A stretch of 64,000 nucleotides of DNA. Source: Lysobacteraceae bacterium NML91-0213. Lineage in GTDB: Bacteria > Pseudomonadota > Gammaproteobacteria > Xanthomonadales > Xanthomonadaceae. The DNA lies in contig NWQL01000003.1 of assembly GCA_002798175.1 (NCBI GenBank), forward strand, positions 1 to 64,000, written 5' to 3'. Each line of letters starts with the position of its first letter. Position 1 is the stretch's first letter. A program made the translations under genes and the position numbers. The notes below the pieces were generated by a model, which saw nothing but the letters and a program-made list of their open reading frames with translations, made no database searches and had not been told where the DNA came from. Below, piece after piece: positions 1-64,000 of the stretch.

Positions 1-1323
1 GGCGACCAGCGGCTCGGCCGCGACTGCCGCGCCCTGCGCCCGCGCGTGCAGCTGTTCGGGCGACCAGGGCAGGGCGGCGTCGCCCTCGAGCGCGGCCAGC
101 GCGTCGTACAGCGGCGTCCAGGCGGCCTGGGCACGGGCCAGCACGGTGCCGTCGACGGTGGGCAGGCCAAGCCGGTCGACCGCGGCCAGCTGCTCGCGCA
201 CCGCCACGATGTCGCGCAGCAGACCGTCGCGCAGCTGCAGCAGCCGGTCGCGGTCGCGGCTGGCCAGTTCGTCCAGCTGCGCCTGCCCGCCGTAGCCCTC
301 GCTGCCCTGCAGCAGCGCCTGCGCCCGGCCGTGCTCGGCGCGCAGGCTTTCGCGCTGCACGCGTGCGTCGGCCAGTGCGCGCTGCGTGGCCGCCAGGCCA
401 GCGGTGGCTTCATCGAATTCCTCCTGCGCCCGTTCGACCTGCTCGCCCAGCAGATCGCGCTCGTACGCGGCGGCCAGCGCGCGATAGGAGGCCGCGCGCA
501 CCGCCTGGGCGGCGATGCGGCCGTACTGCGCATCGGCCTTCGCCGCCGATTCGATGCGGTGCTGCAGCTGCTCAATGCGCTCCTTGATCTGCCGGAAGCT
601 GTCGAGCAGGGCGCGGAAGCGGGCGACGTCGGTCGGCCGGTCCTCGGCCACCAGCGTGCGCACGAACAGGTCGACGTCCTCGACGCGCTGCAGGTTCAGC
701 GCGTTCTGGAAGGCCTTGCGGAAGGCGTTGAGGTCGGGATGCGCGCCCGGCGCGGCGCGCAGGCGGGTCAGCAGGTCCTTGACGAAGCGCTCGCCGCTGG
801 CGTGGAACTCGGGGCTGGTGCCGGCCTCGCGGCAGCGGCGGCCGGCGAGCTCGCGGAAGCGGCTCCATTCCAGCGGCAGCTCCTTTCCGCTGATCCTCTC
901 GACGTGGTCCTCCAGTTCCAGGACCACCCCCGGCAGCAGGTACAGGCCGTGCTGGCGGTGGTCGGGCTCGTCGACCGACGCGCCCAGCGCGATGCCCGCG
1001 GTCAGCGGCAGGCCGCTGTCCTGGTCGCGGAACACCAGGCTGATGTAGGTGGTGGCGGTGCGGCGCTTGCGGCCGTCGTCGCCGCTGCGGTACACGCCCA
1101 GGCAGTAGTCGCGGATGCTGCGCGCGCGGGCCTTGCCGCCGGCCTGGGCGTTGAAGTGGATGTAGCGGCGGTCGCCGCCGAGCAGCACGATCTGCAGCGC
1201 GTCGAGGAGCGCGCTCTTGCCGGCGCCGTTGGGGGCGATGATCGCGCTGGTGCGGTCGAACTGCAGGGTCTGCGCCTCGAACAGGAAGAACTGCAGCAGG
1301 TGCATCCGTTCAAGCTGCTGCAT
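1..1323 (-). CDS. jetC: Wadjet JetC-like SMC/SbcC-family ATPase (partial, C-terminus off the window)
   Basis: This would be the SMC-type motor of a Wadjet complex, which in studied systems extrudes and helps cleave small circular plasmid DNA. The frame is open from the ATG at 1323 to the window edge (441 codons seen). Residues 30-37 form a Walker A (APNGAGKS) right after an N-terminal strand typical of SbcC/MukB-like heads, followed by a long Arg/Glu/Ala-rich stretch consistent with coiled coil. The start overlaps the 3' end of jetB, giving the order jetA-jetB-jetC expected of Wadjet; jetD (Toprim nuclease) would lie beyond position 1 and cannot be seen. A second ATG at 1305 is possible. The family call rests on the neighbours as much as on the head motif; a generic SbcC-like ATPase is the alternative. 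Confidence 0.78.
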   Translation of the reverse strand, partial: MQQLERMHLLQFFLFEAQTLQFDRTSAIIAPNGAGKSALLDALQIVLLGGDRRYIHFNAQAGGKARARSIRDYCLGVYRSGDDGRKRRTATTYISLVFRDQDSGLPLTAGIALGASVDEPDHRQHGLYLLPGVVLELEDHVERISGKELPLEWSRFRELAGRRCREAGTSPEFHASGERFVKDLLTRLRAAPGAHPDLNAFRKAFQNALNLQRVEDVDLFVRTLVAEDRPTDVARFRALLDSFRQIKERIEQLQHRIESAAKADAQYGRIAAQAVRAASYRALAAAYERDLLGEQVERAQEEFDEATAGLAATQRALADARVQRESLRAEHGRAQALLQGSEGYGGQAQLDELASRDRDRLLQLRDGLLRDIVAVREQLAAVDRLGLPTVDGTVLARAQAAWTPLYDALAALEGDAALPWSPEQLHARAQGAAVAAEPLVA

Positions 1324-1944
1324 CGTCGTCCTCCGTGGCCAGGCCGGCGTCATCGTGGTCGTCGTCGAGGGTGTGCTGGTCAAGGCGCTGCAGCCACTGC
1401 TCGCCGACGATGTCGACGATGGCCGGGCGCACCAGCAGGTGAAAGGGCTGGAGTTCGTCGGGTTCGCCTTCGACCAGGCGGCAGACGCCCCAGCGCTTGA
1501 GCGTCGCGGCCAGCGCGCGCAGCGTGCCGATCTCTGGCATCGGCCGGTCGGTGAGCGCCGGGTAGGCCTCCTGCAGGTCGGGCAGTTCCACCACCACCTC
1601 GCCGTGTTCTTCGATGCGGCCCTGGCGCATGGCCTCGTCGTAGCGCTGGCGCAGGACCAGCAGCAGGAGGGTCTCGTCCAGGCGCACCGGCGTGCCTTCG
1701 CCGTGGCGGGGCAGGCGACGATGTAGCGGTGGTTGCCGTTGCGCTCCAGACGGATGCCCAGCGGCGCCAGCGCCGCCGCGAAGTCGTCGAGGAACTCCTC
1801 CACCAGTTGGTAGGCCACGCGCGTACGCTGGTCGGCGGCATACAGCACCTGCTCGGTTACCAGGCGGTAGGCCACGCGCTCGAAGTCCTGTTCGGTATAG
1901 GTGCCATTGGTGAGTTGGCTCAGCGTGTTCCAGCTGCGTTTCAT
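1310..1944 (-). pseudogene. jetB: Wadjet JetB-like protein (DUF4194), single-base frameshift
   Basis: JetB is the KITE-type bridging subunit of Wadjet. The ATG at 1944 overlaps the jetA stop (ATGA). Translation gives a DUF4194-like N-terminus (MKRSWNTLSQ... to HRYIVACP), but at the run of four C on the coding strand (1708-1711 in plus coordinates) the rest of the domain (RHGEGTPVRLDETLLLLVLR...) continues in the -1 frame to the stop at 1310. Restoring one C gives a plausible 211-residue protein, the usual family size. As written, the N-terminal frame has no stop and reads straight into jetC, so no intact JetB is encoded. Either this is an inactivating mutation or an indel error in a homopolymer; programmed frameshifting is possible but the site is not a canonical slippery heptamer. 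Confidence 0.75.
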
Positions 1945-3389
1945 GCGGCGGTCCGTGGCAGTGGCGCGGGGCGGTGGAGGACGAAGCGCGGCGCGCGCAG
2001 GAAGCCGTTGTCGCCGGGTTCGCCGGCGTCGAGCACTTCAACGCGGACGCCTTGCAGCAGGCGGGCCAGCGGATCGTCGCGGCGCAGGCCACCGATGCGC
2101 CGGCTGCGTTGGGCAAGCGTCAGCAGGGTCTGGTAGGCGCGCAGGTCCTGGATCGAGGCGATGCCGAGCTGCGACGACTCCACGCTGCCGATGGCAGGAA
2201 GGTAGCGGCCGACGTAGCGCGCCATGTCGTCGGCGGTGACCAGGCGCGCGCGTTTCATCCGCCGCAGCAGGGCCAGGCGCGCCAGCTGTTCGGGGGTGGG
2301 CCGCTGCACGCTGTTGGCGCTGCGCGGGATCGGCCGTGGCTTGCGCCGGGGCGGGCGCAGCTGGTGTTCGTCCATCAGCGCGCCGGGCGCCACCGGCATG
2401 CGCAGGTCTTCCTCCGGCGCCCGCAGCGCGCCGCGGCAGGCGCGGCGCAGCAGCGCGTCGAGCCGGTCCGGTGCGCGCAGGCGGTAGTCGAGGAAGGCCA
2501 GCGCGCGGCGGTTGGCCTGGCGCATGTCCTCGTCCAGGCGCGCCAGGTATTCGTCGATGCGATCCAGCTCCTGCAGTCGGCGCAGGGCGCGCTGCAGCCG
2601 CGCTTCCGCGCGCTGTGCGTCGCCGTCGGCGAAGTGCTCGCCGTACCAGGCCAGCAGGCGGTCGCGCAGCGGTCCGGTCTCCAGCTGCCGCGCCATCGCC
2701 AGGATCGCGCTGCGCCGCGCCAGCGGGTGGTCGGCCTTGTGCAGGTCGGCGTAGTCGCCGATGAAGAAGCGGCCGACGTAGCGCTCGAACCACTGGCGCG
2801 CGAACTGCGCGGTGGTTTCCGAGCGGCTGAGCTCCGGCATCAGGTCGCGCACCTGCAGGCTCATCGAGGCCAGCGAGGCCAGCAGCCGGCGCGCCTGGTC
2901 GGCGGCCTCGTCCAGCGTGTCGCCGCCGGCGCGGCCTTCGAGCACCTGCTGCAGCTGCAACTCGATCGAGCGGATCCGCGCCGAGACGAAGGTCGGGCCG
3001 CGCTCGGTGAATTCGAGCAGCAGCGACAGCAACTGCGATACCGCAGGCGTCATCGACGCCATTTCACGCGCGCCGAGCTTCTCCTGCCGCAGCCAGCCGG
3101 CCTGGCGGAAACGCTCGTAGATGGTGTTGGCGCGGATGGCCAGCGGCGTGTCCGGCGCCTGTCCATCCTCGGCCTCCCATGGATCATCGCCCAGCAGGTA
3201 GCGTTCGATCGCCGAGGTGATCTCGCGGCGGGGATAGCCCTGGCTGGGCGGGGGCGGTGCGTCAGGGCCGAAGAACTCGTCGAACAGGCGGCACAGCAGC
3301 AGCCAGTAGTGCTCGCGGTTAGCCGAGGCCAGCGGGCTGAACAGACCCGGAGGAACCAGCGAGAACAGGGTGGGCGGCGATGTCGTCAA
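1941..3389 (-). CDS. jetA: Wadjet JetA-like kleisin subunit
   Basis: JetA is the kleisin-like subunit that links the SMC heads in Wadjet. The call rests on the characteristic N-terminus (LFSPLASANREHYWLLLCRL then FDEFFGPD), a winged-helix-like segment with YPRREI, an all-helical middle with many Arg and Glu, and the order with jetB and jetC. I chose the TTG at 3389 because GGAG lies 7 nt upstream and homologues begin near the LFSPL segment; the longer open frame upstream looks non-coding. That gives 482 aa, a normal length. The stop overlaps the jetB start by ATGA, so the two are translationally coupled. No other function is evident; a MukF/MksF-type condensin kleisin would be the main alternative. 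Confidence 0.75.
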   Translation of the reverse strand: MTTSPPTLFSLVPPGLFSPLASANREHYWLLLCRLFDEFFGPDAPPPPSQGYPRREITSAIERYLLGDDPWEAEDGQAPDTPLAIRANTIYERFRQAGWLRQEKLGAREMASMTPAVSQLLSLLLEFTERGPTFVSARIRSIELQLQQVLEGRAGGDTLDEAADQARRLLASLASMSLQVRDLMPELSRSETTAQFARQWFERYVGRFFIGDYADLHKADHPLARRSAILAMARQLETGPLRDRLLAWYGEHFADGDAQRAEARLQRALRRLQELDRIDEYLARLDEDMRQANRRALAFLDYRLRAPDRLDALLRRACRGALRAPEEDLRMPVAPGALMDEHQLRPPRRKPRPIPRSANSVQRPTPEQLARLALLRRMKRARLVTADDMARYVGRYLPAIGSVESSQLGIASIQDLRAYQTLLTLAQRSRRIGGLRRDDPLARLLQGVRVEVLDAGEPGDNGFLRAPRFVLHRPAPLPRTAA

Positions 3390-3696
3390 ACGGACTCTCC
3401 GGCCGGGCGGGGTGCCCGGGGACCAACGTGGCCGCACCAGTATCGCCGTGAGCGTCGCGGCAGGCGAGACGGCCGGTACCCACCGCACGCCGGTGATTCC
3501 GCCCGGCGTTGCATCCTTGCACCGCCGGGAAAGAGCGGCCTGCTCCGCATACGCGGACGGCGTGCGGGCCTGATGTGAATGGAGCCCGGTGGCGCGCGTG
3601 GGCATCAGCGGTTGATCCCCGCACCCGCGGCCCCCATCCCTGTACGGACACGCGCCCGCGCATCCGCGCCGCGGCGCCGTCTTCCGGAGAGCTGTC
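3390..3696. other. Intergenic region between divergent jetA and the LLM gene
   Basis: About 300 bases with no convincing gene. It must hold the jetA promoter (minus strand) and the promoter of the mini-ORF/oxidoreductase unit (plus strand), but I see no clear -35/-10 pair, operator or terminator. Short open frames here have neighbours' shadow composition and no ribosome site. Confidence 0.5.
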
Positions 3697-3759
3697 ATGT
3701 CGACGATTGCGTTCCACGCCGTGCCCCGTGCCAACCCGTTCGCAGGGTGCGACCGATGA
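3697..3759 (+). CDS. 20-residue mini-ORF coupled to the LLM oxidoreductase
   Basis: An ATG preceded by a good ribosome site (CCGGAGAG, about 5 nt spacing) opens a 20-codon frame, [10 protein letters not shown]... ending FAGCDR. Its TGA overlaps the ATG of the next gene (ATGA at 3756-3759) in a different frame, whereas the oxidoreductase itself has no strong ribosome site of its own. This arrangement fits a leader peptide providing translational coupling. It is too short to recognise a family; a modified-peptide precursor is conceivable because the neighbour is a flavin monooxygenase, but nothing else supports that. No experimental support is visible. Confidence 0.4.
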
Positions 3760-4769
3760 GCGCCGCTCCGATGCCGAAGCTGTCGATCCTCGAACTCGGC
3801 CGGGTGCGCGAGGGCGGCGATCGCCGGACCGCGCTCGACGAGGCGCGCGAGCTCGCGCGCCAGGCCGAGGGCTGGGGCTACGAGCGGTTCTGGATCGCCG
3901 AACACCACAACATGCCGGCAGTAACCACCGCGGCGACCTCGATCGTGATCGCGCACGTGGCTGCCGGCACGCAGCGCATCCGCGTCGGCGCCGGCGGGGT
4001 GATGCTGCCCAACCACGCGCCCTACGTCATCGCCGAGCAGTTCGGCACCCTGGCCACGCTGTTTCCCGGCCGCATCGACCTCGGCCTCGGCCGTGCGCCG
4101 GGCACCGACCAGCTCACCCTTCGCGCGCTGCGCCGGCCGCCGGGCAATTCCGACAACTTCCCCCAGGACGTGCAGGAGCTGCAGGCCTGGCTGGGCCCGG
4201 TGCAGCCGGGGCAGCGCATCGAGGCGGTGCCGGGCTCGGGCACGGAGGTGCCGCTGTGGATCCTCGGCTCCAGCCTGTTCGGTGCGCAGCTGGCCGCCGA
4301 ACTGGGCCTGCCGTTCGGCTTCGCCTCGCACTTCGCCCCGCAGATGCTCGACCAGGCGCTGGCGATCTACCGCGAGCGCTTCAAACCCTCTGCGCAGCTC
4401 GACCGGCCGTATGCGTTGGTGGGCGTGAACATCATCGCCGCGCCCACCGATGCCGAAGCCCGGCGCCTGGCCACCAGCCAGCAGATGTCGTTTGCCGATC
4501 TCTTCCGCGGCGCGCGCAACCTCACCCAGCCGCCGATCGACGACATCGAGCAGTACTGGACGCCGATGGAGAAGGCGCAGGCGGCGCAGATGCTGGCGCA
4601 CAGCATCATCGGCGGGCCCGACACGGTGCGCGCCGGCATGCAGGCGCTGGCCGGACGCACCGAGGCCGACGAACTGATGGTGGTGTCGGATGTCTACGAC
4701 TTCGGGCACCGCCTGCGCTCGTTCCGGATGATCGCGGAGATCGCCGGCGCGCATCCGCCGCCGATGTGA
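3756..4769 (+). CDS. LLM-class flavin-dependent oxidoreductase
   Basis: A luciferase-like (bacterial luciferase alpha/beta fold) FMN or F420-dependent monooxygenase, 337 aa from the ATG at 3756. Family signatures seen: [14 protein letters not shown] near the N-terminus, [19 protein letters not shown], the [22 protein letters not shown] segment, and [15 protein letters not shown]. These match the MsnO8/YhbW-like subgroup. The substrate cannot be inferred. The upstream ATG at 3579 in the same frame was rejected because that extension has no ribosome site and low-complexity Arg/Pro composition. It lies divergent from the Wadjet operon and 70 nt before the diguanylate cyclase, so operon membership with either is uncertain. 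Confidence 0.88.
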
Positions 4770-4839
4770 GCCACTGGCGCTGACGGGGGCTGAATGGCGG
4801 GCTGCGCTAGAGTCGCAGTCCGCTTCCCGCCTCCACGCC

Positions 4840-6624
4840 ATGCTGCAACGCCTGCACCTGCCCCGGACCTACCGCGTCGACCGCCTGCTGCTGGCGGTGC
4901 TGATCGCCTCCACCGCCTGGCTTGCACTGACCTTTGCGCGCGGCCCCGGCGAACTGGCCGCGGTGTGGGTGGGCAATGGCCTCCTGGCCGGCTGGCTGCT
5001 GAGCCGGCGCACCCGCACCTGGCCCGGCTATCTGGCCGTGGCCTATGCCGCCGAACTGCCGGCGCGGCTGCTGGCGGGTGACGAGCCGTCGTACGCGGCG
5101 CTGATCGCACTGTTCAACTCGGCCGAGGCGCTGCTGGTGGCGGGGCTCATCCGCAGGCGGGTGCCCGACGTCCGCGCGCCCGGCGACTGGATGCGCCTGG
5201 GTGGTGTCGCGATCGCCGCGACCCTGGCCGCGTGCGCGGTGTCCGGGCTGGCGGCGGCCGCGGTGGCGCACGGGATGCACGACCAGCCGTTCGGCACTGC
5301 GTTCGGGAGCTGGTATGCCGCGCACGTGCTGGGCATGGTGATCGTGGCCACCACCACGCTGGTGGTGCAGCGTCGCGGCCGGCAGATGTTCACGGTGGGC
5401 GGCGGCGCCAGCCTCGCCGCGACGATGGGCCTGCTGCTGGCGGTGTCGGTCGCGGCGTTCCTCACCCCGTTTCCGGTGCTGTTCCTGGCGTATCCGGCGC
5501 TGCTGCTGGTGGCGGTGCGGCACGGCTTCGCCGGTGCCGCGCTGGGGGTGATCGCGCTGGGCCTGACCGGCGCCTGGCTCACGCACCTGGGCCACGGCCC
5601 GCTATGGTTGCCCGGGCTCGACGACGGCGGTCGCATCGCGCTGCTGCAGCTCTACCTCGCCGGTGGCTGCCTGATGACCATCCCGATGAGCCTGGCGATG
5701 AGCGAGCGCCAGCGCCTGGTGCGGCAGCTGGCCGACAGCGAGCGCCGCTACCGCACCCTGGCCGACCATTCGCACGATGTCATCGCCCGCATCAGCGCCG
5801 AGGGCCGGCTGCTGTACGTCTCGCCGGCCAGCGCCGGGATGTTCGGCTGGGCGCCCGGGGAGATCGCCGGCGAGGGCTGGGAGATCCTGCACCCCGACGA
5901 CCGCGTGCTGCAGCGGCGGGCGATGGCACGGGTGCTGGCCGATGGCGAGCCCCGCACGCACGTGTACCGGGTGCGCCATCGCGACGGCCACTACGTGTGG
6001 ATCGAGGCGGTGTCGCGGCGCATCCCCGCCGACGATGGCGCGCACGCCGACATCCTGCTCAATGCCCGCGACGTCACCGCGCGGGTGGCCGCCGAGCAGG
6101 CGCTGGAGGCCAGCCGCCGCGAGCTGGAACGGCTGGCGCGGGTGGATCCGCTGACCGGCCTGGCCAACCGCCGCCAGTTCGACGACCGCATCGACCAGGC
6201 GCTGCAACGGCTGCAGCGCCATGCCACGCCGGTGGCGGTGCTGTGCATGGACATCGACCACTTCAAGCGCATCAACGACGGCCATGGCCACGCCATCGGC
6301 GACGCGGTGCTGCAGCAGTTCGCCGCGCGCCTGCAGGCTTCCGTGCGCGCGACCGACCTGGTGGCGCGGCTGGGTGGCGATGAATTCACCATCCTGGTGG
6401 AGAACGCCGTGCCGGGCACCGCCGAGACCATCGCCGGCAAGATCATCGAGGCCGGCGCGCAGCCGATCGCGGCGGGCGGCACCACCCTGGCCATCGCCAC
6501 CAGCATCGGCATCGCCTACGCCAACCGGCCGATCGACGCGGTGACGCTGATGGCGCAGGCCGATGCCGCGCTGTACGCGGCCAAGGACGCCGGCCGCAAC
6601 GGCTATCGCGTGCACGCCGGTTGA
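4840..6624 (+). CDS. MASE1-PAS-GGDEF diguanylate cyclase
   Basis: A membrane-bound sensor that should make cyclic di-GMP from two GTP. Residues 1 to about 290 contain several hydrophobic spans of the MASE1 type (for example VWVGNGLLAGWLLSRR, and HVLGMVIVATTTLVV). A PAS domain follows at about 300-425 (YRTLADHSHDVIARISAEGR, ending NARDVTARVAAE), then a GGDEF domain to residue 594. The active motif GGDEF is intact at 512-516, DIDHFKRINDGHGH is conserved, and an RATD I-site lies five residues before GGDEF, implying product inhibition. The signal is unknown. It stands alone; an EAL protein at 13604 is the only other c-di-GMP gene here. Confidence 0.92.
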   Translation: MLQRLHLPRTYRVDRLLLAVLIASTAWLALTFARGPGELAAVWVGNGLLAGWLLSRRTRTWPGYLAVAYAAELPARLLAGDEPSYAALIALFNSAEALLVAGLIRRRVPDVRAPGDWMRLGGVAIAATLAACAVSGLAAAAVAHGMHDQPFGTAFGSWYAAHVLGMVIVATTTLVVQRRGRQMFTVGGGASLAATMGLLLAVSVAAFLTPFPVLFLAYPALLLVAVRHGFAGAALGVIALGLTGAWLTHLGHGPLWLPGLDDGGRIALLQLYLAGGCLMTIPMSLAMSERQRLVRQLADSERRYRTLADHSHDVIARISAEGRLLYVSPASAGMFGWAPGEIAGEGWEILHPDDRVLQRRAMARVLADGEPRTHVYRVRHRDGHYVWIEAVSRRIPADDGAHADILLNARDVTARVAAEQALEASRRELERLARVDPLTGLANRRQFDDRIDQALQRLQRHATPVAVLCMDIDHFKRINDGHGHAIGDAVLQQFAARLQASVRATDLVARLGGDEFTILVENAVPGTAETIAGKIIEAGAQPIAAGGTTLAIATSIGIAYANRPIDAVTLMAQADAALYAAKDAGRNGYRVHAG

Positions 6625-6738
6625 GGGTGGTTGCGGGATCCATGGACGTGCACCGGCGCATCCACTGCAGGGGCCGTTGGCGCGGCGCTCACCGCCGTGG
6701 ACCTAGGGTTGCCTGTCCCTTCCCCCGATCGCCGCGCC

Positions 6739-7482
6739 ATGCATGCAAGCATCCCCCAGGTGTCGCCTGCGTCCGTCGCGACGGGGTTGCCCGCGCACGT
6801 ACGCGCCGCGTCGCTGCCACCCGCCAACGACGTGGTCGTTGCCCATCCCGCCTGGTGCGATCGGCTGCCGCTGCTCGATGCCGACGCGCTGTTCGCCGCG
6901 GCCGGGCGCGTGGTGCTGGTGGCGCCGCGCCCCGGTGACGGGCTGGCGGCCGCCGGCGGGCTGCTCGCCGCCGCCGCCCGGCATGGCCTGCCGGTCTGGG
7001 CCTGGGTGCTGACAGACGACGAACCCGGCCACCCGCGGGCCGGGCAGGCACGGCCGTGGCGGACGCGGCTGGATGCGGCGCTGGACGTTCTCGGTGTGCG
7101 CAGCGGTGGCATCGAGCGCTTCCGCCTGCCCATCGACAACCTGCGCGCGGCCCCCGATGCGCTCGCTGATCGCCTGCGCCGCCTGCTCCAGCCCGGCGAC
7201 GTGGTGCTCGCCCCCGACGCGACCGGCGCGGACGCAGCCGTTGCCCGCGCGCTGGCCATGGCGGGCAGCACGACCGGCTGCACCCGGCTCGGCGTCCTCG
7301 CCGCCGACGGCCATGCCACGCCCACGGGCATCGATCACCGCGCGCTGCGGCGATTCGAGCTCGACGCCGGCCTGCTTGCCCGCAAGCGCGCGGCGCTGCA
7401 GGTGTCCGGTGGTTTTCGCACCACGGGTGCACAGGCGGTGGCGGCAGGGCGTCCGGACGTCGAACTCCTCGCCGCGGGCTGA
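6739..7482 (+). CDS. PIG-L deacetylase-like protein lacking the metal-binding motif
   Basis: The core RVVLVAPRPGDGLAAAGGLLA followed by GLPVWAWVLTDDE has the layout of PIG-L (LmbE) N-acetyl-sugar deacetylases, and DVVLAPDATGADAAVARALA aligns with the second motif. In active members these read AHPDDE and HxDH; here the zinc ligands are gone (APRPGDG at residues 62-68, and no His in the second motif). It is therefore probably a catalytically dead paralogue, 247 aa from the ATG at 6739; an in-frame ATG at 6631 is possible. A complete PIG-L partner, often found with glycosyltransferases and SAM methyltransferases in xanthomonads, is not nearby. The function is unknown. Confidence 0.55.
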   Translation: MHASIPQVSPASVATGLPAHVRAASLPPANDVVVAHPAWCDRLPLLDADALFAAAGRVVLVAPRPGDGLAAAGGLLAAAARHGLPVWAWVLTDDEPGHPRAGQARPWRTRLDAALDVLGVRSGGIERFRLPIDNLRAAPDALADRLRRLLQPGDVVLAPDATGADAAVARALAMAGSTTGCTRLGVLAADGHATPTGIDHRALRRFELDAGLLARKRAALQVSGGFRTTGAQAVAAGRPDVELLAAG

Positions 7483-7566
7483 CCCCGCTCGCGCCCGCCG
7501 GCCGGTCGGCGCCCAGGGGTCGCCCCGGATCCCGCATCCGCCCGGAACGTGGCACCATAGCGCGAA

Positions 7567-7580
7567 TGTAACCGATTACA
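7567..7580 (+). promoter_or_regulatory. LacI-type palindromic operator upstream of the GH3 gene
   Basis: The 14-mer TGTAACCGATTACA is an imperfect palindrome (12 of 14 positions symmetric) with the central CG typical of LacI/GalR-family operators. It ends 11 nt before the GTG start at 7592, so a bound repressor would block initiation. A related site precedes opgD at 14806-14819. The regulator is not in the window. Confidence 0.55.
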
Positions 7581-7591
7581 ACGGAGTGGAC

Positions 7592-9778
7592 GTGGCGGAT
7601 TCGGCGCGCATCGACAGCCTGCTTGCCAGGATGACCATGGAGGAGAAGGTCGGCCAGCTCGGCTGTTTCGCCGACATGCACCGGCCCTTTGCCGCCGACG
7701 TCAATCCCGAGACCGCCGCGCAGAGTGCGCAGGAAGTGCTGGCCGAGGTGCGCGCCGGGCGCGTAGGCACGCTGTTCAACGGCGTCGGCGCGGCGCTCGG
7801 GCGCGAGGCGCAGCGCATCGCGGTGGAGGAGTCGCGGCTGGGCATCCCGCTGCTGTTTGCAGCCGACGTGATCCACGGCATGCGCACGGTGTTCCCGATC
7901 CCGCTGGGCGAGGCGGCGAGCTTCGAGCCGGACCTGGCCCGGCGCACCGCCCGTGCCGCGGCGATCGAGGCCACCGCCGCCGGCCTGCACTGGACCTTCG
8001 CCCCGGCGGTCGACATCGCCCGCGACCAGCGCTGGGGCCGCGGTGCCGAAGGTGCCGGCGAGGACGTGCTGCTGGGATGCGTGTTCGGCGCCGCGCGCGT
8101 GCGCGGCTTCCAGGGCGACGACCTGCGCGCGGAGGATGCGCTGCTGGCCACGCCCAAGCATTTCGCCGCCTACGGGGCCGGCATGGCGGGCCTCGACTAC
8201 AGCCAGGTCGACCTCTCCGAGCAGACCCTGCGCGACGTGCACCTGCCGCCGTTCCGCGCCTGCATCGAGGCCGGCGCGCTCACCCTGATGAGCGCCTTCA
8301 ACGACATCAACGGCATTCCGGCCAGCGCCAACCGCTGGCTGATGACCGACCTGCTGCGCACGGAATGGGGCTTCGAGGGTCTGGTGATCGGCGACTACAC
8401 CGCCGACATGGAATTGATCGCCCACGGCTACGCCGAGGACGAGCACGATGCCACCCGGCTGGCATTCACCGCCGGGCTCGACATCAGCATGCAGAGCGGC
8501 TTCTACCGCGAGCATCTGCCGGCGCTGGTGGGCGACGGCACCGTGGACACGGCGCAGCTCGACGCCTCGGTGCGCCGGGTGCTGGAACTCAAGGACCGGC
8601 TGGGCCTGTTCGACAATCCCTACCGCTCGCTGGATCCAGAGCGCGAAGCCGACACCACGCACCGCGCCGCCCACGAGGCGCTCGCACGCGATGCCGCGCG
8701 CCGCTCGATCGTGCTGCTGAAGAACGAGGGCGGGGTGCTGCCGCTGCGCCGGGCCGGGCAGAGGATCGCGCTGGTTGGGCCGATGGCCGCCGACCGCGAC
8801 AACCTCGAAGGCTGCTGGGTGCTGTTCGGCGACCGCGAACGCTACGTGGATCTCGCCACCGGCATCCGCGACGCGCTCGACGATGCCGATGCACTCACCG
8901 TGTGCGCCGGCAGCGGGCTGGAAGAGGCGCTCCCCGGTGGCATCGAGGCGGCGGTGGCCGCCGCCGGCGCCGCCGACGTGGTGGTGCTGGCGCTGGGCGA
9001 GCCGCAGCGCTACAGCGGCGAGGCGCAGTCGCGGGTGTCGATCACCCTGCCGCCGGCGCAGCAGGCGCTGGCCGACGCGGTCATCGCCATCGGCACGCCG
9101 GTGGTGGTGGTGCTGCGCCACGGCCGCGCGCTGGCGCTGGAGGGCGGCGTGCGCGATGCGTCGGCGATCCTTGCCTGCTGGTTCCTCGGCAGCCAGACCG
9201 GCCCCGCCACCGCCGACGTGCTGTTCGGCGCGTACAACCCGTCGGCGCGGCTGCCGCTGAGCTTTCCGCAGCATTCCGGCCAGCAGCCGTATTTCTATGC
9301 GCATCCGCGCTCGGGGCGGCCGGAACTGCCGGGCGTCACCGAGTTCAAGAACCGTTGGCGCGAATGCGCCAACGCCGCGCTGTATCCGTTCGGGCACGGG
9401 CTGTCGTACACCACGTTCGAGTACGCCACGCCGCGGCTGTCGACCACACGGCTGGCCTGGGACGGCAGGCTCACCGCGACGGTGGCGGTGACCAACACCG
9501 GCGACGTCGCCGGCGAGGAAGTGGTGCAGCTGTACGTGCATGACCGCGTCGCCAGCCGGGTGCGCCCGGTGCGCGAGCTGAAGGCCTTCCGCAAGGTCGC
9601 GATCGCGCCGGGCGAGACGGTGGAGGTCGGCTTCGAACTCGACCGCGCGCAGCTCGCCTTCACCGGGCCGGACCTGCGTTTCGAGGCCGAGCCGGGCACC
9701 TTCGACCTCTGGCTGGCGCCCTCGTCGGTAGCCGGCGAGCCGGTGCGCTTCGAGCTGCTGGGGCCGGGGGTGGAATAA
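7592..9778 (+). CDS. bglX: Glycoside hydrolase family 3 beta-glucosidase (BglX-like)
   Basis: A GH3 beta-glycosidase releasing terminal glucose or xylose from oligosaccharides. Domain order is the usual one: TIM barrel (MTMEEKVGQLGCF, FAADVIHGMRTVFPIPLG, AAYGAGMAGLDYSQVDLSE), an alpha/beta sandwich (RRSIVLLKNEGGVLPLR), and a C-terminal fibronectin-III-like domain (YPFGHGLSYTTFEY, VRELKAFRKV). The likely nucleophile is Asp268 in VIGDYTAD. I chose the GTG at 7592 (GGAG 5 nt upstream), giving 728 aa. Unlike E. coli BglX it has no signal peptide, so the enzyme should be cytoplasmic unless the start lies further upstream; the frame is open back to 7073 but overlaps the preceding gene. A LacI-type operator overlaps its 5' region. 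Confidence 0.9.
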   Translation: MADSARIDSLLARMTMEEKVGQLGCFADMHRPFAADVNPETAAQSAQEVLAEVRAGRVGTLFNGVGAALGREAQRIAVEESRLGIPLLFAADVIHGMRTVFPIPLGEAASFEPDLARRTARAAAIEATAAGLHWTFAPAVDIARDQRWGRGAEGAGEDVLLGCVFGAARVRGFQGDDLRAEDALLATPKHFAAYGAGMAGLDYSQVDLSEQTLRDVHLPPFRACIEAGALTLMSAFNDINGIPASANRWLMTDLLRTEWGFEGLVIGDYTADMELIAHGYAEDEHDATRLAFTAGLDISMQSGFYREHLPALVGDGTVDTAQLDASVRRVLELKDRLGLFDNPYRSLDPEREADTTHRAAHEALARDAARRSIVLLKNEGGVLPLRRAGQRIALVGPMAADRDNLEGCWVLFGDRERYVDLATGIRDALDDADALTVCAGSGLEEALPGGIEAAVAAAGAADVVVLALGEPQRYSGEAQSRVSITLPPAQQALADAVIAIGTPVVVVLRHGRALALEGGVRDASAILACWFLGSQTGPATADVLFGAYNPSARLPLSFPQHSGQQPYFYAHPRSGRPELPGVTEFKNRWRECANAALYPFGHGLSYTTFEYATPRLSTTRLAWDGRLTATVAVTNTGDVAGEEVVQLYVHDRVASRVRPVRELKAFRKVAIAPGETVEVGFELDRAQLAFTGPDLRFEAEPGTFDLWLAPSSVAGEPVRFELLGPGVE

Positions 9779-9786
9779 AGAGCCAC

Positions 9787-9899
9787 CCTTCTCCCGCCTG
9801 CGGGAGAAGGTGCCCGAAGGGCGGATGAGGGTGCTTCATCGCTCTGTCGTCGCACTCGTTGCCCTCACCCCTGCCCCTCTCCCGCAGGCGGGAGAGGGG
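9787..9899. repeat. REP-like inverted-repeat pair downstream of bglX
   Basis: Two near-perfect hairpins face each other: stem 9787-9797/9800-9810 (CCTTCTCCCGC) and stem 9874-9885/9888-9899 (CCCCTCTCCCGC), each followed on its inner side by a GATGAGGG/CCCTCACC tail. The same family recurs at 46437-46463 and 49598-49686, with a remnant near 40807. It may double as a transcription terminator for bglX. Confidence 0.8.
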
Positions 9900-9996
9900 T
9901 CCCAGGCCCGCCTACGTGGCGCTTTCTCACCAGTCGCACGGGGCGAGACGGCCCTCGCGTACAACGGCGGCCCGTTGACGTAACCGATGCTGCCGC

Positions 9997-12429
9997 TTGA
10001 ACGCCATCCTCCGTGCTTCCGACCATCCCGTTGCCACCCCCGCCGGTACGCAGGCGCTTGCCGCCCCCGGCGGCGGTGAGCTCGCCCAGCGCCTGACCCG
10101 CCGCTACGGCGACCGCATCACCGGGCACTTCGTGGTGCCGGGGCAAGAGGGCAGCTTCGCCCCGTTCCCCGACGACCTGCCGCCGGCGCTGGCGGCGGCG
10201 CTGCGCGCGCGGGGGGTTGACCGGCTCTATGCCCACCAGGCACAGGCCTGGCAGGCCGCGCGTGACGGAAAGCATCTGGTGGTGGCGACGCCGACCGCGT
10301 CGGGCAAGTCGCTGTGCTACACGCTGCCGGTGGTGGCCGCGGCGCTCGCGGAAGGGAAGAAGGCGCTGTACCTGTTCCCGACCAAGGCGCTGGCGCAGGA
10401 CCAGGTGGCCGAGCTGCTGGAGCTGAACCGCGCCGGCGAACTCGGCCTGCGCGCGGCCACCTTCGACGGCGACACCCCCGGCGATGCGCGCCAGGCGATC
10501 CGCCTCAACGGCGACATCGTGGTCAGCAACCCGGACATGCTCCACCAGGGCATCCTGCCGCACCACACCAAGTGGGCGCAGTTCTTCGAGAACCTCAGGT
10601 ACGTGGTGATCGACGAGGTGCACACCTACCGCGGCGTGTTCGGATCGCACGTGGCCAACGTGATCCGCCGGCTCAAGCGCGTGTGCGCGTTCTACGGGGT
10701 GCGCCCGCAGTTCATCCTGTGCTCGGCGACGATCGGCAATGCCGCCGACCACGGCCGCGCGCTGATCGAGGACGAGGTGGTCGCGATCCTGGAATCCGGG
10801 GCGCCCAGAGGCGACAAGCACGTGCTGCTGTGGAACCCGCCGGTGGTGAACCCGGACCTGGGCCTGCGTGCCTCGGCGCGCTCGCAGTCCAACCGCATCG
10901 CCCGCCTTGCGATCAAGGCAGGGCTGAAGACGCTGGTGTTCTGCCAGACCCGGCTGATGGTCGAGGTGCTGACCAAGTACCTGAAGGAGGTCTTCGACCA
11001 CGACCCGCGCAAGCCGCGCCGCATCCGCGCCTACCGCGGGGGCTATCTGCCCACCGAGCGCCGCGAGGTGGAGCGCGCGATGCGCGCCGGCGACATCGAC
11101 GGCATCGTCAGCACCTCCGCACTGGAGCTCGGCGTCGACATCGGCAGCTTGGACGTCGTCGTGCTCAACGGCTATCCGGGCAGCGTGTCGGCCACCTGGC
11201 AGCGCTTCGGCCGCGCCGGCCGCCGCCAGCAACCCTCGCTGGGCGTACTCGTGGCGAGCTCGCAGCCGATGGACCAGTACATCGTGCGACATCCGGAATT
11301 CTTCGCCGGGGCCAACCCCGAGCAGGCGCGCATCGAACCCGACCAGCCGCTGATCCTGATGGACCACATCCGCTGCGCGGCGTTCGAGCTGCCGTTCGTC
11401 GATGGCGATTATTTCGGACCCGTCGAACCGGCACCGTGGCTGGAGGTGCTGGCCGAGTCCGGCGTGCTGCACCACGAGGCCGCGCGCTGGGAGTGGATCG
11501 CCGACAGCTATCCCGCGCAGGCGGTGAACCTGCGCTCGGTGGCCGACGGCAACTTCGTCGTCGTCGACCGCACCGACGGCCGCCAGACCATCGTCGCCGA
11601 GGTCGACTATTCCGCCGCCGCGCTCACCCTCTACGAGGGCGCGATCCACATGATCCAGTCCGAGCCGTTCCAGGTGGAGCGCCTCGACTGGGAGGGCCGC
11701 AAGGCCTACGTGCGCCGCACCCACGTCGACTACTACACCGACGCCATCGACTACACCAAGCTCAAGGTGCTCGACGAGGCCGAGAGCGCCACCGCCGGTG
11801 CCGGGCTCGCACGCCACGGCGAAGTGCACGTGGTGCGCCGCGTGTCGGGCTACAAGAAGATCCGCTTCCACACCCACGAGAACATCGGCTATGGGCCGGT
11901 GAACCTGCCCGACCAGGAGCTGCACACCACCGCCGCGTGGTGGCAGCTGCCGCAGGCGGTGCTCGATGCCGCGTTCGAGAGCCGCCAGCACGCGCTCGAC
12001 GGCTTCCTCGGCGCCGCGCATGCGCTGCACCTGGTCGCGCAGCTGCTGGTGATGGCCGAGGCGCAGGACCTGCAGAAGGCGGTCGGCAGCGGCGATGGCG
12101 CCTGGTTCGCCAGCGCCGATGGCGCCGGGCGCGGGCAGTGGCGCAATGCGGAAGGCCAGCCCGGTTCGCCCGACGACGTGCGCGGCTTCACCCCGACGCT
12201 GTACCTCTACGACAACTACCCCGGGGGCGTCGGCCTGTCGCTGCCGCTGTTCGAGCGCCGTGCCGAGCTGCATGCGCGCGCGGTGGAACTGGTGCGTGAC
12301 TGCGGCTGCCGCGGCGGCTGCCCGGCCTGCGTCGGCCCGGTGCTCGAAGCGCAGGAAGGCGAGGGTGCCGATTCGCCGAAACGCACCGCGCAGCGCGTGC
12401 TTGCCCTGCTGGGCGCAGTCGACGCATGA
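9997..12429 (+). CDS. mrfA: MrfA-like DEAD/DEAH helicase with DUF1998 domain
   Basis: A superfamily 2 helicase of the Hrq1/YprA group. In Bacillus subtilis the homologue MrfA acts with MrfB in a mitomycin-specific excision pathway. Residues 97-105 hold motif I (ATPTASGKS, Lys104), 206-209 the Walker B variant DEVH, CSATIG is motif III, and QRFGRAGRR is motif VI. The C-terminal DUF1998 region has the zinc cysteines C769, C771, C775 and C778 (CGCRGGCPAC). The length of 810 aa is normal. The only start agreeing with the family is a TTG at 9997 with a weak ribosome site. The stop overlaps the exonuclease start by ATGA, so both are co-translated. Confidence 0.88.
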   Translation: MNAILRASDHPVATPAGTQALAAPGGGELAQRLTRRYGDRITGHFVVPGQEGSFAPFPDDLPPALAAALRARGVDRLYAHQAQAWQAARDGKHLVVATPTASGKSLCYTLPVVAAALAEGKKALYLFPTKALAQDQVAELLELNRAGELGLRAATFDGDTPGDARQAIRLNGDIVVSNPDMLHQGILPHHTKWAQFFENLRYVVIDEVHTYRGVFGSHVANVIRRLKRVCAFYGVRPQFILCSATIGNAADHGRALIEDEVVAILESGAPRGDKHVLLWNPPVVNPDLGLRASARSQSNRIARLAIKAGLKTLVFCQTRLMVEVLTKYLKEVFDHDPRKPRRIRAYRGGYLPTERREVERAMRAGDIDGIVSTSALELGVDIGSLDVVVLNGYPGSVSATWQRFGRAGRRQQPSLGVLVASSQPMDQYIVRHPEFFAGANPEQARIEPDQPLILMDHIRCAAFELPFVDGDYFGPVEPAPWLEVLAESGVLHHEAARWEWIADSYPAQAVNLRSVADGNFVVVDRTDGRQTIVAEVDYSAAALTLYEGAIHMIQSEPFQVERLDWEGRKAYVRRTHVDYYTDAIDYTKLKVLDEAESATAGAGLARHGEVHVVRRVSGYKKIRFHTHENIGYGPVNLPDQELHTTAAWWQLPQAVLDAAFESRQHALDGFLGAAHALHLVAQLLVMAEAQDLQKAVGSGDGAWFASADGAGRGQWRNAEGQPGSPDDVRGFTPTLYLYDNYPGGVGLSLPLFERRAELHARAVELVRDCGCRGGCPACVGPVLEAQEGEGADSPKRTAQRVLALLGAVDA

Positions 12430-13367
12430 GCGCACTGGCACGCAGGCTCGCCGGGCTGCGCCGGCAGGCGGGTTCGACGGCTGTGGATCCCCGCGTTGGC
12501 GGGAACGACGAAGGATCAACGTCCCTGGATCCCCGCCTGCGCGGGGATGACGTGCAGGCCCGGGCTGCCGGCTACGCGCCTGCGGGGCCGGAGCGCATTG
12601 CCGCGGTGCAGGGCATGGCGCCGGTCCCTGCGCCCGCGCGTCGCGCCGACCCCGCCGCGCAGTTGCGTCGCCTGCTCAACCTGCGCCCGCAGGCGCCGTT
12701 GCGCGCGGCGCCGGCGGCCGATCGCCGGCTGGAGGGCGAGGAGATCGCGCCTGGCCTGTACTACACCGAGGCGTGGACGCCATGGCCGCACAGCGACTCG
12801 CTTTCCCTGCACGGCATCGGCCAGGGCGAGGTCGAGCGCGGCCGCGTGCTCGCCTTCGACACCGAGACCACGGGCCTGGCCGGTGGCACCGGCACCCGCG
12901 CCTTCATGATCGGTGCCGCCGACTGGCACGACGGTGGCCTGCGCCTGCGCCAGCTGCTGATCGCCACGCTGGCCGCCGAGACCGCGATGCTGCGCACCTT
13001 CGCCGGCTGGCTGGATGAGCGCACGGTGCTGCTGTCCTACAACGGCAAGAGCTACGACCGCCCGCTGCTGACCACCCGCTACCGGCTGGCGCGGCTGGCC
13101 GATCCGCTGCCGGCCTGCGGCCATATCGACCTGCTGCATCCGATGCGCAGGCGCTACCGCACGGTGTGGCCGAACTGCCGGCTGGCCACCGCCGAGCGCG
13201 AACTGCTGGGCGTGGTGCGCGAGGACGACCTGCCGGGCTCGCAGGCGCCCGCGGCCTGGCTGCAGTACCTGCGTGGTGGCAGCGCGGCCACGCTGCGCCG
13301 GGTGGGCGACCACAACGCGCAGGACCTGAAGAGCCTGTGCGGGCTGCTGGAGCGGCTGGCGGACTGA
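12426..13367 (+). CDS. mrfB: MrfB-like RNase H-fold exonuclease
   Basis: A DEDD-type 3'-5' exonuclease with RNase_H_2 domain, the presumed partner of the upstream helicase. The fold begins at about residue 140 with FDTETTGLAGGTGTRAF (Asp145, Glu147), followed by LLSYNGKSYDRPLL (the second acidic position) and GDHNAQDLKSL (third). The C-terminus lacks the TPR repeats seen in the Bacillus protein. The N-terminal 110 residues are poorly conserved in kind and contain two copies of a genomic palindromic repeat translated as VDPRVGGNDEG and LDPRLRGDDV (12486-12552), evidence of repeat insertion inside the gene without breaking the frame. 313 aa, ATGA overlap with the helicase. Confidence 0.85.
   Translation: MSALARRLAGLRRQAGSTAVDPRVGGNDEGSTSLDPRLRGDDVQARAAGYAPAGPERIAAVQGMAPVPAPARRADPAAQLRRLLNLRPQAPLRAAPAADRRLEGEEIAPGLYYTEAWTPWPHSDSLSLHGIGQGEVERGRVLAFDTETTGLAGGTGTRAFMIGAADWHDGGLRLRQLLIATLAAETAMLRTFAGWLDERTVLLSYNGKSYDRPLLTTRYRLARLADPLPACGHIDLLHPMRRRYRTVWPNCRLATAERELLGVVREDDLPGSQAPAAWLQYLRGGSAATLRRVGDHNAQDLKSLCGLLERLAD
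12486..12552. repeat. Tandem palindromic repeat doublet inside the exonuclease gene
   Basis: Two adjacent copies of a GGATCCCCGC...GCGGGGATGACG type palindrome: the first is degenerate (CCCCGCGTTGGCGGG), the second nearly perfect (CCCCGCCTGCGCGGGG). This is a widespread proteobacterial dispersed repeat whose in-frame translation is DPRLRGDD. Here it is within coding sequence, a family distinct from the CCCCTCTCCCGC repeats elsewhere in the window. Confidence 0.8.
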
Positions 13368-13603
13368 TCCGCACACCCCACCGCGCCGGCGCGCGATCCC
13401 GCGTCCGGCCGCGTCGCCGCGAGCCCGGGCGGCGGCGGCACGATCCGCATGCGTCGGTGCGTCACGGCGTCGCCGGCCATGCCTGCCCTCACCCGGGCCT
13501 CGCCGCCCCCGGTTGCCTGCCTGGCATCCTCGTCACCGATGCGGCCTACATTGCAGCCGGCCGCGGCCGATACCGCTGTCCTGCCATCGTTTCCGGAGCG
13601 TCC

Positions 13604-14350
13604 ATGTCCAGCCAGTCCGCGTGCGAAGCCTGTGGCGAGGGCCGCGAGCTGCCGGTCGCCATCGCGATGGCGTTCCAGCCCATCGTCGACCTCGACCAGG
13701 GCGGGGTGTTCGCCTGGGAGGCGCTGGTGCGCGGCGCCGACGGGGCGTCCGCGGGATCGGTGATCTCGTCGATCGCGGAGGACCGCATGTACGCCTTCGA
13801 CCAGGCCTGCCGGGTCACCGCGATCGACACCGCGGCGTCGCTGCGGATGCAGCAGACGCTGTCGATCAACTTCCTGCCCAACGCGGTGTACCAGCCGGAG
13901 AACTGCATCCGCCGCACCCTGGCCGCGGCGCGTCGTGCCGACTGGCCGGTGGAGCGGATCCTGTTCGAGGTCGCCGAGCGCGAGTACGTGTCGCGCCCGG
14001 AGCACCTGCTCGGGATCCTCGACGCATACCGGTCGATGGGCTTCCGCACCGCGATCGACGACTTCGGCGCCGGCTACGCCGGGCTGAACCTGCTGGCGCA
14101 GTTCCAGCCCGACCTGGTCAAGCTCGACATGGCGCTGGTGCGCGGCATCGATGGCGACCGCGCGCGGCGCACGATCGTCGACCACGGCACGCGGATGTGC
14201 ACCGAACTGGGCGTGGCGGTGGTCGGGGAGGGCGTGGAGACCCGCGACGAGGCGGCGGCGCTGCGCGACCTCGGCATCGACCTGCAGCAGGGCTATCTGT
14301 ACGCGCGGCCGCAGCTGGGCGCGCTGCCGGAGTTCCGGCTCGCCGCATGA
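13604..14350 (+). CDS. EAL-domain protein, probable c-di-GMP phosphodiesterase
   Basis: A stand-alone EAL domain of 248 aa that should hydrolyse cyclic di-GMP. The signature EAL is present at 39-41 (WEALVRG), then NFLPN, FEVAERE, IDDFGAGYAGLNLL, DLVKLDMAL, GEGVET and QGYLYARP, so metal and catalytic residues appear kept. The N-terminus carries a CEAC pair before the domain, which might bind metal or be incidental. The ATG at 13604 follows CCGGAGCG; the open frame upstream is not coding-like. No sensory domain is attached, so activity may be constitutive or controlled by expression. The 236 nt before it hold no gene. Confidence 0.88.
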   Translation: MSSQSACEACGEGRELPVAIAMAFQPIVDLDQGGVFAWEALVRGADGASAGSVISSIAEDRMYAFDQACRVTAIDTAASLRMQQTLSINFLPNAVYQPENCIRRTLAAARRADWPVERILFEVAEREYVSRPEHLLGILDAYRSMGFRTAIDDFGAGYAGLNLLAQFQPDLVKLDMALVRGIDGDRARRTIVDHGTRMCTELGVAVVGEGVETRDEAAALRDLGIDLQQGYLYARPQLGALPEFRLAA

Positions 14351-14366
14351 TCCGCGTCGCGACCGC

Positions 14367-14741
14367 TCAGTCGCAGGGAAACGCCATCGTCGTCATCAGC
14401 GCGTTCTCGGCCTGGCGCGAGTCCAGCCGGGTGTGCTGCACCACGATCGGCACGTCGGATTCGATGACGCTCGCATACGGCGTATCGCGCGGGACGGGTT
14501 CCGGATCGTCGAGATTGTTGAAGCGAAGGTGCAGCGTGCGCCGCGCCGGCACCGCCACCCGGTACGGGCCGACCGGCTCGCGGTCCTCGAAGTAGAGCAT
14601 TAGGGTGACCTTGGCCACGCTGTCGCCGCTGTTGAGGATGCAGCAGGCCTCGTGGCTTTCGAGTTCAGGGGCGGGGCCGGTGCTCTGGCCGGGGATATAG
14701 CCTTCGGCGATCGCCCATCGCCTGCGTCCGATCATGTCCAT
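14367..14741 (-). CDS. Sensory rhodopsin transducer family protein (ASRT-like), orphan
   Basis: A small beta-sandwich protein of the Anabaena sensory rhodopsin transducer family. Nearly the whole 124-aa chain is family-like: IGRRRWAIAEGYIPG, then SHEACCILNSGD, FEDREPVGPYRVAVPARRTLHLRFN and SDVPIVVQHTRLDSRQAENAL. In cyanobacteria the homologue interacts with a photoreceptor and may bind DNA or sugar; most bacterial members have no rhodopsin partner, and none is visible here. I start at the ATG at 14741 rather than 14771 because homologues begin near DMIGRRRW. It is divergent from opgD; two palindromes lie in the shared 115-nt promoter region. Confidence 0.82.
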   Translation of the reverse strand: MDMIGRRRWAIAEGYIPGQSTGPAPELESHEACCILNSGDSVAKVTLMLYFEDREPVGPYRVAVPARRTLHLRFNNLDDPEPVPRDTPYASVIESDVPIVVQHTRLDSRQAENALMTTMAFPCD

Positions 14742-14774
14742 GGCGGTCGGTGTAACAACCCGGATGCGCACGCG

Positions 14775-14786
14775 ACGTCATGACGT
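14775..14786. promoter_or_regulatory. Perfect 12-bp palindrome between ASRT-like gene and opgD
   Basis: ACGTCATGACGT is a perfect palindrome, 34 nt upstream of the minus-strand ASRT-like start and 71 nt upstream of opgD. It could bind a dimeric regulator affecting either gene. No family can be assigned from sequence alone. Confidence 0.4.
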
Positions 14787-14805
14787 GCAGCGTGCGTGGT
14801 CGATA

Positions 14806-14819
14806 CGTAACCGTTTACG
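14806..14819 (+). promoter_or_regulatory. LacI-type palindromic operator upstream of opgD
   Basis: CGTAACCGTTTACG has 12 of 14 symmetric positions and shares the GTAACCG/TTAC core with the site before bglX at 7567-7580. It lies 37 nt before the opgD ATG, a position suited to repression. This suggests one LacI-family regulator controls both genes; the regulator itself is not in the window. Confidence 0.5.
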
Positions 14820-14856
14820 GGTGCATGATGCCGGCCGTCCGATCCGGAACCGACCC

Positions 14857-16386
14857 ATGCAGCGACGCGATTTCCTGCTCGCAACCGCCATCGCCGCCGT
14901 GTTTGCAGGCAGCAGTGGCCGAGTCCTGTCGGCGGGCCCGACAACGGGACCGGTCCGGTCCTTCGACGACGATACCGTCGCCGCGCTGGCGCGCGCTGCT
15001 GCCGCCGCGCCATACCAGGCGCCAGCGCAGGCGTTGCCGGCCCCGTTGCAGGCACTGGGCTACGACGGCTATCGCGACCTGCGCTACCGCGGCGACCGGG
15101 CGCTGTGGGCCGGCCGCGGGGTGCCGTTCACCGTGCAGTTCTTCCATCGCGGCTTCCTGTTCCCGCAGCGCGTGGACATGTACGAAGTGGCCGACGGACA
15201 GGCCGCGCCGATCGCGTTCGCCCCGGACCTGTTCGATTACGGCCGCCATGCGCCGGTGGATGCGGGGGGTGATTTCGGCTTCGCCGGTTTCCGCCTGCAC
15301 GTGGCCGGCGGCGCGCGCGCCGATGGCGACGAACTTGCCGCGTTTCTCGGTGCGAGCTATTTCCGCGCGGTGGCGCAGGGGTTGGCCTACGGGCTGTCGG
15401 CGCGTGGTCTCGCGCTGGGCACCGGTGATCCGGGCCCGGAGGAATTCCCGGTGTTCCGCGCGTTCTGGCTGGAGCGCCCGCAGGCCGGCAGTGCGTCGAC
15501 GGTGGTGCATGCACTGCTCGACAGCCCCAGCGTCGCGGGCGCGTACCGCTTCGTGATCACCGCCGACGGCCCGCGCACGCGCATCGAGGTCGATGCGCGC
15601 CTGTATCCGCGGGTGGAGCTGGATGCGGTCGGCATCGCGCCGTTGACCAGCATGTTCGCCTTCGACGCCAGCGACCGTGTGGGCGTGGACGACTATCGGC
15701 CGGCGGTGCACGACTCCGACGGGCTGGCGCTGTGGACCGGCGGCGGCGAGCAGGTCTGGCGCGCGCTGGCCAACCCGTCCACGTTGCAGGTCAGCGGCCT
15801 GCAGGACCGCGACCCGCGCGGCTTCGGGCTGATGCAGCGCAAGCGCGATTTCGAGGACTTCCTCGACACCGAGGCCGACTACGAGCGTCGCCCCAGCCTG
15901 TGGGTGGAGCCGCGCGACCCTTGGGGCGAAGGCGAGGTGCACCTGGTCGAGATCCCCACCGCCGACGAGTTCCACGACAACATCGTCGCGGCCTGGCGGC
16001 CGGCGCAGCCGTTGCCCGCAGGCCGCGAGTCGCGCTGGCGCTACGTGCTGCACTGGGAAGCGATGCACAGCTGGGATCCGGCACTGGCGCTGGTGAGTGC
16101 AACCCGCGCCGGCGCCGCGTTCGCGAAGGGCGTGCGGCTGTTCGTACTGGACTGGCAGGGCGGCGCACTCGATGCGCTGGCCGACACCGGCGCGCCGGAA
16201 CTCGAGGTCTCGGCCAACGCCGGCGAGGTACGCAATGTGGTGGTCCAGCGCAATCCGGAAGACGGGCGCTGGCGCACCAGTTTCGAACTGGTGCCGGGCG
16301 CCGCGACCACCGTGGAGCTGCGTGCGCGGCTGCATGCCGCGGGACGCGTGCTCGGCGAGACCTGGCTGTACCGGTGGACGGCGTGA
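14857..16386 (+). CDS. opgD: Glucan biosynthesis protein OpgD/MdoD
   Basis: A periplasmic protein of the OpgG/OpgD family needed for osmoregulated periplasmic glucan (OPG) structure. The N-terminus [18 protein letters not shown] is a twin-arginine signal, the feature that separates OpgD from Sec-exported OpgG. The mature part shows [53 protein letters not shown] and [11 protein letters not shown], all family motifs. 509 aa from the ATG at 14857. It is followed 55 nt later by opgH, so the two likely form one unit: OpgH makes and exports the beta-1,2-glucan backbone and OpgD modifies or shapes it. A LacI-type operator sits upstream. Confidence 0.93.
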
Positions 16387-16441
16387 TGCGGGCAGGTCGC
16401 GTCTGCATCCGTATGCCGTTGCTGGCCGGGACGCCCCGCGC

Positions 16442-18352
16442 ATGACCGGCGCCGAGTCGACGGACACCGTCCGCGCACCCGTACTGCCGCCCGACGCACC
16501 ACTGCCGATGCCGGTGCAGTGCCTGCGCACCGGTACGCCCCCGGCCGGACGCCTGCCGACCACGCCGCGCGGCATGGCCAGCCGGCGCGCCGCGGTCATC
16601 GGCGGCGCCGCGCTGCTGACCCTGGTGGCGGCCTACCAGATCTGGTGGCTGCTGCGCGGTGGCGGCATCAGCGTCGCCGAGGGCCTGCTGATCGCGATCT
16701 TCATCGCCCTGTTCGCGTGGATCGTGCAGTCCTTCGTCGGCACCCTGGCCGGCTTCCTGGTCATGCTGCAGCGGCGACCGGCGCGGCTGGGCCTCGACCC
16801 GCGTGCGCCGCTGCCCGCGCCACGCGAACGCACCGCGCTGCTGATCCCCACCTACAACGAGGATCCGGCTCGGCTGATGTCGGGGCTGCAGGCGACCTGC
16901 GAATCACTGATCGCGACCGGCCATGCCGGCATGTTCGACGTGTTCGTGCTCAGCGACACCCGCAGGCCCGGAATACAGCAGGCCGAGCTGATCGAATTCG
17001 AGGCGCTGCGCGCGCGGCTGGGCGACCGCATCCGTCTGTGGTACCGGCTGCGCGAGGACAACAGCGAACGCAAGGCCGGCAACATCGCCGACTGGGTACG
17101 CCGCTGGGGCGCGGCGTGGCCGAAGTTCCTGATCCTCGACGCCGACAGCCTGATGACCGGCGAAACGCTGGTGCGCCTGGCGGACGCGGTCGAGCGCCAC
17201 GACGATGTCGCGCTCGTGCAGACGCTGCCGGTGATCGTCAACGGGCGCACCCTGTTCGCGCGCATGCAGCAGTTCTCCGGGCGCGTATACGGGCCGGTGA
17301 TCGCCTATGGCGTGGCCTGGTGGCACGGCGCCGAGAGCAACTACTGGGGCCACAACGCGATGATCCGCACGCGTGCGTTCGCCGCACACTGCGGCCTGCC
17401 GGCACTCGATGGGCCGACCCCGTTCTCCGGCCACGTGCTCAGCCACGACTTCGTGGAGGCGGCGATGATGCGTCGCGGCGGCTGGGCACTGCACATGGTG
17501 CCCGGGCTGGGTGGCAGCTACGAGGAAGGCCCGCCCACGCTCACCGACATGCTGGTGCGCGACCGCCGCTGGTGCCAGGGCAACCTGCAGCACGGCGGCG
17601 TGCTGCCGGCGAAGGGCCTGCACTGGGTCAGCCGCTGGCACATGCTGATCGGCATCGGCCATTACCTCACCGCGCCGCTGTGGGCGATGCTGATGCTGGT
17701 CGGGCTGGCGCTGCCGCTGCTGGCGCTGGCGCCGGGCCAGCAGTACTCCGCGGCGCGCTACTGGATGGAGCAGGATCCCGACCGCTTCCTGTGGGTGTTC
17801 GCGCTGACGATGTCGATGCTGCTGGCGCCCAAGCTGTTCGGATACCTCGCCACCGTGGTCGACCGCGACATGCGCCGCGGCTGTGGCGGCGCGGCGCGCG
17901 CCGCGGTGGGCGTGCTGCTGGAAACCGTGCTCGCCGCGCTGATGGCGCCGGTGACCATGTACGTGCAGTGCCGCGGCGTGGCCGAGGTGCTGGCCGGCAA
18001 GGACTCCGGCTGGGATTCGCAGCAGCGCGACGACGGCAGCCAGCCGCTGTCGGCGCTGGTGCGCAGCTATGGCGGTGCCACGGTGCTGGGGCTGGTCGCG
18101 CTGGTGATGGCGCTGGGGGTGTCGCCGGGGCTTGCGGCCTGGATGTCGCCGGTGATCGCCGGCCTGCTGTTCTCGATCCCGATCGTGCGGCTCACCTCGT
18201 CGCGCGCGGCCGGGCAGTGGCTCAAGCGCCGGCGCATCTTCGCCACCCCGGAGGAACTCTCGCCGCCGCAGGTGCTGGTGCGTGCCAGCGAGCTGCGCGC
18301 CGAGCCACATCCGTCCGATGCCAGCCGGCGCAGGCGTCCGCGTCGCGGCTGA
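16442..18352 (+). CDS. opgH: Glucans biosynthesis glucosyltransferase OpgH/MdoH
   Basis: An inner-membrane family 2 glycosyltransferase that polymerises glucose from UDP-glucose into the OPG backbone and passes it to the periplasm. Two hydrophobic spans at about 45-100 precede the cytoplasmic domain, which starts [12 protein letters not shown] and contains the metal-binding DAD (233-235, [11 protein letters not shown]), SHDFVEAA and the [10 protein letters not shown] motif (from 374). At least four further hydrophobic spans follow. 636 aa is the xanthomonad length. In plant-pathogenic Xanthomonas the homologue (hrpM) affects virulence; here only the biochemical role is claimed. The start at 16442 is the first ATG after opgD. 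Confidence 0.95.
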
Positions 18353-18421
18353 AGCCCGCGGTGGCGTGCCGCGGCGCGGGCGAATGATTACCCTTGCCGC
18401 TGACCCGTCATCGGAACCGCC

Positions 18422-19087
18422 ATGCCCCTGGACGTCCTCGAACGCGAAACCGCCGCCGATCCGCAGTGGTCGATCATCTGGCTGCACGGCCTGGGCGCCG
18501 ACGGCCACGACTTCGTGCCGATCGTGCCGGAGCTGGTGCGCCGGGACTGGCCGGCATTGCGTTTCGTGTTCCCGCACGCGCCGGTGCGCCCGGTCACCAT
18601 CAACAACCGGGTGCCGATGCGCGCCTGGTACGACATCGTCGAGATGGATCTCGCCAACCGTGCCGACGAGGCCGGCGTGCTGGCATCGGTCGGGGAAGTG
18701 GACACGCTGATCGCGCGCGAGAACGCGCGCGGGGTGCCGTCGTCGCGCATCGTGCTGGCCGGGTTCTCGCAGGGCGGCGCGGTGGCGCTGGCCGCGGGAC
18801 TGCGGCGTCGCGAACCGCTGGCGGGCCTGGTCGGGCTGTCGACCTACCTGCCGGCCCCGAACGGTGCGCAGGCCGCGCTGGTGGATGGCGCGAACCGCCA
18901 GCCGGTGTTCATGGCCCACGGCACCCAGGATCCGGTGGTGCCGCTGCAGGGCGGCCTGCAGAGCGCGCAGCTGCTGCGCGGGCTGGGTTTCGAGGTCGAC
19001 TGGCGCACCTATCCGATGCCGCACTCGGTGAGCATGGAAGAGATCGTCGACCTCGCCGACTGGCTGACCGCACGTTTCGCCGGCTGA
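18422..19087 (+). CDS. Alpha/beta-hydrolase carboxylesterase (phospholipase/carboxylesterase family)
   Basis: A 221-aa serine esterase of the family that includes Pseudomonas carboxylesterase II and eukaryotic acyl-protein thioesterase. Visible motifs: IIWLHGLGADGHDF near the start (oxyanion region), APVRPVTINNRVPMRAWYDI, the nucleophile elbow GFSQGGA, MAHGTQDPVVP (Asp) and PMPHSVSMEE (His). All three catalytic positions are present. The natural substrate is unknown. It has its own start close to a weak ribosome site and lies 31 nt before the AlgZ-type kinase gene, so co-transcription is possible. Confidence 0.9.
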   Translation: MPLDVLERETAADPQWSIIWLHGLGADGHDFVPIVPELVRRDWPALRFVFPHAPVRPVTINNRVPMRAWYDIVEMDLANRADEAGVLASVGEVDTLIARENARGVPSSRIVLAGFSQGGAVALAAGLRRREPLAGLVGLSTYLPAPNGAQAALVDGANRQPVFMAHGTQDPVVPLQGGLQSAQLLRGLGFEVDWRTYPMPHSVSMEEIVDLADWLTARFAG

Positions 19088-19118
19088 GCGCGGCGGCGGA
19101 CCCAGGCAGCACGGACGC

Positions 19119-20168
19119 ATGACCGACCCCGTACGCGAGCCCTGGCTGCCGGACCTGTGCCGGCTGCGGCGGCTGGGCGCGCTGCTGGGCCTGGCCCAGC
19201 TGGTGGTGGTGGTGGTGGCGCTGGTGCCCGATGGCAGCCGCAGCTGGAGCCTGCCGCAGTTCCTCTCCATCAGCGGCTATGCGCTGTGGCTGGCGCTGTC
19301 GGTGGGCGTACTGCTGTGCGTGTCGCGGCGCACACTGTCGCGCCTGCCGCCGCGCACCGGGGCGCTGGCCGCGGTGGCGCTGGCCGCGGGCGTGGCGTGG
19401 CTGGCGGCAGCGGTCGTGCACGGGCTGTATGCAAGCGTGGGCGCCACCGGCGACTGGCCCGGGTTCTGGCGCTTCACCATCGGCTCGGCCGCGGTGACCT
19501 CGCTGATCGGCGCGCTGGCGCTGCGCTATTTCTATGTCATCGACGGCTGGCAGGCGCAGGTGCAGGCCAATGCCCGCGCCGAGGCCGACGCGCTGCAGGC
19601 GCGGATCCGCCCGCACTTCCTGTTCAACAGCATGAACATGATCGCCACCCTGCTGCGGCGCGATCCGCAGGTGGCCGAGCGCGCGGTGCTCGACCTGTCC
19701 GACCTGTTCCGCGCCGCGCTGGTGGCGGGCGAGGGGCAGGCCACGCTGGCCGAGGAAGTGGAGCTTGCGGAGCGTTACCTCGCCATCGAGCAACTTCGCC
19801 TGGGCGAGCGCCTGCAGGTCGCCTGGACGCGCACCGAGCCGCTGCCATGGACGCTGCCGATGCCGCGGCTGGTGCTGCAGCCGCTGCTGGAAAACGCCGT
19901 GCTGCACGGTATCTCGCGGCTGCCGGCAGGCGGCACGGTGGCGATCGTGCTGCGCGTGGATGGCGATCGCCTGCACATCAACGTGCGCAATCCGTCGCTG
20001 CCGCCGCAGCAGCAGCCGACCCGCGGTGCCGGCCATGCCCAGCGCAGCATCGGCCATCGGCTGGCATGGGCATTCGGGCCGCCGGCGCGGATGACCTCCG
20101 GCTGGGCGGAGGGCTACTATGTCTGCACGCTGGATCTGCCGCTGGGGAGCGAAGGGGCGCGGTCGTGA
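19119..20168 (+). CDS. algZ: AlgZ/LytS-type sensor histidine kinase
   Basis: A membrane histidine kinase of the LytS/AlgZ group. Four hydrophobic segments fill residues 15-145; the His_kinase domain then begins with RIRPHFLFNSMNMI (phospho-acceptor His166), continues FRAALVAGEGQATLAEEVELAERYLAIEQLRLGERL, and ends with an ATP-binding part (LQPLLENAVLHGI), lacking the classical G boxes as usual in this subfamily. It precedes the LytTR response regulator and hemC, the same order as algZ-algR-hemC in Pseudomonas, which supports the name. In that genus the pair controls alginate and twitching motility; the targets here are not known. Confidence 0.88.
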   Translation: MTDPVREPWLPDLCRLRRLGALLGLAQLVVVVVALVPDGSRSWSLPQFLSISGYALWLALSVGVLLCVSRRTLSRLPPRTGALAAVALAAGVAWLAAAVVHGLYASVGATGDWPGFWRFTIGSAAVTSLIGALALRYFYVIDGWQAQVQANARAEADALQARIRPHFLFNSMNMIATLLRRDPQVAERAVLDLSDLFRAALVAGEGQATLAEEVELAERYLAIEQLRLGERLQVAWTRTEPLPWTLPMPRLVLQPLLENAVLHGISRLPAGGTVAIVLRVDGDRLHINVRNPSLPPQQQPTRGAGHAQRSIGHRLAWAFGPPARMTSGWAEGYYVCTLDLPLGSEGARS

Positions 20169-20170
20169 TC

Positions 20171-20899
20171 ATGAAGGTCGTCATTGCCGACGACGAACCG
20201 CTGGCTCGCGAGCGCCTGCGCGCGCTGCTCGCGTCCGAAGCAGGCGTCGACGTGGTTGCCGAGGTCGGCGACGGGCAGGCCGCACTCGAGGCCTGCGCCG
20301 CGCACGACGCCGACCTGGTGCTGCTGGACATCGCGATGCCCGGCATCGACGGCCTCGAAGTGGCGCGCCACCTGGCCGCCTTCGACCCGCGCCCGGCGGT
20401 GGTGTTCTGCACCGCCTACGACGCACACGCGCTGTCGGCCTTCGACGCCGCCGCGGTCGACTACCTGGTCAAGCCGGTGCGTCCGGAGCGGCTGCACGTG
20501 GCCATCGAACGCGCCCGCACCTTCACCCTGGGGCGGGGCCAGTCCGCCGGCGAAGGCGGCGCGCGTGCCCGCACCCACCTGTGCGCGCGCCTGCGCGGCA
20601 GCCTGCGGCTGATCCCGGTCGAGGACATCCACTACCTGCAGGCCGAGGAAAAGTACGTGGTGGTCCACCATGCGCGCGGCGAGGACCTGATCGAGGAATC
20701 GCTGAAATCGCTGGAGCAGGAATTCGGCGAGCGCTTCATGCGCATCCACCGCAACTGCCTGGTGTCGCGCCACGAACTGGTGGAGCTGCGCCGCAGCCAT
20801 GACGGCCAGGTGCACGCGGTGCTGCGCCACGTGCCGCAACCGCTGGAGGTCAGCCGCCGCTGCGTGTCCCAGGTCAAGGACGTGATCCGCGCCCTCTGA
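20171..20899 (+). CDS. algR: AlgR-type LytTR response regulator
   Basis: A two-domain transcription factor of 242 aa. The receiver domain has DD at 7-8, phospho-acceptor Asp53 (LVLLDIAMPG), Thr in FCTAYDAH and Lys in YLVKPVRPE. A LytTR DNA-binding domain follows from about residue 135 (LRLIPVEDIHYLQAEEKYVVV, FMRIHRNCLVSRHELVEL). It starts 2 nt after the kinase stop; the ATG at 20171 is preferred over a GTG two codons upstream. The kinase is the obvious partner. Confidence 0.92.
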   Translation: MKVVIADDEPLARERLRALLASEAGVDVVAEVGDGQAALEACAAHDADLVLLDIAMPGIDGLEVARHLAAFDPRPAVVFCTAYDAHALSAFDAAAVDYLVKPVRPERLHVAIERARTFTLGRGQSAGEGGARARTHLCARLRGSLRLIPVEDIHYLQAEEKYVVVHHARGEDLIEESLKSLEQEFGERFMRIHRNCLVSRHELVELRRSHDGQVHAVLRHVPQPLEVSRRCVSQVKDVIRAL

Positions 20900-21016
20900 A
20901 CCGCGCAGGCGGCGTCTGCAGCGGTCGCACATGCCCGCGACCTGCTTCGCAGCCACCTGGCCCACGTTCACCCGGGGTGGCGGGTGCAGCCTGCAACGCC
21001 TGCGATAATGCGCGGC

Positions 21017-21937
21017 ATGGACAACACCCTGCGTATCGCCACCCGCAAGAGCCCGCTCGCGCTGTGGCAGAGCGAACACGTCGCCGCGCGCCTGCGCGCG
21101 CTGCATCCCGGGCTCGAGGTGGTGCTGGTGCCGCTGTCGACGCGCGGCGACGAGGTGCTCGACCGTTCGCTGGCGGCCATCGGCGGCAAGGGCCTGTTCC
21201 TGAAGGAACTCGAGCTCGCCATGCAGCGCGGCGAGGCCGACTGCGCGGTGCATTCGCTCAAGGACGTGCCGATGGAACTCGAGCCCGGGTTCGCGCTGCC
21301 GGCGGTGCTGGCGCGTGCCGATCACGCCGATGCGTTCGTCAGCAACCATTACGACGACATCGCTGCGCTGCCGCAGGGTGCCTGCGTGGGCACTTCCTCG
21401 CTGCGGCGGCAGGCGCAACTGCGCGCGCTGCGGCCGGACCTGGTGCTGCGCGACCTGCGCGGCAACGTCAACACCCGGCTGGGGCGGCTCGACGCCGGCG
21501 AATACGACGCCATCGTGCTGGCCTGTGCCGGGTTGCAGCGGCTCGGCTTCGAAACGCGCATCCGCGCGCGCCTGGACGCGCCGGACTGGCTGCCGGCACC
21601 GGCGCAGGGTGCGATCGCGGTGGAATGCCTGGCGGGCGACGCACGCATCCACGCGCTGCTGGCGCCGCTGGAGGACGCGCCCACGCGCACCTGCATCGAG
21701 GCCGAGCGGGCGATGAACCGTGCGCTGCATGGCAGCTGCCATGTGCCGGTGGCGGGGCTTGCGATGCTCGACGGCGATCGCCTGCTGCTGCGCGGGATGG
21801 TCGGTGACGCCGCCGATGGCCGCAGCGTGCGCGCGGAGTACCAGGGCGCGGCTGGCGAACCGCAGGCGGTGGGCGTGGCGGTGGCGCGCGCGCTGCTCGA
21901 CGGCGGTGCCGGCGAGTTCCTGCCGGCGGCTACCTGA
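21017..21937 (+). CDS. hemC: Hydroxymethylbilane synthase (porphobilinogen deaminase)
   Basis: Joins four porphobilinogen molecules into hydroxymethylbilane in heme biosynthesis. Diagnostic parts: [79 protein letters not shown] and the dipyrromethane cofactor site GSC with Cys241. 306 aa, normal. I take the ATG at 21017 ([11 protein letters not shown]); one at 21008 would add three residues. Its end overlaps the convergent DUF481 gene by 8 nt. Confidence 0.97.
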
Positions 21938-22694
21938 AGGTATAGACCAGGTTGACCGTGGTCAGGCGGTCGGTGCGGCTGACATCGGCGTCGCTGGCCT
22001 CGGTGTTGTGGCGCGCCTGGAAGCCCGCCTTGAGAGCCAGCGAGGCGTTCATCGCCACCGACACGCCGAAGTCGTTCTGCGCATAGGTGTTGGCGTCGCC
22101 GGCTTCCACCAGCAGCGTGTTGACCAGGGTCGTGGTGACGGTCAGGCGGGTGCTGAAGTCGAGCAGGCCGCGCAGCAGCGGCCCGTTCTCCACCCCGCGC
22201 GAGCGGGTGTCGGCACGCCGGTAGCCGGGACCGATCTCGGTCAGCAGCGTGGTGGTGTCGTTGCGGATGAAGTGGTGGCCGTAGCCCACCGAGGCGGTGC
22301 CCTGGTAGTCGTAGGAGGAGAAGTCATCCTTCTCGTAGCGCACCGCGCCGACCAGATAGCGTCGCGGATCGAACTTGATCGAGGTCGACGCGCCGACGTC
22401 GAAACGGTTGGCTGTGATCTGCGCACGCGTCTCCGGTTCGCCATCCTCCTCGTAGACAGCGGTCACCTCGCTGCGCGTGCGCAGGCCCGACGCGCGCACC
22501 TGGTGCTTGCGGCGGGCATCCTCGCGCTGGAACACGAAGCGCGTGTTGAGGCTTTCGGAGTGGGTGTTGCCGCGCGCCATCGCCATCCCGAGTTCGCCGG
22601 TGCCGGTCCAGCCGCTGTCCGCGGTCACCGCCTCGACGGTGTTATCGGCGGCGGGCGTGGCGACGGCGAGCAGCATGGACAACAGGTACGACAT
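21930..22694 (-). CDS. DUF481 outer-membrane beta-barrel protein
   Basis: A 254-aa exported protein of the DUF481 (YdiY-like) family, predicted to be an outer-membrane barrel. The N-terminus [20 protein letters not shown] looks like a short signal sequence. The mature protein has alternating strand patterns ending in Phe-Arg (NLVYTFR), [20 protein letters not shown] near its start, and [28 protein letters not shown] in the middle, as usual in the family. Its ribosome site GGAGG is clear. It follows a smaller paralogue by 39 nt, so the two form an operon. E. coli YdiY is acid-induced, but the role of this pair is unknown. Confidence 0.83.
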
Positions 22695-22733
22695 GGCGAT
22701 GGAACCTCCGAGGGGAAATGGCGCCGGGGTCGG

Positions 22734-23420
22734 TCAGAACGCGTAGCGCAGGCGCACCGAACCGGTCTTCTCGGTGCGTCCTTCGCCGCCGTTGGCGGCG
22801 GTGTCGTGCCACATCTCCACGCTGGAGTGCAGCATCCAGTCATCGGCCAGGCGCAGGTCGAGGCCGACGCTCTGGCGCACATAGGTGTTCTCGCGGCCGG
22901 TCTCGAACAGCACGCGCTGGTTCCACAGCGCGCGGTTGCCGAAGCGCTGCTGCAGGCTGAAGCCGCCGCGCGCGACCAGGCCGGGCACCGCGGTGCCGTA
23001 GTCGGTGTACGGCTCGATGCGGTAGCCGGTGCCCAGTTCCACCCGCAGGCTGGTGTCCTGTTCGCGCACCGCGTCCAGCCGGTAGGTGGTGTCGACACGC
23101 CAGTTGCGGGCATAGGCGATCACCCGGTCGCGTGCCACCGCCGGTGCGTACAGGCCGATCAGCCGGCGGTTGCGCAGGCGCTGGGTCGCCGCCTGCTGCC
23201 GGCGCAGGCTGACCCGGGCGCCGGGCGGCGGTGGTGCCGCCAGCGCACGCGGACGCGTGCCCTGCCACTCGGCATCCGGACACACCAGTTGGTAGCACAG
23301 CGAGCGCACCGACACCTGGCCACCGAGCACCGCGATCGCTGCCGGCTGCAGGGGCGCTTCGGGAAGCGGCTGGGTGAATACGGGTAGCCCGACCACGGCG
23401 AGCCACCAGCCGGGGAACAT
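22734..23420 (-). CDS. DUF481-like outer-membrane protein, divergent paralogue
   Basis: A 228-aa exported protein with weaker DUF481 resemblance. The C-terminal 130 residues alternate as barrel strands and end in the outer-membrane signature Tyr-Ala-Phe (SVRLRYAF); NTYVRQSVGLDLRLADDWMLHSSVEMWHD parallels [29 protein letters not shown] of the downstream gene. The N-terminal third is a Pro/Arg-rich spacer and contains an SLCYQLVCP segment with two Cys. The ATG at 23420 follows GAGGA. It is probably a duplicated copy that has diverged and lost the first strands. Function unknown. Confidence 0.65.
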   Translation of the reverse strand: MFPGWWLAVVGLPVFTQPLPEAPLQPAAIAVLGGQVSVRSLCYQLVCPDAEWQGTRPRALAAPPPPGARVSLRRQQAATQRLRNRRLIGLYAPAVARDRVIAYARNWRVDTTYRLDAVREQDTSLRVELGTGYRIEPYTDYGTAVPGLVARGGFSLQQRFGNRALWNQRVLFETGRENTYVRQSVGLDLRLADDWMLHSSVEMWHDTAANGGEGRTEKTGSVRLRYAF

Positions 23421-23460
23421 GGGCAGTCCTCAGTGGAAGCGGTTACACGCCGGCACAGTA

Positions 23461-24264
23461 TCATCCCCCCGCGTATTCCGTTGCAAACCGCTGGCGGGTG
23501 CCCGCGTGCTCGAGGACGCCGGCAGCCAGCAGGGCCGCGGTTGCCGCCAGCAGCCACAGCATCGCCGGCGCCACGCTCGCCAGCGCCCAGCACGCCAGTG
23601 GTGCCGTCAGCAGGGCGGCATGGATGCGACGCCCACCGCGCACGTGCGCACCGGCGGGCGCGCTGCGGTCGTGGTCGCGCCAGCGCACCAGCAGGCAGGC
23701 CGCCAGCAGCAGGCCCAGTACCGCGAGGGTCAGCAGCATGCCGGCGTCACCGTGGCCCGCCGGCAATTGCCATGCCATCAGGCAGAACAGCAGGGCCAGG
23801 CCCAGCGTCAGCGCGAGCAGCATCCGCGCCGGGATCCGCAGCGGGTCCGCGCCGCCGTGGTCCGCAGCCAGAGCGGCCCCGGCGATGGCAAGCAGCGCCG
23901 CCGCCGCAAGCATAAGCCCGAGCAACCCCAGCACCAGCGCACGGTCGGGACCGGCGGGCACCCAGCGCAGCACCGTGAACAGCAGCACCGAGACCCCCAG
24001 CGCGACCGTTGCGAAAAGCCGGGTGCGCCGTGCCCGGACGGAGGGCGGCTGCGCCAGGCCGGCGGGTACCGGCAGGTGCGCGCCCACCAGCGCGATCGCC
24101 ACCAGCACCCCGCCCAGCAGCAGGGAGCTGGCCTGCAGCGGATACAGCGCCGGCATCAGGTCGGCGCGGGCGTGCAGCAGCATCACCGAAATCCCCAGCC
24201 AGGCGAGCAGGCCCTGGCCGGCCGCGGCCAGGGGCGGAAACAGCAGGGCGGGTGGTCGGCGCAT
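23461..24264 (-). CDS. Polytopic membrane protein of unknown function
   Basis: A 267-aa protein made almost entirely of hydrophobic segments, about eight, beginning LLFPPLAAAGQGLLAWLGISVMLL. The overall size and the AAGQGLL start recall DmsC-type anchor subunits of molybdenum reductases, but neither a catalytic nor an iron-sulfur subunit gene is nearby, so this is only a resemblance. I choose the ATG at 24264 because the 50 residues before it in the open frame are Arg/Pro-rich. It sits between the DUF481 pair and the SLC13 permease, all on the minus strand, and could share their transcript. Confidence 0.55.
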   Translation of the reverse strand: MRRPPALLFPPLAAAGQGLLAWLGISVMLLHARADLMPALYPLQASSLLLGGVLVAIALVGAHLPVPAGLAQPPSVRARRTRLFATVALGVSVLLFTVLRWVPAGPDRALVLGLLGLMLAAAALLAIAGAALAADHGGADPLRIPARMLLALTLGLALLFCLMAWQLPAGHGDAGMLLTLAVLGLLLAACLLVRWRDHDRSAPAGAHVRGGRRIHAALLTAPLACWALASVAPAMLWLLAATAALLAAGVLEHAGTRQRFATEYAGG

Positions 24265-24438
24265 CGAAGGTCTCCGGGCACGAACAGGTGCGATGGGGTG
24301 GCGCTTCTCCGCATCCGCATCGTCGGGTTGGCCGCGATCCCCGCGTTGCCCCTTGCCGCGCGGCCCCGCCGACGATACCCGGCCGCGGCCGCTCCGCCCA
24401 ACGCTGGTGGTCACAGTTGCCGCGCGGGATGCCCGGCG

Positions 24439-26208
24439 TCAGGGATGGAACGGGAAGAAGCGCGGGATCAGCAGGATCGCGGCGATCCAGAAGATCACGT
24501 TGAGCGGCATGCCGACGCGCACGAAATCGCCGAAGCGGTAACCGCCCGCGGTGTAGACCATGGTGTTGGTCTGGTAGCTGATCGGCGTGGCGAAACTCGT
24601 CGATGCGGCGAACGCCACCGCGATCAGCAGCGGCTTGGGGTCAATGCCCATCGAGGCCGCGGTGGCCAGCGCGATCGGCACCACCAGCACTGCCGAGGCG
24701 TTGTTGCTCATGAACTCGGTGAGGATCGAGGTCATCAGGTAGATCGCCGCCAGTGTGGCCAGCGGGCCATAGGGGCCGAGCACGCGCAGGATGCCGTCGG
24801 CCGCCATCGCCGCGCCGCCGGTCTTGTCCAGCGCGATACCCAGCGGAATGATGCCGGCCAGCAGCAGGATCACCCGCCAGTCGATCGCGGCATAGGCCTC
24901 GTCCGGGTCGAGCAGGCGGAACACCACCAGCGCCAGGCAGCCCAGCAGCGCCGAGGCGACGATTGGCAGCCAGCCCAGCGCGGCCACGCCGATCGCCAGC
25001 GCCATGATCGCCGCCGATGCCAGCGCACGCATGACGTCGACCTTCGGCTGCTCGCGTTCGTCGAGCACGATCAGGCCGCGGTCCACGCGCAGCGCTTCGA
25101 CGGCATTGGCGGGGGCGTCGATCAGCAGCACGTCGCCGACCGCCAGCTGCACCCGGTCGAGCGGCTGGCGGATCGTCAGCCGGCGCCGGTGGATGCCGTG
25201 CACGCGGGCGCGATAGGTATGGCCGAAGCGCATGCCCGCCAGGGTGTGGCCGACCAGGTGCGAGCCGGGCGCGACCATCGCCTCCATCAGCATGCGGCCA
25301 TCGCGGCCCCCGTCGTCGACATCGCGGGTGTTGCGGTCGAACGCCAGTTTCATCGCCTTGCGCGCGGCCTGGATGTGCTTCCACTCGCCGCGCAGCAGGA
25401 TGCGGTCGCCGGCCTCGATTCCGCGCTGCGGGTCGGTCACCGCCATGCCGCCGCGCAGCACCTCGACCACGTCGACGTCGTCGAAGCCTTCGGGCACCGC
25501 GAGCCCCGGGCGCTTGCCGATGACCGTTGCATCCTCCGGCACCAGCAGCTCGGCCACGTAGCGGCCGATATGGTGGGCGTCGTCACTGTCGGGGGTGCCG
25601 CGGTCGGGCAGCAGCCACCAGCCGATGGTGAGCAGGTAGACCGCCGCGATCGCCACGAAGATGATGCCCAGCGGCGCGAACTCGAAGATGGTGAAGCCCA
25701 CCCCGGCGCTCTCCCGCGCCATGGAGTCGACCAGCAGGTTGGTGGACGTGCCGATCAGCGTGCACACGCCGGCGGTCTGCGACATGTACGACAGCGGGAT
25801 CAGGAACTTGGACGGCGCCCAGCGGTTGGCGGTGGTGGCGGCGATGATCAGCGGCAGGAACACTGCCACCGTCGCGGTGTTGTTGATGAAGGCGGCCACC
25901 GCCACCACCAGGCCCATCATCACCAGCAGGAACACCCAGCGGTAGCGGATGCGCGAGATCAGCTCGCCCACCGCCACCAGTGCGCCGTTGCGCTGCAGCG
26001 CCCCGCTCAGCACGAACATCGCCGCCACCATCACCGTGGCCTGGTTGCTGAAGCCCGACAGGGCTTCCGGCAGGATGAGCACGCCGGCCACCAGCAGCAT
26101 GGTCATCACCAGCAGCGCGACCACGTCGACGCGCAGTTTCTCGGTGATGAACAACCAGATGGCGGCGGCCATCACGGCAAGGGTGATCCAGAGCTGCAGG
26201 CTGGGCAT
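24439..26208 (-). CDS. SLC13-type permease with two RCK_C (TrkA-C) domains
   Basis: An ion/carboxylate or sulfate transporter of the SLC13/CitM-like superfamily, 589 aa. The N-terminal transport half has FVLSGALQRNGALVAVGE, FINNTATVAVFLPL and SQTAGVCTLIGTSTNLLVDS; the C-terminal half repeats the fold with ILTEFMSNNASAVLVVPIAL and AASTSFATPISYQTNTMVY. Two cytoplasmic RCK_C domains lie between the halves (ELLVPEDATVIGKRP, GIEAGDRILLRGE; and VGDVLLIDAPANAVEAL), suggesting ligand-gated control. Substrate cannot be named; sulfate, dicarboxylate and tellurite-linked members share this layout. It is divergent from the FAD protein gene with 116 nt between starts. Confidence 0.88.
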   Translation of the reverse strand: MPSLQLWITLAVMAAAIWLFITEKLRVDVVALLVMTMLLVAGVLILPEALSGFSNQATVMVAAMFVLSGALQRNGALVAVGELISRIRYRWVFLLVMMGLVVAVAAFINNTATVAVFLPLIIAATTANRWAPSKFLIPLSYMSQTAGVCTLIGTSTNLLVDSMARESAGVGFTIFEFAPLGIIFVAIAAVYLLTIGWWLLPDRGTPDSDDAHHIGRYVAELLVPEDATVIGKRPGLAVPEGFDDVDVVEVLRGGMAVTDPQRGIEAGDRILLRGEWKHIQAARKAMKLAFDRNTRDVDDGGRDGRMLMEAMVAPGSHLVGHTLAGMRFGHTYRARVHGIHRRRLTIRQPLDRVQLAVGDVLLIDAPANAVEALRVDRGLIVLDEREQPKVDVMRALASAAIMALAIGVAALGWLPIVASALLGCLALVVFRLLDPDEAYAAIDWRVILLLAGIIPLGIALDKTGGAAMAADGILRVLGPYGPLATLAAIYLMTSILTEFMSNNASAVLVVPIALATAASMGIDPKPLLIAVAFAASTSFATPISYQTNTMVYTAGGYRFGDFVRVGMPLNVIFWIAAILLIPRFFPFHP

Positions 26209-26324
26209 CGCGTACGCGGGTGGACTGAAGAATGCGAAGCATGCCCGATGCCGCGTGCAGGCGGCCGCCGCGACGCGCCGTGGATGGGATACTGCGCGGC
26301 CCGCAACATCGCCCAGGTACCGCC

Positions 26325-27722
26325 TTGACCACTTCTTCCGCATGCCACGTCGACGTCGCCATCCTGGGCGGCGGTGCCAGCGGTGCGCTGGTTGCCGCGC
26401 ACCTCCTCGATCGCGTGGACGGCGCGCCGTCGGTGGCACTGGTGGAGCCGCGCGCGGTGCTGGCGCGAGGCGCGGCGTATTCCACCGCGCGCGGCGAACA
26501 CCTGCTCAACGTGCGTGCAGGCGGGATGAGCGCGTTCAACGCCGATCCGACACATTTCGTGGCCTGGCTGCAGCGCCAGCGCGCGCATGCCGATGCCGGG
26601 GCGGCGGCGCTGGCATCGCGCTTCATGCCGCGTCGCGAATATGGCGCCTACCTGGAGGCACTGCTGGAATCCGCGCCCGGCGCTGCCCGCCTGCAGCGCG
26701 TCGCCGCGATGGCCGCCGGGATCACGCCCGTTGCCGCGGGCTACCGCATCCGCCTGGCCGATGGCGGCCACGTCGATGCGCGGATGGTGGTGCTGGCGAT
26801 CGGCAACCTGGCCGCGCCGCTGCCGCTGCCGCTGGCCGGTGCCGATGCGCTGGGCGTGGGCCAGGTCGTGGAGGCCTGGGACTACGAGGCGGTCGCGGCG
26901 ATCGATGGCGATGCCGATGTCTGCATCGTCGGTGCCGGCCTGAGCATGGTCGATGCATTGCTCACCCTGCATGCCGGCGATCACCGCGGGCGGATCACCG
27001 CACTGTCGCGCAATGGCCTGCTTCCGCTGGCGCATGCGGTGGCGGCGCCGGCGGCTGGCGACTGGACGGCACTGCTGCCGCTGGGCGTGCGGGGGCGGCT
27101 GCGGGCGCTGCGCGACTGGGCACGGCACGAGGCGGCGGCGGGTCGCCCCTGGCAGGGCGTGCTGGATGCATTGCGTCCGCACGTGCAGGCGCTGTGGACC
27201 GCCTGGCCGGAGGCCGAGCAGCGGCGCTTCCTGCGCCACGCGGTGCGGCAGTGGGATATCCATCGCCATCGCATCGCGCCCGAGGCGGCCGCGGTGGTCG
27301 CGTCGCTGGCCGCGGAAGGCCGTTTCGTGCTGCACGCCGGACGCGCCCGCGCGCTGGAGGTCGGTCCGCGCCCGCGGATCCTCTACCGGCGCCGCGAGGA
27401 TGGCAGCGACGCGGTGATCGATGCCGACGTCGTGGTCAACGCCACCGGCATGGAAAAGCGCATCACCCGCGCCCGCAGCCCGCTGCTGCAGGACCTGCTG
27501 GCGCAGGGCCTGGCACGGCCGGGGCCGCACGGGATCGGCATCGACACCGGCGTCGACGGCGCGCTGTTCGACCGTGATGGCCGCCCGCTGCCGGGCCTGT
27601 GGACGCTGGGCGCGTTGCGTGCCGGAAGCCTCTGGGAAAGCATCGCCATGCCGGAACTGCGCGGCCAGGCCCTGCAGGTGGCCGATGCCGTGCACGCACG
27701 GCTGGCGACGCCTTCGCGTTGA
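26325..27722 (+). CDS. FAD/NAD(P)-binding oxidoreductase (PF13454-type)
   Basis: A flavoprotein of 465 aa with the dinucleotide motif GGGASG at 15-20 (VAILGGGASGALVA), the family segment GAAYSTARGEHLLNVRAGGMSAF, a second nucleotide site VCIVGAGLSMVDALLTL, and a C-terminal ATG motif (VVVNATGMEKR). This is the FAD-NAD(P)-binding type often linked to hydroxyacyl or siderophore-related chemistry, but the substrate is unknown. I use the TTG at 26325, giving MTTSSACHVDVAIL; an ATG at 26232 would add 31 unconvincing residues. It is divergent from the SLC13-type gene, which may indicate common regulation. Confidence 0.82.
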   Translation: MTTSSACHVDVAILGGGASGALVAAHLLDRVDGAPSVALVEPRAVLARGAAYSTARGEHLLNVRAGGMSAFNADPTHFVAWLQRQRAHADAGAAALASRFMPRREYGAYLEALLESAPGAARLQRVAAMAAGITPVAAGYRIRLADGGHVDARMVVLAIGNLAAPLPLPLAGADALGVGQVVEAWDYEAVAAIDGDADVCIVGAGLSMVDALLTLHAGDHRGRITALSRNGLLPLAHAVAAPAAGDWTALLPLGVRGRLRALRDWARHEAAAGRPWQGVLDALRPHVQALWTAWPEAEQRRFLRHAVRQWDIHRHRIAPEAAAVVASLAAEGRFVLHAGRARALEVGPRPRILYRRREDGSDAVIDADVVVNATGMEKRITRARSPLLQDLLAQGLARPGPHGIGIDTGVDGALFDRDGRPLPGLWTLGALRAGSLWESIAMPELRGQALQVADAVHARLATPSR

Positions 27723-27723
27723 G

Positions 27724-28341
27724 TCACAGGCACAGCTTGCGCAGGCGCCGGAGCTCCTCGTCGAGCAGCTCGGAATTGCCGCCACTGCCGAGCACGCCGA
27801 TGTTGCGGCGTACCCGCGGGCAGGGGTCGGTGGTGTAGCCCGGCCCACCCAGCAGCTGGCCGATGGCGTTGGCGACGTCGGCCACGGTGACCGGGTCGCG
27901 CATCGCGAATGGCCCGTCCGCGGTGATTTCGCGGTGGCGCAATGGATCGGGCACGAATTCCGCCTGCAGCGGCTGCCGCTGCGCCCAGGCCCGGGCCTCG
28001 TGCATCAGCGCGTGGCCGCGTGCATGTCCCGGGCTGTCGGCGGCTTCGCCAGGCACCGGGTCCGGCCCCGGCACGCCGGTGGCGGGAACGATGCCGCTGC
28101 TGCGCACGCGCGCCGGCGCGCGCACCGGTGCCGGCGGGGCACCGGGCTCCCGGGTGGCCGCATCGACGGGCGTCGCGACAGGCTCGATCCAGGTCACCTG
28201 CAGCGCCTGCGCCGACCTGGCGTGCGGCGCGACCCGCTGCTCCATCAGCCAGCTGATCACCACCACGTGCAGCGCCGCGGCCAGCAGTGCCGCCGCGACC
28301 CCGGTGCCACGCATTCCCTGCGCCTGCCGCCTGCCGGCCAT
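27724..28341 (-). CDS. Membrane-anchored periplasmic protein of unknown function
   Basis: I do not recognise this 205-aa protein. One hydrophobic segment at about 14-31 (GVAAALLAAALHVVVISWL) is followed by a Pro/Ala/Arg linker as in TonB-like proteins, then a soluble part with PDPLRHREITADGPFAMRDP and a conserved-looking end RRNIGVLGSGGNSELLDEEL. The layout suggests an inner-membrane anchor with a periplasmic C-terminal domain. It converges with the FAD gene and is divergent from the WYL regulator, 100 nt away. It could be co-regulated with the latter. Confidence 0.5.
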   Translation of the reverse strand: MAGRRQAQGMRGTGVAAALLAAALHVVVISWLMEQRVAPHARSAQALQVTWIEPVATPVDAATREPGAPPAPVRAPARVRSSGIVPATGVPGPDPVPGEAADSPGHARGHALMHEARAWAQRQPLQAEFVPDPLRHREITADGPFAMRDPVTVADVANAIGQLLGGPGYTTDPCPRVRRNIGVLGSGGNSELLDEELRRLRKLCL

Positions 28342-28441
28342 GCCCGTTCCCTGTCCCCGCCCGTGTGCGCGGCGAGACTAGCCCGGGTGCGGTTAAACCT
28401 TCGTTGCACGGCGTGGACCGGGGCAACGCATAATCGCCCGC

Positions 28442-29410
28442 ATGGACCGATACGAACGCATCCTCGCCCTGCACCGCACGCTCAGGAACTCGCGCTACCC
28501 GGTCACGGTGGCGCGGCTGCAGGACGAGCTGGGCTGCTCGCGCGCCACCGTCTACCGTGACCTCGCCTTCCTGCGCGATGCGCTGATGGCGCCGATCATC
28601 GGCGACGGCGAGGCCGGCTTCCGTTACGACGCCGAGGAGGCCGACCGCTTCGAGCTGCCCGGCCTGTGGCTGAGTTCCGACGAACTGCACGCGCTGCTGG
28701 CCGCGCAGCAACTGCTGTCGCGCAGTGGCGGCGGCATGCTGTCCAACGCGCTGGCGCCGTTGCAGCAGCGCATCGAGAAGCTGCTCGACGAGCACTCGTC
28801 CGGGCGCCAGTGGCCGGTCGACCGCGTGCGGGTGATCCCGCACCGCTCGCGGCGGATGGACGAACAGGCGTTCCGCTTCGTGTGTTCGGCGGTGCTCGAG
28901 CGCAAGCAGCTGAGCTTCGAGTACCGCGCCCGTTCCACCGACGAGAAGACCCGGCGCACGGTGTCGCCGCAGCGCATCACCCACTACCGCGGCAACTGGT
29001 ATCTCGATGCCTGGGACCACGGCCGGGAGGCGCTGCGCAGCTTTTCGGTCGACCGCGTCAGCGGGGCCCGGGTGCTCGACGGCGCCGCCAGCGACATCGA
29101 CGAGGCCGAGCTCGACCGCCACCTGGCCGGCAGCTACGGCATCTTCTCCGGCGAGCCCAAGGGCTGGGCGCTGATCCGCTTCAACGCGCGGGCCGCGCGC
29201 TGGGTGGCCGACGAGCACTGGCACTCCCAGCAGCAGGGCCGCGCGCTGCCCGATGGCGGCTACGAACTGCGGGTGCCCTACAGCTCGCCGCGCGAGCTGC
29301 TGATGGACGTGCTGCATTACGGCGCCGACGCCGAGATCGTCGAGCCCGCCCCGCTGCGCGAGCAGGCGCGCTCGCTGCTGGCGCTGGCGCTGTCGAACTA
29401 CGGGAACTGA
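28442..29410 (+). CDS. YafY-type HTH/WYL-domain transcriptional regulator
   Basis: A 322-aa regulator with an N-terminal winged HTH_11 domain (RILALHRTLRNSRYPVTVARLQDELGCSRATVYRDLAFL) and a WYL domain beginning at about residue 140 (FVCSAVLERKQLSFEYRAR, SPQRITHYRGNWYLDAWDH, FSVDRVSGARVL) plus a WCX C-terminal extension. WYL domains bind small ligands or nucleic acids, and such proteins often regulate stress, DNA damage or defence genes. Target unknown; the divergent membrane protein at 27724 is the nearest candidate. Confidence 0.9.
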   Translation: MDRYERILALHRTLRNSRYPVTVARLQDELGCSRATVYRDLAFLRDALMAPIIGDGEAGFRYDAEEADRFELPGLWLSSDELHALLAAQQLLSRSGGGMLSNALAPLQQRIEKLLDEHSSGRQWPVDRVRVIPHRSRRMDEQAFRFVCSAVLERKQLSFEYRARSTDEKTRRTVSPQRITHYRGNWYLDAWDHGREALRSFSVDRVSGARVLDGAASDIDEAELDRHLAGSYGIFSGEPKGWALIRFNARAARWVADEHWHSQQQGRALPDGGYELRVPYSSPRELLMDVLHYGADAEIVEPAPLREQARSLLALALSNYGN

Positions 29411-29544
29411 CCCCGCGGTACGGCGCGCAGCGCCGGATGATGATCACGCGCAGGCGCCTGCGTGCACCACCGGCCGCTCGGCGTCGCAGCCGGTGCGATC
29501 ACCCCGGTGGAGGATGGCCATGCCATCTTCCTCCGGAGCCCGCC

Positions 29545-29859
29545 ATGCGCCCTGCAAGCCACCGTGATCCTGTCTCCTCGCCGCTGCTGTACGCCCTGCT
29601 GCTGGGCCTGATGTTCCTGGCCGCCGTGGCCATGCTCTCGCTGCCCGCCGCGCGTGGCGCCTCGCCGATCGGCCTGCTGCCGCTGTGGCTGCTGGTGCTG
29701 CCGGCGGCATCGCTGGCCGCGCTGGTGGTGCGTGACCGCCTGCATGCACCGTCGCCGGGCGTGGCGACCGGGGCAGCCCGCCGGCGCCCGGCGCAGCAGG
29801 CGCAGCGGCGTCGGGCCACCCGCGCCACCCGGCCGCGCCCGCAGGCACAGGCGGCCTGA
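29545..29859 (+). CDS. Small two-span membrane protein
   Basis: A 104-aa protein starting at the ATG at 29545 (CGGAG 6 nt upstream). Two hydrophobic segments (SSPLLYALLLGLMFLAAVAML; IGLLPLWLLVLPAASLAALVV) are followed by a basic, Arg/Gln-rich tail of about 35 residues. I do not recognise a family. It may be a lineage-specific small envelope protein; the ribosome site and hydrophobic pattern support that it is real. Confidence 0.5.
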   Translation: MRPASHRDPVSSPLLYALLLGLMFLAAVAMLSLPAARGASPIGLLPLWLLVLPAASLAALVVRDRLHAPSPGVATGAARRRPAQQAQRRRATRATRPRPQAQAA

Positions 29860-29948
29860 GCGGGCCCGCGCCACGGGACTTCCGGCACCCCGGCGGCCGC
29901 GAACGCTGTGATAGCGTGCCCGCTTTGACCGTTTCCGGGGTGCCGTAC

Positions 29949-32048
29949 ATGCCGACTCTCTCCCGACTCTGCCTGGCTGCCGGCCTGGCACTTGGGCTCG
30001 CCACGGGCGCACACGCACAGGAGGGCGCCGACGTGGCCGATCCGCACCAATGGCTCGAAGACGTCGAAGGCGAGCGCCAGCTGGCCTGGGTGCGCGAGCA
30101 GAACGCGAAGACCGAGGCCGAGCTCGCGGCGACGCCCGAGTTCAAGCGCCTGGAAGCCGACCTGCTGGCGATCTACGACTCCGACGACCGCATCCCGGCT
30201 GTCTACAAGCAAGGCGAGTACTACTACAACTTCTGGCGCGACCGGAACCACGAGCGCGGCATCTGGCGCCGCACCACGCTCGACGAGTACCGCAAGCCGC
30301 AGCCGCAGTGGGAAGTGCTGCTCGACCTCGACGCGCTCAACAGGGCCGAAGGCGAGAACTGGGTGTGGCATGGCGCCGACTGCCTGCGCCCGGACTACAG
30401 CCGCTGCCTGGTCGCGCTGTCGCGCGGCGGCGCCGATGCCGACGTCACCCGCGAGTTCGACCTGTCGACGAAGCAGTGGGTGGAAGGCGGGTTCTTCCGC
30501 CCCGAGGCCAAGGGCGGCCTGCAATGGATCGATCGCGACACCGTCTACGTCTACACCGATTTCGGCGATGGCTCGATGACCTCGTCGGGCTACCCGCGCA
30601 TCGTCAAGCAGTGGACGCGCGGCACGCCGATCGAGCAGGCCACCGTGGTGTATGAGGGTCGCGCCGACGACATGTACATCGCCGCGATGCGCGACCACAC
30701 GCCCGGTTTCGAGCGTGACTTCGTCAGCCGCACGATCGCCTTCTACAACGACGAGCTGTACCTGCGAAACGCCGACGGCACGCTGACGAAGATCGACGCG
30801 CCGAACTCCACCAACAAGCGCGTGCACCGCGAGTGGCTGACGCTGGAGCTGCGCGAGCCGCTGGAAGCCGGCGGCCGCAGCTATCCGGCAGGCTCGCTGC
30901 TGGCGGCGAAGTTCGACGACTACATGGCCGGTCGGCGCGAGTTCGAGGTGCTGTTCGAACCCACCGGCACCACTTCGCTTGCGGGTGCCACGTTCACCCG
31001 CAACCACGTCGTGCTCAACGTGCTCGACGACGTCAAGAACCGCCTGAGCGTGCTGACCGCCGGCCCCGATGGCTGGGCCCGCAGCGCGTTCGAGGGTGCG
31101 CCGGAGTTCGGCACGGTGGCCGTGTCGGCGGTCGACAGCGACGAGTCCGACGCGCTGTGGATGACCGTCACCGACTACCTCACCCCGAGCACGCTGGCGC
31201 TGGTGGAACCGGGCAAGGCGCCGGAGACGCTCAAGACCATGCCGGCGTTCTTCGACGCGTCCAGGCACGAAATCGAACAGCATTTCGCCACCTCGAAGGA
31301 CGGCACCCGCGTGCCGTACTTCCTGGTGCGGCCGAAGGACATGGCGCTCGACGGCAGCAATCCGACCCTGCTGTACGGCTACGGCGGCTTCGAGATCTCG
31401 CTGACCCCGGGTTATTCCGGCGGCGTCGGAAAGGGCTGGCTCGAGCAAGGGGGCGTGTACGCGGTCGCCAATATCCGTGGCGGCGGCGAATACGGCCCGC
31501 GCTGGCACCAGGCGGCGCTGAAGGCCAACCGCCACAAGGCCTACGAGGACTTCGCCGCGGTCGCGCAGGACATGATCGACCGCAAGGTCACCTCGCCGGC
31601 GCACCTCGGCATCCGCGGGGGCAGCAATGGCGGCCTGCTCACGGGCAACATGCTCACCCAGTACCCGGAGCTGTTCGGTGCAGTGGTGATCCAGGTGCCG
31701 CTGCTGGACATGCAGCGCTACCACAAGCTGCTGGCCGGCGCCTCGTGGATGGCCGAGTACGGCAATCCCGACGTGCCCGCGGAGTGGGAATTCATCCGCA
31801 CCTTCTCGCCCTACCACCTGTTCGATGCGTCGAAGGACTACCCGCCGACACTGATCCTCACCTCGACCCGCGACGACCGCGTCCATCCCGGCCACGCGCG
31901 CAAGATGCACGCGCTGATGTCGGAGGCCGGCAAGGACGTGCGCTACTACGAGAACATCGAGGGCGGCCACGGCGGCGCGGCCAACAACCGCCAGGCCGCG
32001 CACATGGACGCGCTGTACTACACCTTCCTCTGGCAGCACCTGAAGTAG
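29949..32048 (+). CDS. Prolyl oligopeptidase family serine peptidase, exported
   Basis: A periplasmic S9 peptidase of 699 aa cleaving peptides after proline or related residues. A signal peptide (MPTLSRLCLAAGLALGLATGAHAQ) is followed by the beta-propeller and then the alpha/beta hydrolase domain with NPTLLYGYGGFEIS, ANIRGGGEYG, the nucleophile elbow GGSNGG (Ser559), Asp in TSTRDDRVHPGHARK and His in EGGHGGAA. It contains all catalytic residues. The next gene is a second S9 enzyme in the same direction, with a strong GC hairpin between them. Confidence 0.92.
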   Translation: MPTLSRLCLAAGLALGLATGAHAQEGADVADPHQWLEDVEGERQLAWVREQNAKTEAELAATPEFKRLEADLLAIYDSDDRIPAVYKQGEYYYNFWRDRNHERGIWRRTTLDEYRKPQPQWEVLLDLDALNRAEGENWVWHGADCLRPDYSRCLVALSRGGADADVTREFDLSTKQWVEGGFFRPEAKGGLQWIDRDTVYVYTDFGDGSMTSSGYPRIVKQWTRGTPIEQATVVYEGRADDMYIAAMRDHTPGFERDFVSRTIAFYNDELYLRNADGTLTKIDAPNSTNKRVHREWLTLELREPLEAGGRSYPAGSLLAAKFDDYMAGRREFEVLFEPTGTTSLAGATFTRNHVVLNVLDDVKNRLSVLTAGPDGWARSAFEGAPEFGTVAVSAVDSDESDALWMTVTDYLTPSTLALVEPGKAPETLKTMPAFFDASRHEIEQHFATSKDGTRVPYFLVRPKDMALDGSNPTLLYGYGGFEISLTPGYSGGVGKGWLEQGGVYAVANIRGGGEYGPRWHQAALKANRHKAYEDFAAVAQDMIDRKVTSPAHLGIRGGSNGGLLTGNMLTQYPELFGAVVIQVPLLDMQRYHKLLAGASWMAEYGNPDVPAEWEFIRTFSPYHLFDASKDYPPTLILTSTRDDRVHPGHARKMHALMSEAGKDVRYYENIEGGHGGAANNRQAAHMDALYYTFLWQHLK

Positions 32049-32066
32049 GCGCTGCCACTTCCCACA

Positions 32067-32090
32067 GCGGCCGCCCTCCGGGGCGGCCGC
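32067..32090. terminator. GC-rich hairpin between the two S9 peptidase genes
   Basis: A perfect 10-bp stem (GCGGCCGCCC/GGGCGGCCGC) with a 4-nt loop starts 19 nt after the first peptidase stop and ends 28 nt before the second start. There is no T run, so it may act as a weak terminator or as an mRNA-stabilising structure. Confidence 0.55.
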
Positions 32091-32118
32091 GTTGCATCCC
32101 GCATCCGGATCCCCATCC

Positions 32119-34275
32119 ATGAAGCATCTCTCCCTGCTGGCCACCGCACTGCTCATGACCGCCAACCTCAACGCCGCCGACCTGCCCACGCCGCCCGATG
32201 CCCAGCGCCAGCCGCACGAGGTGCGTGCCCCGCACGGCGCGGTGCGCGCCGACGAGTACTACTGGCTGCGCGACGACAGGCGTGAGGCGAAGCCGGTCAT
32301 CGACTACCTGCAGGTCGAGAACGCCTACGCGGATGCGGTGATGGAACCGCTCAGGGCGGTGCAGGACCGTCTGTATGAGGAGATCGTCGGCCGCATCCGC
32401 CAGGACGACAGCTCGGTGCCCTATCGCGAGCGCGGGTTCTGGTACTACTCGCGCTTCGAGACCGGCAAGGACTACCCGGTGTACGCGCGCCGCCCGGATG
32501 CGCAGGGCCTCGATGCCGCGGGCCTGATGGCCGCCAACGATGCCGGGCGTTTCGACGGCGAGCAGGTGCTGCTCGACGTCAACGTGCTGGCCGAGGGCAA
32601 GGACTACTACAACGTCGGCGACTACGCGGTCAGCCAGGACAACCGCGTGCTCGCCTATGCCGAGGACACCAACGGCCGCCGCCAGTACACGGCGCGCTTC
32701 CGCGACCTGGAGACCGGCCAGGACTACCCGGAGACCATTACCGGGGTCTCGGCGAACCTGGTCTGGGCCGACGACAACCGCACCCTGTTCTATGTCGAGA
32801 ACGACCCGGAGACGCTGCTCACCGTGCGGGTGAAGAAGCACGTGCTGGGCACCCCGGTGGCCGACGACGTGGTGGTGTACGAGGAGGAGGACGACAGCTT
32901 CTACATGGGCATCGACCGCACCCGCGACGACCGCTACATCGTCATCGGCGTGGGCAGCACGGTGTCCGACGAGCTGCGCTATGCACCCGCCGCCAACCCG
33001 GAACGCTTCACCGTGCTCGCCCCGCGCGAGCGCGACCTCGAGTACAGCGCCGACCACCACGGCGGGCGCTGGGTGATCCGCACCAATGCCGACGGCGCGG
33101 CCAACTTCAAGCTGGTCACCGCGCCCAGCGACGCGACTTCGCGCACGCAGTGGTCCGACTGGGTGCCGCATCGCGATGAGGTCTTCATCGAGGGTTTCGA
33201 GCTGTTCGACGGCTTCACCGCGATCGGCGAGCGCTCCGACGCGCTCGAGCGCGTGCGCGTGCTCAAGGCCGACGGCAGCGAACAGCACGTCGCCGCGGAC
33301 GAGCCGGCGTACTCGATGGGCCTGGCGGTCAATGCCGAGCCCGACACGCAGTGGCTGCGCTACAGCTACACCTCGCTGACCACCCCGGCCACGACCTATG
33401 AGGTCAATGTGGCGACCGGGGAGCGGCGCCTGCTCAAGCAGCAGCCGGTGATCGGCTACGACCCGTCGCAGTACGTGACCGAGCGCGTGTGGAGCGAGGC
33501 GCGCGACGGCACGAAGATCCCGGTGTCGCTGGTCTACCGCAAGGGCTTCGAGAAGAACGGCGAGGCGGCGATGCTGCAGTACGCCTACGGCAGCTACGGC
33601 ATGTCGATGGACCCGGGCTTCAACCTGCCGGTGGTGAGCCTGCTCGACCGCGGCATGGTGTATGCGATCGCGCACATCCGCGGCGGCCAGGAGATGGGCC
33701 GCAAGTGGTACGACGACGGCAAGCTGTTCAACAAGGTCAATACCTTCACAGACTTCATCGACGTCACCCGCGACCTGGTCGCCCGCGGCTACGCGGCGAA
33801 GGATCGCGTGGCCGGTTATGGCGGCAGTGCCGGCGGCCTGCTGATGGGCGCGATCGCCAACATGGCGCCGCAGGATTACCGGGTGATCCTGTCGCAGGTG
33901 CCGTTCGTGGACGTGGTCACGACGATGCTCGACCCGACCATCCCGCTGACCACCAACGAATACGACGAGTGGGGCAATCCCGAGCGGAAGGAGTACTACG
34001 ACTACATGCTGTCGTACTCGCCCTACGACAACCTGACCGCGCAGGCCTACCCGGCGATGTTCATCGGCACCGGCCTGTGGGACTCGCAGGTGCAGTACTG
34101 GGAGCCGGCGAAGTACGTGGCGCGCCTGCGCGACCTCGACACCGGCAACGGCCCGATAGTGTTCCGCACCAACATGGACGCCGGACACGGCGGCAAGTCC
34201 GGGCGCTTCCGCCGCTATCGCGAGCTGTCGGAAATGTACGCCTTTCTGCTGGCCCAGCTGCAGGTCGAGGGCTGA
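32119..34275 (+). CDS. ptrB: Oligopeptidase B-like S9 peptidase, exported
   Basis: A trypsin-like S9A oligopeptidase of 718 aa that would cut short peptides after Arg or Lys. A signal peptide (MKHLSLLATALLMTANLNA) is present, unlike in cytoplasmic E. coli PtrB, so this member is likely periplasmic. Motifs: YYWLRDDRRE at the start of the propeller, MSMDPGFNLPVVSLLDRG, AHIRGGQEMGRKWYDDGK, nucleophile GGSAGG (Ser570), FIGTGLWDSQV and NMDAGHGGKSGR with the catalytic His. The acidic residues that specify basic P1 lie within the SPYDNL/YYDYM region but were not individually checked. Confidence 0.92.
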   Translation: MKHLSLLATALLMTANLNAADLPTPPDAQRQPHEVRAPHGAVRADEYYWLRDDRREAKPVIDYLQVENAYADAVMEPLRAVQDRLYEEIVGRIRQDDSSVPYRERGFWYYSRFETGKDYPVYARRPDAQGLDAAGLMAANDAGRFDGEQVLLDVNVLAEGKDYYNVGDYAVSQDNRVLAYAEDTNGRRQYTARFRDLETGQDYPETITGVSANLVWADDNRTLFYVENDPETLLTVRVKKHVLGTPVADDVVVYEEEDDSFYMGIDRTRDDRYIVIGVGSTVSDELRYAPAANPERFTVLAPRERDLEYSADHHGGRWVIRTNADGAANFKLVTAPSDATSRTQWSDWVPHRDEVFIEGFELFDGFTAIGERSDALERVRVLKADGSEQHVAADEPAYSMGLAVNAEPDTQWLRYSYTSLTTPATTYEVNVATGERRLLKQQPVIGYDPSQYVTERVWSEARDGTKIPVSLVYRKGFEKNGEAAMLQYAYGSYGMSMDPGFNLPVVSLLDRGMVYAIAHIRGGQEMGRKWYDDGKLFNKVNTFTDFIDVTRDLVARGYAAKDRVAGYGGSAGGLLMGAIANMAPQDYRVILSQVPFVDVVTTMLDPTIPLTTNEYDEWGNPERKEYYDYMLSYSPYDNLTAQAYPAMFIGTGLWDSQVQYWEPAKYVARLRDLDTGNGPIVFRTNMDAGHGGKSGRFRRYRELSEMYAFLLAQLQVEG

Positions 34276-34338
34276 CGGCGCGCTGCGCGCGGCCCGCCCA
34301 CGACATGGCCGTGCACGGGCACGGCCTATGATGCCGGC

Positions 34339-34746
34339 ATGCAAGCACGCAGCCGATTCCGCTGGGCCTGGTGGCTGCTGGCCTATGCCAGCCTCGGGCT
34401 CGGGGTGGTCGGGATCTTCGTGCCGGGGCTGCCGACCACGGTGTTCATCCTGATCGCGGCCTGGGCGGCGGCGCGCGGCTCCGAGCGCCTGCGCCGCCGG
34501 CTGCTGGCGCATCCGCGGTTCGGCCCGGCGATCGTGGATTGGGAACTGCATGGCGCGGTGGCCCGGCGCGGCAAGTGGATGGCCAGCGCGATGATGGCCG
34601 TCTGCGCGCTGGTGCTGCTGGTGGTGATGCCGCTGTTCGCCGCGCATCGCTGGTGGATGACCGCGCTGCCGGTCGCCTGCATGGCCTGCGTCGCGGCCTG
34701 GCTGTGGGCGCGACCGGAACCGCCGGCGCCACCGCCGCGGGCCTGA
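34339..34746 (+). CDS. DUF454 (YbaN family) inner-membrane protein
   Basis: A 135-aa membrane protein of the YbaN/DUF454 family. The hallmark first half is present: WWLLAYASLGLGVVGIFVPGLPTTVFILIAAWAAARGSERLRRRLLAHPRFGPAIVDWE. Three or four hydrophobic segments. The family has no established function. It precedes the lptM gene by 76 nt. Confidence 0.9.
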   Translation: MQARSRFRWAWWLLAYASLGLGVVGIFVPGLPTTVFILIAAWAAARGSERLRRRLLAHPRFGPAIVDWELHGAVARRGKWMASAMMAVCALVLLVVMPLFAAHRWWMTALPVACMACVAAWLWARPEPPAPPPRA

Positions 34747-34822
34747 GGATCTCCGCTGCGACCGGCACGCACGGGTGCCACCGCGCGTTCCTCGCGGTGC
34801 CGGCTGCCGCTACACTGCGGCC

Positions 34823-35146
34823 ATGAATCGAAGCCTCCTGCCGCCGTTCGCGGCCTGCCTTGTCGCGCTGTGCCTGGCGCTGTCCGCCTGCGGCAACAAG
34901 GGCGACCTGTTCCTGCCACCGCCGGAAGCGGCCGTGGTCGACGACACCGGCAGCGCGCCCACTGACCGCGCGCCCATCGACGACGCCGGCGATGTGCTGC
35001 CGGTCGATGGTGATGACGCAGTGCCGCCGGTCGAGGGCGATGGCGCCACGCCGCCGGTGGATGGCAGCGGTACGGTGCCGGTACCCACCGGCGTGGGCGA
35101 AGGCGCTACCGCACCGCCGACCGGGGACGGCGACGGCGCCGCGTGA
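34823..35146 (+). CDS. lptM: LptM (YifL-like) lipoprotein
   Basis: A small outer-membrane lipoprotein, 107 aa. The lipobox LSAC is followed by [10 protein letters not shown], the core of LptM, which in E. coli assists assembly and disulfide formation of the LptDE lipopolysaccharide translocon. The C-terminal 70 residues are a low-complexity Asp/Gly/Pro/Val tail of short near-repeats ([17 protein letters not shown]), longer than the E. coli protein. Position directly before dapF is conserved in gammaproteobacteria and supports the call. Confidence 0.85.
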
Positions 35147-35162
35147 TGCGCCGCCTGCTGCA

Positions 35163-35999
35163 ATGAACGCCCTGCGTTTCAGCAAGATGCACGGGGCCGG
35201 CAATGACTTCGTGGTGCTGGACCTGCGCGACGGCAGCGCACCGCCAGGCGCGACGCGGTGCCGCGCGCTGGCCGATCGCCACACCGGTGTCGGTTGCGAC
35301 CAGATCCTGACCATCGAGCCGCCGCGTACGGCGGACGCGGTCGCCGCCTATGGAATCTGGAACAGCGATGGCTCGCCGTCGCGACAGTGCGGCAATGGCG
35401 CGCGTTGCGTTGCCGCCTGGCTGCGTCGCGATGGTGCAGCCCCGTCGCCGCGTTTCCTGCTCGACAGCCCGGCCGGAACGCACGCGGTCGACGACCTTGG
35501 CGGCGGGCGGTTCCGCGTCGCGCTCGGCGTGCCGGTCTTCCACCCGGCCGGAGTGCCGCTGGCGGGCTTCGACACGGCGCAGGACCGCTACGTGCTCGAC
35601 GTCGACGGGGCAGCCGTGGAATTCGGCGCGGTGTCGATGGGCAACCCGCATGCTGTGCTCGAGGTGGACGATGTCGACATCGCCCCGGTGCGCACGCTGG
35701 GCCCACGGCTGCAGCGCCAGCGTGCGTTCCCGGACTCGGCCAATATCGGCTTCGCGCAGGTGATCGATGCCGGCCGCGTGCGCCTGCGCGTGTACGAGCG
35801 CGGCGCCGGTGAGACGCGTGCCTGCGGCAGCGGGGCCAGCGCGGCGGCCGCGGTGCTGATGCGTCGCGGCCGCGTGGATCGCGCCGTCGACGTCGCGCTT
35901 CCCGGCGGCACGCTGCGGATCGAATGGCCGCGCGACGATGCCGAACTGACCATGGCCGGACCGGCCGCATTCGTATTCGAAGGGGAGTGGATCGGATGA
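35163..35999 (+). CDS. dapF: Diaminopimelate epimerase
   Basis: Converts LL- to meso-diaminopimelate for lysine and peptidoglycan. Pyridoxal-independent with two catalytic cysteines, both present: Cys76 ([10 protein letters not shown]) and Cys221 (TRACGSGAS). Start [20 protein letters not shown] is typical, with the ATG at 35163. 278 aa. The stop overlaps the DUF484 start (ATGA). Confidence 0.97.
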
Positions 36000-36670
36000 G
36001 CGATACCGTCGAGAAGATCAGCGGGCACGAGGTGGCAGCCTGGCTGCGCCGCCATCCGAAGTTCCTGCAGCAGTTCCCCGACCTTGCGATGACGCTGGTG
36101 GTCCCCCGCGAGGATGGCCCGGCGGCGTCGCTGGCGGGGTACCAGTTGGAGGTGCTGCGCGACAAGAACCGTGAGCTCTCGCGGCGCCTGCACGACCTGT
36201 TCGCGATCTCGCAGGAGAACGAGCGCCTTGCGGTCCGCACCCACCAGCTGACCCTGGCGCTGATGCGGCAGGCCACGCCGGCCGACACCGTGCGTGCGCT
36301 GGCGGCGTCGCTTGCGGAGGACTTCAACGGCGATCTCGTGCGGGTGGTGCTGTTCGCACCGGTGGCGGGCCTCGAGGGCAGCGACTGGGTGCAGGTGGTG
36401 CCGCGCGACGACGCCCTGCTGCGCCCGTTCGCCGATGCGCTGCGCGAAGGCGAGCCGCTGTGCGGGCGCCTGCATCCCGACAAGCAGGCGCTGCTGTACG
36501 GGCCGCGCGTGGAGGACGTGCAGTCCACCGCGCTGCTGCCGCTGGAGGGTCTCGGCCTGATTGCTGTCGGCAGCCGCGAGGCGAACCGCTTCTATCCCGG
36601 CATGGGCACGCTGTTCCTGCGCATGATGGGCGAAGCCTTTGCCGCCGCGATGCAGCGCTTCGCGGGCTGA
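35996..36670 (+). CDS. DUF484 family GAF-like protein
   Basis: A 224-aa protein of the DUF484 (YigA) family found between dapF and xerC throughout gammaproteobacteria. An N-terminal helical part ([27 protein letters not shown], then a coiled coil [24 protein letters not shown]) precedes a GAF-like domain from about residue 85 ending [27 protein letters not shown]. Ligand and role are unknown; conserved linkage suggests a tie to XerC or DapF. Confidence 0.9.
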
Positions 36671-36680
36671 GGCAACGCCG

Positions 36681-37607
36681 ATGCACGGCAGCGCCACCAC
36701 GCCCGCTCCACTGCCGGCCGACGTGACCGCGTTTCTCGAACACCTGCGCGTCGAGAAGCGCGTCTCCGCACACACCCTCGACGCCTACCGCCGCGACCTG
36801 CAGGCGCTGGCCAGCTGGGCACGGGCGCAGGCCACCGCGCCCGCAGTGGTCGACAACCGGGGGCTGCGCGCGTTCGTGGCCGCGGAACATCGCCGCGGCC
36901 TGTCGCCGAAGAGCCTGCAGCGGCGGCTGTCGGCCTGCCGCAGCTACTACCGCTGGCTGTTGCGGCATGGCCGCATCGACGCCGACCCCTGCACCGGCGT
37001 GCGCGCGCCGAAGGCGGCGCGACGGCTTCCGGAGGTGCTCGACCCGGATGAAGCCAAGGCGCTGGTGGAGGTGGATGCAGCAGCGCCGCTGGGCCGGCGC
37101 GACCGCGCGATGCTGGAGCTGTTCTATTCGTCGGGGCTGCGCGTGTCGGAACTGTGCGCACTGCGCTGGCGCGATCTCGACCTGGTGGACGGGCTGGTGA
37201 GCGTGCTCGGCAAGGGCAGTCGCCAGCGGCTGGTGCCGGTGGGTTCCTACGCGGTGCGGGCGCTGGTCGACTGGGCCGCCGAGGGCGGGGCGGCCCCGGA
37301 TGCGCCGGTGTTCCCCGGCCGCGGCGGTGGCGGCATCACCCCGCGCGCGGTGCAGTTGCGCATGCGCCAGCTGGCCCGGCGCCAGGGGCTGTTCAAGCGC
37401 GTGCACCCGCACCTGCTGCGGCACTCCTTCGCCAGCCACGTGCTGGAATCGTCCGGCGACCTGCGCGGCGTGCAGGAACTGCTGGGCCACGCCGACATCG
37501 CCACCACCCAGATCTACACCCACCTGGACTTCGGCCATCTCTCGAAGGTGTACGACGCCGCGCATCCACGTGCGAAGCGGCGCCGTAACGCGGACGACAG
37601 CGACTGA
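36681..37607 (+). CDS. xerC: Tyrosine recombinase XerC
   Basis: With XerD it resolves chromosome dimers at dif. Residues 20-105 are the SAM-like N-terminal domain ([23 protein letters not shown]). The catalytic domain shows [14 protein letters not shown] (first Arg), KGSRQRLVP (Lys), [16 protein letters not shown] (His and Arg), [13 protein letters not shown] (second His and the nucleophilic Tyr). 308 aa, 10 nt after the DUF484 stop. Genomic position next to dapF matches xerC rather than a phage integrase. Confidence 0.96.
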
Positions 37608-37669
37608 GCGACGGACTTGCGTCCGCGCCCCCGGGCCCCCACTCAGTGGGTTCGACCCCGGAGCGCCGC

Positions 37670-38221
37670 ATGGATCCCAGCCAGAACCCCCACGTTTTCC
37701 ACGCCACCACCATCGTGTCGATCCGCAAGGGCGATCGCGTGGTCGTTGCCGGCGATGGCCAGGTCACGCTTGGCCACACGGTGATGAAGGGCAATGCGCG
37801 CAAGGTGCGCAGGCTTGGCGACGGCAAGGTGCTCGCCGGCTTCGCCGGTGCCGCCGCCGATGCGTTCACCCTGTTCGAGCTGTTCGAGGTGAAGCTGCAG
37901 CAGCATGGCGGCCAGCTGGTGCGCGCGGCGGTGGAGCTGGTCAAGGACTGGCGCACCGATCGCCGCTACGGAAAGCTCGAAGCGCTGCTGGCCGTGGCCG
38001 ATCGCGAGACCTCGCTGATCATCAGCGGCAACGGCGACATCATCGAGCCCGACGACGGCATCATCGCCATCGGTTCCGGTGGCTCCTACGCCCTGTCGGC
38101 CGCGCGCGCGCTGCTGGCGCATACCGACCTGGATGCACGCACGGTCGCCACCGAGGCGCTCAACATCGCCGGCGACATCTGCATCTACACCAACCGCAAC
38201 ATCGTCGTCGAAGAACTCTGA
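37670..38221 (+). CDS. hslV: HslV peptidase subunit of HslUV protease
   Basis: The threonine peptidase of the ATP-dependent HslUV (ClpYQ) protease. [26 protein letters not shown] holds the catalytic Thr exposed after processing. 183 aa. Its stop shares one base with the hslU start, so the two are coupled. Start at 37670 follows CGGAG. Confidence 0.97.
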
Positions 38222-39618
38222 TGCCCCACAACGCCACCACCTCGTCCACCATGACCCCGCGCGAGATCGTGCAGGAACTCGACCGCCACATCGTCGGCCA
38301 GAACGCCGCCAAGCGCGCGGTGGCCATCGCGCTGCGCAACCGCTGGCGCCGTGCGCAGCTGTCAGATGAACTGCGCAACGAGGTCATGCCCAAGAACATC
38401 CTGATGATCGGGCCGACCGGCGTCGGCAAGACCGAGATCGCGCGGCGCCTGGCCACGCTTGCCAATGCGCCGTTCGTGAAGGTGGAAGCCACCCGCTTCA
38501 CCGAGGTCGGCTACGTCGGCAAGGACGTCGAGCAGATCATCCGCGATCTGGCCGATACCGCGGTCAAGCTGTATCGCGAACAGGCCAAGCAGCGCGTGCG
38601 CACGCAGGCCGAGGAGCGCGCCGAGGACCGCATCCTCGATGCATTGCTGCCGCGCCGCGAGCAACCCGCACCCGCGTTCGGCTTCGGCACCCAGCCGAGC
38701 ACCACCGTCGACATCGGCGCCGAACCCTCGGCGAAGGAATCCGAGACCCGGCAGAAGCTGCGCCGCCAGCTGCGCGCCGGTGACCTCGACGAGCGCGAGA
38801 TCGAACTCGACCTCGCCGCGTCGGGCGCCGGCATGGACATCATGACCCCGCCGGGCATGGAGGAAATGGGCCAGCAGCTGCGGCAGATGTTCGCCAACCT
38901 CGGCGGCGGCAGGACCCACAAGCGCAAGCTGACGATCAGGGCGGCGCGCCCGCTGCTGGTGGAGGAAGAGGCCGGCAAGCTGGTCAACGAGGACGACGTG
39001 CGCGAGGCCGCGATCGAGGCCTGCGAGCAGCACGGCATCGTCTTCATCGACGAGATCGACAAGGTCGCGCGGCGCAGCGAGGGCGGCGTGACCGGCGGCG
39101 ACGTCAGCCGCGAAGGCGTGCAGCGCGACCTGCTGCCGCTGGTGGAAGGCTCGACGGTGAGCACCAAGTACGGCTCGGTGAAGACCGACCACATCCTGTT
39201 CATCGCCTCGGGCGCGTTCCACATGGCCAAGCCCAGCGACCTGGTGCCGGAGCTGCAGGGCCGCTTCCCGATCCGGGTCGAGCTCAGCGCGCTGACCAAG
39301 GACGACTTCGTGCGCATCCTGACCGAACCGAAGGCGGCGCTCACCACGCAGTACGTCGAACTGCTGCGCACCGAGGGCGTGGAGCTGACGTTCGCCGATG
39401 ACGCCGTCGACCGCCTTGCCGAGATCGCCGCGCAGGTCAACGAAACCCAGGAGAACATCGGCGCGCGCCGCCTGCACACCGTGCTCGAGCGCCTGCTCGA
39501 CACCCTGAGTTTCGAGGCACCCGACAAGGGAGGTACGGTCATCATCGACCGCGCCTATGTCGATGCGCACCTGGGCGAGCTGGTGAAGGACCAGGACCTG
39601 AGCCGCTACATCCTCTGA
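38221..39618 (+). CDS. hslU: HslU ATPase subunit of HslUV protease
   Basis: AAA+ unfoldase that feeds Hsl[34 protein letters not shown] begins the domain, Walker A is GPTGVGKT, Walker [11 protein letters not shown], the I-domain lies between, and the C-terminus ends in DLSRYIL, which inserts into HslV. 465 aa, slightly longer than E. coli HslU because of the I-domain region around [14 protein letters not shown]. Confidence 0.97.
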
Positions 39619-39653
39619 CCGCCCGTCCTGGGGCGCCGCAGGGGAAATATGGG

Positions 39654-39659
39654 TATTAT
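39654..39659 (+). promoter_or_regulatory. Probable -10 box of the Phd antitoxin gene
   Basis: TATTAT stands out in an otherwise GC-rich spacer, 22 nt before the antitoxin ATG. The AT-rich stretch at 39645-39665 overlaps where an autoregulating Phd antitoxin would bind. Confidence 0.4.
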
Positions 39660-39681
39660 GGCCCTATCCCGGAGGTGCCCC

Positions 39682-40038
39682 ATGTCCCTGCCCCTGAAAC
39701 TCGACAGCCTCGACGACCTTCCGCGCGCGCCCGCGTCCGACGTCAAGAAGCTCGGCTGGCGCGGGGTGATGCGCACCGTCGCCCGCGAAGGCCGACTGGC
39801 GGTGACCAACCACAACACCCCCGAGGCGGTGATCCTGTCGGCGGAGGAGTACGACGCCATGCTGCGCGCCCTGCAGGCTGCCGGCGCACCGCAACGTGGC
39901 GCGCTGGAGGAGCTGCGTGCCCGCTTCGATGAACGCCTGGCGGTGTTGCAGGCTGGCGACGCCGGCACGCGCCTGCGGGCGGTGATGGACGGTCCCGCCA
40001 CGCTCGGCGGGAAGGTGCGCGCGGGCCGCCCGCGTTGA
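39682..40038 (+). CDS. Phd/YefM-family antitoxin
   Basis: A 118-aa protein with a Phd/YefM fold: VKKLGWRGVMRTVAREGRLAVTNHNTPEAVILSAEEYDAML is the classical DNA-binding half, followed by a helical tail that would wrap the toxin. Starts at the ATG at 39682 with GGAGG. The next gene, 49 nt later, encodes a zeta-toxin-like kinase, so the two likely form a type II toxin-antitoxin pair, with this protein also repressing the operon. Confidence 0.85.
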   Translation: MSLPLKLDSLDDLPRAPASDVKKLGWRGVMRTVAREGRLAVTNHNTPEAVILSAEEYDAMLRALQAAGAPQRGALEELRARFDERLAVLQAGDAGTRLRAVMDGPATLGGKVRAGRPR

Positions 40039-40087
40039 ACCCGGCGCGGAGCGAACCTGCCGTCCTCGACGATGCCGGCGGCTGACG

Positions 40088-40726
40088 ATGCCGCGCCCCG
40101 TCCTCTACGTGCTGGCCGGCGTCAACGGCGCCGGCAAGAGTTCGATCGGCGGCCATCTGCTGCAGCGCGCCGGCCTGGACTGGTTCAACCCCGACGACTT
40201 CGCCGCCGGACTCGCACGGCGCAGCGGCTGCACGATCGCCGACGCCAATGCCGCCTCCTGGCAGGAGGGCATGCGCCGCCTCGATGCCGCGCTCGCCGCC
40301 GGCCATCACCACGCGTTCGAAACCACGCTGGGCGGCACCACCGTCGCCCTGCGCATCGCCGACGCCGCGCGCAGCCACGACGTGCTGGTGTGGTATTGCG
40401 GCCTCGCCTCGCCCGGGCAGCACATCGCTCGCGTGCAGGCACGCGTCGCCGCCGGCGGCCACGACATCCCCGAGGCCCTGATCCGCGCACGCTGGATGCG
40501 CGCCCGCGAAAACCTCATCGCGCTGATGCCGCGGCTGGCGCGATTGCAGGTCTACGACAACAGCATCGACGTCGCGCCGGGTGCCGTCGTCCCGGACCCG
40601 CGCCTGTTGCTGGAGATGGAGGCCGGACGCGTGGTCTGGCCGCAGGCGGATGACCTGCAGGCGCTCACGGCCACGCCGGAGTGGGCGCGGCCGCTGGTGG
40701 AGGCGGCGTTGCAGTCCAGCAGTTGA
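40088..40726 (+). CDS. Zeta-toxin-like P-loop kinase
   Basis: A 212-aa AAA_33/zeta-toxin family protein. Walker A is intact (AGVNGAGKSS, Lys17), then FNPDDFAAGL, HHAFETTLGG (the strand preceding the usual substrate-binding part) and an RARWMRARENL segment like the lid. Zeta toxins phosphorylate UDP-N-acetylglucosamine and stop peptidoglycan synthesis; whether this one does is inferred from homology. Paired with a Phd-type antitoxin instead of epsilon, a recurrent but atypical combination. Confidence 0.78.
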   Translation: MPRPVLYVLAGVNGAGKSSIGGHLLQRAGLDWFNPDDFAAGLARRSGCTIADANAASWQEGMRRLDAALAAGHHHAFETTLGGTTVALRIADAARSHDVLVWYCGLASPGQHIARVQARVAAGGHDIPEALIRARWMRARENLIALMPRLARLQVYDNSIDVAPGAVVPDPRLLLEMEAGRVVWPQADDLQALTATPEWARPLVEAALQSSS

Positions 40727-40759
40727 GGCCGCGTCGGGCCGTGCGGCTATGCTCCACAC

Positions 40760-42133
40760 ATGGCGCGACCCCTGGAGCGAAACGCCCTCGTCCGTCCCGA
40801 TGGGGCGCCTTCTCCCCCAGGCGGGAGCAGGGACACGTACGCCCCACCCCCCCGGACCGGCACGGCACGCGACCTGTACGCCGATGCACTGCGTGCCAGC
40901 GCACTGCTTGTGGTGGTGTTCGGGCACTGGATGGCGACGCTGCCGCGCGTGGAAGGCGGGCAGCTGGTCGGCATCGATCACCTGTTGCGCAACTGGGAGC
41001 CGGCCGGCGCGCTGACGTGGCTGGTGCAGGTGGTGCCCCTGTTCGTGTTCGTCTCCGCGGCGGTCAGTACCGGCGGCGTGCTGCGCAGGCTGGGGGAGGG
41101 CGAATCGCAGCGGCGCTGGTGGGCAGGGCGCGCGCTGGGGCTGGCGCGGCCGACGCTGACCTATCTGCTGGTGCTGGCCGCCGTCGCATTGCTGGCGTGG
41201 TTGCTCGATGGCCATCTGCTGCAGGCGTTCAACACCTCGCTGACCATCCACCTGTGGTTCCTGGCGATGCTGCTGGCGGTGCAGGCGCTGCTGCCGCTGT
41301 GCGTGCGCGCCGACCGCCGCTTCGGTCTGAAAGCCGTCGGGGCGCTGCTCGTGGTTGCGGTGCTCGCCGATCTGCTGCGCGCCGGCGTGCGGCATCCCGC
41401 GGACCTGCTGCAGCTGGGCGCACGCGTCGAGGCCAGGGCAGGTGGCATCGGCTGGATCAACCTGCTGGCGGTGTGGCTGCTGCCGCAGCAGCTGGGCATC
41501 GCATGGCGCAGTGGACGCCTTGGCGGCGCACGTCACGGCGCGTGGCTGCTTGCGCTGGCGGTCGCGTGGCTGGCGGCGGCGATGGCCGCGGGCTATCCGG
41601 TGGCGATGGTGGGCGTGCAGCTGGCCGGCAACAACATGCTGCCGCCGACGCTGGCGCTGGTCGGCGTGGTGTGGCTGCAGGTGGGCGCGGTGCTGCTGGC
41701 CGAATCACCTGCACGCCGGTTCCTGCAGCGGCATCCGTTGCAGCGTGCGGTCGCGATACTGGGCGCGCTGGGGATGCCGCTGTATCTCTGGCACAAGCTG
41801 GCGGAACTGCCGGCGGCATGGATCGGCGAACGCACCGGGCTACCGATCGATGCGGGTGACCCGGGCATGCCGGGCTTCTGGTTGGGGCGCCTGTGCTGGC
41901 TGCTGCTGTGCGCGGCGTGCCTGGCGCCCGTGATGGCGGTGGTGGTGCGTTATGAGATGGGCCGGCGACGGGACGTGGCCGCGACCGGCGCGACGACGGC
42001 CATCGTTACCGGTGGCATCGCATTGTTCGCCGGCCTCGGCGCCGCACTGCTGCTGGGCGCGTGGCCCGGGGCGCTGGTGGCGCTGGCCTGCGTGGCGCTG
42101 TCCTCGTGGGTGCTGCGTGCGCGGGTGGCGTGA
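40760..42133 (+). CDS. Acyltransferase-3 family membrane protein
   Basis: A polytopic O-acyltransferase-like protein (PF01757 type), 457 aa with about ten hydrophobic segments. The signature start is DLYADALRASALLVVVFGHWMATL (Arg and His of the first span) and LTIHLWFLAMLLAVQALLPL. Typical substrates are sugars of surface polysaccharides. The first 35 residues (PDGAPSPPGGSRDTYAPPP) are low complexity and encoded by a degenerate REP-like palindrome (40803-40830), so the true start may be a later codon such as GTG/ATG near 40880, or the repeat inserted just behind the original start. Confidence 0.8.
   Translation: MARPLERNALVRPDGAPSPPGGSRDTYAPPPRTGTARDLYADALRASALLVVVFGHWMATLPRVEGGQLVGIDHLLRNWEPAGALTWLVQVVPLFVFVSAAVSTGGVLRRLGEGESQRRWWAGRALGLARPTLTYLLVLAAVALLAWLLDGHLLQAFNTSLTIHLWFLAMLLAVQALLPLCVRADRRFGLKAVGALLVVAVLADLLRAGVRHPADLLQLGARVEARAGGIGWINLLAVWLLPQQLGIAWRSGRLGGARHGAWLLALAVAWLAAAMAAGYPVAMVGVQLAGNNMLPPTLALVGVVWLQVGAVLLAESPARRFLQRHPLQRAVAILGALGMPLYLWHKLAELPAAWIGERTGLPIDAGDPGMPGFWLGRLCWLLLCAACLAPVMAVVVRYEMGRRRDVAATGATTAIVTGGIALFAGLGAALLLGAWPGALVALACVALSSWVLRARVA
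40803..40850. repeat. Degenerate REP-like palindrome within the acyltransferase start
   Basis: GGGGCGCCTTCTCCCCCAGG and GCGGGAGCAGGG form a decayed hairpin similar to the CCCCTCTCCCGC family. It is read in frame as Pro/Gly-rich residues 11-30 of the acyltransferase. Confidence 0.55.
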
Positions 42134-42217
42134 GCCGCGGCAGGCAGCTCGCCCGCGGCGTTGCCGGCAACGTCCATGGGTCGCGCCTTCGCGGGGACGA
42201 TGGGCGAAGCAGACGGA

Positions 42218-43090
42218 CTAGCGCAGCACCAGCAACGGGACCGGGCTGCGGCGCAGCACCTGGCCGGTGGTGCTGCCGAGGAACCACTCGCGCAGCCGCG
42301 AATGGCCGTAAGCGCCCATCACCAGCAGGTCGGCGTCGAGCCTGGCCACGTGGGCGACGATCGCATCGTCGGCGGGCAGGCCGGCACGATGCAGCTGCGG
42401 CGCGAAACCGGCGCTGGCCAGGGTGCCTGCCATCTCCTCGCAGCCGCGTTGCTGTGCGGCGTCGCCGCCGGCGAGCAGCAGGTGGCATTCGAGGCCACGC
42501 AGCAGTGGACTCGCGGCCACCCGCTCCACCGCACGGCGCGAGGTCTCGCTGCCGTCGAACGCGATCAGCACGCGTGCGATCGGCCGCTCCGCCGGCACTG
42601 CCTGGGCAAGCAGCACCGGGCGCTGCACCGCACGCAACACCGGCTCCACCTGCCCACCGATGTCCTGGCCGGAGCCGCCACCACGGGTGCCGCGCAGCCC
42701 GATCACGAACAGCCGGGTGTCGGCTTCGGCCTCGACGAGCGCATCGCGCAGGCGGCCATGGCGTTGCCGGGTGATGACCTCGACAGCGCTGGTATCGGCG
42801 CTCGACGCCGCGGCTTCGAGCAGTTGCCGTCCCCGCGCCTGCGCAAGCTGCGCGCGTCGCGCATCGAGTTCGGCCAGTTCCTGCAGCAGTGCGTCCTGGG
42901 CGCCGAGCCCGATGCTGCCGCTGGCATCCAGCGGCGCGGGCCCGCCATCGTCGGGCAGGTGCAGCAATTCCAGCGGCGTGCCGAGCCGGCGCGCCGCCCA
43001 CGCGGCAAGCGAGACCACCGCGCCGGTGGAGGGAGAGCCGTCGACCGCGGCAAGCACGTGGCCGTCGGTGGGAATGGGCGATGTCGACAT
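42218..43090 (-). CDS. Tandem universal stress protein (two UspA domains)
   Basis: A 290-aa protein with two Usp folds. The first (residues 10-150, VLAAVDGSPSTGAVVSLAAW ... LFVIGLRGTRGG) has a partial nucleotide motif; the second (about 160-290, VLIAFDGSETSRRAVE ... LLVMGAYGHSRLREWFLGSTTGQVL) retains the ATP-binding Gly-rich sequence GxxG-x9-G(S/T). Preceded by a strong GGAGGA site. It lies 19 nt after the cytosine deaminase gene on the same strand, so they should be co-transcribed. Confidence 0.92.
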   Translation of the reverse strand: MSTSPIPTDGHVLAAVDGSPSTGAVVSLAAWAARRLGTPLELLHLPDDGGPAPLDASGSIGLGAQDALLQELAELDARRAQLAQARGRQLLEAAASSADTSAVEVITRQRHGRLRDALVEAEADTRLFVIGLRGTRGGGSGQDIGGQVEPVLRAVQRPVLLAQAVPAERPIARVLIAFDGSETSRRAVERVAASPLLRGLECHLLLAGGDAAQQRGCEEMAGTLASAGFAPQLHRAGLPADDAIVAHVARLDADLLVMGAYGHSRLREWFLGSTTGQVLRRSPVPLLVLR

Positions 43091-43109
43091 CGTGCAGCTC
43101 CTCCGGCGC

Positions 43110-43562
43110 TCAGTCCTCGCCGATGTCCTCGTTCCACAGCGCCGGGTTGGCGGCGATCCAGTCGCCCATCATCGTGATGCAGCGTTCGTCGGCGAGGTCG
43201 ATCACGTTGACCCCGGCCTCGCGCAGCCAGTCGATGCCGCCGGCGAAATTCACCGACTCGCCCACCACCACGGTGCCGATGTTGAACTGGCGCACCAGCC
43301 CGCTGCAGTACCAGCACGGCGCCAGCGTGGTGACCATGATCGCGTCGCGGTAGCTTTTCTGGCGGCCGGCCTTGCGGAAGGCGTCGGTCTCGCCGTGGAT
43401 GGACGGGTCGCCCTCCTGTACGCGGCGGTTGTGGCCGCAGCCCAGCAGGCGGCCGTCGCCGGCATACAGCGCCGCGCCGATCGGGATGCCGCCCTCGGCC
43501 AGGCCCTGGCGGGCTTCGGCGATGGCGGTGTCGAGCAGGGCGCGGTAGTCGGGCGTGGTCAT
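43110..43562 (-). CDS. Yeast-type cytosine deaminase (nucleoside deaminase family)
   Basis: A zinc hydrolase deaminating cytosine or a related base. Zinc ligands: His56 and Glu58 (IHGETDAF) and Cys83/Cys86 (TTLAPCWYC). HGE rather than HAE, followed by VVVGESVNFAGG, VIDLADERCITMMGDWIAANPALWNEDIGE, is the pattern of yeast Fcy1 rather than bacterial CodA or TadA. 150 aa from the ATG at 43562. Divergent from ubiE by 73 nt; co-directional with the Usp gene. Confidence 0.88.
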   Translation of the reverse strand: MTTPDYRALLDTAIAEARQGLAEGGIPIGAALYAGDGRLLGCGHNRRVQEGDPSIHGETDAFRKAGRQKSYRDAIMVTTLAPCWYCSGLVRQFNIGTVVVGESVNFAGGIDWLREAGVNVIDLADERCITMMGDWIAANPALWNEDIGED

Positions 43563-43635
43563 GGCGGGGCAGGGTGCGAGGGGCGGGCAGTGTCGCATGA
43601 CGGCGATGGCGCGCCGGCGGTGCGATAATCGCGGC

Positions 43636-44394
43636 ATGAATGAATCCGACAAGCCCGGCACCACCGATTTCGGTTTCCGCGACGTGCCCACCGGCGAGAA
43701 GCAGAAGCTGGTCGGCCAGGTGTTCTCCTCGGTCGCGCGCAACTACGACCTGATGAACGACCTGATGAGCCTCGGCATCCACCGGGTCTGGAAGCGCTAT
43801 TTCACCGCCACCGCGCAGGTCAGGCGTGGCGACCGCGTGCTCGATCTCGCCGGCGGCACCGGCGACATCGCCGCGCTGCTGAAGGACCGCGTCGGCGACA
43901 CCGGCAGCATCGTGCTGGGCGACATCAACGGCGAGATGCTGCGCGTGGGCCGCGATCGCATGACCGACCGTGGCCGCGTGCGCGGCTTCGAATACGTGCA
44001 GTGCAATGCCGAGACGCTGCCGTTCCCGGATGCCAGCTTCGACCTGGTGACCATCGCCTTCGGCCTGCGCAACGTGACCGACAAGAACGCCGCGCTGCGC
44101 GAGATGCACCGCGTGCTCAAGGTCGGTGGCCAGGCGCGGGTGCTGGAGTTCTCCGAGGTCAAGCCGGAATGGTTTCGCCCGATCTACGACTTCCACTCGT
44201 TCCAGGTGCTGCCGCGGCTGGGCAGGCTGTTCGCCAACGATGCCGACAGCTACCGCTATCTCGCCGAATCGATCCGCAAGCACCCGCCGCAGGACGAGCT
44301 GAAGGCGATGATGGACGGCGCCGGGTTCGCGCGCACCCGCTACCGCAACCTGTCGGCGGGCATCGTCGCGGTGCACGACGGCTACAGGGCCTGA
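43636..44394 (+). CDS. ubiE: UbiE C-methyltransferase (ubiquinone/menaquinone)
   Basis: SAM-dependent methyltransferase of quinone synthesis, 252 aa. Motif I is VLDLAGGTGDIA (Asp70-Asp77), preceded by SSVARNYDLMNDLMSLGIHRVWKR; later NAETLPFPDASFDLVTIAFGLRNVTD and SAGIVAVHDGYRA end the protein as usual. Start ATG at 43636. Confidence 0.97.
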   Translation: MNESDKPGTTDFGFRDVPTGEKQKLVGQVFSSVARNYDLMNDLMSLGIHRVWKRYFTATAQVRRGDRVLDLAGGTGDIAALLKDRVGDTGSIVLGDINGEMLRVGRDRMTDRGRVRGFEYVQCNAETLPFPDASFDLVTIAFGLRNVTDKNAALREMHRVLKVGGQARVLEFSEVKPEWFRPIYDFHSFQVLPRLGRLFANDADSYRYLAESIRKHPPQDELKAMMDGAGFARTRYRNLSAGIVAVHDGYRA

Positions 44395-44452
44395 GCCGGC
44401 GATTGGCGCCCGGCGGGTAGAATCGTGCGGTCCCCCTGCACGGAAATCCCCG

Positions 44453-46417
44453 ATGCGCCCATTCCGTTCCATCGCCTGCGCGCTGTCGCTGGCGGCGCTC
44501 GCGCTCGTCGGCTGCAGCCGCGAACCCACCCCTGACGCGGCGACGCCGGTCCCCGCGGAGGAGGCCCCGATGGCCGCTGCCGACCGTGACGAGCATTCCT
44601 ACGCCGAACCCGCCCGCGTGGTCATCGATGACCTCGCGCTGGATCTCGACCTCGACTTCGACACCCGCACGCTCGCCGGCACCGCGACCTACACCCTGGA
44701 GTGGAAGGACGACACCGCCGGCGAGCTCGCGCTCGATACCCGCGAGCTCACCATCGAGCGCGTGGAAGCCGAGGCCAACGGCCAATGGCAGCCGCTGGAA
44801 TTCGCCCTCGATGCCGCGCACGCAAGCCTCGGCAGCCGGCTGGTGGTGCAGGCGCCGGAGCGCAACGCGAAGATCCGCGTGACCTACCGCACCGCGCCGG
44901 GTGCATCCGGCCTGCAGTGGCTGACCCCGGAAATGACCGAGGGCAAGCAGCTGCCCTTCATGTTCAGCCAGTCGCAGCAGATCCATGCGCGCAGCTGGGT
45001 GCCGCTGCAGGACACGCCGGCGGTGCGCTACACCTACTCGGCGACGATCCGCACGCGCCCGGACGTGATGGTGCTGATGAGCGCCGACAACGACCCGGCC
45101 GCCGAGCGCGATGGCGAATACAGCTTCCGCATGCCGCAGCGCATCCCGTCCTACCTGATGGCGATCGCCGCCGGCGACCTGGTGTTCGAGCCGATCTCGG
45201 CGCGCGCCGGCGTGTGGGCGGAGCCGGCGATGGTCGAGCGCGCGGTGGCGGAATTCGCCGACACCGAGAAGATGATCGCCACCACCGAAGCGCTGTACGG
45301 CCCGTACCGCTGGGAGCGCTACGACCTGCTGGTGCTGCCGCCGTCGTTCCCGTTCGGCGGCATGGAGAACCCGCGGCTGTCGTTCATCACCCCGACGGTG
45401 ATCGTCGGCGACCGCTCGCTGGTGTCGCTGATCGCGCATGAACTCGCCCACAGCTGGTCCGGCAACCTGGTGACCTTCGCCAGCGCCAAGCACGGCTGGC
45501 TCAACGAGGGCATGACCAGCTACGTCGAGAACCGCATCGTCGAGTCGCTGTACGGCAAGGAATTCAGCGACATGGAATACGTCATCGCCCGTGACGCGCT
45601 GAAGGCCAACATCGGCGACATGCCCGAGGCGACGCAGGCGCTGGCGGTGAAGCCGGGCACCGAGCTCGATGCCGACGATGCGCTGAGCGCGGTGTCCTAC
45701 GACAAGGGTGCGTGGTTCCTGCAGTTCCTCGAGCAGCGCTTTGGCCGCGAGGTGTTCGACGCGTTCCTGCGTGGCTACTTCGACCATTTCGCGTTCCGGT
45801 CGATCACCACGGAGCAGTTCCTCGATTACGCCCGCGAGCACCTGTTCAACGCGCACCCGGACGCGGTGACCGAGGCCGAGATCCAGGAGTGGCTGTACGC
45901 GCCGGGCATTCCGGCCTCGGCGCCCGACGTGCTGTCGCCGAAGCTCGGCCTGGTGGATTCCGCGCGCCTGGCGTGGCTGGGCAGCGCGCAGCTTCCGCCG
46001 CAGCAGCTGACCGGGGAATGGACCACGCAGGAGTGGATCCATTTCCTCGAAGGCATGCCGGCCACGCTCAGCCAGGAGCAGATGGCGCAGCTCGACACCG
46101 CCTACCGCTTCACCGGCACGCCGAATGGCGAACTGGCCATGCGCTGGTACCCGCTGGCGGTGCGCAGCGGCTACATGCTGGCGTTCGAGCCGATGACGCA
46201 GTTCCTGCAGACGGTGGGCCGCCGCAAGCTGATCCTGCCGATCTACACCGCGCTGGTGCAGACGCCCGAGGGCCTGGCGCTGGCGAAGCAGGTGTTCGAG
46301 CAGGCGCGTCCGGGTAGCCATCCGATCACCGCCACGTCGGTGCAGCGGATCATCGACGAGGCAAAGCCGAAGGCACCGGTCGACCCGGCGCAGGCCACGA
46401 CCGGGCTGGGCAAGTAA
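44453..46417 (+). CDS. M1 family metallopeptidase lipoprotein
   Basis: A zinc aminopeptidase of the leukotriene-A4-hydrolase-like M1 branch, 654 aa. A lipobox (LALVGCS) predicts anchoring in the envelope rather than the cytoplasm. Motifs: PFGGMENPRLSFITP (substrate exopeptidase loop), HELAHSWSGN (His329, Glu330, His333), NEGMTSYVE (third zinc ligand Glu352), and the family C-terminal helical domain. It probably trims peptides in the periplasm. Alone in its unit; a REP-like hairpin follows. Confidence 0.93.
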   Translation: MRPFRSIACALSLAALALVGCSREPTPDAATPVPAEEAPMAAADRDEHSYAEPARVVIDDLALDLDLDFDTRTLAGTATYTLEWKDDTAGELALDTRELTIERVEAEANGQWQPLEFALDAAHASLGSRLVVQAPERNAKIRVTYRTAPGASGLQWLTPEMTEGKQLPFMFSQSQQIHARSWVPLQDTPAVRYTYSATIRTRPDVMVLMSADNDPAAERDGEYSFRMPQRIPSYLMAIAAGDLVFEPISARAGVWAEPAMVERAVAEFADTEKMIATTEALYGPYRWERYDLLVLPPSFPFGGMENPRLSFITPTVIVGDRSLVSLIAHELAHSWSGNLVTFASAKHGWLNEGMTSYVENRIVESLYGKEFSDMEYVIARDALKANIGDMPEATQALAVKPGTELDADDALSAVSYDKGAWFLQFLEQRFGREVFDAFLRGYFDHFAFRSITTEQFLDYAREHLFNAHPDAVTEAEIQEWLYAPGIPASAPDVLSPKLGLVDSARLAWLGSAQLPPQQLTGEWTTQEWIHFLEGMPATLSQEQMAQLDTAYRFTGTPNGELAMRWYPLAVRSGYMLAFEPMTQFLQTVGRRKLILPIYTALVQTPEGLALAKQVFEQARPGSHPITATSVQRIIDEAKPKAPVDPAQATTGLGK

Positions 46418-46436
46418 CGCCATACCGGCGAATCGA

Positions 46437-46463
46437 CCCCTCTTCCGCCCGCGGGGAGAGGGG
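46437..46463. repeat. REP-like hairpin after the M1 peptidase gene
   Basis: CCCCTCTTCCGC/GCGGGGAGAGGGG with a 2-nt loop and one mismatch, then a GGCGAGGGCAACC tail. Same family as the pairs at 9787-9899 and 49598-49686. It may terminate the peptidase transcript. Confidence 0.75.
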
Positions 46464-46542
46464 CCGGGGCGAGGGCAACCATTGCGGTGGCCGCCTTTGG
46501 CAGCCGCTAAGCTTGCGTCGTCCCCGCTGCCGGATCCCTGCA

Positions 46543-47271
46543 ATGTCCCGTCTCCGCCTGCTCGTTCCCGTGCTCCTTGGCGTATTCGCGCTGTCGGCCT
46601 GCGGTGATCCGGAGGCCGCCGCCGCGGCCCAGGCCGAGGCGCGCGCCGCCGCCGCGGAACAGCAGGCCCGGGAAGCCGAGCAGGGCTTCGAGAAGGCCGT
46701 CGCCGAAGAGAACTGGGCACTGGCCAGGGCGCAGGGCGACGTGCTGTTCATGCGCTGGCCCGACACGCAGGCCGCGGCGCGCGTGCGCGAGCGTTTCGAT
46801 GACGTCGCCGCGCGTGCCGACGCCGCACGCGAAGCCACCCGCACCGCGGCGCTGTGGAGCTACCAGTCCATCGCGGTGACGGGCGGCCAGCAGCATTCCG
46901 CGGCGATCGATGCACGCGAGATGGTGGATACCGATGGCACCGGTACGCGCCGGGTGCAGCTGATCTTCCGCGACCATCCGGAATGGGGCCGCAGCAGCTA
47001 CCTGGTGCTGCAGGCCGGCGACTTCGACTGCTATCGCGGCTGCCGGGTCAACGTCGCCGTTGACGGCGGTGAGCCCCGGCGGATGGCGGCGAGCCGTCCG
47101 GACACCGACGAGGCGATCGCGATGTTCATCGAGGACGAGGCCGCGCTGTGGCGGCTGCTCGACGGCGCGAATACGCTGTCGATCGAATTCCCGGTCAAGG
47201 CCGGCGGCACCCGCAGCGCGGAGTTCGAGGTCGGCGGCCTGGATCGCGCACGCATGCCTGGCTGGGACTGA
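46543..47271 (+). CDS. Lipoprotein of unknown function
   Basis: A 242-aa predicted lipoprotein (lipobox LSAC after MSRLRLLVPVLLGVFA). An alanine/glutamate-rich coiled coil at about 20-105 is followed by a folded part with RRVQLIFRDHPEWGRSSYLVLQAGDFDCYRGCRVNVAVDG and a C-terminal FEVGGLDRARMPGWD. The two Cys in FDCYRGC could form a disulfide. I do not recognise the family. It may be lineage-specific. Confidence 0.7.
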   Translation: MSRLRLLVPVLLGVFALSACGDPEAAAAAQAEARAAAAEQQAREAEQGFEKAVAEENWALARAQGDVLFMRWPDTQAAARVRERFDDVAARADAAREATRTAALWSYQSIAVTGGQQHSAAIDAREMVDTDGTGTRRVQLIFRDHPEWGRSSYLVLQAGDFDCYRGCRVNVAVDGGEPRRMAASRPDTDEAIAMFIEDEAALWRLLDGANTLSIEFPVKAGGTRSAEFEVGGLDRARMPGWD

Positions 47272-47316
47272 GGCGGGGCCGGCCGCGTCACTGCGCGGCC
47301 AGCCCGGCAACCGGCC

Positions 47317-49523
<2,207 letters not shown>

Positions 49524-49597
49524 GCGGGCGCTCGGGGCGCTGTTGGCCGCGCCCGCCTCCGGTGCGCCCGTAGGCCTCGCGGCGCGGCGCTTTGGAG

Positions 49598-49686
49598 CCC
49601 CTCTCCTGTTTACGGGAGAGGGGGTGGGGTGAGGGCAGACATGGTCTTTCCCCTCACCCCGTCCCTCTCCCTCAGGCGGGAGAGGG
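49598..49686. repeat. REP-like inverted pair between mreB and mreC
   Basis: Two hairpins (stem CCCCTCTCC 49598-49606/49615-49623 and CCCTCTCCC 49663-49671/49678-49686) with inner tails GGTGGGGTGAGGGCAG and CCCCTCACCCC facing each other. Same family as at 9787-9899. It could lower expression of mreC and the genes after it relative to mreB. Confidence 0.8.
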
Positions 49687-49773
49687 GGAGTCGGTGCCGT
49701 GCGGGAGCCGCTCCGGTAACTTCGCGAACGGCATTGCGAAACCCTTCCTTGGAAATGGTCAGGTAATTCTGGG

Positions 49774-50745
49774 GTGTCCTACAGTCCTGCTGCGCCCCGC
49801 TCCGGCGATGTTGCCGGCACGCTCCGCCTTCTCGCCTTCCTCGCCATTTCGGTCGGGCTGCTGGTGGCCGACCACCACGGCGAGTGGCTGTCGCGCGCCC
49901 GCGCACAGGCCAGCGTGGCGATGCAGCCGCTGTGGTGGCTGGCGGGGCTGCCTTCGCGGCTGGGCCGCAGCGTGCGCGAGGACGCGGTCACCCGCAGCCT
50001 GCTGGCCGAGGACAACCATCGCCTGCGCAACGAGTTGCTGGTGGTCAACGCGCGGCTGGCGCGCATGCAGGCCGCCGCGGCCGAGAACCAGCGCCTGCGG
50101 TCGATGCTCGACGCCACCGACGATGGCCGCATGGACGTGCAGCTGGCGCCGATCCTCGATATCGACCTCGATCCCACCCGCCAGCGGCTGACCCTGCGCG
50201 CGGGCAGCCGCGAAGGCGTGCATGTCGGCCAGAGCGTCATCGATGCCGGTGGCGTGCTCGGCCAGATCATCGCCACCACGCCCACCACCTCGACCGTGCT
50301 GCTGCTGACCGACCCGGACCACGCGATCCCGGTGGAGGTGGTGCGCACCGGCGTGCGCCTGATCGTCTACGGCCAGGGGCGCGCCGACCTGCTGCGGCTG
50401 CCGAACGTGCCGCTGTCGAGCGATGTCGAGCCCGGCGACGTGCTGGTGACCTCGGGCCTGGGCGGGCGCTTCCCGCCCGGCTTCCCGGTGGGCCGCATCA
50501 CCACGCTGGCACCCGACGACAGCCGCGCGTTCCTGGTCGGCGAGGTGATGCCGACCGCGCAGATCGACCGCGGCCGTGACGTGCTGTTGCTGCGCGAGGG
50601 GCGTGGACCCCTGCCGGCGGCGTCGCGGCGCGCGCCGGAGTGGACGGCCGTGGGGACCACGCGCATGCGCGGCCGCGAAGTCAGCCCGGCCACCGCGATT
50701 GCCGCGTTGGCACCGGCCGATGCCAGCACGCAGGCCACGCCATGA
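49774..50745 (+). CDS. mreC: Rod shape-determining protein MreC
   Basis: Periplasmic scaffold of the elongasome, 323 aa. One membrane span (TLRLLAFLAISVGLLVADHHGE), a coiled coil (LAEDNHRLRNELLVVNARLARMQAAAAENQRL) and the beta domain (GSREGVHVGQSVIDAGGVLGQI; GRADLLRLPNVPLSSDVEPGDVLVTSGLGGRFPPGFPVGRI). GTG start at 49774. Stop overlaps mreD (ATGA). Confidence 0.96.
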   Translation: MSYSPAAPRSGDVAGTLRLLAFLAISVGLLVADHHGEWLSRARAQASVAMQPLWWLAGLPSRLGRSVREDAVTRSLLAEDNHRLRNELLVVNARLARMQAAAAENQRLRSMLDATDDGRMDVQLAPILDIDLDPTRQRLTLRAGSREGVHVGQSVIDAGGVLGQIIATTPTTSTVLLLTDPDHAIPVEVVRTGVRLIVYGQGRADLLRLPNVPLSSDVEPGDVLVTSGLGGRFPPGFPVGRITTLAPDDSRAFLVGEVMPTAQIDRGRDVLLLREGRGPLPAASRRAPEWTAVGTTRMRGREVSPATAIAALAPADASTQATP

Positions 50746-51227
50746 GGCGTGCGCGCAACAGCTGGGTGTTGCCGGTCAGCGTGCTGCTGGCGCTGCTGCT
50801 GGGCCTGCTGCCGCTGCCGGAGCTGCTGCAGCCGCTGCGGCCGTACTGGCTGGCACTGGTGGTGGCCTACTGGGTGATCGAGGGCGAAGGCCGCCAGGGG
50901 CTGGGGTTCGCCTTCGGCGTCGGCCTGCTGGCCGATCTGGCGTTCGGCAGCCTGCTCGGCGAGCAGGCGATGCGGCTGGTGATCCTTGCCTTCATCCTGC
51001 AGCGCTTCCGCACCCAGCTGCGGTTCTTCCCGGTGCCGCAGCAGGCGCTGGCGATCGGCGGCCTGCTGCTCAACGACCGCGTGGTCAATGCCGCGGTGCA
51101 CCTGGCCATGGGCATTCCGCAGCTGCCGTGGAGCTACTGGCTGGCGCCGGTGATCGGCATGCTGCTGTGGCCGCCGCTGTTCGTGCTGCTGGATTCGCTG
51201 CGGCTGAGCCGCCGGAAGCCCGGCTGA
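50742..51227 (+). CDS. mreD: Rod shape-determining protein MreD
   Basis: Small polytopic partner of MreC, 161 aa with five or so hydrophobic segments. Family features: YWLALVVAYWVIEGEGRQGLGFAFGVGLLADLAFGSLLGEQAMRLVILAFILQRFR. Coupled to mreC by ATGA; ends one nt before mrdA. Confidence 0.95.
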   Translation: MRRARNSWVLPVSVLLALLLGLLPLPELLQPLRPYWLALVVAYWVIEGEGRQGLGFAFGVGLLADLAFGSLLGEQAMRLVILAFILQRFRTQLRFFPVPQQALAIGGLLLNDRVVNAAVHLAMGIPQLPWSYWLAPVIGMLLWPPLFVLLDSLRLSRRKPG

Positions 51228-51228
51228 G

Positions 51229-53202
51229 ATGATGCACGCACGCCGCCAGCGCCGTGTGCGCAACCCCGGTGCGGAGTCCGAGCAGTTCCGGCGCCGTGCG
51301 CTGGTCGGCTTCGTGGCCGTGGTGCTGGCGATGGCGGGGCTGGCCGGCTGGTACTTCAAGCTGCAGGTGATCGACCACGGTGACTACGCGCGCCGTTCCG
51401 AGGCCAACCGCATCAAGCCACGGCCGGTGGTACCGGGGCGTGGGCTGATCTACGACCGCCAGGGCCGCATCCTCGCCGACAACGTGCCGGCCTACCGCCT
51501 CGAGGTCACGCCCGAGGAAGCGGGCGACCTCGATCGCCTGCTCGACGGACTGGCGGAGATCTTCGAACTCGATCCGGCCGAGGTCGAGCGCTTCCGCGCC
51601 GAACGCCGGGTCAACCGCGGCTTCCGTGCGCTGACGCTGAAGCTGCGCGTCAGCGACGACGAGGCCGCGCGGTTCGCGGTGGACCGCTGGCGCTTTCCCG
51701 GCGTGGAAGTGGTGCCCTATCTCAACCGGCGCTATCCGTATGGCGCGCTGTTCGCGCACGTGATCGGGTATGTCGGCCGCACCGACGAGGACGACGTCGG
51801 CCGCTACGGCGCCAACCAGGTGCTGTTCCCGCATACCGGGCGCACCGGGCTGGAGCGCTCCTACGAGGAGGCGCTGCGCGGCGTGGTCGGCTACGAGCAG
51901 GTCGAGACCAATGTCGAGGGCCGGGCATTGGCGACGCTGGGGCGCGTGCCCGCCACCGCCGGCGCCGACCTGCGGCTCTCCATCGACCTCGACCTGCAGC
52001 AGGCGATGGTGGATGCCTTCGGCGAGATGCACGGCTCCGCGGTGGCGGTGGATCCGGCCACCGGGCAGGTGCTGGGCATGGTCAGCCTGCCGAGCTTCGA
52101 CCCGAACCTGTTCGTCAACGGCATCTCGCACACCGACTACCGCCGGCTGATGGACGACCCCGCGCGGCCGCTGTTCAACCGCAACGTGCTGGGCGGTGGC
52201 CCGCCGGGCTCGACGATCAAGCCGTTCGTGGCACTGGCCGGCGTCGACAGCGGGCTGCGCACGCCCACCGACGGCGTGTTCTCGACCGGCGAGTTCTTCA
52301 TTCCCGGCCAGCGCCGCGGCTATCGCGATGCCTCGCGCGGCGCCGGCTGGACCGAACTGCGCGATTCGATCTCGCGGTCGGTGAACTACTACTACTACAA
52401 GCTCGCCTACGACATGGGCATCGAGCGGTTCGCCGACTACATGCACCGCTACGGCTTCGGCCAGTCGACCGGCATCGACCTGGTCGGCGAGAACACCGGC
52501 GTGGTGCCGTCGCTGGCGTACAAGGCCAGCCGCAGCCGCGAGCCCTGGTACGCCGGCGAGACGGTGATCGCCGGGATCGGACAGGGCTACTGGATCAGCA
52601 CCGCACTGCAGCTGGCGCGCGGCACCGCGGCGATCGCCAATGGCGGCACGCTGTATCCGCTGCGACTGGTGGCCGAGCGCAAGACCGCCTGGGACCAGCC
52701 GTGGCGCCCGCTTCCGGTGGAAGGCGCGCCGCGCATCAGCGACAACGCCGGGCACCTGCGCGCGGTGCAGGAAGGCATGGAGGCAACGATCCACGGCCGC
52801 GGCACCGCCACCCGCATGGCGCAGGGGGCGCGCTATCGCATGGCCGGCAAGACCGGCACCGCGCAGCGCATCGGCCGCCGCGGCAGCGCCAACCTCGACC
52901 CGCGCGCGCTGCCCTACCACCTGCGCCACCAGGCACTGTTCGTCGGCTACGCGCCAGCGGACAACCCGACCATCGCGCTGGCGGTGGTGGTCGAGCACGG
53001 CGGCTACGGCGGTGCGACGGCAGCGCCGATCGCCCGGCGCATCTTCGATGCATGGATCCTCGGGCCGGAAGGGCCGGGCGCCGACGCGATCACTCCCTCG
53101 GTCACGGGTGCAGCCGCGGCATCGCCGGCCACCACCGAGGGCGTCTCCGCGCCGCCCGCAGCCGAGGTGCAGGCGCCACCGGCGGCGGGGGCCACGCCAT
53201 GA
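51229..53202 (+). CDS. mrdA: Penicillin-binding protein 2 (elongation transpeptidase)
   Basis: Class B PBP that crosslinks lateral-wall peptidoglycan, 657 aa. One N-terminal anchor (LVGFVAVVLAMAGLAGWYFKLQVIDHGDYARRSE), dimerisation domain, then transpeptidase motifs STIK (Ser328), SVN (SRSVNYYYY) and KTG (AGKTGTAQR). The last 45 residues are Ala/Pro-rich. Stop overlaps rodA by ATGA. Confidence 0.97.
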   Translation: MMHARRQRRVRNPGAESEQFRRRALVGFVAVVLAMAGLAGWYFKLQVIDHGDYARRSEANRIKPRPVVPGRGLIYDRQGRILADNVPAYRLEVTPEEAGDLDRLLDGLAEIFELDPAEVERFRAERRVNRGFRALTLKLRVSDDEAARFAVDRWRFPGVEVVPYLNRRYPYGALFAHVIGYVGRTDEDDVGRYGANQVLFPHTGRTGLERSYEEALRGVVGYEQVETNVEGRALATLGRVPATAGADLRLSIDLDLQQAMVDAFGEMHGSAVAVDPATGQVLGMVSLPSFDPNLFVNGISHTDYRRLMDDPARPLFNRNVLGGGPPGSTIKPFVALAGVDSGLRTPTDGVFSTGEFFIPGQRRGYRDASRGAGWTELRDSISRSVNYYYYKLAYDMGIERFADYMHRYGFGQSTGIDLVGENTGVVPSLAYKASRSREPWYAGETVIAGIGQGYWISTALQLARGTAAIANGGTLYPLRLVAERKTAWDQPWRPLPVEGAPRISDNAGHLRAVQEGMEATIHGRGTATRMAQGARYRMAGKTGTAQRIGRRGSANLDPRALPYHLRHQALFVGYAPADNPTIALAVVVEHGGYGGATAAPIARRIFDAWILGPEGPGADAITPSVTGAAAASPATTEGVSAPPAAEVQAPPAAGATP

Positions 53203-54311
53203 GCGTCATCCTGCGCTGGCTGCTGGACCTGCTGCAGCGCTTTACCCGCACCCTCGACTGGCCGTTGCTGGGCGCGCTGATGGCACTGATGGGCATCGGC
53301 CTGGCGGTGCTCTACAGTGCCGGCGGCCACAGCCAGGCGATGCTCACCGCGCAGGCGTTGCGTTATGGCGTGGGCCTGGGTGCACTGTGGCTGTTGTCGC
53401 GGGTGCCGCTGGTGGCGCTGCGCGGGATCACCCCGCTGGGCTACGGCCTGTCGCTGCTGCCGCTGGTGGCGGTGCTGTTCATGGGCACCGGCCGCCATGG
53501 CCAGCACTGGATCAACCTCGGCGTGTTCTACCTGCAGCCCTCCGAGCTGATGAAGCTCAGTCTGCCGATGATGACCGCGTGGTACCTCAACCGCGCGCCG
53601 CTGCCGCCGCGCTTCACCGGAGTGCTGGTGGGGCTGGCGATCGTCGCCCTGCCGACCGGCCTGATCATGCTGCAGCCCGATCTCGGCACAGCGGTGCTGG
53701 TCGCGGCCAGCGGCGTGTTCGTGCTGTACCTCGCGGGGATGTCGTGGTGGTGGTTCGTGGCCGCGTTCGGCGCCCTGGCCGCCGCGGCGCCGGTGGCGTG
53801 GTTCTGGCTGCTGATGCCCTACCAGAAGAATCGCCTGCTGATGTTCCTGGATCCCGAGCAGGATCCGCTCGGCGCGGGCTGGAACATCATCCAGTCCAAG
53901 ATCGCGATCGGCGCCGGGGGCCTGCGCGGCATGGGCTGGGGGCAGGGCAGCCAGTCGCACCTCAACTACGTGCCCGAGCACACCACCGACTTCATCTTCG
54001 CGGTGCTGGCCGAGGAGTTCGGCTGGCTCGGGGTGATGGTCACCCTGTCGCTGTACCTGTTCGTGGTCGCGCGCTGCCTTTGGATCGCGGCGCAGGCGCG
54101 CGACGGGTTCGGCCGGCTGGTTGCCGGTGCACTGGGGCTGTCGCTGTTCGTCTACGTGCTGGTCAACGGCGGGATGATCTCCGGCCTGCTGCCGGTGGTG
54201 GGCGTGCCGATGCCGCTGCTGTCGTACGGCGGCACCGCCGCGGTGTCGTTGCTCGCGGGGCTGGGCGTGGTGATGTCGGTGCGCGCGCATGGCGGCGCAC
54301 GCCGCGCCTGA
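53199..54311 (+). CDS. rodA: RodA glycan polymerase (SEDS family)
   Basis: Polymerises lipid II into glycan strands with PBP2. Ten hydrophobic spans; motifs FMGTGRHGQHWINLGVFYLQPSELMKLSLPM, QPDLGTAVLVAASG, GRGxGWGQG-like GLRGMGWGQGSQSHLNYVPEHTTDFIFAVLAEEFGWLG and the final GVPMPLLSYGGTA. 370 aa. Confidence 0.97.
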   Translation: MSVILRWLLDLLQRFTRTLDWPLLGALMALMGIGLAVLYSAGGHSQAMLTAQALRYGVGLGALWLLSRVPLVALRGITPLGYGLSLLPLVAVLFMGTGRHGQHWINLGVFYLQPSELMKLSLPMMTAWYLNRAPLPPRFTGVLVGLAIVALPTGLIMLQPDLGTAVLVAASGVFVLYLAGMSWWWFVAAFGALAAAAPVAWFWLLMPYQKNRLLMFLDPEQDPLGAGWNIIQSKIAIGAGGLRGMGWGQGSQSHLNYVPEHTTDFIFAVLAEEFGWLGVMVTLSLYLFVVARCLWIAAQARDGFGRLVAGALGLSLFVYVLVNGGMISGLLPVVGVPMPLLSYGGTAAVSLLAGLGVVMSVRAHGGARRA

Positions 54312-54385
54312 GACCGCCCAGGCAGGCTGAACATCGCGCCCGTCCCCGGTTCGACGTGCGCGACGTGCGTGCTAACCTCGCGCCG

Positions 54386-55519
54386 ATGACCCGACGCGCC
54401 CCTGTTTTCCGCGGCTTTGCCGCGAGCCTGCTGCCACTCGCCCTGGTCGCCTGTGCGACGCAGGCCAACCCACCTCACGTCGATCAGACGCCCGCCGCGG
54501 CCTCGCTGCCGCCTGCGGTCGCGTCCGCGCCAACGACGCTGCCGCCGGTGCCGCAACCGCCGGAGCGCCCGGTGGCGCCGGAACCGGTGACCGATCCGGC
54601 GATCCCGCGCGCGCAACGCATCGCCAACTTCGTCGACTACACCGCCAGCACCTACGGTGTCGATCCGCAGCACATCCGCGACGTGCTCGCCCAGGCGCAG
54701 CTGCGCCAGCCGATCCTCGACGCGATGTCGCGGCCGGCCGAAGCGGTGCGCCCGTGGCGCGACTACCGGCCGATCTTCATCAACGACCAGCGCATCAACG
54801 GCGGCATCCGCTTCTACCGCGAGAACCGTGCCGCGCTGGACCGGGTGGCCGCGGAGACCGGGGTGCCGGCCGAGATGATCGTCGCGATCATCGGCGTGGA
54901 GACCAGCTACGGGCGCGTCACCGGCAACTACCGTGTGGTCGATGCGCTGTACACGCTGGCCTTCGACTTCCCGCGCCGTGCGCCGTTCTTCGCCGGCGAA
55001 CTCGCCCAGCTGTTCGCCCTGCAGAAGGCCGAGCCGCAGCTCGACCTGCTCCAGCTCAAGGGCAGCTACGCCGGCGCGATGGGCATGGGCCAGTTCATGC
55101 CGTCGAGCTACCGCCTGTGGGCGAAGGACGGCGACGGCGACGGCCGCCGCGACCTGCTGACCCACCTGCCGGACGTGTTCGCGTCGATCGCCAACTACTT
55201 CGTGGTGCACGGCTGGGAGCGCGGCGCCCCGGTGGTGGCACGTGCCGACCGTGCGTCGGGTGCGGAGGACTTCCGGCCCGAGACCGTGGACCCGGTGCAC
55301 CCGCTGGCCGCGTTGGCCGCGCGCGGCTATACCCCGCGTGCCGGTGAACCGGTCGCCGAGGGTGCCACGCTGATCACGCTGGATGGCGACAGCGGCCCCG
55401 AGTACTGGCTGGGTTACCGCAACTTCTACGTGATCACCCGCTACAACCGCTCGCCGATGTACTCGCTGGCGGTGCACCAGCTGGCGCAGGCGATCCGCGC
55501 GGGAGCGGCCGGGCCATGA
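54386..55519 (+). CDS. mltB: Lytic murein transglycosylase B (MltB)
   Basis: Outer-membrane lipoprotein (lipobox LVAC) cleaving the glycan backbone to 1,6-anhydromuropeptides. Family GH103: RFYRENRAALDRVAAETGVPAEMIVAIIGVETSYG with catalytic Glu172, then GSYAGAMGMGQFMPSSYR. A Pro-rich linker of about 60 residues follows the lipid anchor. 377 aa; its end overlaps rlpA by ATGA. Confidence 0.95.
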   Translation: MTRRAPVFRGFAASLLPLALVACATQANPPHVDQTPAAASLPPAVASAPTTLPPVPQPPERPVAPEPVTDPAIPRAQRIANFVDYTASTYGVDPQHIRDVLAQAQLRQPILDAMSRPAEAVRPWRDYRPIFINDQRINGGIRFYRENRAALDRVAAETGVPAEMIVAIIGVETSYGRVTGNYRVVDALYTLAFDFPRRAPFFAGELAQLFALQKAEPQLDLLQLKGSYAGAMGMGQFMPSSYRLWAKDGDGDGRRDLLTHLPDVFASIANYFVVHGWERGAPVVARADRASGAEDFRPETVDPVHPLAALAARGYTPRAGEPVAEGATLITLDGDSGPEYWLGYRNFYVITRYNRSPMYSLAVHQLAQAIRAGAAGP

Positions 55520-56772
55520 GGTGGCTCGCGGCCGCCGGCACGGTGCTGCTGCTTGGCGCCTGCAGCGGCACGCCGCGCAAGGCCGCAGCGCCCGACGCCG
55601 CACCTGCCGCTCGCCCGGCTCCCGCTACCGCCGCGGGTGCGCGCCGTTCGCCGTACGCGCCGGCGCAGGAGGACCCGGGCAAGCGCGGTGATTACGTCGC
55701 CGGTGGCCTGTACGCCCCGCATATCCGCGACAGCGCGCCCGACTACATCCCCGATGTCGATGCCATCCCGGAGCCGGAGGTGGTCGACGAGCCGCGTTCG
55801 GCCTATGGCAACCGCAGCCCCTACCAGGTGCTCGGGAAGTCCTACCACGTGCTCGACGACACCACCGGTTTCAGCGAGCGTGGGCGGGCGTCGTACTACG
55901 GCAACAAGTTCCATGGCCGGCGCACCTCCAACCTCGAGGTGTACGACATGTACGCCTTCACCGCGGCGCACAAGTCGCTGCCGCTGCCGAGCTTCGCGCG
56001 GGTGACCAACCTCGAGAACGGCCGCTCGGTGGTGGTGCGCGTCAACGACCGCGGACCGTTCCACGAGGGCCGGGTGGTCGATCTCAGCTGGGCCGCGGCG
56101 GTGAAGCTCGACATGCACCGCGCCGGCACCGCGGAGGTCGAGGTGGTCGCGCTGAGCCCGGGCGAGAACGCGCGACACGAGGCCGGACGCTATGCGCAGG
56201 CACTGCCGCCGGCGGCGCCGGAGCTGGCGACGCCGGCCACCGCCACGCCGCCCGCTGCCAGCGCGATCGACCGCGTGGTGGCCGCCCTGCCGATGGCCAG
56301 CGCACACGCCGGCGAGCGTCCCGCGCTGGCGGCGACCACCGGCGTTACCCCGGCCCCGGCCGGCGAGTGGCGCTTCGACATGCACCAGAACGGCCGCGCC
56401 ATGACCGCGGGCGAGTTCGACGCGTGGATGAAGGAGCGGCAGATCCGGGTCGCCACCGGGCGCCCGGCGACGCCGCCCCCGCGCGCCGTGGACGCACCGG
56501 CCGCTGCCGGACCGCCCGCCGCCGCTCCGGTGTCGGGCGGTGCCGCGGTGATCCTGCAGGTCGCCGCCTTCGGCACCCGCGACAACGCCGAGCGGGCCCT
56601 GTCGATGCTGCGCGGCGCAGGGGTCGGCGAGGCGCAGCTGGTCGACGGCCTGGCGGCGGGCAAGCCGGTGTGGCGCCTGCGCGTGGGGCCGGTGGCCTCG
56701 CACCAGGTGGCCGATGTGACCGCCCGCTGCGCCGGCCTCGGCTTCGGCCAGCCGCAGATCGTTCGCGAGTAG
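55516..56772 (+). CDS. rlpA: Septal ring lytic transglycosylase RlpA
   Basis: Lipoprotein (lipobox LGAC) with a double-psi beta-barrel at about 120-205 (GRASYYGNKFHGRRTSNLEVYDMYAFTAAHKSLPLPSFARVTN...NDRGPF) and a C-terminal SPOR domain from about 345 (VILQVAAFGTRDNAERALSML). It cuts naked glycan at division sites. A long Ala/Pro linker separates the domains. 418 aa. Confidence 0.94.
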   Translation: MRWLAAAGTVLLLGACSGTPRKAAAPDAAPAARPAPATAAGARRSPYAPAQEDPGKRGDYVAGGLYAPHIRDSAPDYIPDVDAIPEPEVVDEPRSAYGNRSPYQVLGKSYHVLDDTTGFSERGRASYYGNKFHGRRTSNLEVYDMYAFTAAHKSLPLPSFARVTNLENGRSVVVRVNDRGPFHEGRVVDLSWAAAVKLDMHRAGTAEVEVVALSPGENARHEAGRYAQALPPAAPELATPATATPPAASAIDRVVAALPMASAHAGERPALAATTGVTPAPAGEWRFDMHQNGRAMTAGEFDAWMKERQIRVATGRPATPPPRAVDAPAAAGPPAAAPVSGGAAVILQVAAFGTRDNAERALSMLRGAGVGEAQLVDGLAAGKPVWRLRVGPVASHQVADVTARCAGLGFGQPQIVRE

Positions 56773-56863
56773 ACTTTCGCGCCATTCCATCGGGTTGGCC
56801 GCAGGGGCCGAACGCACCGCGCACCTGCCGACCACGAGCCCGCTTTCCACGAGCCTGTTGTCC

Positions 56864-58084
56864 ATGAAGTTCCAGATCCCCAGCTTCCGTCCCGCCCTCG
56901 TGTTCGCGGCCGCCTTCGCGGTCTCGGCGCTCGGATTCGCCGTCGCGCAGACTCCGGCGCCAGCGCCGGCCCAGCCCGCCCTCAGCGACGCGATGCCCGC
57001 GCCACCGCCGCCGGCGATCACCGCCTCGGCCTGGGTGCTGATGGACTATGAGACCGGCCAGGTGCTGGCTGGCGAGAACGCCGACCAGCGGGTGGAACCC
57101 GCGAGCATCACCAAGGTGATGACCAGCTATGTCGTGGCTGCGGAAATGGCGGCCGGCAAGGTGTCGCCGACCGACCAGGTGATGATGACCGAGAACGCCT
57201 GGCGCAAGGGTGGGGCGCGCACCGACGGCAGCTACAGCGGCTTCCCGGTCAACCAGACCGCCTCGCTGCTGGACATGGAAAAGGGCATGGCGGTGCAGTC
57301 GGGCAACGATGCCGCGATCGCGCTGGCCGAGCACGTCGCCGGCAGCGAGGACGCCTTCGCCGCGCTGATGAATGCCTACGCCCAGCGCATCGGCCTGAAG
57401 AACAGCCACTTCGTCAACTCGCACGGCCTGAGCGAGGAGAACCACTACTCGACCGCGCGCGACCTGGCCCTGCTCGGCCGTGCGATGATCCGCGACTACC
57501 CCGAGGAATACGCGCACAACAGCATCAAGGAGATGACCGTCAACGGCATCACCCAGCGCAACCGCAACCTGCTGCTGTGGCGCGACGACAGCGTCGACGG
57601 CATCAAGACGGGACATCACTCGGCTGCCGGCTATTGCCTGATGTCCTCGGCCAAGCGCGGCGACCAGCGCCTGATCGCGGTGGTGATGGGGTCCAGCAGC
57701 GAGGCGCAGCGCGCCACCGATTCGCTGGCATTGCTCAACTGGGGCTTCCGCTTCTTCGAGACCCACACCCTCTACGAGGCCGGCGTGACGATCAGCACCC
57801 AGCGCATCTGGAAGGGGCAGAGCGACGAACTGCAGCTCGGCCTTGCCGAACCGTTGACGGTGAGCCTGCCGCGCGGCAAGTACCAGCAGCTCAAGCCGAC
57901 CATGGACATCCCGGCCACGCTGGTGGCGCCGGTGGAGCAGGGCGCGGCGGTGGGCACGGTCAAGGTCAGCCTTGATGGCGAGGTGATCGCCGAACGCCCC
58001 CTGGTCGCACTGCAGGCGGTCGAACAGGCCGGCTTCTTCAAGCGGCTGTGGCACGAGTTCCTGATGTGGTGGAACGCCGAATAG
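56864..58084 (+). CDS. dacC: D-alanyl-D-alanine carboxypeptidase (PBP5/6 family)
   Basis: Removes the terminal D-Ala of muropeptides. Signal peptide (MKFQIPSFRPALVFAAAFAV...AVAQ), SxxK SITK (Ser81), SxN SGN (VQSGNDAAIALAE), KTG (VDGIKTGHHSAAG), the PBP5_C beta domain and the C-terminal amphipathic anchor FFKRLWHEFLMWWNAE. 406 aa. dacA and dacC paralogues cannot be told apart here. It is the last elongasome-cluster gene; the T6SS module follows. Confidence 0.94.
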   Translation: MKFQIPSFRPALVFAAAFAVSALGFAVAQTPAPAPAQPALSDAMPAPPPPAITASAWVLMDYETGQVLAGENADQRVEPASITKVMTSYVVAAEMAAGKVSPTDQVMMTENAWRKGGARTDGSYSGFPVNQTASLLDMEKGMAVQSGNDAAIALAEHVAGSEDAFAALMNAYAQRIGLKNSHFVNSHGLSEENHYSTARDLALLGRAMIRDYPEEYAHNSIKEMTVNGITQRNRNLLLWRDDSVDGIKTGHHSAAGYCLMSSAKRGDQRLIAVVMGSSSEAQRATDSLALLNWGFRFFETHTLYEAGVTISTQRIWKGQSDELQLGLAEPLTVSLPRGKYQQLKPTMDIPATLVAPVEQGAAVGTVKVSLDGEVIAERPLVALQAVEQAGFFKRLWHEFLMWWNAE

Positions 58085-58230
58085 GCAATGCCGGACAGCT
58101 CGTGACCATCCGCCCGGTGGCCCGCGTGGCCGCCGGCCGGTGCCGGCGCGTGATCGCGTCGGCTTGATCTCGCCGCCGCGGATGGCATGATGCGCGGCAG
58201 GGGGCAGGATGCCCGCCCGGAGTCACCCGC

Positions 58231-61044
58231 ATGGATGCCATCGCCGCACGTACCGCCCTGGCCACGCTGGCCCGCATCGACGATGCGACGCGGTTGTACC
58301 GGCTCGATCTCGCTTCCGCTGCCCCGTTGCTGGTCGAACGCTGGCAGGGCGAGGAGCGCCTGTCGCACGGGTTCGAATGGCAGGTGGACGTGCTGTCCAC
58401 CAATGCCGGCCTTGCGCTGGAAGACTGGCTGGGTCGCCCGGCGCGCCTGCTGACGCGGCTGGCTGGCGGCGGCGAAGCGGTGCGCAGCGGACTGGTGCGC
58501 GAAGCCGTGCTGCTGGGCGCCGATGGCGGCCTCGCGCGCTATCGCCTGCAACTGGTGCCCTGGACCTGGCTGTTGACCCAGGGCCGCCACAGCCGCGTGT
58601 TCGAGGACCGCAGCGTGGTGGAGATCGTCGAAAGCGTGTTCGCCGGCTACGCACCACTGGCGCGCTGGACGGTGGGCGAGGAAGTCGTCGGCTTCCTTTC
58701 CGACGCACGTCCACGCAGTTACTGCGTGCAGTACCGCGAGAGCGACTACGCATTCGTCTCGCGACTGCTTGCGGAGGAAGGGCTGGGCTGGCGCATCGAG
58801 GAGGATCCGGACGCACCTGCCGGCCATGCGCTGGCGTTGTTTGCCGACAGTGCGCTGCTGCAGCAGGACCCGGATTCGGCCACCCACGGCGGCATCCGCT
58901 TCCATCGCAGCGATGCCACCGAAGCGCAGGACAGCATCCTCGCGATCGGCCGCCAGCAACGCATCGGCAGCGATCGGCTGACGCTCCTCACGGACGACTA
59001 CAAGCGTGCCCGCGCGCTTGGAGTCGAACTGCCGATGCGCAGTGTTGCAGGCGACGTTGCACTGGAGGCCTACGACCCGGTCGGCCCCTACGCGTTCGCT
59101 GACGCGAGTGAGGCGCAGCGCTATGCCGCGCTGATGGCGCAGGCGGACGAGGCGCAACGCGACCTCCGGATCGGCCAGGCCACCGCACGGACGCTACGGG
59201 CCGGCACCTGGTTCCGCCTCGCCCAGGCCGCCGCGGGCACCGCCGATGCGGACGAACTGGTGCTGACTGCCGTCCGCCAGCTGGGCATCAACAACCTGCC
59301 GGTCGATCTGCGCGGGCAGGTGAAGGAACTGCTCGGCACTGCCCCGGCCGGCCCGGACCTGCCGCCGGCCCTGTGCGAACGTGCCGAAGCGGTGGGCTAC
59401 GCCGCGCAATTCGAAGCCGTGTCGCGCACCTTGCCCTGGCGGCCGATGCTGGCCGACGGCACCGGCGTACGGCTCAATCCGCGGCCGACCGCCCCGGGCT
59501 ACCAGACCGCGATCGTCGTCGATGGCGAGGGCAGCTCCACGCCGGCGGGTGCGCAGGAAGTGCACTGCGACCGCCTGGGCCGGATCCGCGTGCGCTTCCA
59601 CTTCATGCACGACAGCGACGCCGACACCGCCCGTGCTTCGTGCTGGCTGCGCGTGGCGCAGCGCTACGCGGGTCCCGGCGTGGGCGCCCAGTTCCTGCCC
59701 CGCATCGGCCAGGAAGTGCTGGTGGCGTTCCTCGATGGCGACATTGACCGTCCGGTCGTGGTCGGCGCGCTCTACAACGGCCGCGGCGAGGCCGGCGTGC
59801 CGGCAACGCCGGGTGGAACGCCCGCCGACGCCGACAGCAGCGCCTACGCGCAGGCCACCGACCATCGGCCCAGCGCGCAGGCCAATCTGGCCGGCGGCAA
59901 CGCGCCTGTGTGGCACGGCATGGGCGGGGGCGACGACGCGCATCGCCACGGCGGCGCGCTGTGGGGCATCCAGTCCAAGGAGTGGGGTGGCAACGGCCAC
60001 AACCGCCTGCTGTTCGATGACAGCGACGGCCAGCTGCGCCTGCAGCTCTCCACCACGCACGCCTGCAGCCAGCTCAACCTGGGCCACCTGATCCACCAGG
60101 CCGACAACTACCGCGGCAGCTTCCGCGGAGAGGGCTTCGAACTGCGCACCGATGCCTGGGGCGCGATCCGTGCCGAGCGCGGACTGTGGCTGAGCGCCTA
60201 CGGCATCGACAGCGCCGCGCCCGCGGGCACCGCCGTCGCTCCGGCCGCGCTGCTCGACCAGCTTGCGCGATTGGGCGAGACCTTTTCCCGCGCCGCGACC
60301 ACCCATCAGACCGTCAAGCTGGCCGCGCATGAAGGCGTGCAGCGAAGTGCACAGTCGGACCTCATCGCCGACCTCGCACCCCTGGCCGCATTTCGGGCAT
60401 CCGTGCGCACCACGGTGCCCGGCATCGCATGGGATGATGCTGCAGCCGCGGCTGCCGAACGTAGCCCGGCCGCAGGGGCCGATCGCGTGCCGCATACCGG
60501 CGATGCCATCGTCGGCCTCACCGCACCCGCCGGCATCGGCCTGATCGCCGGGCAGTCGCTGCACTGGAGCGCCGGCGAAACCATCACCCTCGCCAGTGGC
60601 AGCGACAGCAACCTCGCGGTCGCCGGCGACCTGCGCATCCACACCGGCCAGGCGATCGGCCTGCTTGCCGCCGCCGTCGAAGGGCAGACCGAAGCCAACA
60701 CCCTCAGCCTCGTCAGCGGCGAGGGCGAGCTCGACCTGCAGGCCCAGAACGACCAGATCCGCATCCGCAGCCGCGACCAGCTCCGGATCATCAGCGCCAA
60801 CGCCGAAGTCGACCTCGCCGCTGGCAGGACCATCCACCTCGCCACCGCCGGCGGCGCCAGCCTCACCATCGACGCCGGCAACATCACCATCGCCTGCCCG
60901 GGCACCATCAAGGTGCACGCGGCGAAGAAGAGTTTCGTGGGGCCGGTGCAGAGGGGTTATCCGTTGCCGCAGTTCCCCAAGACCGTCTGCGAAGAGTGCA
61001 TCCTGCGCGCCACCCAGTCGGCGCAGGCGTTCGTCCTGCGATGA
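58231..61044 (+). CDS. vgrG: Type VI secretion tip protein VgrG
   Basis: Spike protein of the T6SS needle, 937 aa. Gp27-like head (residues 17-390, FEWQVDVLSTNAGLALEDWLG; SYCVQYRESDYAFVSRLLAEEGLGWRIEED), gp5-like OB (DRLGRIRVRFHFMHDSDADTARASCWLRVAQRYAGPGVGAQFLPRIGQEVLVAFLDGDIDRPVVVG), a long middle and a DUF2345 C-terminal domain (about 650-900). It ends in CEECILRATQSAQAFVLR, as in VgrGs that carry a downstream adaptor. The stop overlaps the adaptor gene by ATGA. No T6SS sheath, tube or baseplate genes are in the window. Confidence 0.95.
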   Translation: MDAIAARTALATLARIDDATRLYRLDLASAAPLLVERWQGEERLSHGFEWQVDVLSTNAGLALEDWLGRPARLLTRLAGGGEAVRSGLVREAVLLGADGGLARYRLQLVPWTWLLTQGRHSRVFEDRSVVEIVESVFAGYAPLARWTVGEEVVGFLSDARPRSYCVQYRESDYAFVSRLLAEEGLGWRIEEDPDAPAGHALALFADSALLQQDPDSATHGGIRFHRSDATEAQDSILAIGRQQRIGSDRLTLLTDDYKRARALGVELPMRSVAGDVALEAYDPVGPYAFADASEAQRYAALMAQADEAQRDLRIGQATARTLRAGTWFRLAQAAAGTADADELVLTAVRQLGINNLPVDLRGQVKELLGTAPAGPDLPPALCERAEAVGYAAQFEAVSRTLPWRPMLADGTGVRLNPRPTAPGYQTAIVVDGEGSSTPAGAQEVHCDRLGRIRVRFHFMHDSDADTARASCWLRVAQRYAGPGVGAQFLPRIGQEVLVAFLDGDIDRPVVVGALYNGRGEAGVPATPGGTPADADSSAYAQATDHRPSAQANLAGGNAPVWHGMGGGDDAHRHGGALWGIQSKEWGGNGHNRLLFDDSDGQLRLQLSTTHACSQLNLGHLIHQADNYRGSFRGEGFELRTDAWGAIRAERGLWLSAYGIDSAAPAGTAVAPAALLDQLARLGETFSRAATTHQTVKLAAHEGVQRSAQSDLIADLAPLAAFRASVRTTVPGIAWDDAAAAAAERSPAAGADRVPHTGDAIVGLTAPAGIGLIAGQSLHWSAGETITLASGSDSNLAVAGDLRIHTGQAIGLLAAAVEGQTEANTLSLVSGEGELDLQAQNDQIRIRSRDQLRIISANAEVDLAAGRTIHLATAGGASLTIDAGNITIACPGTIKVHAAKKSFVGPVQRGYPLPQFPKTVCEECILRATQSAQAFVLR

Positions 61045-61949
61045 CGTTGAAATCGCATCTGGGACTGCCCGAGCATGCCCGTCCCAAGGCAGACGCGTTG
61101 GCCGCGTCACTCTTGGACGTGGCCCGGGCAGGGAGCGGGCAACTGTATGCAATTGTCGACCTTGCGGCCGCAGAACATGCGTCTGACTGGGTGACGTTGC
61201 TCAAACGCGAAGGGACGGCCCGGAACCTGTTCGTTTCCCAGCCGGAAGCGGCTGCGGAATCGCTTGCTGCCTGGCTGATCCCGCTTGGCTCAGGTGCGGA
61301 GTGCAATGAAGTCCTGTTGGGCTTCAGCGTGGCTCAAGCGCTCCTGTCCGACAGCGTGTCTTGGTTGGTCAGCGCGCTGCCGACCTCGGAGATGACGCAC
61401 CGCCTGTCCAGGCGCCTGACCGCACGTCTGGATCAAGGTGATGCCCTGTTCCGTTACTACGACCCACGCCTGTTTCCCGCGATTCACAAGGAGTGGAGTG
61501 GGCCGGAAACGCATCACCTCTTTGACCTGGGAAGCACGTGGCACTATCTGGACAGTTCCTTCGATCTGAAGTCCCTGCCGCTCGCGCCGCCTGGTGAAGC
61601 GGACTGCTTTACACCCCCGCTGCGGGTTTCCGCCGGGCAGCACCGGGCGCTGCAATCGATCTCGGAGCTCCATCAACTGGTAAGGCTGCTGGGCTTGCGC
61701 AAGCCTGACGCGTTCTACCGGATCGATCCGGCCAACCGGCTGGACTTCGTGTCCATTCAGTGCTCGAACGCCGCAGGCTGCGGCATCACGAGGTTCATCG
61801 ATCTCCTTCGCTACTGCGAGTTCGCCATGGAGCATGGCGAAGGCTTTCATCAACAGACCGAATGGCAGGTCGTCTGGGAACGCATGCGGTCCTCCGAGGC
61901 GAGCCTTTCGACTGTCGTGTTGGAATCCGGAATTGGAGAAGAAGCTTGA
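61041..61949 (+). CDS. DUF4123 T6SS effector adaptor (Tap/TEC-like chaperone)
   Basis: A 302-aa DUF4123 protein. Such adaptors load a cognate effector onto VgrG. Features: QLYAIVDLAAAEHASDWVTLL, FRYYDPRLFPAIHKEW (the hallmark YDP motif) and a C-terminal HLF-like region. Coupled to vgrG. The effector downstream with DUF2235 is the expected cargo. Confidence 0.9.
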   Translation: MTLKSHLGLPEHARPKADALAASLLDVARAGSGQLYAIVDLAAAEHASDWVTLLKREGTARNLFVSQPEAAAESLAAWLIPLGSGAECNEVLLGFSVAQALLSDSVSWLVSALPTSEMTHRLSRRLTARLDQGDALFRYYDPRLFPAIHKEWSGPETHHLFDLGSTWHYLDSSFDLKSLPLAPPGEADCFTPPLRVSAGQHRALQSISELHQLVRLLGLRKPDAFYRIDPANRLDFVSIQCSNAAGCGITRFIDLLRYCEFAMEHGEGFHQQTEWQVVWERMRSSEASLSTVVLESGIGEEA

Positions 61950-61951
61950 AG

Positions 61952-62503
61952 ATGAAGATACTGGCCACCCTCCTGCTGGCTTCCGGTCTGTGCAGTGCCC
62001 CAGGCGCGGCCCTGTCACAAAGCCAGGAATATGACGAAGAATTCGTGATGATGGAACCGGCGCTCCAGCCAGATCGTGAGCAGGCGCTGGTTGCCTATGT
62101 ACAGGGGCGCTTCAATCGCATCCGGGAGTCAGTGGATCGGGACCGGGCCGAGGCCCGTCGCTACATGAGTCCGAAGCTCGCCGGGTGGTACGAGGCCGAG
62201 TTCAACCCGCAAGTTGCGCTGGCGGAGTTCAAAGCCTGCAACGAGTGCGAGGAGCCCAGCGTCACGATTACCCGGATGCGGCATGAACTCAGGGAGGACG
62301 ACGAGTTCGGCCGGAACGATTACGCCACGAACATAAGCTATATCGAATTCGTGACTGTTCCGCTGGCTCCGCAGGATGCCGAACCGCGATCCATGGCGGT
62401 GAAACTGCTCTGGAGACCCAGGTTATTCATCACGAAGGGAGACGTACCTCTCGAGATGGATCTTGAGGAAATGCTGGTGCGTCGGACAAGGGTGTCGATG
62501 TGA
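61952..62503 (+). CDS. Exported protein of unknown function in the T6SS module (candidate immunity)
   Basis: A 183-aa protein with a Sec signal peptide (MKILATLLLASGLCSAPGAALS). The mature part has REQALVAYVQGRFNRIRESVDRDRAEARRYMS and a CNEC pair; no family recognised. Start codon ATG at 61952 is 2 nt after the adaptor stop. By position it could be a periplasmic immunity protein or effector accessory; this is an inference. GC content is lower than in the housekeeping genes. Confidence 0.65.
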   Translation: MKILATLLLASGLCSAPGAALSQSQEYDEEFVMMEPALQPDREQALVAYVQGRFNRIRESVDRDRAEARRYMSPKLAGWYEAEFNPQVALAEFKACNECEEPSVTITRMRHELREDDEFGRNDYATNISYIEFVTVPLAPQDAEPRSMAVKLLWRPRLFITKGDVPLEMDLEEMLVRRTRVSM

Positions 62504-63102
62504 GGGCGCACTGGCCTGCCGCGCTTCTCGGGGCCGGGCTCCTGGCAGGATTGGTGGCTTGTCAGGCGGGATCGAATCCTCATGGCAGCGACTCACATTC
62601 CGGCTCCGGCGTCTATCGCGGTAGCGGGCCGACGCAGTTGCCCATTCAGGGTTTCAACTACACCGACCGTACGATCAGCAGTTTCCATGTGAACGGCACA
62701 TGGGGAGGCAATCTATTCGTAAGTCGAGGCGGAGCTGGCGGCGGCAAATCCGCCTGTTGCGTCGACTGGTATGACCTGTTGCACCGCGAACTCCCAAAAC
62801 CTTACACAATCCGCTGGATTTCGGATATGTGCAGATACCAGGTCGAAGAAGGCGGAGGAGTATTCGACAGGTATCGATCGCTATGGCAGGAAGAAGTTGT
62901 ACTGCTGACAGAACTCCCGGCGGAGCAACCAGAAGCATTCCAGGTTCATTTTTTTCCGGACGGCCACGTAGAGGTTGCGATGGCGAAGGCCTGGGAGAAG
63001 CCGAGACTCGATTTGCCCTATGACCCGACGACAGGTCGTCGTCCCGGTGTGCCTGATTGGCCGCAGTGTACCGACGAGCAGATGAAAACCTATTCCGAAT
63101 GA
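62500..63102 (+). CDS. DUF3304-type lipoprotein, candidate Tli1-like immunity protein
   Basis: A 200-aa lipoprotein (lipobox LVAC, GTG start overlapping the previous stop as GTGA). The segment LPIQGFNYTDRTISSFHVNGTWGGNLF...GGKSACCVDW is characteristic of DUF3304 proteins, which frequently neighbour DUF2235 effectors. It would neutralise the lipase in the periplasm; not proved by sequence. Composition is relatively AT-rich. Confidence 0.7.
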   Translation: MRAHWPAALLGAGLLAGLVACQAGSNPHGSDSHSGSGVYRGSGPTQLPIQGFNYTDRTISSFHVNGTWGGNLFVSRGGAGGGKSACCVDWYDLLHRELPKPYTIRWISDMCRYQVEEGGGVFDRYRSLWQEEVVLLTELPAEQPEAFQVHFFPDGHVEVAMAKAWEKPRLDLPYDPTTGRRPGVPDWPQCTDEQMKTYSE

Positions 63103-63135
63103 TTGGTACCAGCCGTCACTGACAAGGAAGTTTCC

Positions 63136-64000
63136 ATGAGCGCGAATCCCGGAAGTCCGGATCATCTCGGCCCCTCGTTTCCGCCGAACGTCCGCGGCAT
63201 GCGCTATGTCTCTGACCCCGAGCAGGCCGCCGACTCGACGCTGCCCGCCCCTATGCCGCGCGCGCGCCGGAATCCGGGGAATGTCCCGGCTGTATGCGCG
63301 CAATGCAGGATTCCCTTGCATATCGCGTTCTTCTTCGACGGGACTGGCAATAACCGTGATGCGGACCAACCCTTGCATCAGGACAGCAACGTGGCGCGGT
63401 TGTTCCGCGCGCACCCGTTGGACGATGAAGCAGCCGGTGTCTTCTCGTTCTACCTTCCAGGCATCGGCACCTATTTTCGGGAGATCGGCGATCCGGGCAA
63501 CACCCGCACCGGATTGGCGATGGGAGCCTGGGGTGATGAGCGCTTGAAATGGGCGATGCGTCAGCTGGATCTCACGCTTTCCAAGTATCCGGTACGGAAT
63601 ATCGAGGAGGTACGCGTCTCCCTGTTCGGCTTCTCGCGCGGCGCTGCACTGGCGCGTGCATTCGCCCGCCGTCTGGCGGCACGAACCACCCGATCGAACC
63701 AGGGATGGGAGTGGGACGGCCCGAAGGTGCCCTTCCGACTTTATTTCATGGGTTTGTTCGATACCGTCGCATCGGTCGGAATGCCGGCGACCGCGTCGAC
63801 TGCCCTGTCGCTCAGAGTCGCGACCACTCGCCTCTCCCTGGAGCGGGGCCTGCGTGCGCGCGGCGATGATGCGATTTCCGGTCCCTTGGGATTGGCATTT
63901 GGCGAACCAGGCGCAGACCCGACGCCGGGCAATCCTGACGGGCACATGGACTGGGCCAGCAATTTGCGGATCCCCGACCTTGCCGAGCTCTGCGTGCACA
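63136..64000 (+). CDS. Tle1-like T6SS phospholipase effector (DUF2235), partial
   Basis: Antibacterial lipase whose 3' end is off the window (288 codons seen, frame open). DUF2235 starts with LHIAFFFDGTGNNRDAD (Asp68) and continues YLPGIGTYFREIGD, with the nucleophile elbow GFSRGAA (Ser167). The catalytic Asp and His would mostly lie beyond the edge. In characterised T6SS, Tle1 hydrolyses phospholipids of target cells. It is 33 nt downstream of the candidate immunity gene; ribosome site GGAAG precedes the ATG. Confidence 0.85.
   Translation, partial: MSANPGSPDHLGPSFPPNVRGMRYVSDPEQAADSTLPAPMPRARRNPGNVPAVCAQCRIPLHIAFFFDGTGNNRDADQPLHQDSNVARLFRAHPLDDEAAGVFSFYLPGIGTYFREIGDPGNTRTGLAMGAWGDERLKWAMRQLDLTLSKYPVRNIEEVRVSLFGFSRGAALARAFARRLAARTTRSNQGWEWDGPKVPFRLYFMGLFDTVASVGMPATASTALSLRVATTRLSLERGLRARGDDAISGPLGLAFGEPGADPTPGNPDGHMDWASNLRIPDLAELCVH

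What the first reader, a model, noticed from the sequence alone, without database searches (positions are those of the whole stretch)
1310..1944. Wadjet jetB is split by a one-base frameshift
The N-terminal part of JetB is in the frame of the ATG at 1944; after the C-run at 1708-1711 (plus coordinates) the recognisable DUF4194 C-terminal half is in the -1 frame. Adding one C restores a 211-aa protein. Without it the plasmid-defence operon lacks its bridging subunit.
Basis: seen in the sequence. Interest (0 to 1): 0.72.

Follow-up and report, generated by a model that had tools for sequence, protein, structure and literature searches.

The report
Plasmid-defence gene broken by frameshift
In this probable Luteimonas genome one of the four genes of a known plasmid-destroying defence system (Wadjet) is out of frame by one base, which most likely leaves the system dead; it is an ordinary gene lesion or an assembly error, not a new kind of system.

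Summary
The frameshift is really in the sequence. The window opens a 200-kb contig of a genome whose same-genus relatives are Luteimonas. jetB of a type I Wadjet operon lies at 1310-1944 (-): its first 77 residues match PADLOC JetB positions 1-77 and the next 133, in another frame, match 79-211. JetB is in one frame in 43 of 43 loci from named records, in 12 of 12 other genus genomes with a match, and in 35 of 36 matching genomes among 398 of the order, the exception being this one; samples overlap. jetB and jetC overlap by 14 bases in 43 of 43 relatives, and the lesion puts jetB into jetC's frame, open to the contig start. jetC continues on another contig, followed by an open jetD. The operon is about 95% identical to that of a relative whose other long matches are 72-88%, so it was probably acquired recently. 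Best reading: recent single-base inactivation (0.6); assembly error not excluded (0.33).

The parts
1941..3389 (-). jetA (kleisin), one open frame; likely TTG start at 3389; its stop overlaps the jetB ATG (ATGA)
   Evidence: PADLOC JetA PDLC00456 E 1.4e-226 in one frame; Pfam JetA E 3.2e-51; start inferred by reading the sequence
1713..1944 (-). jetB 5' part, 77 codons, in the frame of the ATG at 1944
   Evidence: PADLOC PDLC00498 positions 1-77, E 2.4e-34
1713..1716 (.). place of the one-base alignment gap relative to relatives (aligned between 1715 and 1716)
   Evidence: the other gaps to G007 are 9 bases in the jetB tail and two single bases at 3411 and 3421, upstream of jetA
1310..1711 (-). 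jetB 3' part (133 codons plus stop), in another frame
   Evidence: PADLOC PDLC00498 positions 79-211, E 4.3e-54; Pfam DUF4194 6e-16
1310..1323 (-). 14-base overlap of jetB end and jetC start, same length in 43 of 43 relatives
   Evidence: window coordinates read
1..1323 (-). jetC (SMC subunit), first 441 codons, cut by the contig start; continues on contig C14 (705 codons), followed there by an open jetD
   Evidence: PADLOC PDLC00513 positions 1-428 and 437-1137 on C14; jetD PDLC00529 positions 2-390 of 394
1..1944 (-). single open frame produced by the lesion: jetB residues 1-77, about 130 out-of-frame codons, then jetC
   Evidence: 648 codons from the ATG, open at the contig start

Best explanation
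A type I Wadjet operon (jetABCD), probably acquired recently by horizontal transfer, has lost the reading frame of jetB through a single-base deletion near codon 77-78. Shown: the frame change, its uniqueness in three samples of relatives, and that jetA, both readable parts of jetC and jetD are open. Inferred: that the change is a real, recent mutation. Inferred mechanism: ribosomes starting at the jetB ATG make 77 correct residues and then read on in the jetC frame through the jetC start codon, giving a JetB'-JetC fusion instead of JetB; without the KITE subunit the JetABC motor should not assemble and plasmids should not be cut.
For: Two-frame match to one JetB profile. One frame in 43/43, 12/12 and 35/36 of three overlapping samples. 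The only frame-breaking gap inside genes of the operon relative to G007. In the rest of the window no other real frame break was recognised among gene-like ORFs of two relatives (26 stretches, 40.8 kb, the Wadjet stretches included). The site is not a long homopolymer. [quoted passage not shown] All four subunits are required (PMC10586767, passage). The jetB/jetC frame relation and 14-base overlap are constant in 43/43.
Against: No reads, no second strain and no named record of this genome were available. The assembly breaks inside jetC 1.7 kb away, and the two contig ends, which map to the same ~13 bases of G007, disagree with each other. dN/dS against G007 is low in both jetB halves (0.05 over 76 codons, 0.15 over 133), like jetC and jetD (0.20-0.25): no sign of decay, which fits an error as well as a very recent mutation. 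The window-wide control has limited sensitivity: it caught the jetB break only through an antisense ORF of G003. Loss of function was not tested.
Confidence: 0.6

Rival explanations
1. Sequencing or assembly error: the strain's jetB is intact and the operon works.
For: The only frame-breaking gap inside genes of the operon relative to G007; selection looks unrelaxed in both halves; a contig break with disagreeing ends lies 1.7 kb away in the same operon; no other broken jetB in three samples.
Against: No other real frame break recognised in 26 gene-like stretches (40.8 kb) of the window, within that screen's limits; no long homopolymer at the site; it lies 1.7 kb inside the contig.
Confidence: 0.33
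2. Recoding: ribosome slippage by one base at the four-C run just downstream of the gap gives some full-length JetB, so the operon is expressed weakly rather than lost.
For: By reading, a tRNA on the CCC codon within 1708-1711 could re-pair one base back (inference).
Against: The same run is present in the two nearest relatives, which do not need it; no classic slippery heptamer (by eye); the RNA downstream is not unusually structured (z 0.12; 107 of 200 shuffles fold at least as well).
Confidence: 0.04
3. The fused JetB'-JetC frame is itself a useful product that is being kept.
For: The frame is open across jetB into jetC; the corresponding frame is open in only 4 of 43 relatives.
Against: An open frame in 4 of 43 intact relatives shows that it also arises without any fusion (the window is 71% G+C); about 130 residues of the fusion are out of jetB's frame; seen in a single genome.
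Confidence: 0.03

Closest known systems
Wadjet type I (jetABCD)
   Same: Gene order jetA-jetB-jetC-jetD; the products hit the PADLOC type I profiles PDLC00456, 00498, 00513, 00529
   Different: jetB is out of frame; operon split over two contigs by the assembly
   Same: About 95% and 83-85% DNA identity over the operon (records); same four-C run at 1708-1711
   Different: jetB in one frame in both
Incomplete Wadjet I of Stenotrophomonas maltophilia (PMC11680222, passages seen)
   Same: A Wadjet I operon of the same family lacking one working subunit, called probably inactive by its authors
   Different: There jetD is absent; here jetB is broken and jetD is open
Xylella fastidiosa Wadjet pseudogenes (PMC9148166, passages seen)
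   Same: Degraded Wadjet genes in the same family
   Different: JetA and JetC there, jetB here

Membership tests
Wadjet type I | JetA kleisin, JetB KITE, JetC SMC and JetD nuclease encoded together | tested here: met
   PADLOC type I profiles for all four; rest of jetC and jetD at the end of contig C14; adjacency of the contigs inferred from the matching jetC parts and from G007, where the operon is continuous
Wadjet type I | All four reading frames intact | tested here: not met
   jetB in two frames; jetA, jetD and both readable jetC parts open; the junction inside jetC could not be checked
Wadjet type I | Restricts small circular plasmids | not testable with these tools
   Needs a transformation assay; all four subunits are required in B. 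subtilis (PMC10586767, passage)
   G007 and G003 have the same run

The most novel reading that the evidence does not exclude
The one-base loss is tolerated because JetB is still made at a low level by slippage at the adjacent C run, or because the in-frame JetB'-JetC fusion is a working product, so that the frame state tunes Wadjet instead of killing it.
Probability: 0.03. Interest if true: 0.6.

Novelty: new member of a known kind. Interest (0 to 1): 0.17.

Why it matters
A strain with a freshly broken Wadjet should accept small plasmids that its relatives destroy, which is a simple, testable prediction, and a profile search alone would count this operon as present. Beyond that it is an ordinary lesion in a known system. 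The more general point is in the surroundings: among the relatives sampled here Wadjet is often found without jetD (13 of 43 loci) while a broken jetB was seen only in this genome, and jetABC without the nuclease stays conserved.

Tried and rejected
An insertion sequence in jetC as the cause of the contig break: not supported, since the first bases of C9 match G007's own jetC; not excluded for the unread junction. Plasmids in the genome as a sign of a dead Wadjet: the five small contigs that could be read show no exact terminal overlap of 15-300 bases; three of them were only skimmed as ORF lists; inconclusive. Near-identical operon on plasmids: no match at megablast sensitivity. A solved JetB structure on which to map the break: phmmer gave only two weak, unrelated hits (best E 0.54). 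Other frame breaks in the window: the loose screen flagged places near 3.4, 17.8-19.1, 32.0, 38.3, 43.6 and 51.2 kb besides jetB. With gene-like ORFs only jetB (through an antisense ORF), 43.6 and 51.2 kb remained. I read these two as upstream read-through before a ubiE-like gene and as the adjacent genes mreD and a PBP2-like gene. The others were not looked at one by one. jetA has no dN/dS value: the alignment was out of register and the motif used was missing in G007.

Full report
Setting. The window is bases 1-64000 of contig C9 (200,346 bases) of a 3.24-Mb, 15-contig genome. No call names this genome. Same-genus genomes can be named by equal contig lengths: G003 is Luteimonas padinae, G014 L. 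huabeiensis, G025 Luteimonas sp. RC10, G030 Luteimonas sp. FCS-9, and G007 is the MAG record JAAZHF010000223.1. 'Luteimonas' is inferred from this.

Observation. On the minus strand jetA ends at 1941 and jetB begins at 1944. The first 77 residues match PADLOC JetB (PDLC00498) positions 1-77; the 133 residues from 1711 down to 1313, in another frame, match 79-211 of 211. Pfam gives DUF4194 for both halves, under its cut-off for the first. DNA alignment with eight relatives and with G007 alone shows a one-base gap at 1713-1716.

Is it unusual? JetB is in one frame in 43 of 43 loci from named records, in 12 of 12 other genomes of the genus with a match (13 of 52 match, this one included), and in 35 of 36 matching genomes among 398 drawn from the order (the remaining one is this genome). 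These samples overlap. As a control for sequence quality, gene-like ORFs taken from G003 and G007 loci were compared with the window: 107 of 244 had a match of at least 55% identity, covering 26 stretches and 40.8 kb, the Wadjet genes included. Three places were flagged: jetB itself, but only through an antisense ORF of G003, which shows the screen's limits; 43.6 kb, which I read as upstream read-through before a ubiE-like gene; and 51.2 kb, which is the adjacent pair mreD and a PBP2-like gene. A looser screen flagged more places, not all looked at one by one.

The rest of the operon. jetC runs off the contig start after 441 codons; 705 further codons and an open jetD (396 aa, ending 9 codons earlier than in G007) lie at the end of contig C14. 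On G007's map the two contig ends cover the same ~13 bases but differ from each other. The break is therefore an assembly problem at this spot and the junction cannot be vouched for. This is the main reason why assembly error keeps a third of the weight.

Consequence. jetC starts 14 bases before the end of jetB in 43 of 43 relatives, always in the same relative frame, which suggests translational coupling (inference). The one-base loss moves the jetB frame into that of jetC, and no stop intervenes: from the jetB ATG the frame is open for 648 codons to the contig start. In relatives the corresponding frame is open in 4 of 43. The expected product is a JetB'-JetC fusion with about 130 out-of-frame residues between, and no JetB; this is inferred. 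The review PMC10586767 (passages seen) states that JetA, JetB and JetC are kleisin, KITE and SMC, that all four subunits are required against plasmids in B. subtilis, and that JetD contacts a motif at the JetB N-terminus. Loss of function is thus likely but untested.

Age and origin. The operon is 94.6% (C9 part) and 94.9% (C14 part) identical to G007's, while the local matches of the rest of the window to G007 that score over 300 bits are 72-88% identical. G007's left flank is absent from this genome except for six matches of at most about 60 bases. Recent horizontal acquisition is the simplest reading; mis-binning of the G007 contig (listed with 5% contamination) is a caveat, and its right flank was compared only with the first 20 kb of the window. 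dN/dS against G007 is 0.05 and 0.15 for the jetB halves, 0.25 and 0.20 for the jetC parts and 0.21 for jetD. There is no trace of relaxed selection: the lesion is very recent, or not real.

Recoding. The CCCC run could in principle let a tRNA re-pair one base back, but the run is shared with intact relatives and the RNA downstream is no more structured than its shuffles (z 0.12). I give this 4%.

Known or new. Nothing here leaves the known kind 'Wadjet type I'. Degraded Wadjet is reported in the family: JetA and JetC regarded as pseudogenes in some Xylella strains (PMC9148166, passages), and jetD-less Wadjet I in S. maltophilia, called probably inactive (PMC11680222, passages). A Clostridium strain with a spontaneous deletion of the Wadjet genes, among other deletions, took up plasmids better (PMC12287153, passages). 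Three paper searches listed 20 of 27, 15 of 26 and 20 of 30 papers; none of the titles shown names a jetB frameshift. Only four papers were opened, all by passages.

Noticed in passing
L146, L148, L151, L153, L155, L156, L159, L164, L167, L170, L176, L177, L180 (loci): 13 of 43 relatives have jetABC with no jetD found in the locus (a 14th, L184, is cut by the contig end). JetD_C was found genome-wide in 1 of 12 such genomes searched (L180's was not held) and in 2 of 2 with-jetD controls. On a FastTree JetC tree of 42 rows presence/absence needs 10 changes, not more clustered than shuffled labels (mean 11.2; 119 of 500 shuffles as low). The ORFs after jetC look unrelated to JetD by eye. jetC dN/dS in six pairs with a jetD-less member is 0.09-0.15, in four with-jetD pairs 0.09-0.13. 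This extends the jetD-less Wadjet I reported in S. maltophilia (PMC11680222, passages) and hints at a nuclease-independent role of jetABC.
   Followed up: partly
window 1-3471 and contig C14 31650-32277 and 32878-36176: The Wadjet operon plus a small gene next to jetD is 92-95% identical to G007, while long matches of the rest of the window are 72-88%: a probably recently transferred defence cassette without a shared left flank.
   Followed up: partly
window 1-14 and the end of contig C14: The two contig ends inside jetC map to the same ~13 bases of G007 but disagree with each other, as with a strain mixture or a poor-quality junction.
   Followed up: partly
L173 near 9130: jetD of Luteimonas sp. 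FCS-9 matches only from about residue 129 on: possibly another broken Wadjet gene in the genus.
   Followed up: no
L022 5809-5868; own genome C9:66545-66604 and four other places: A short sequence of about 57 bases in G007 occurs at five places in this genome at 91-93% identity; a dispersed repeat, not examined.
   Followed up: no
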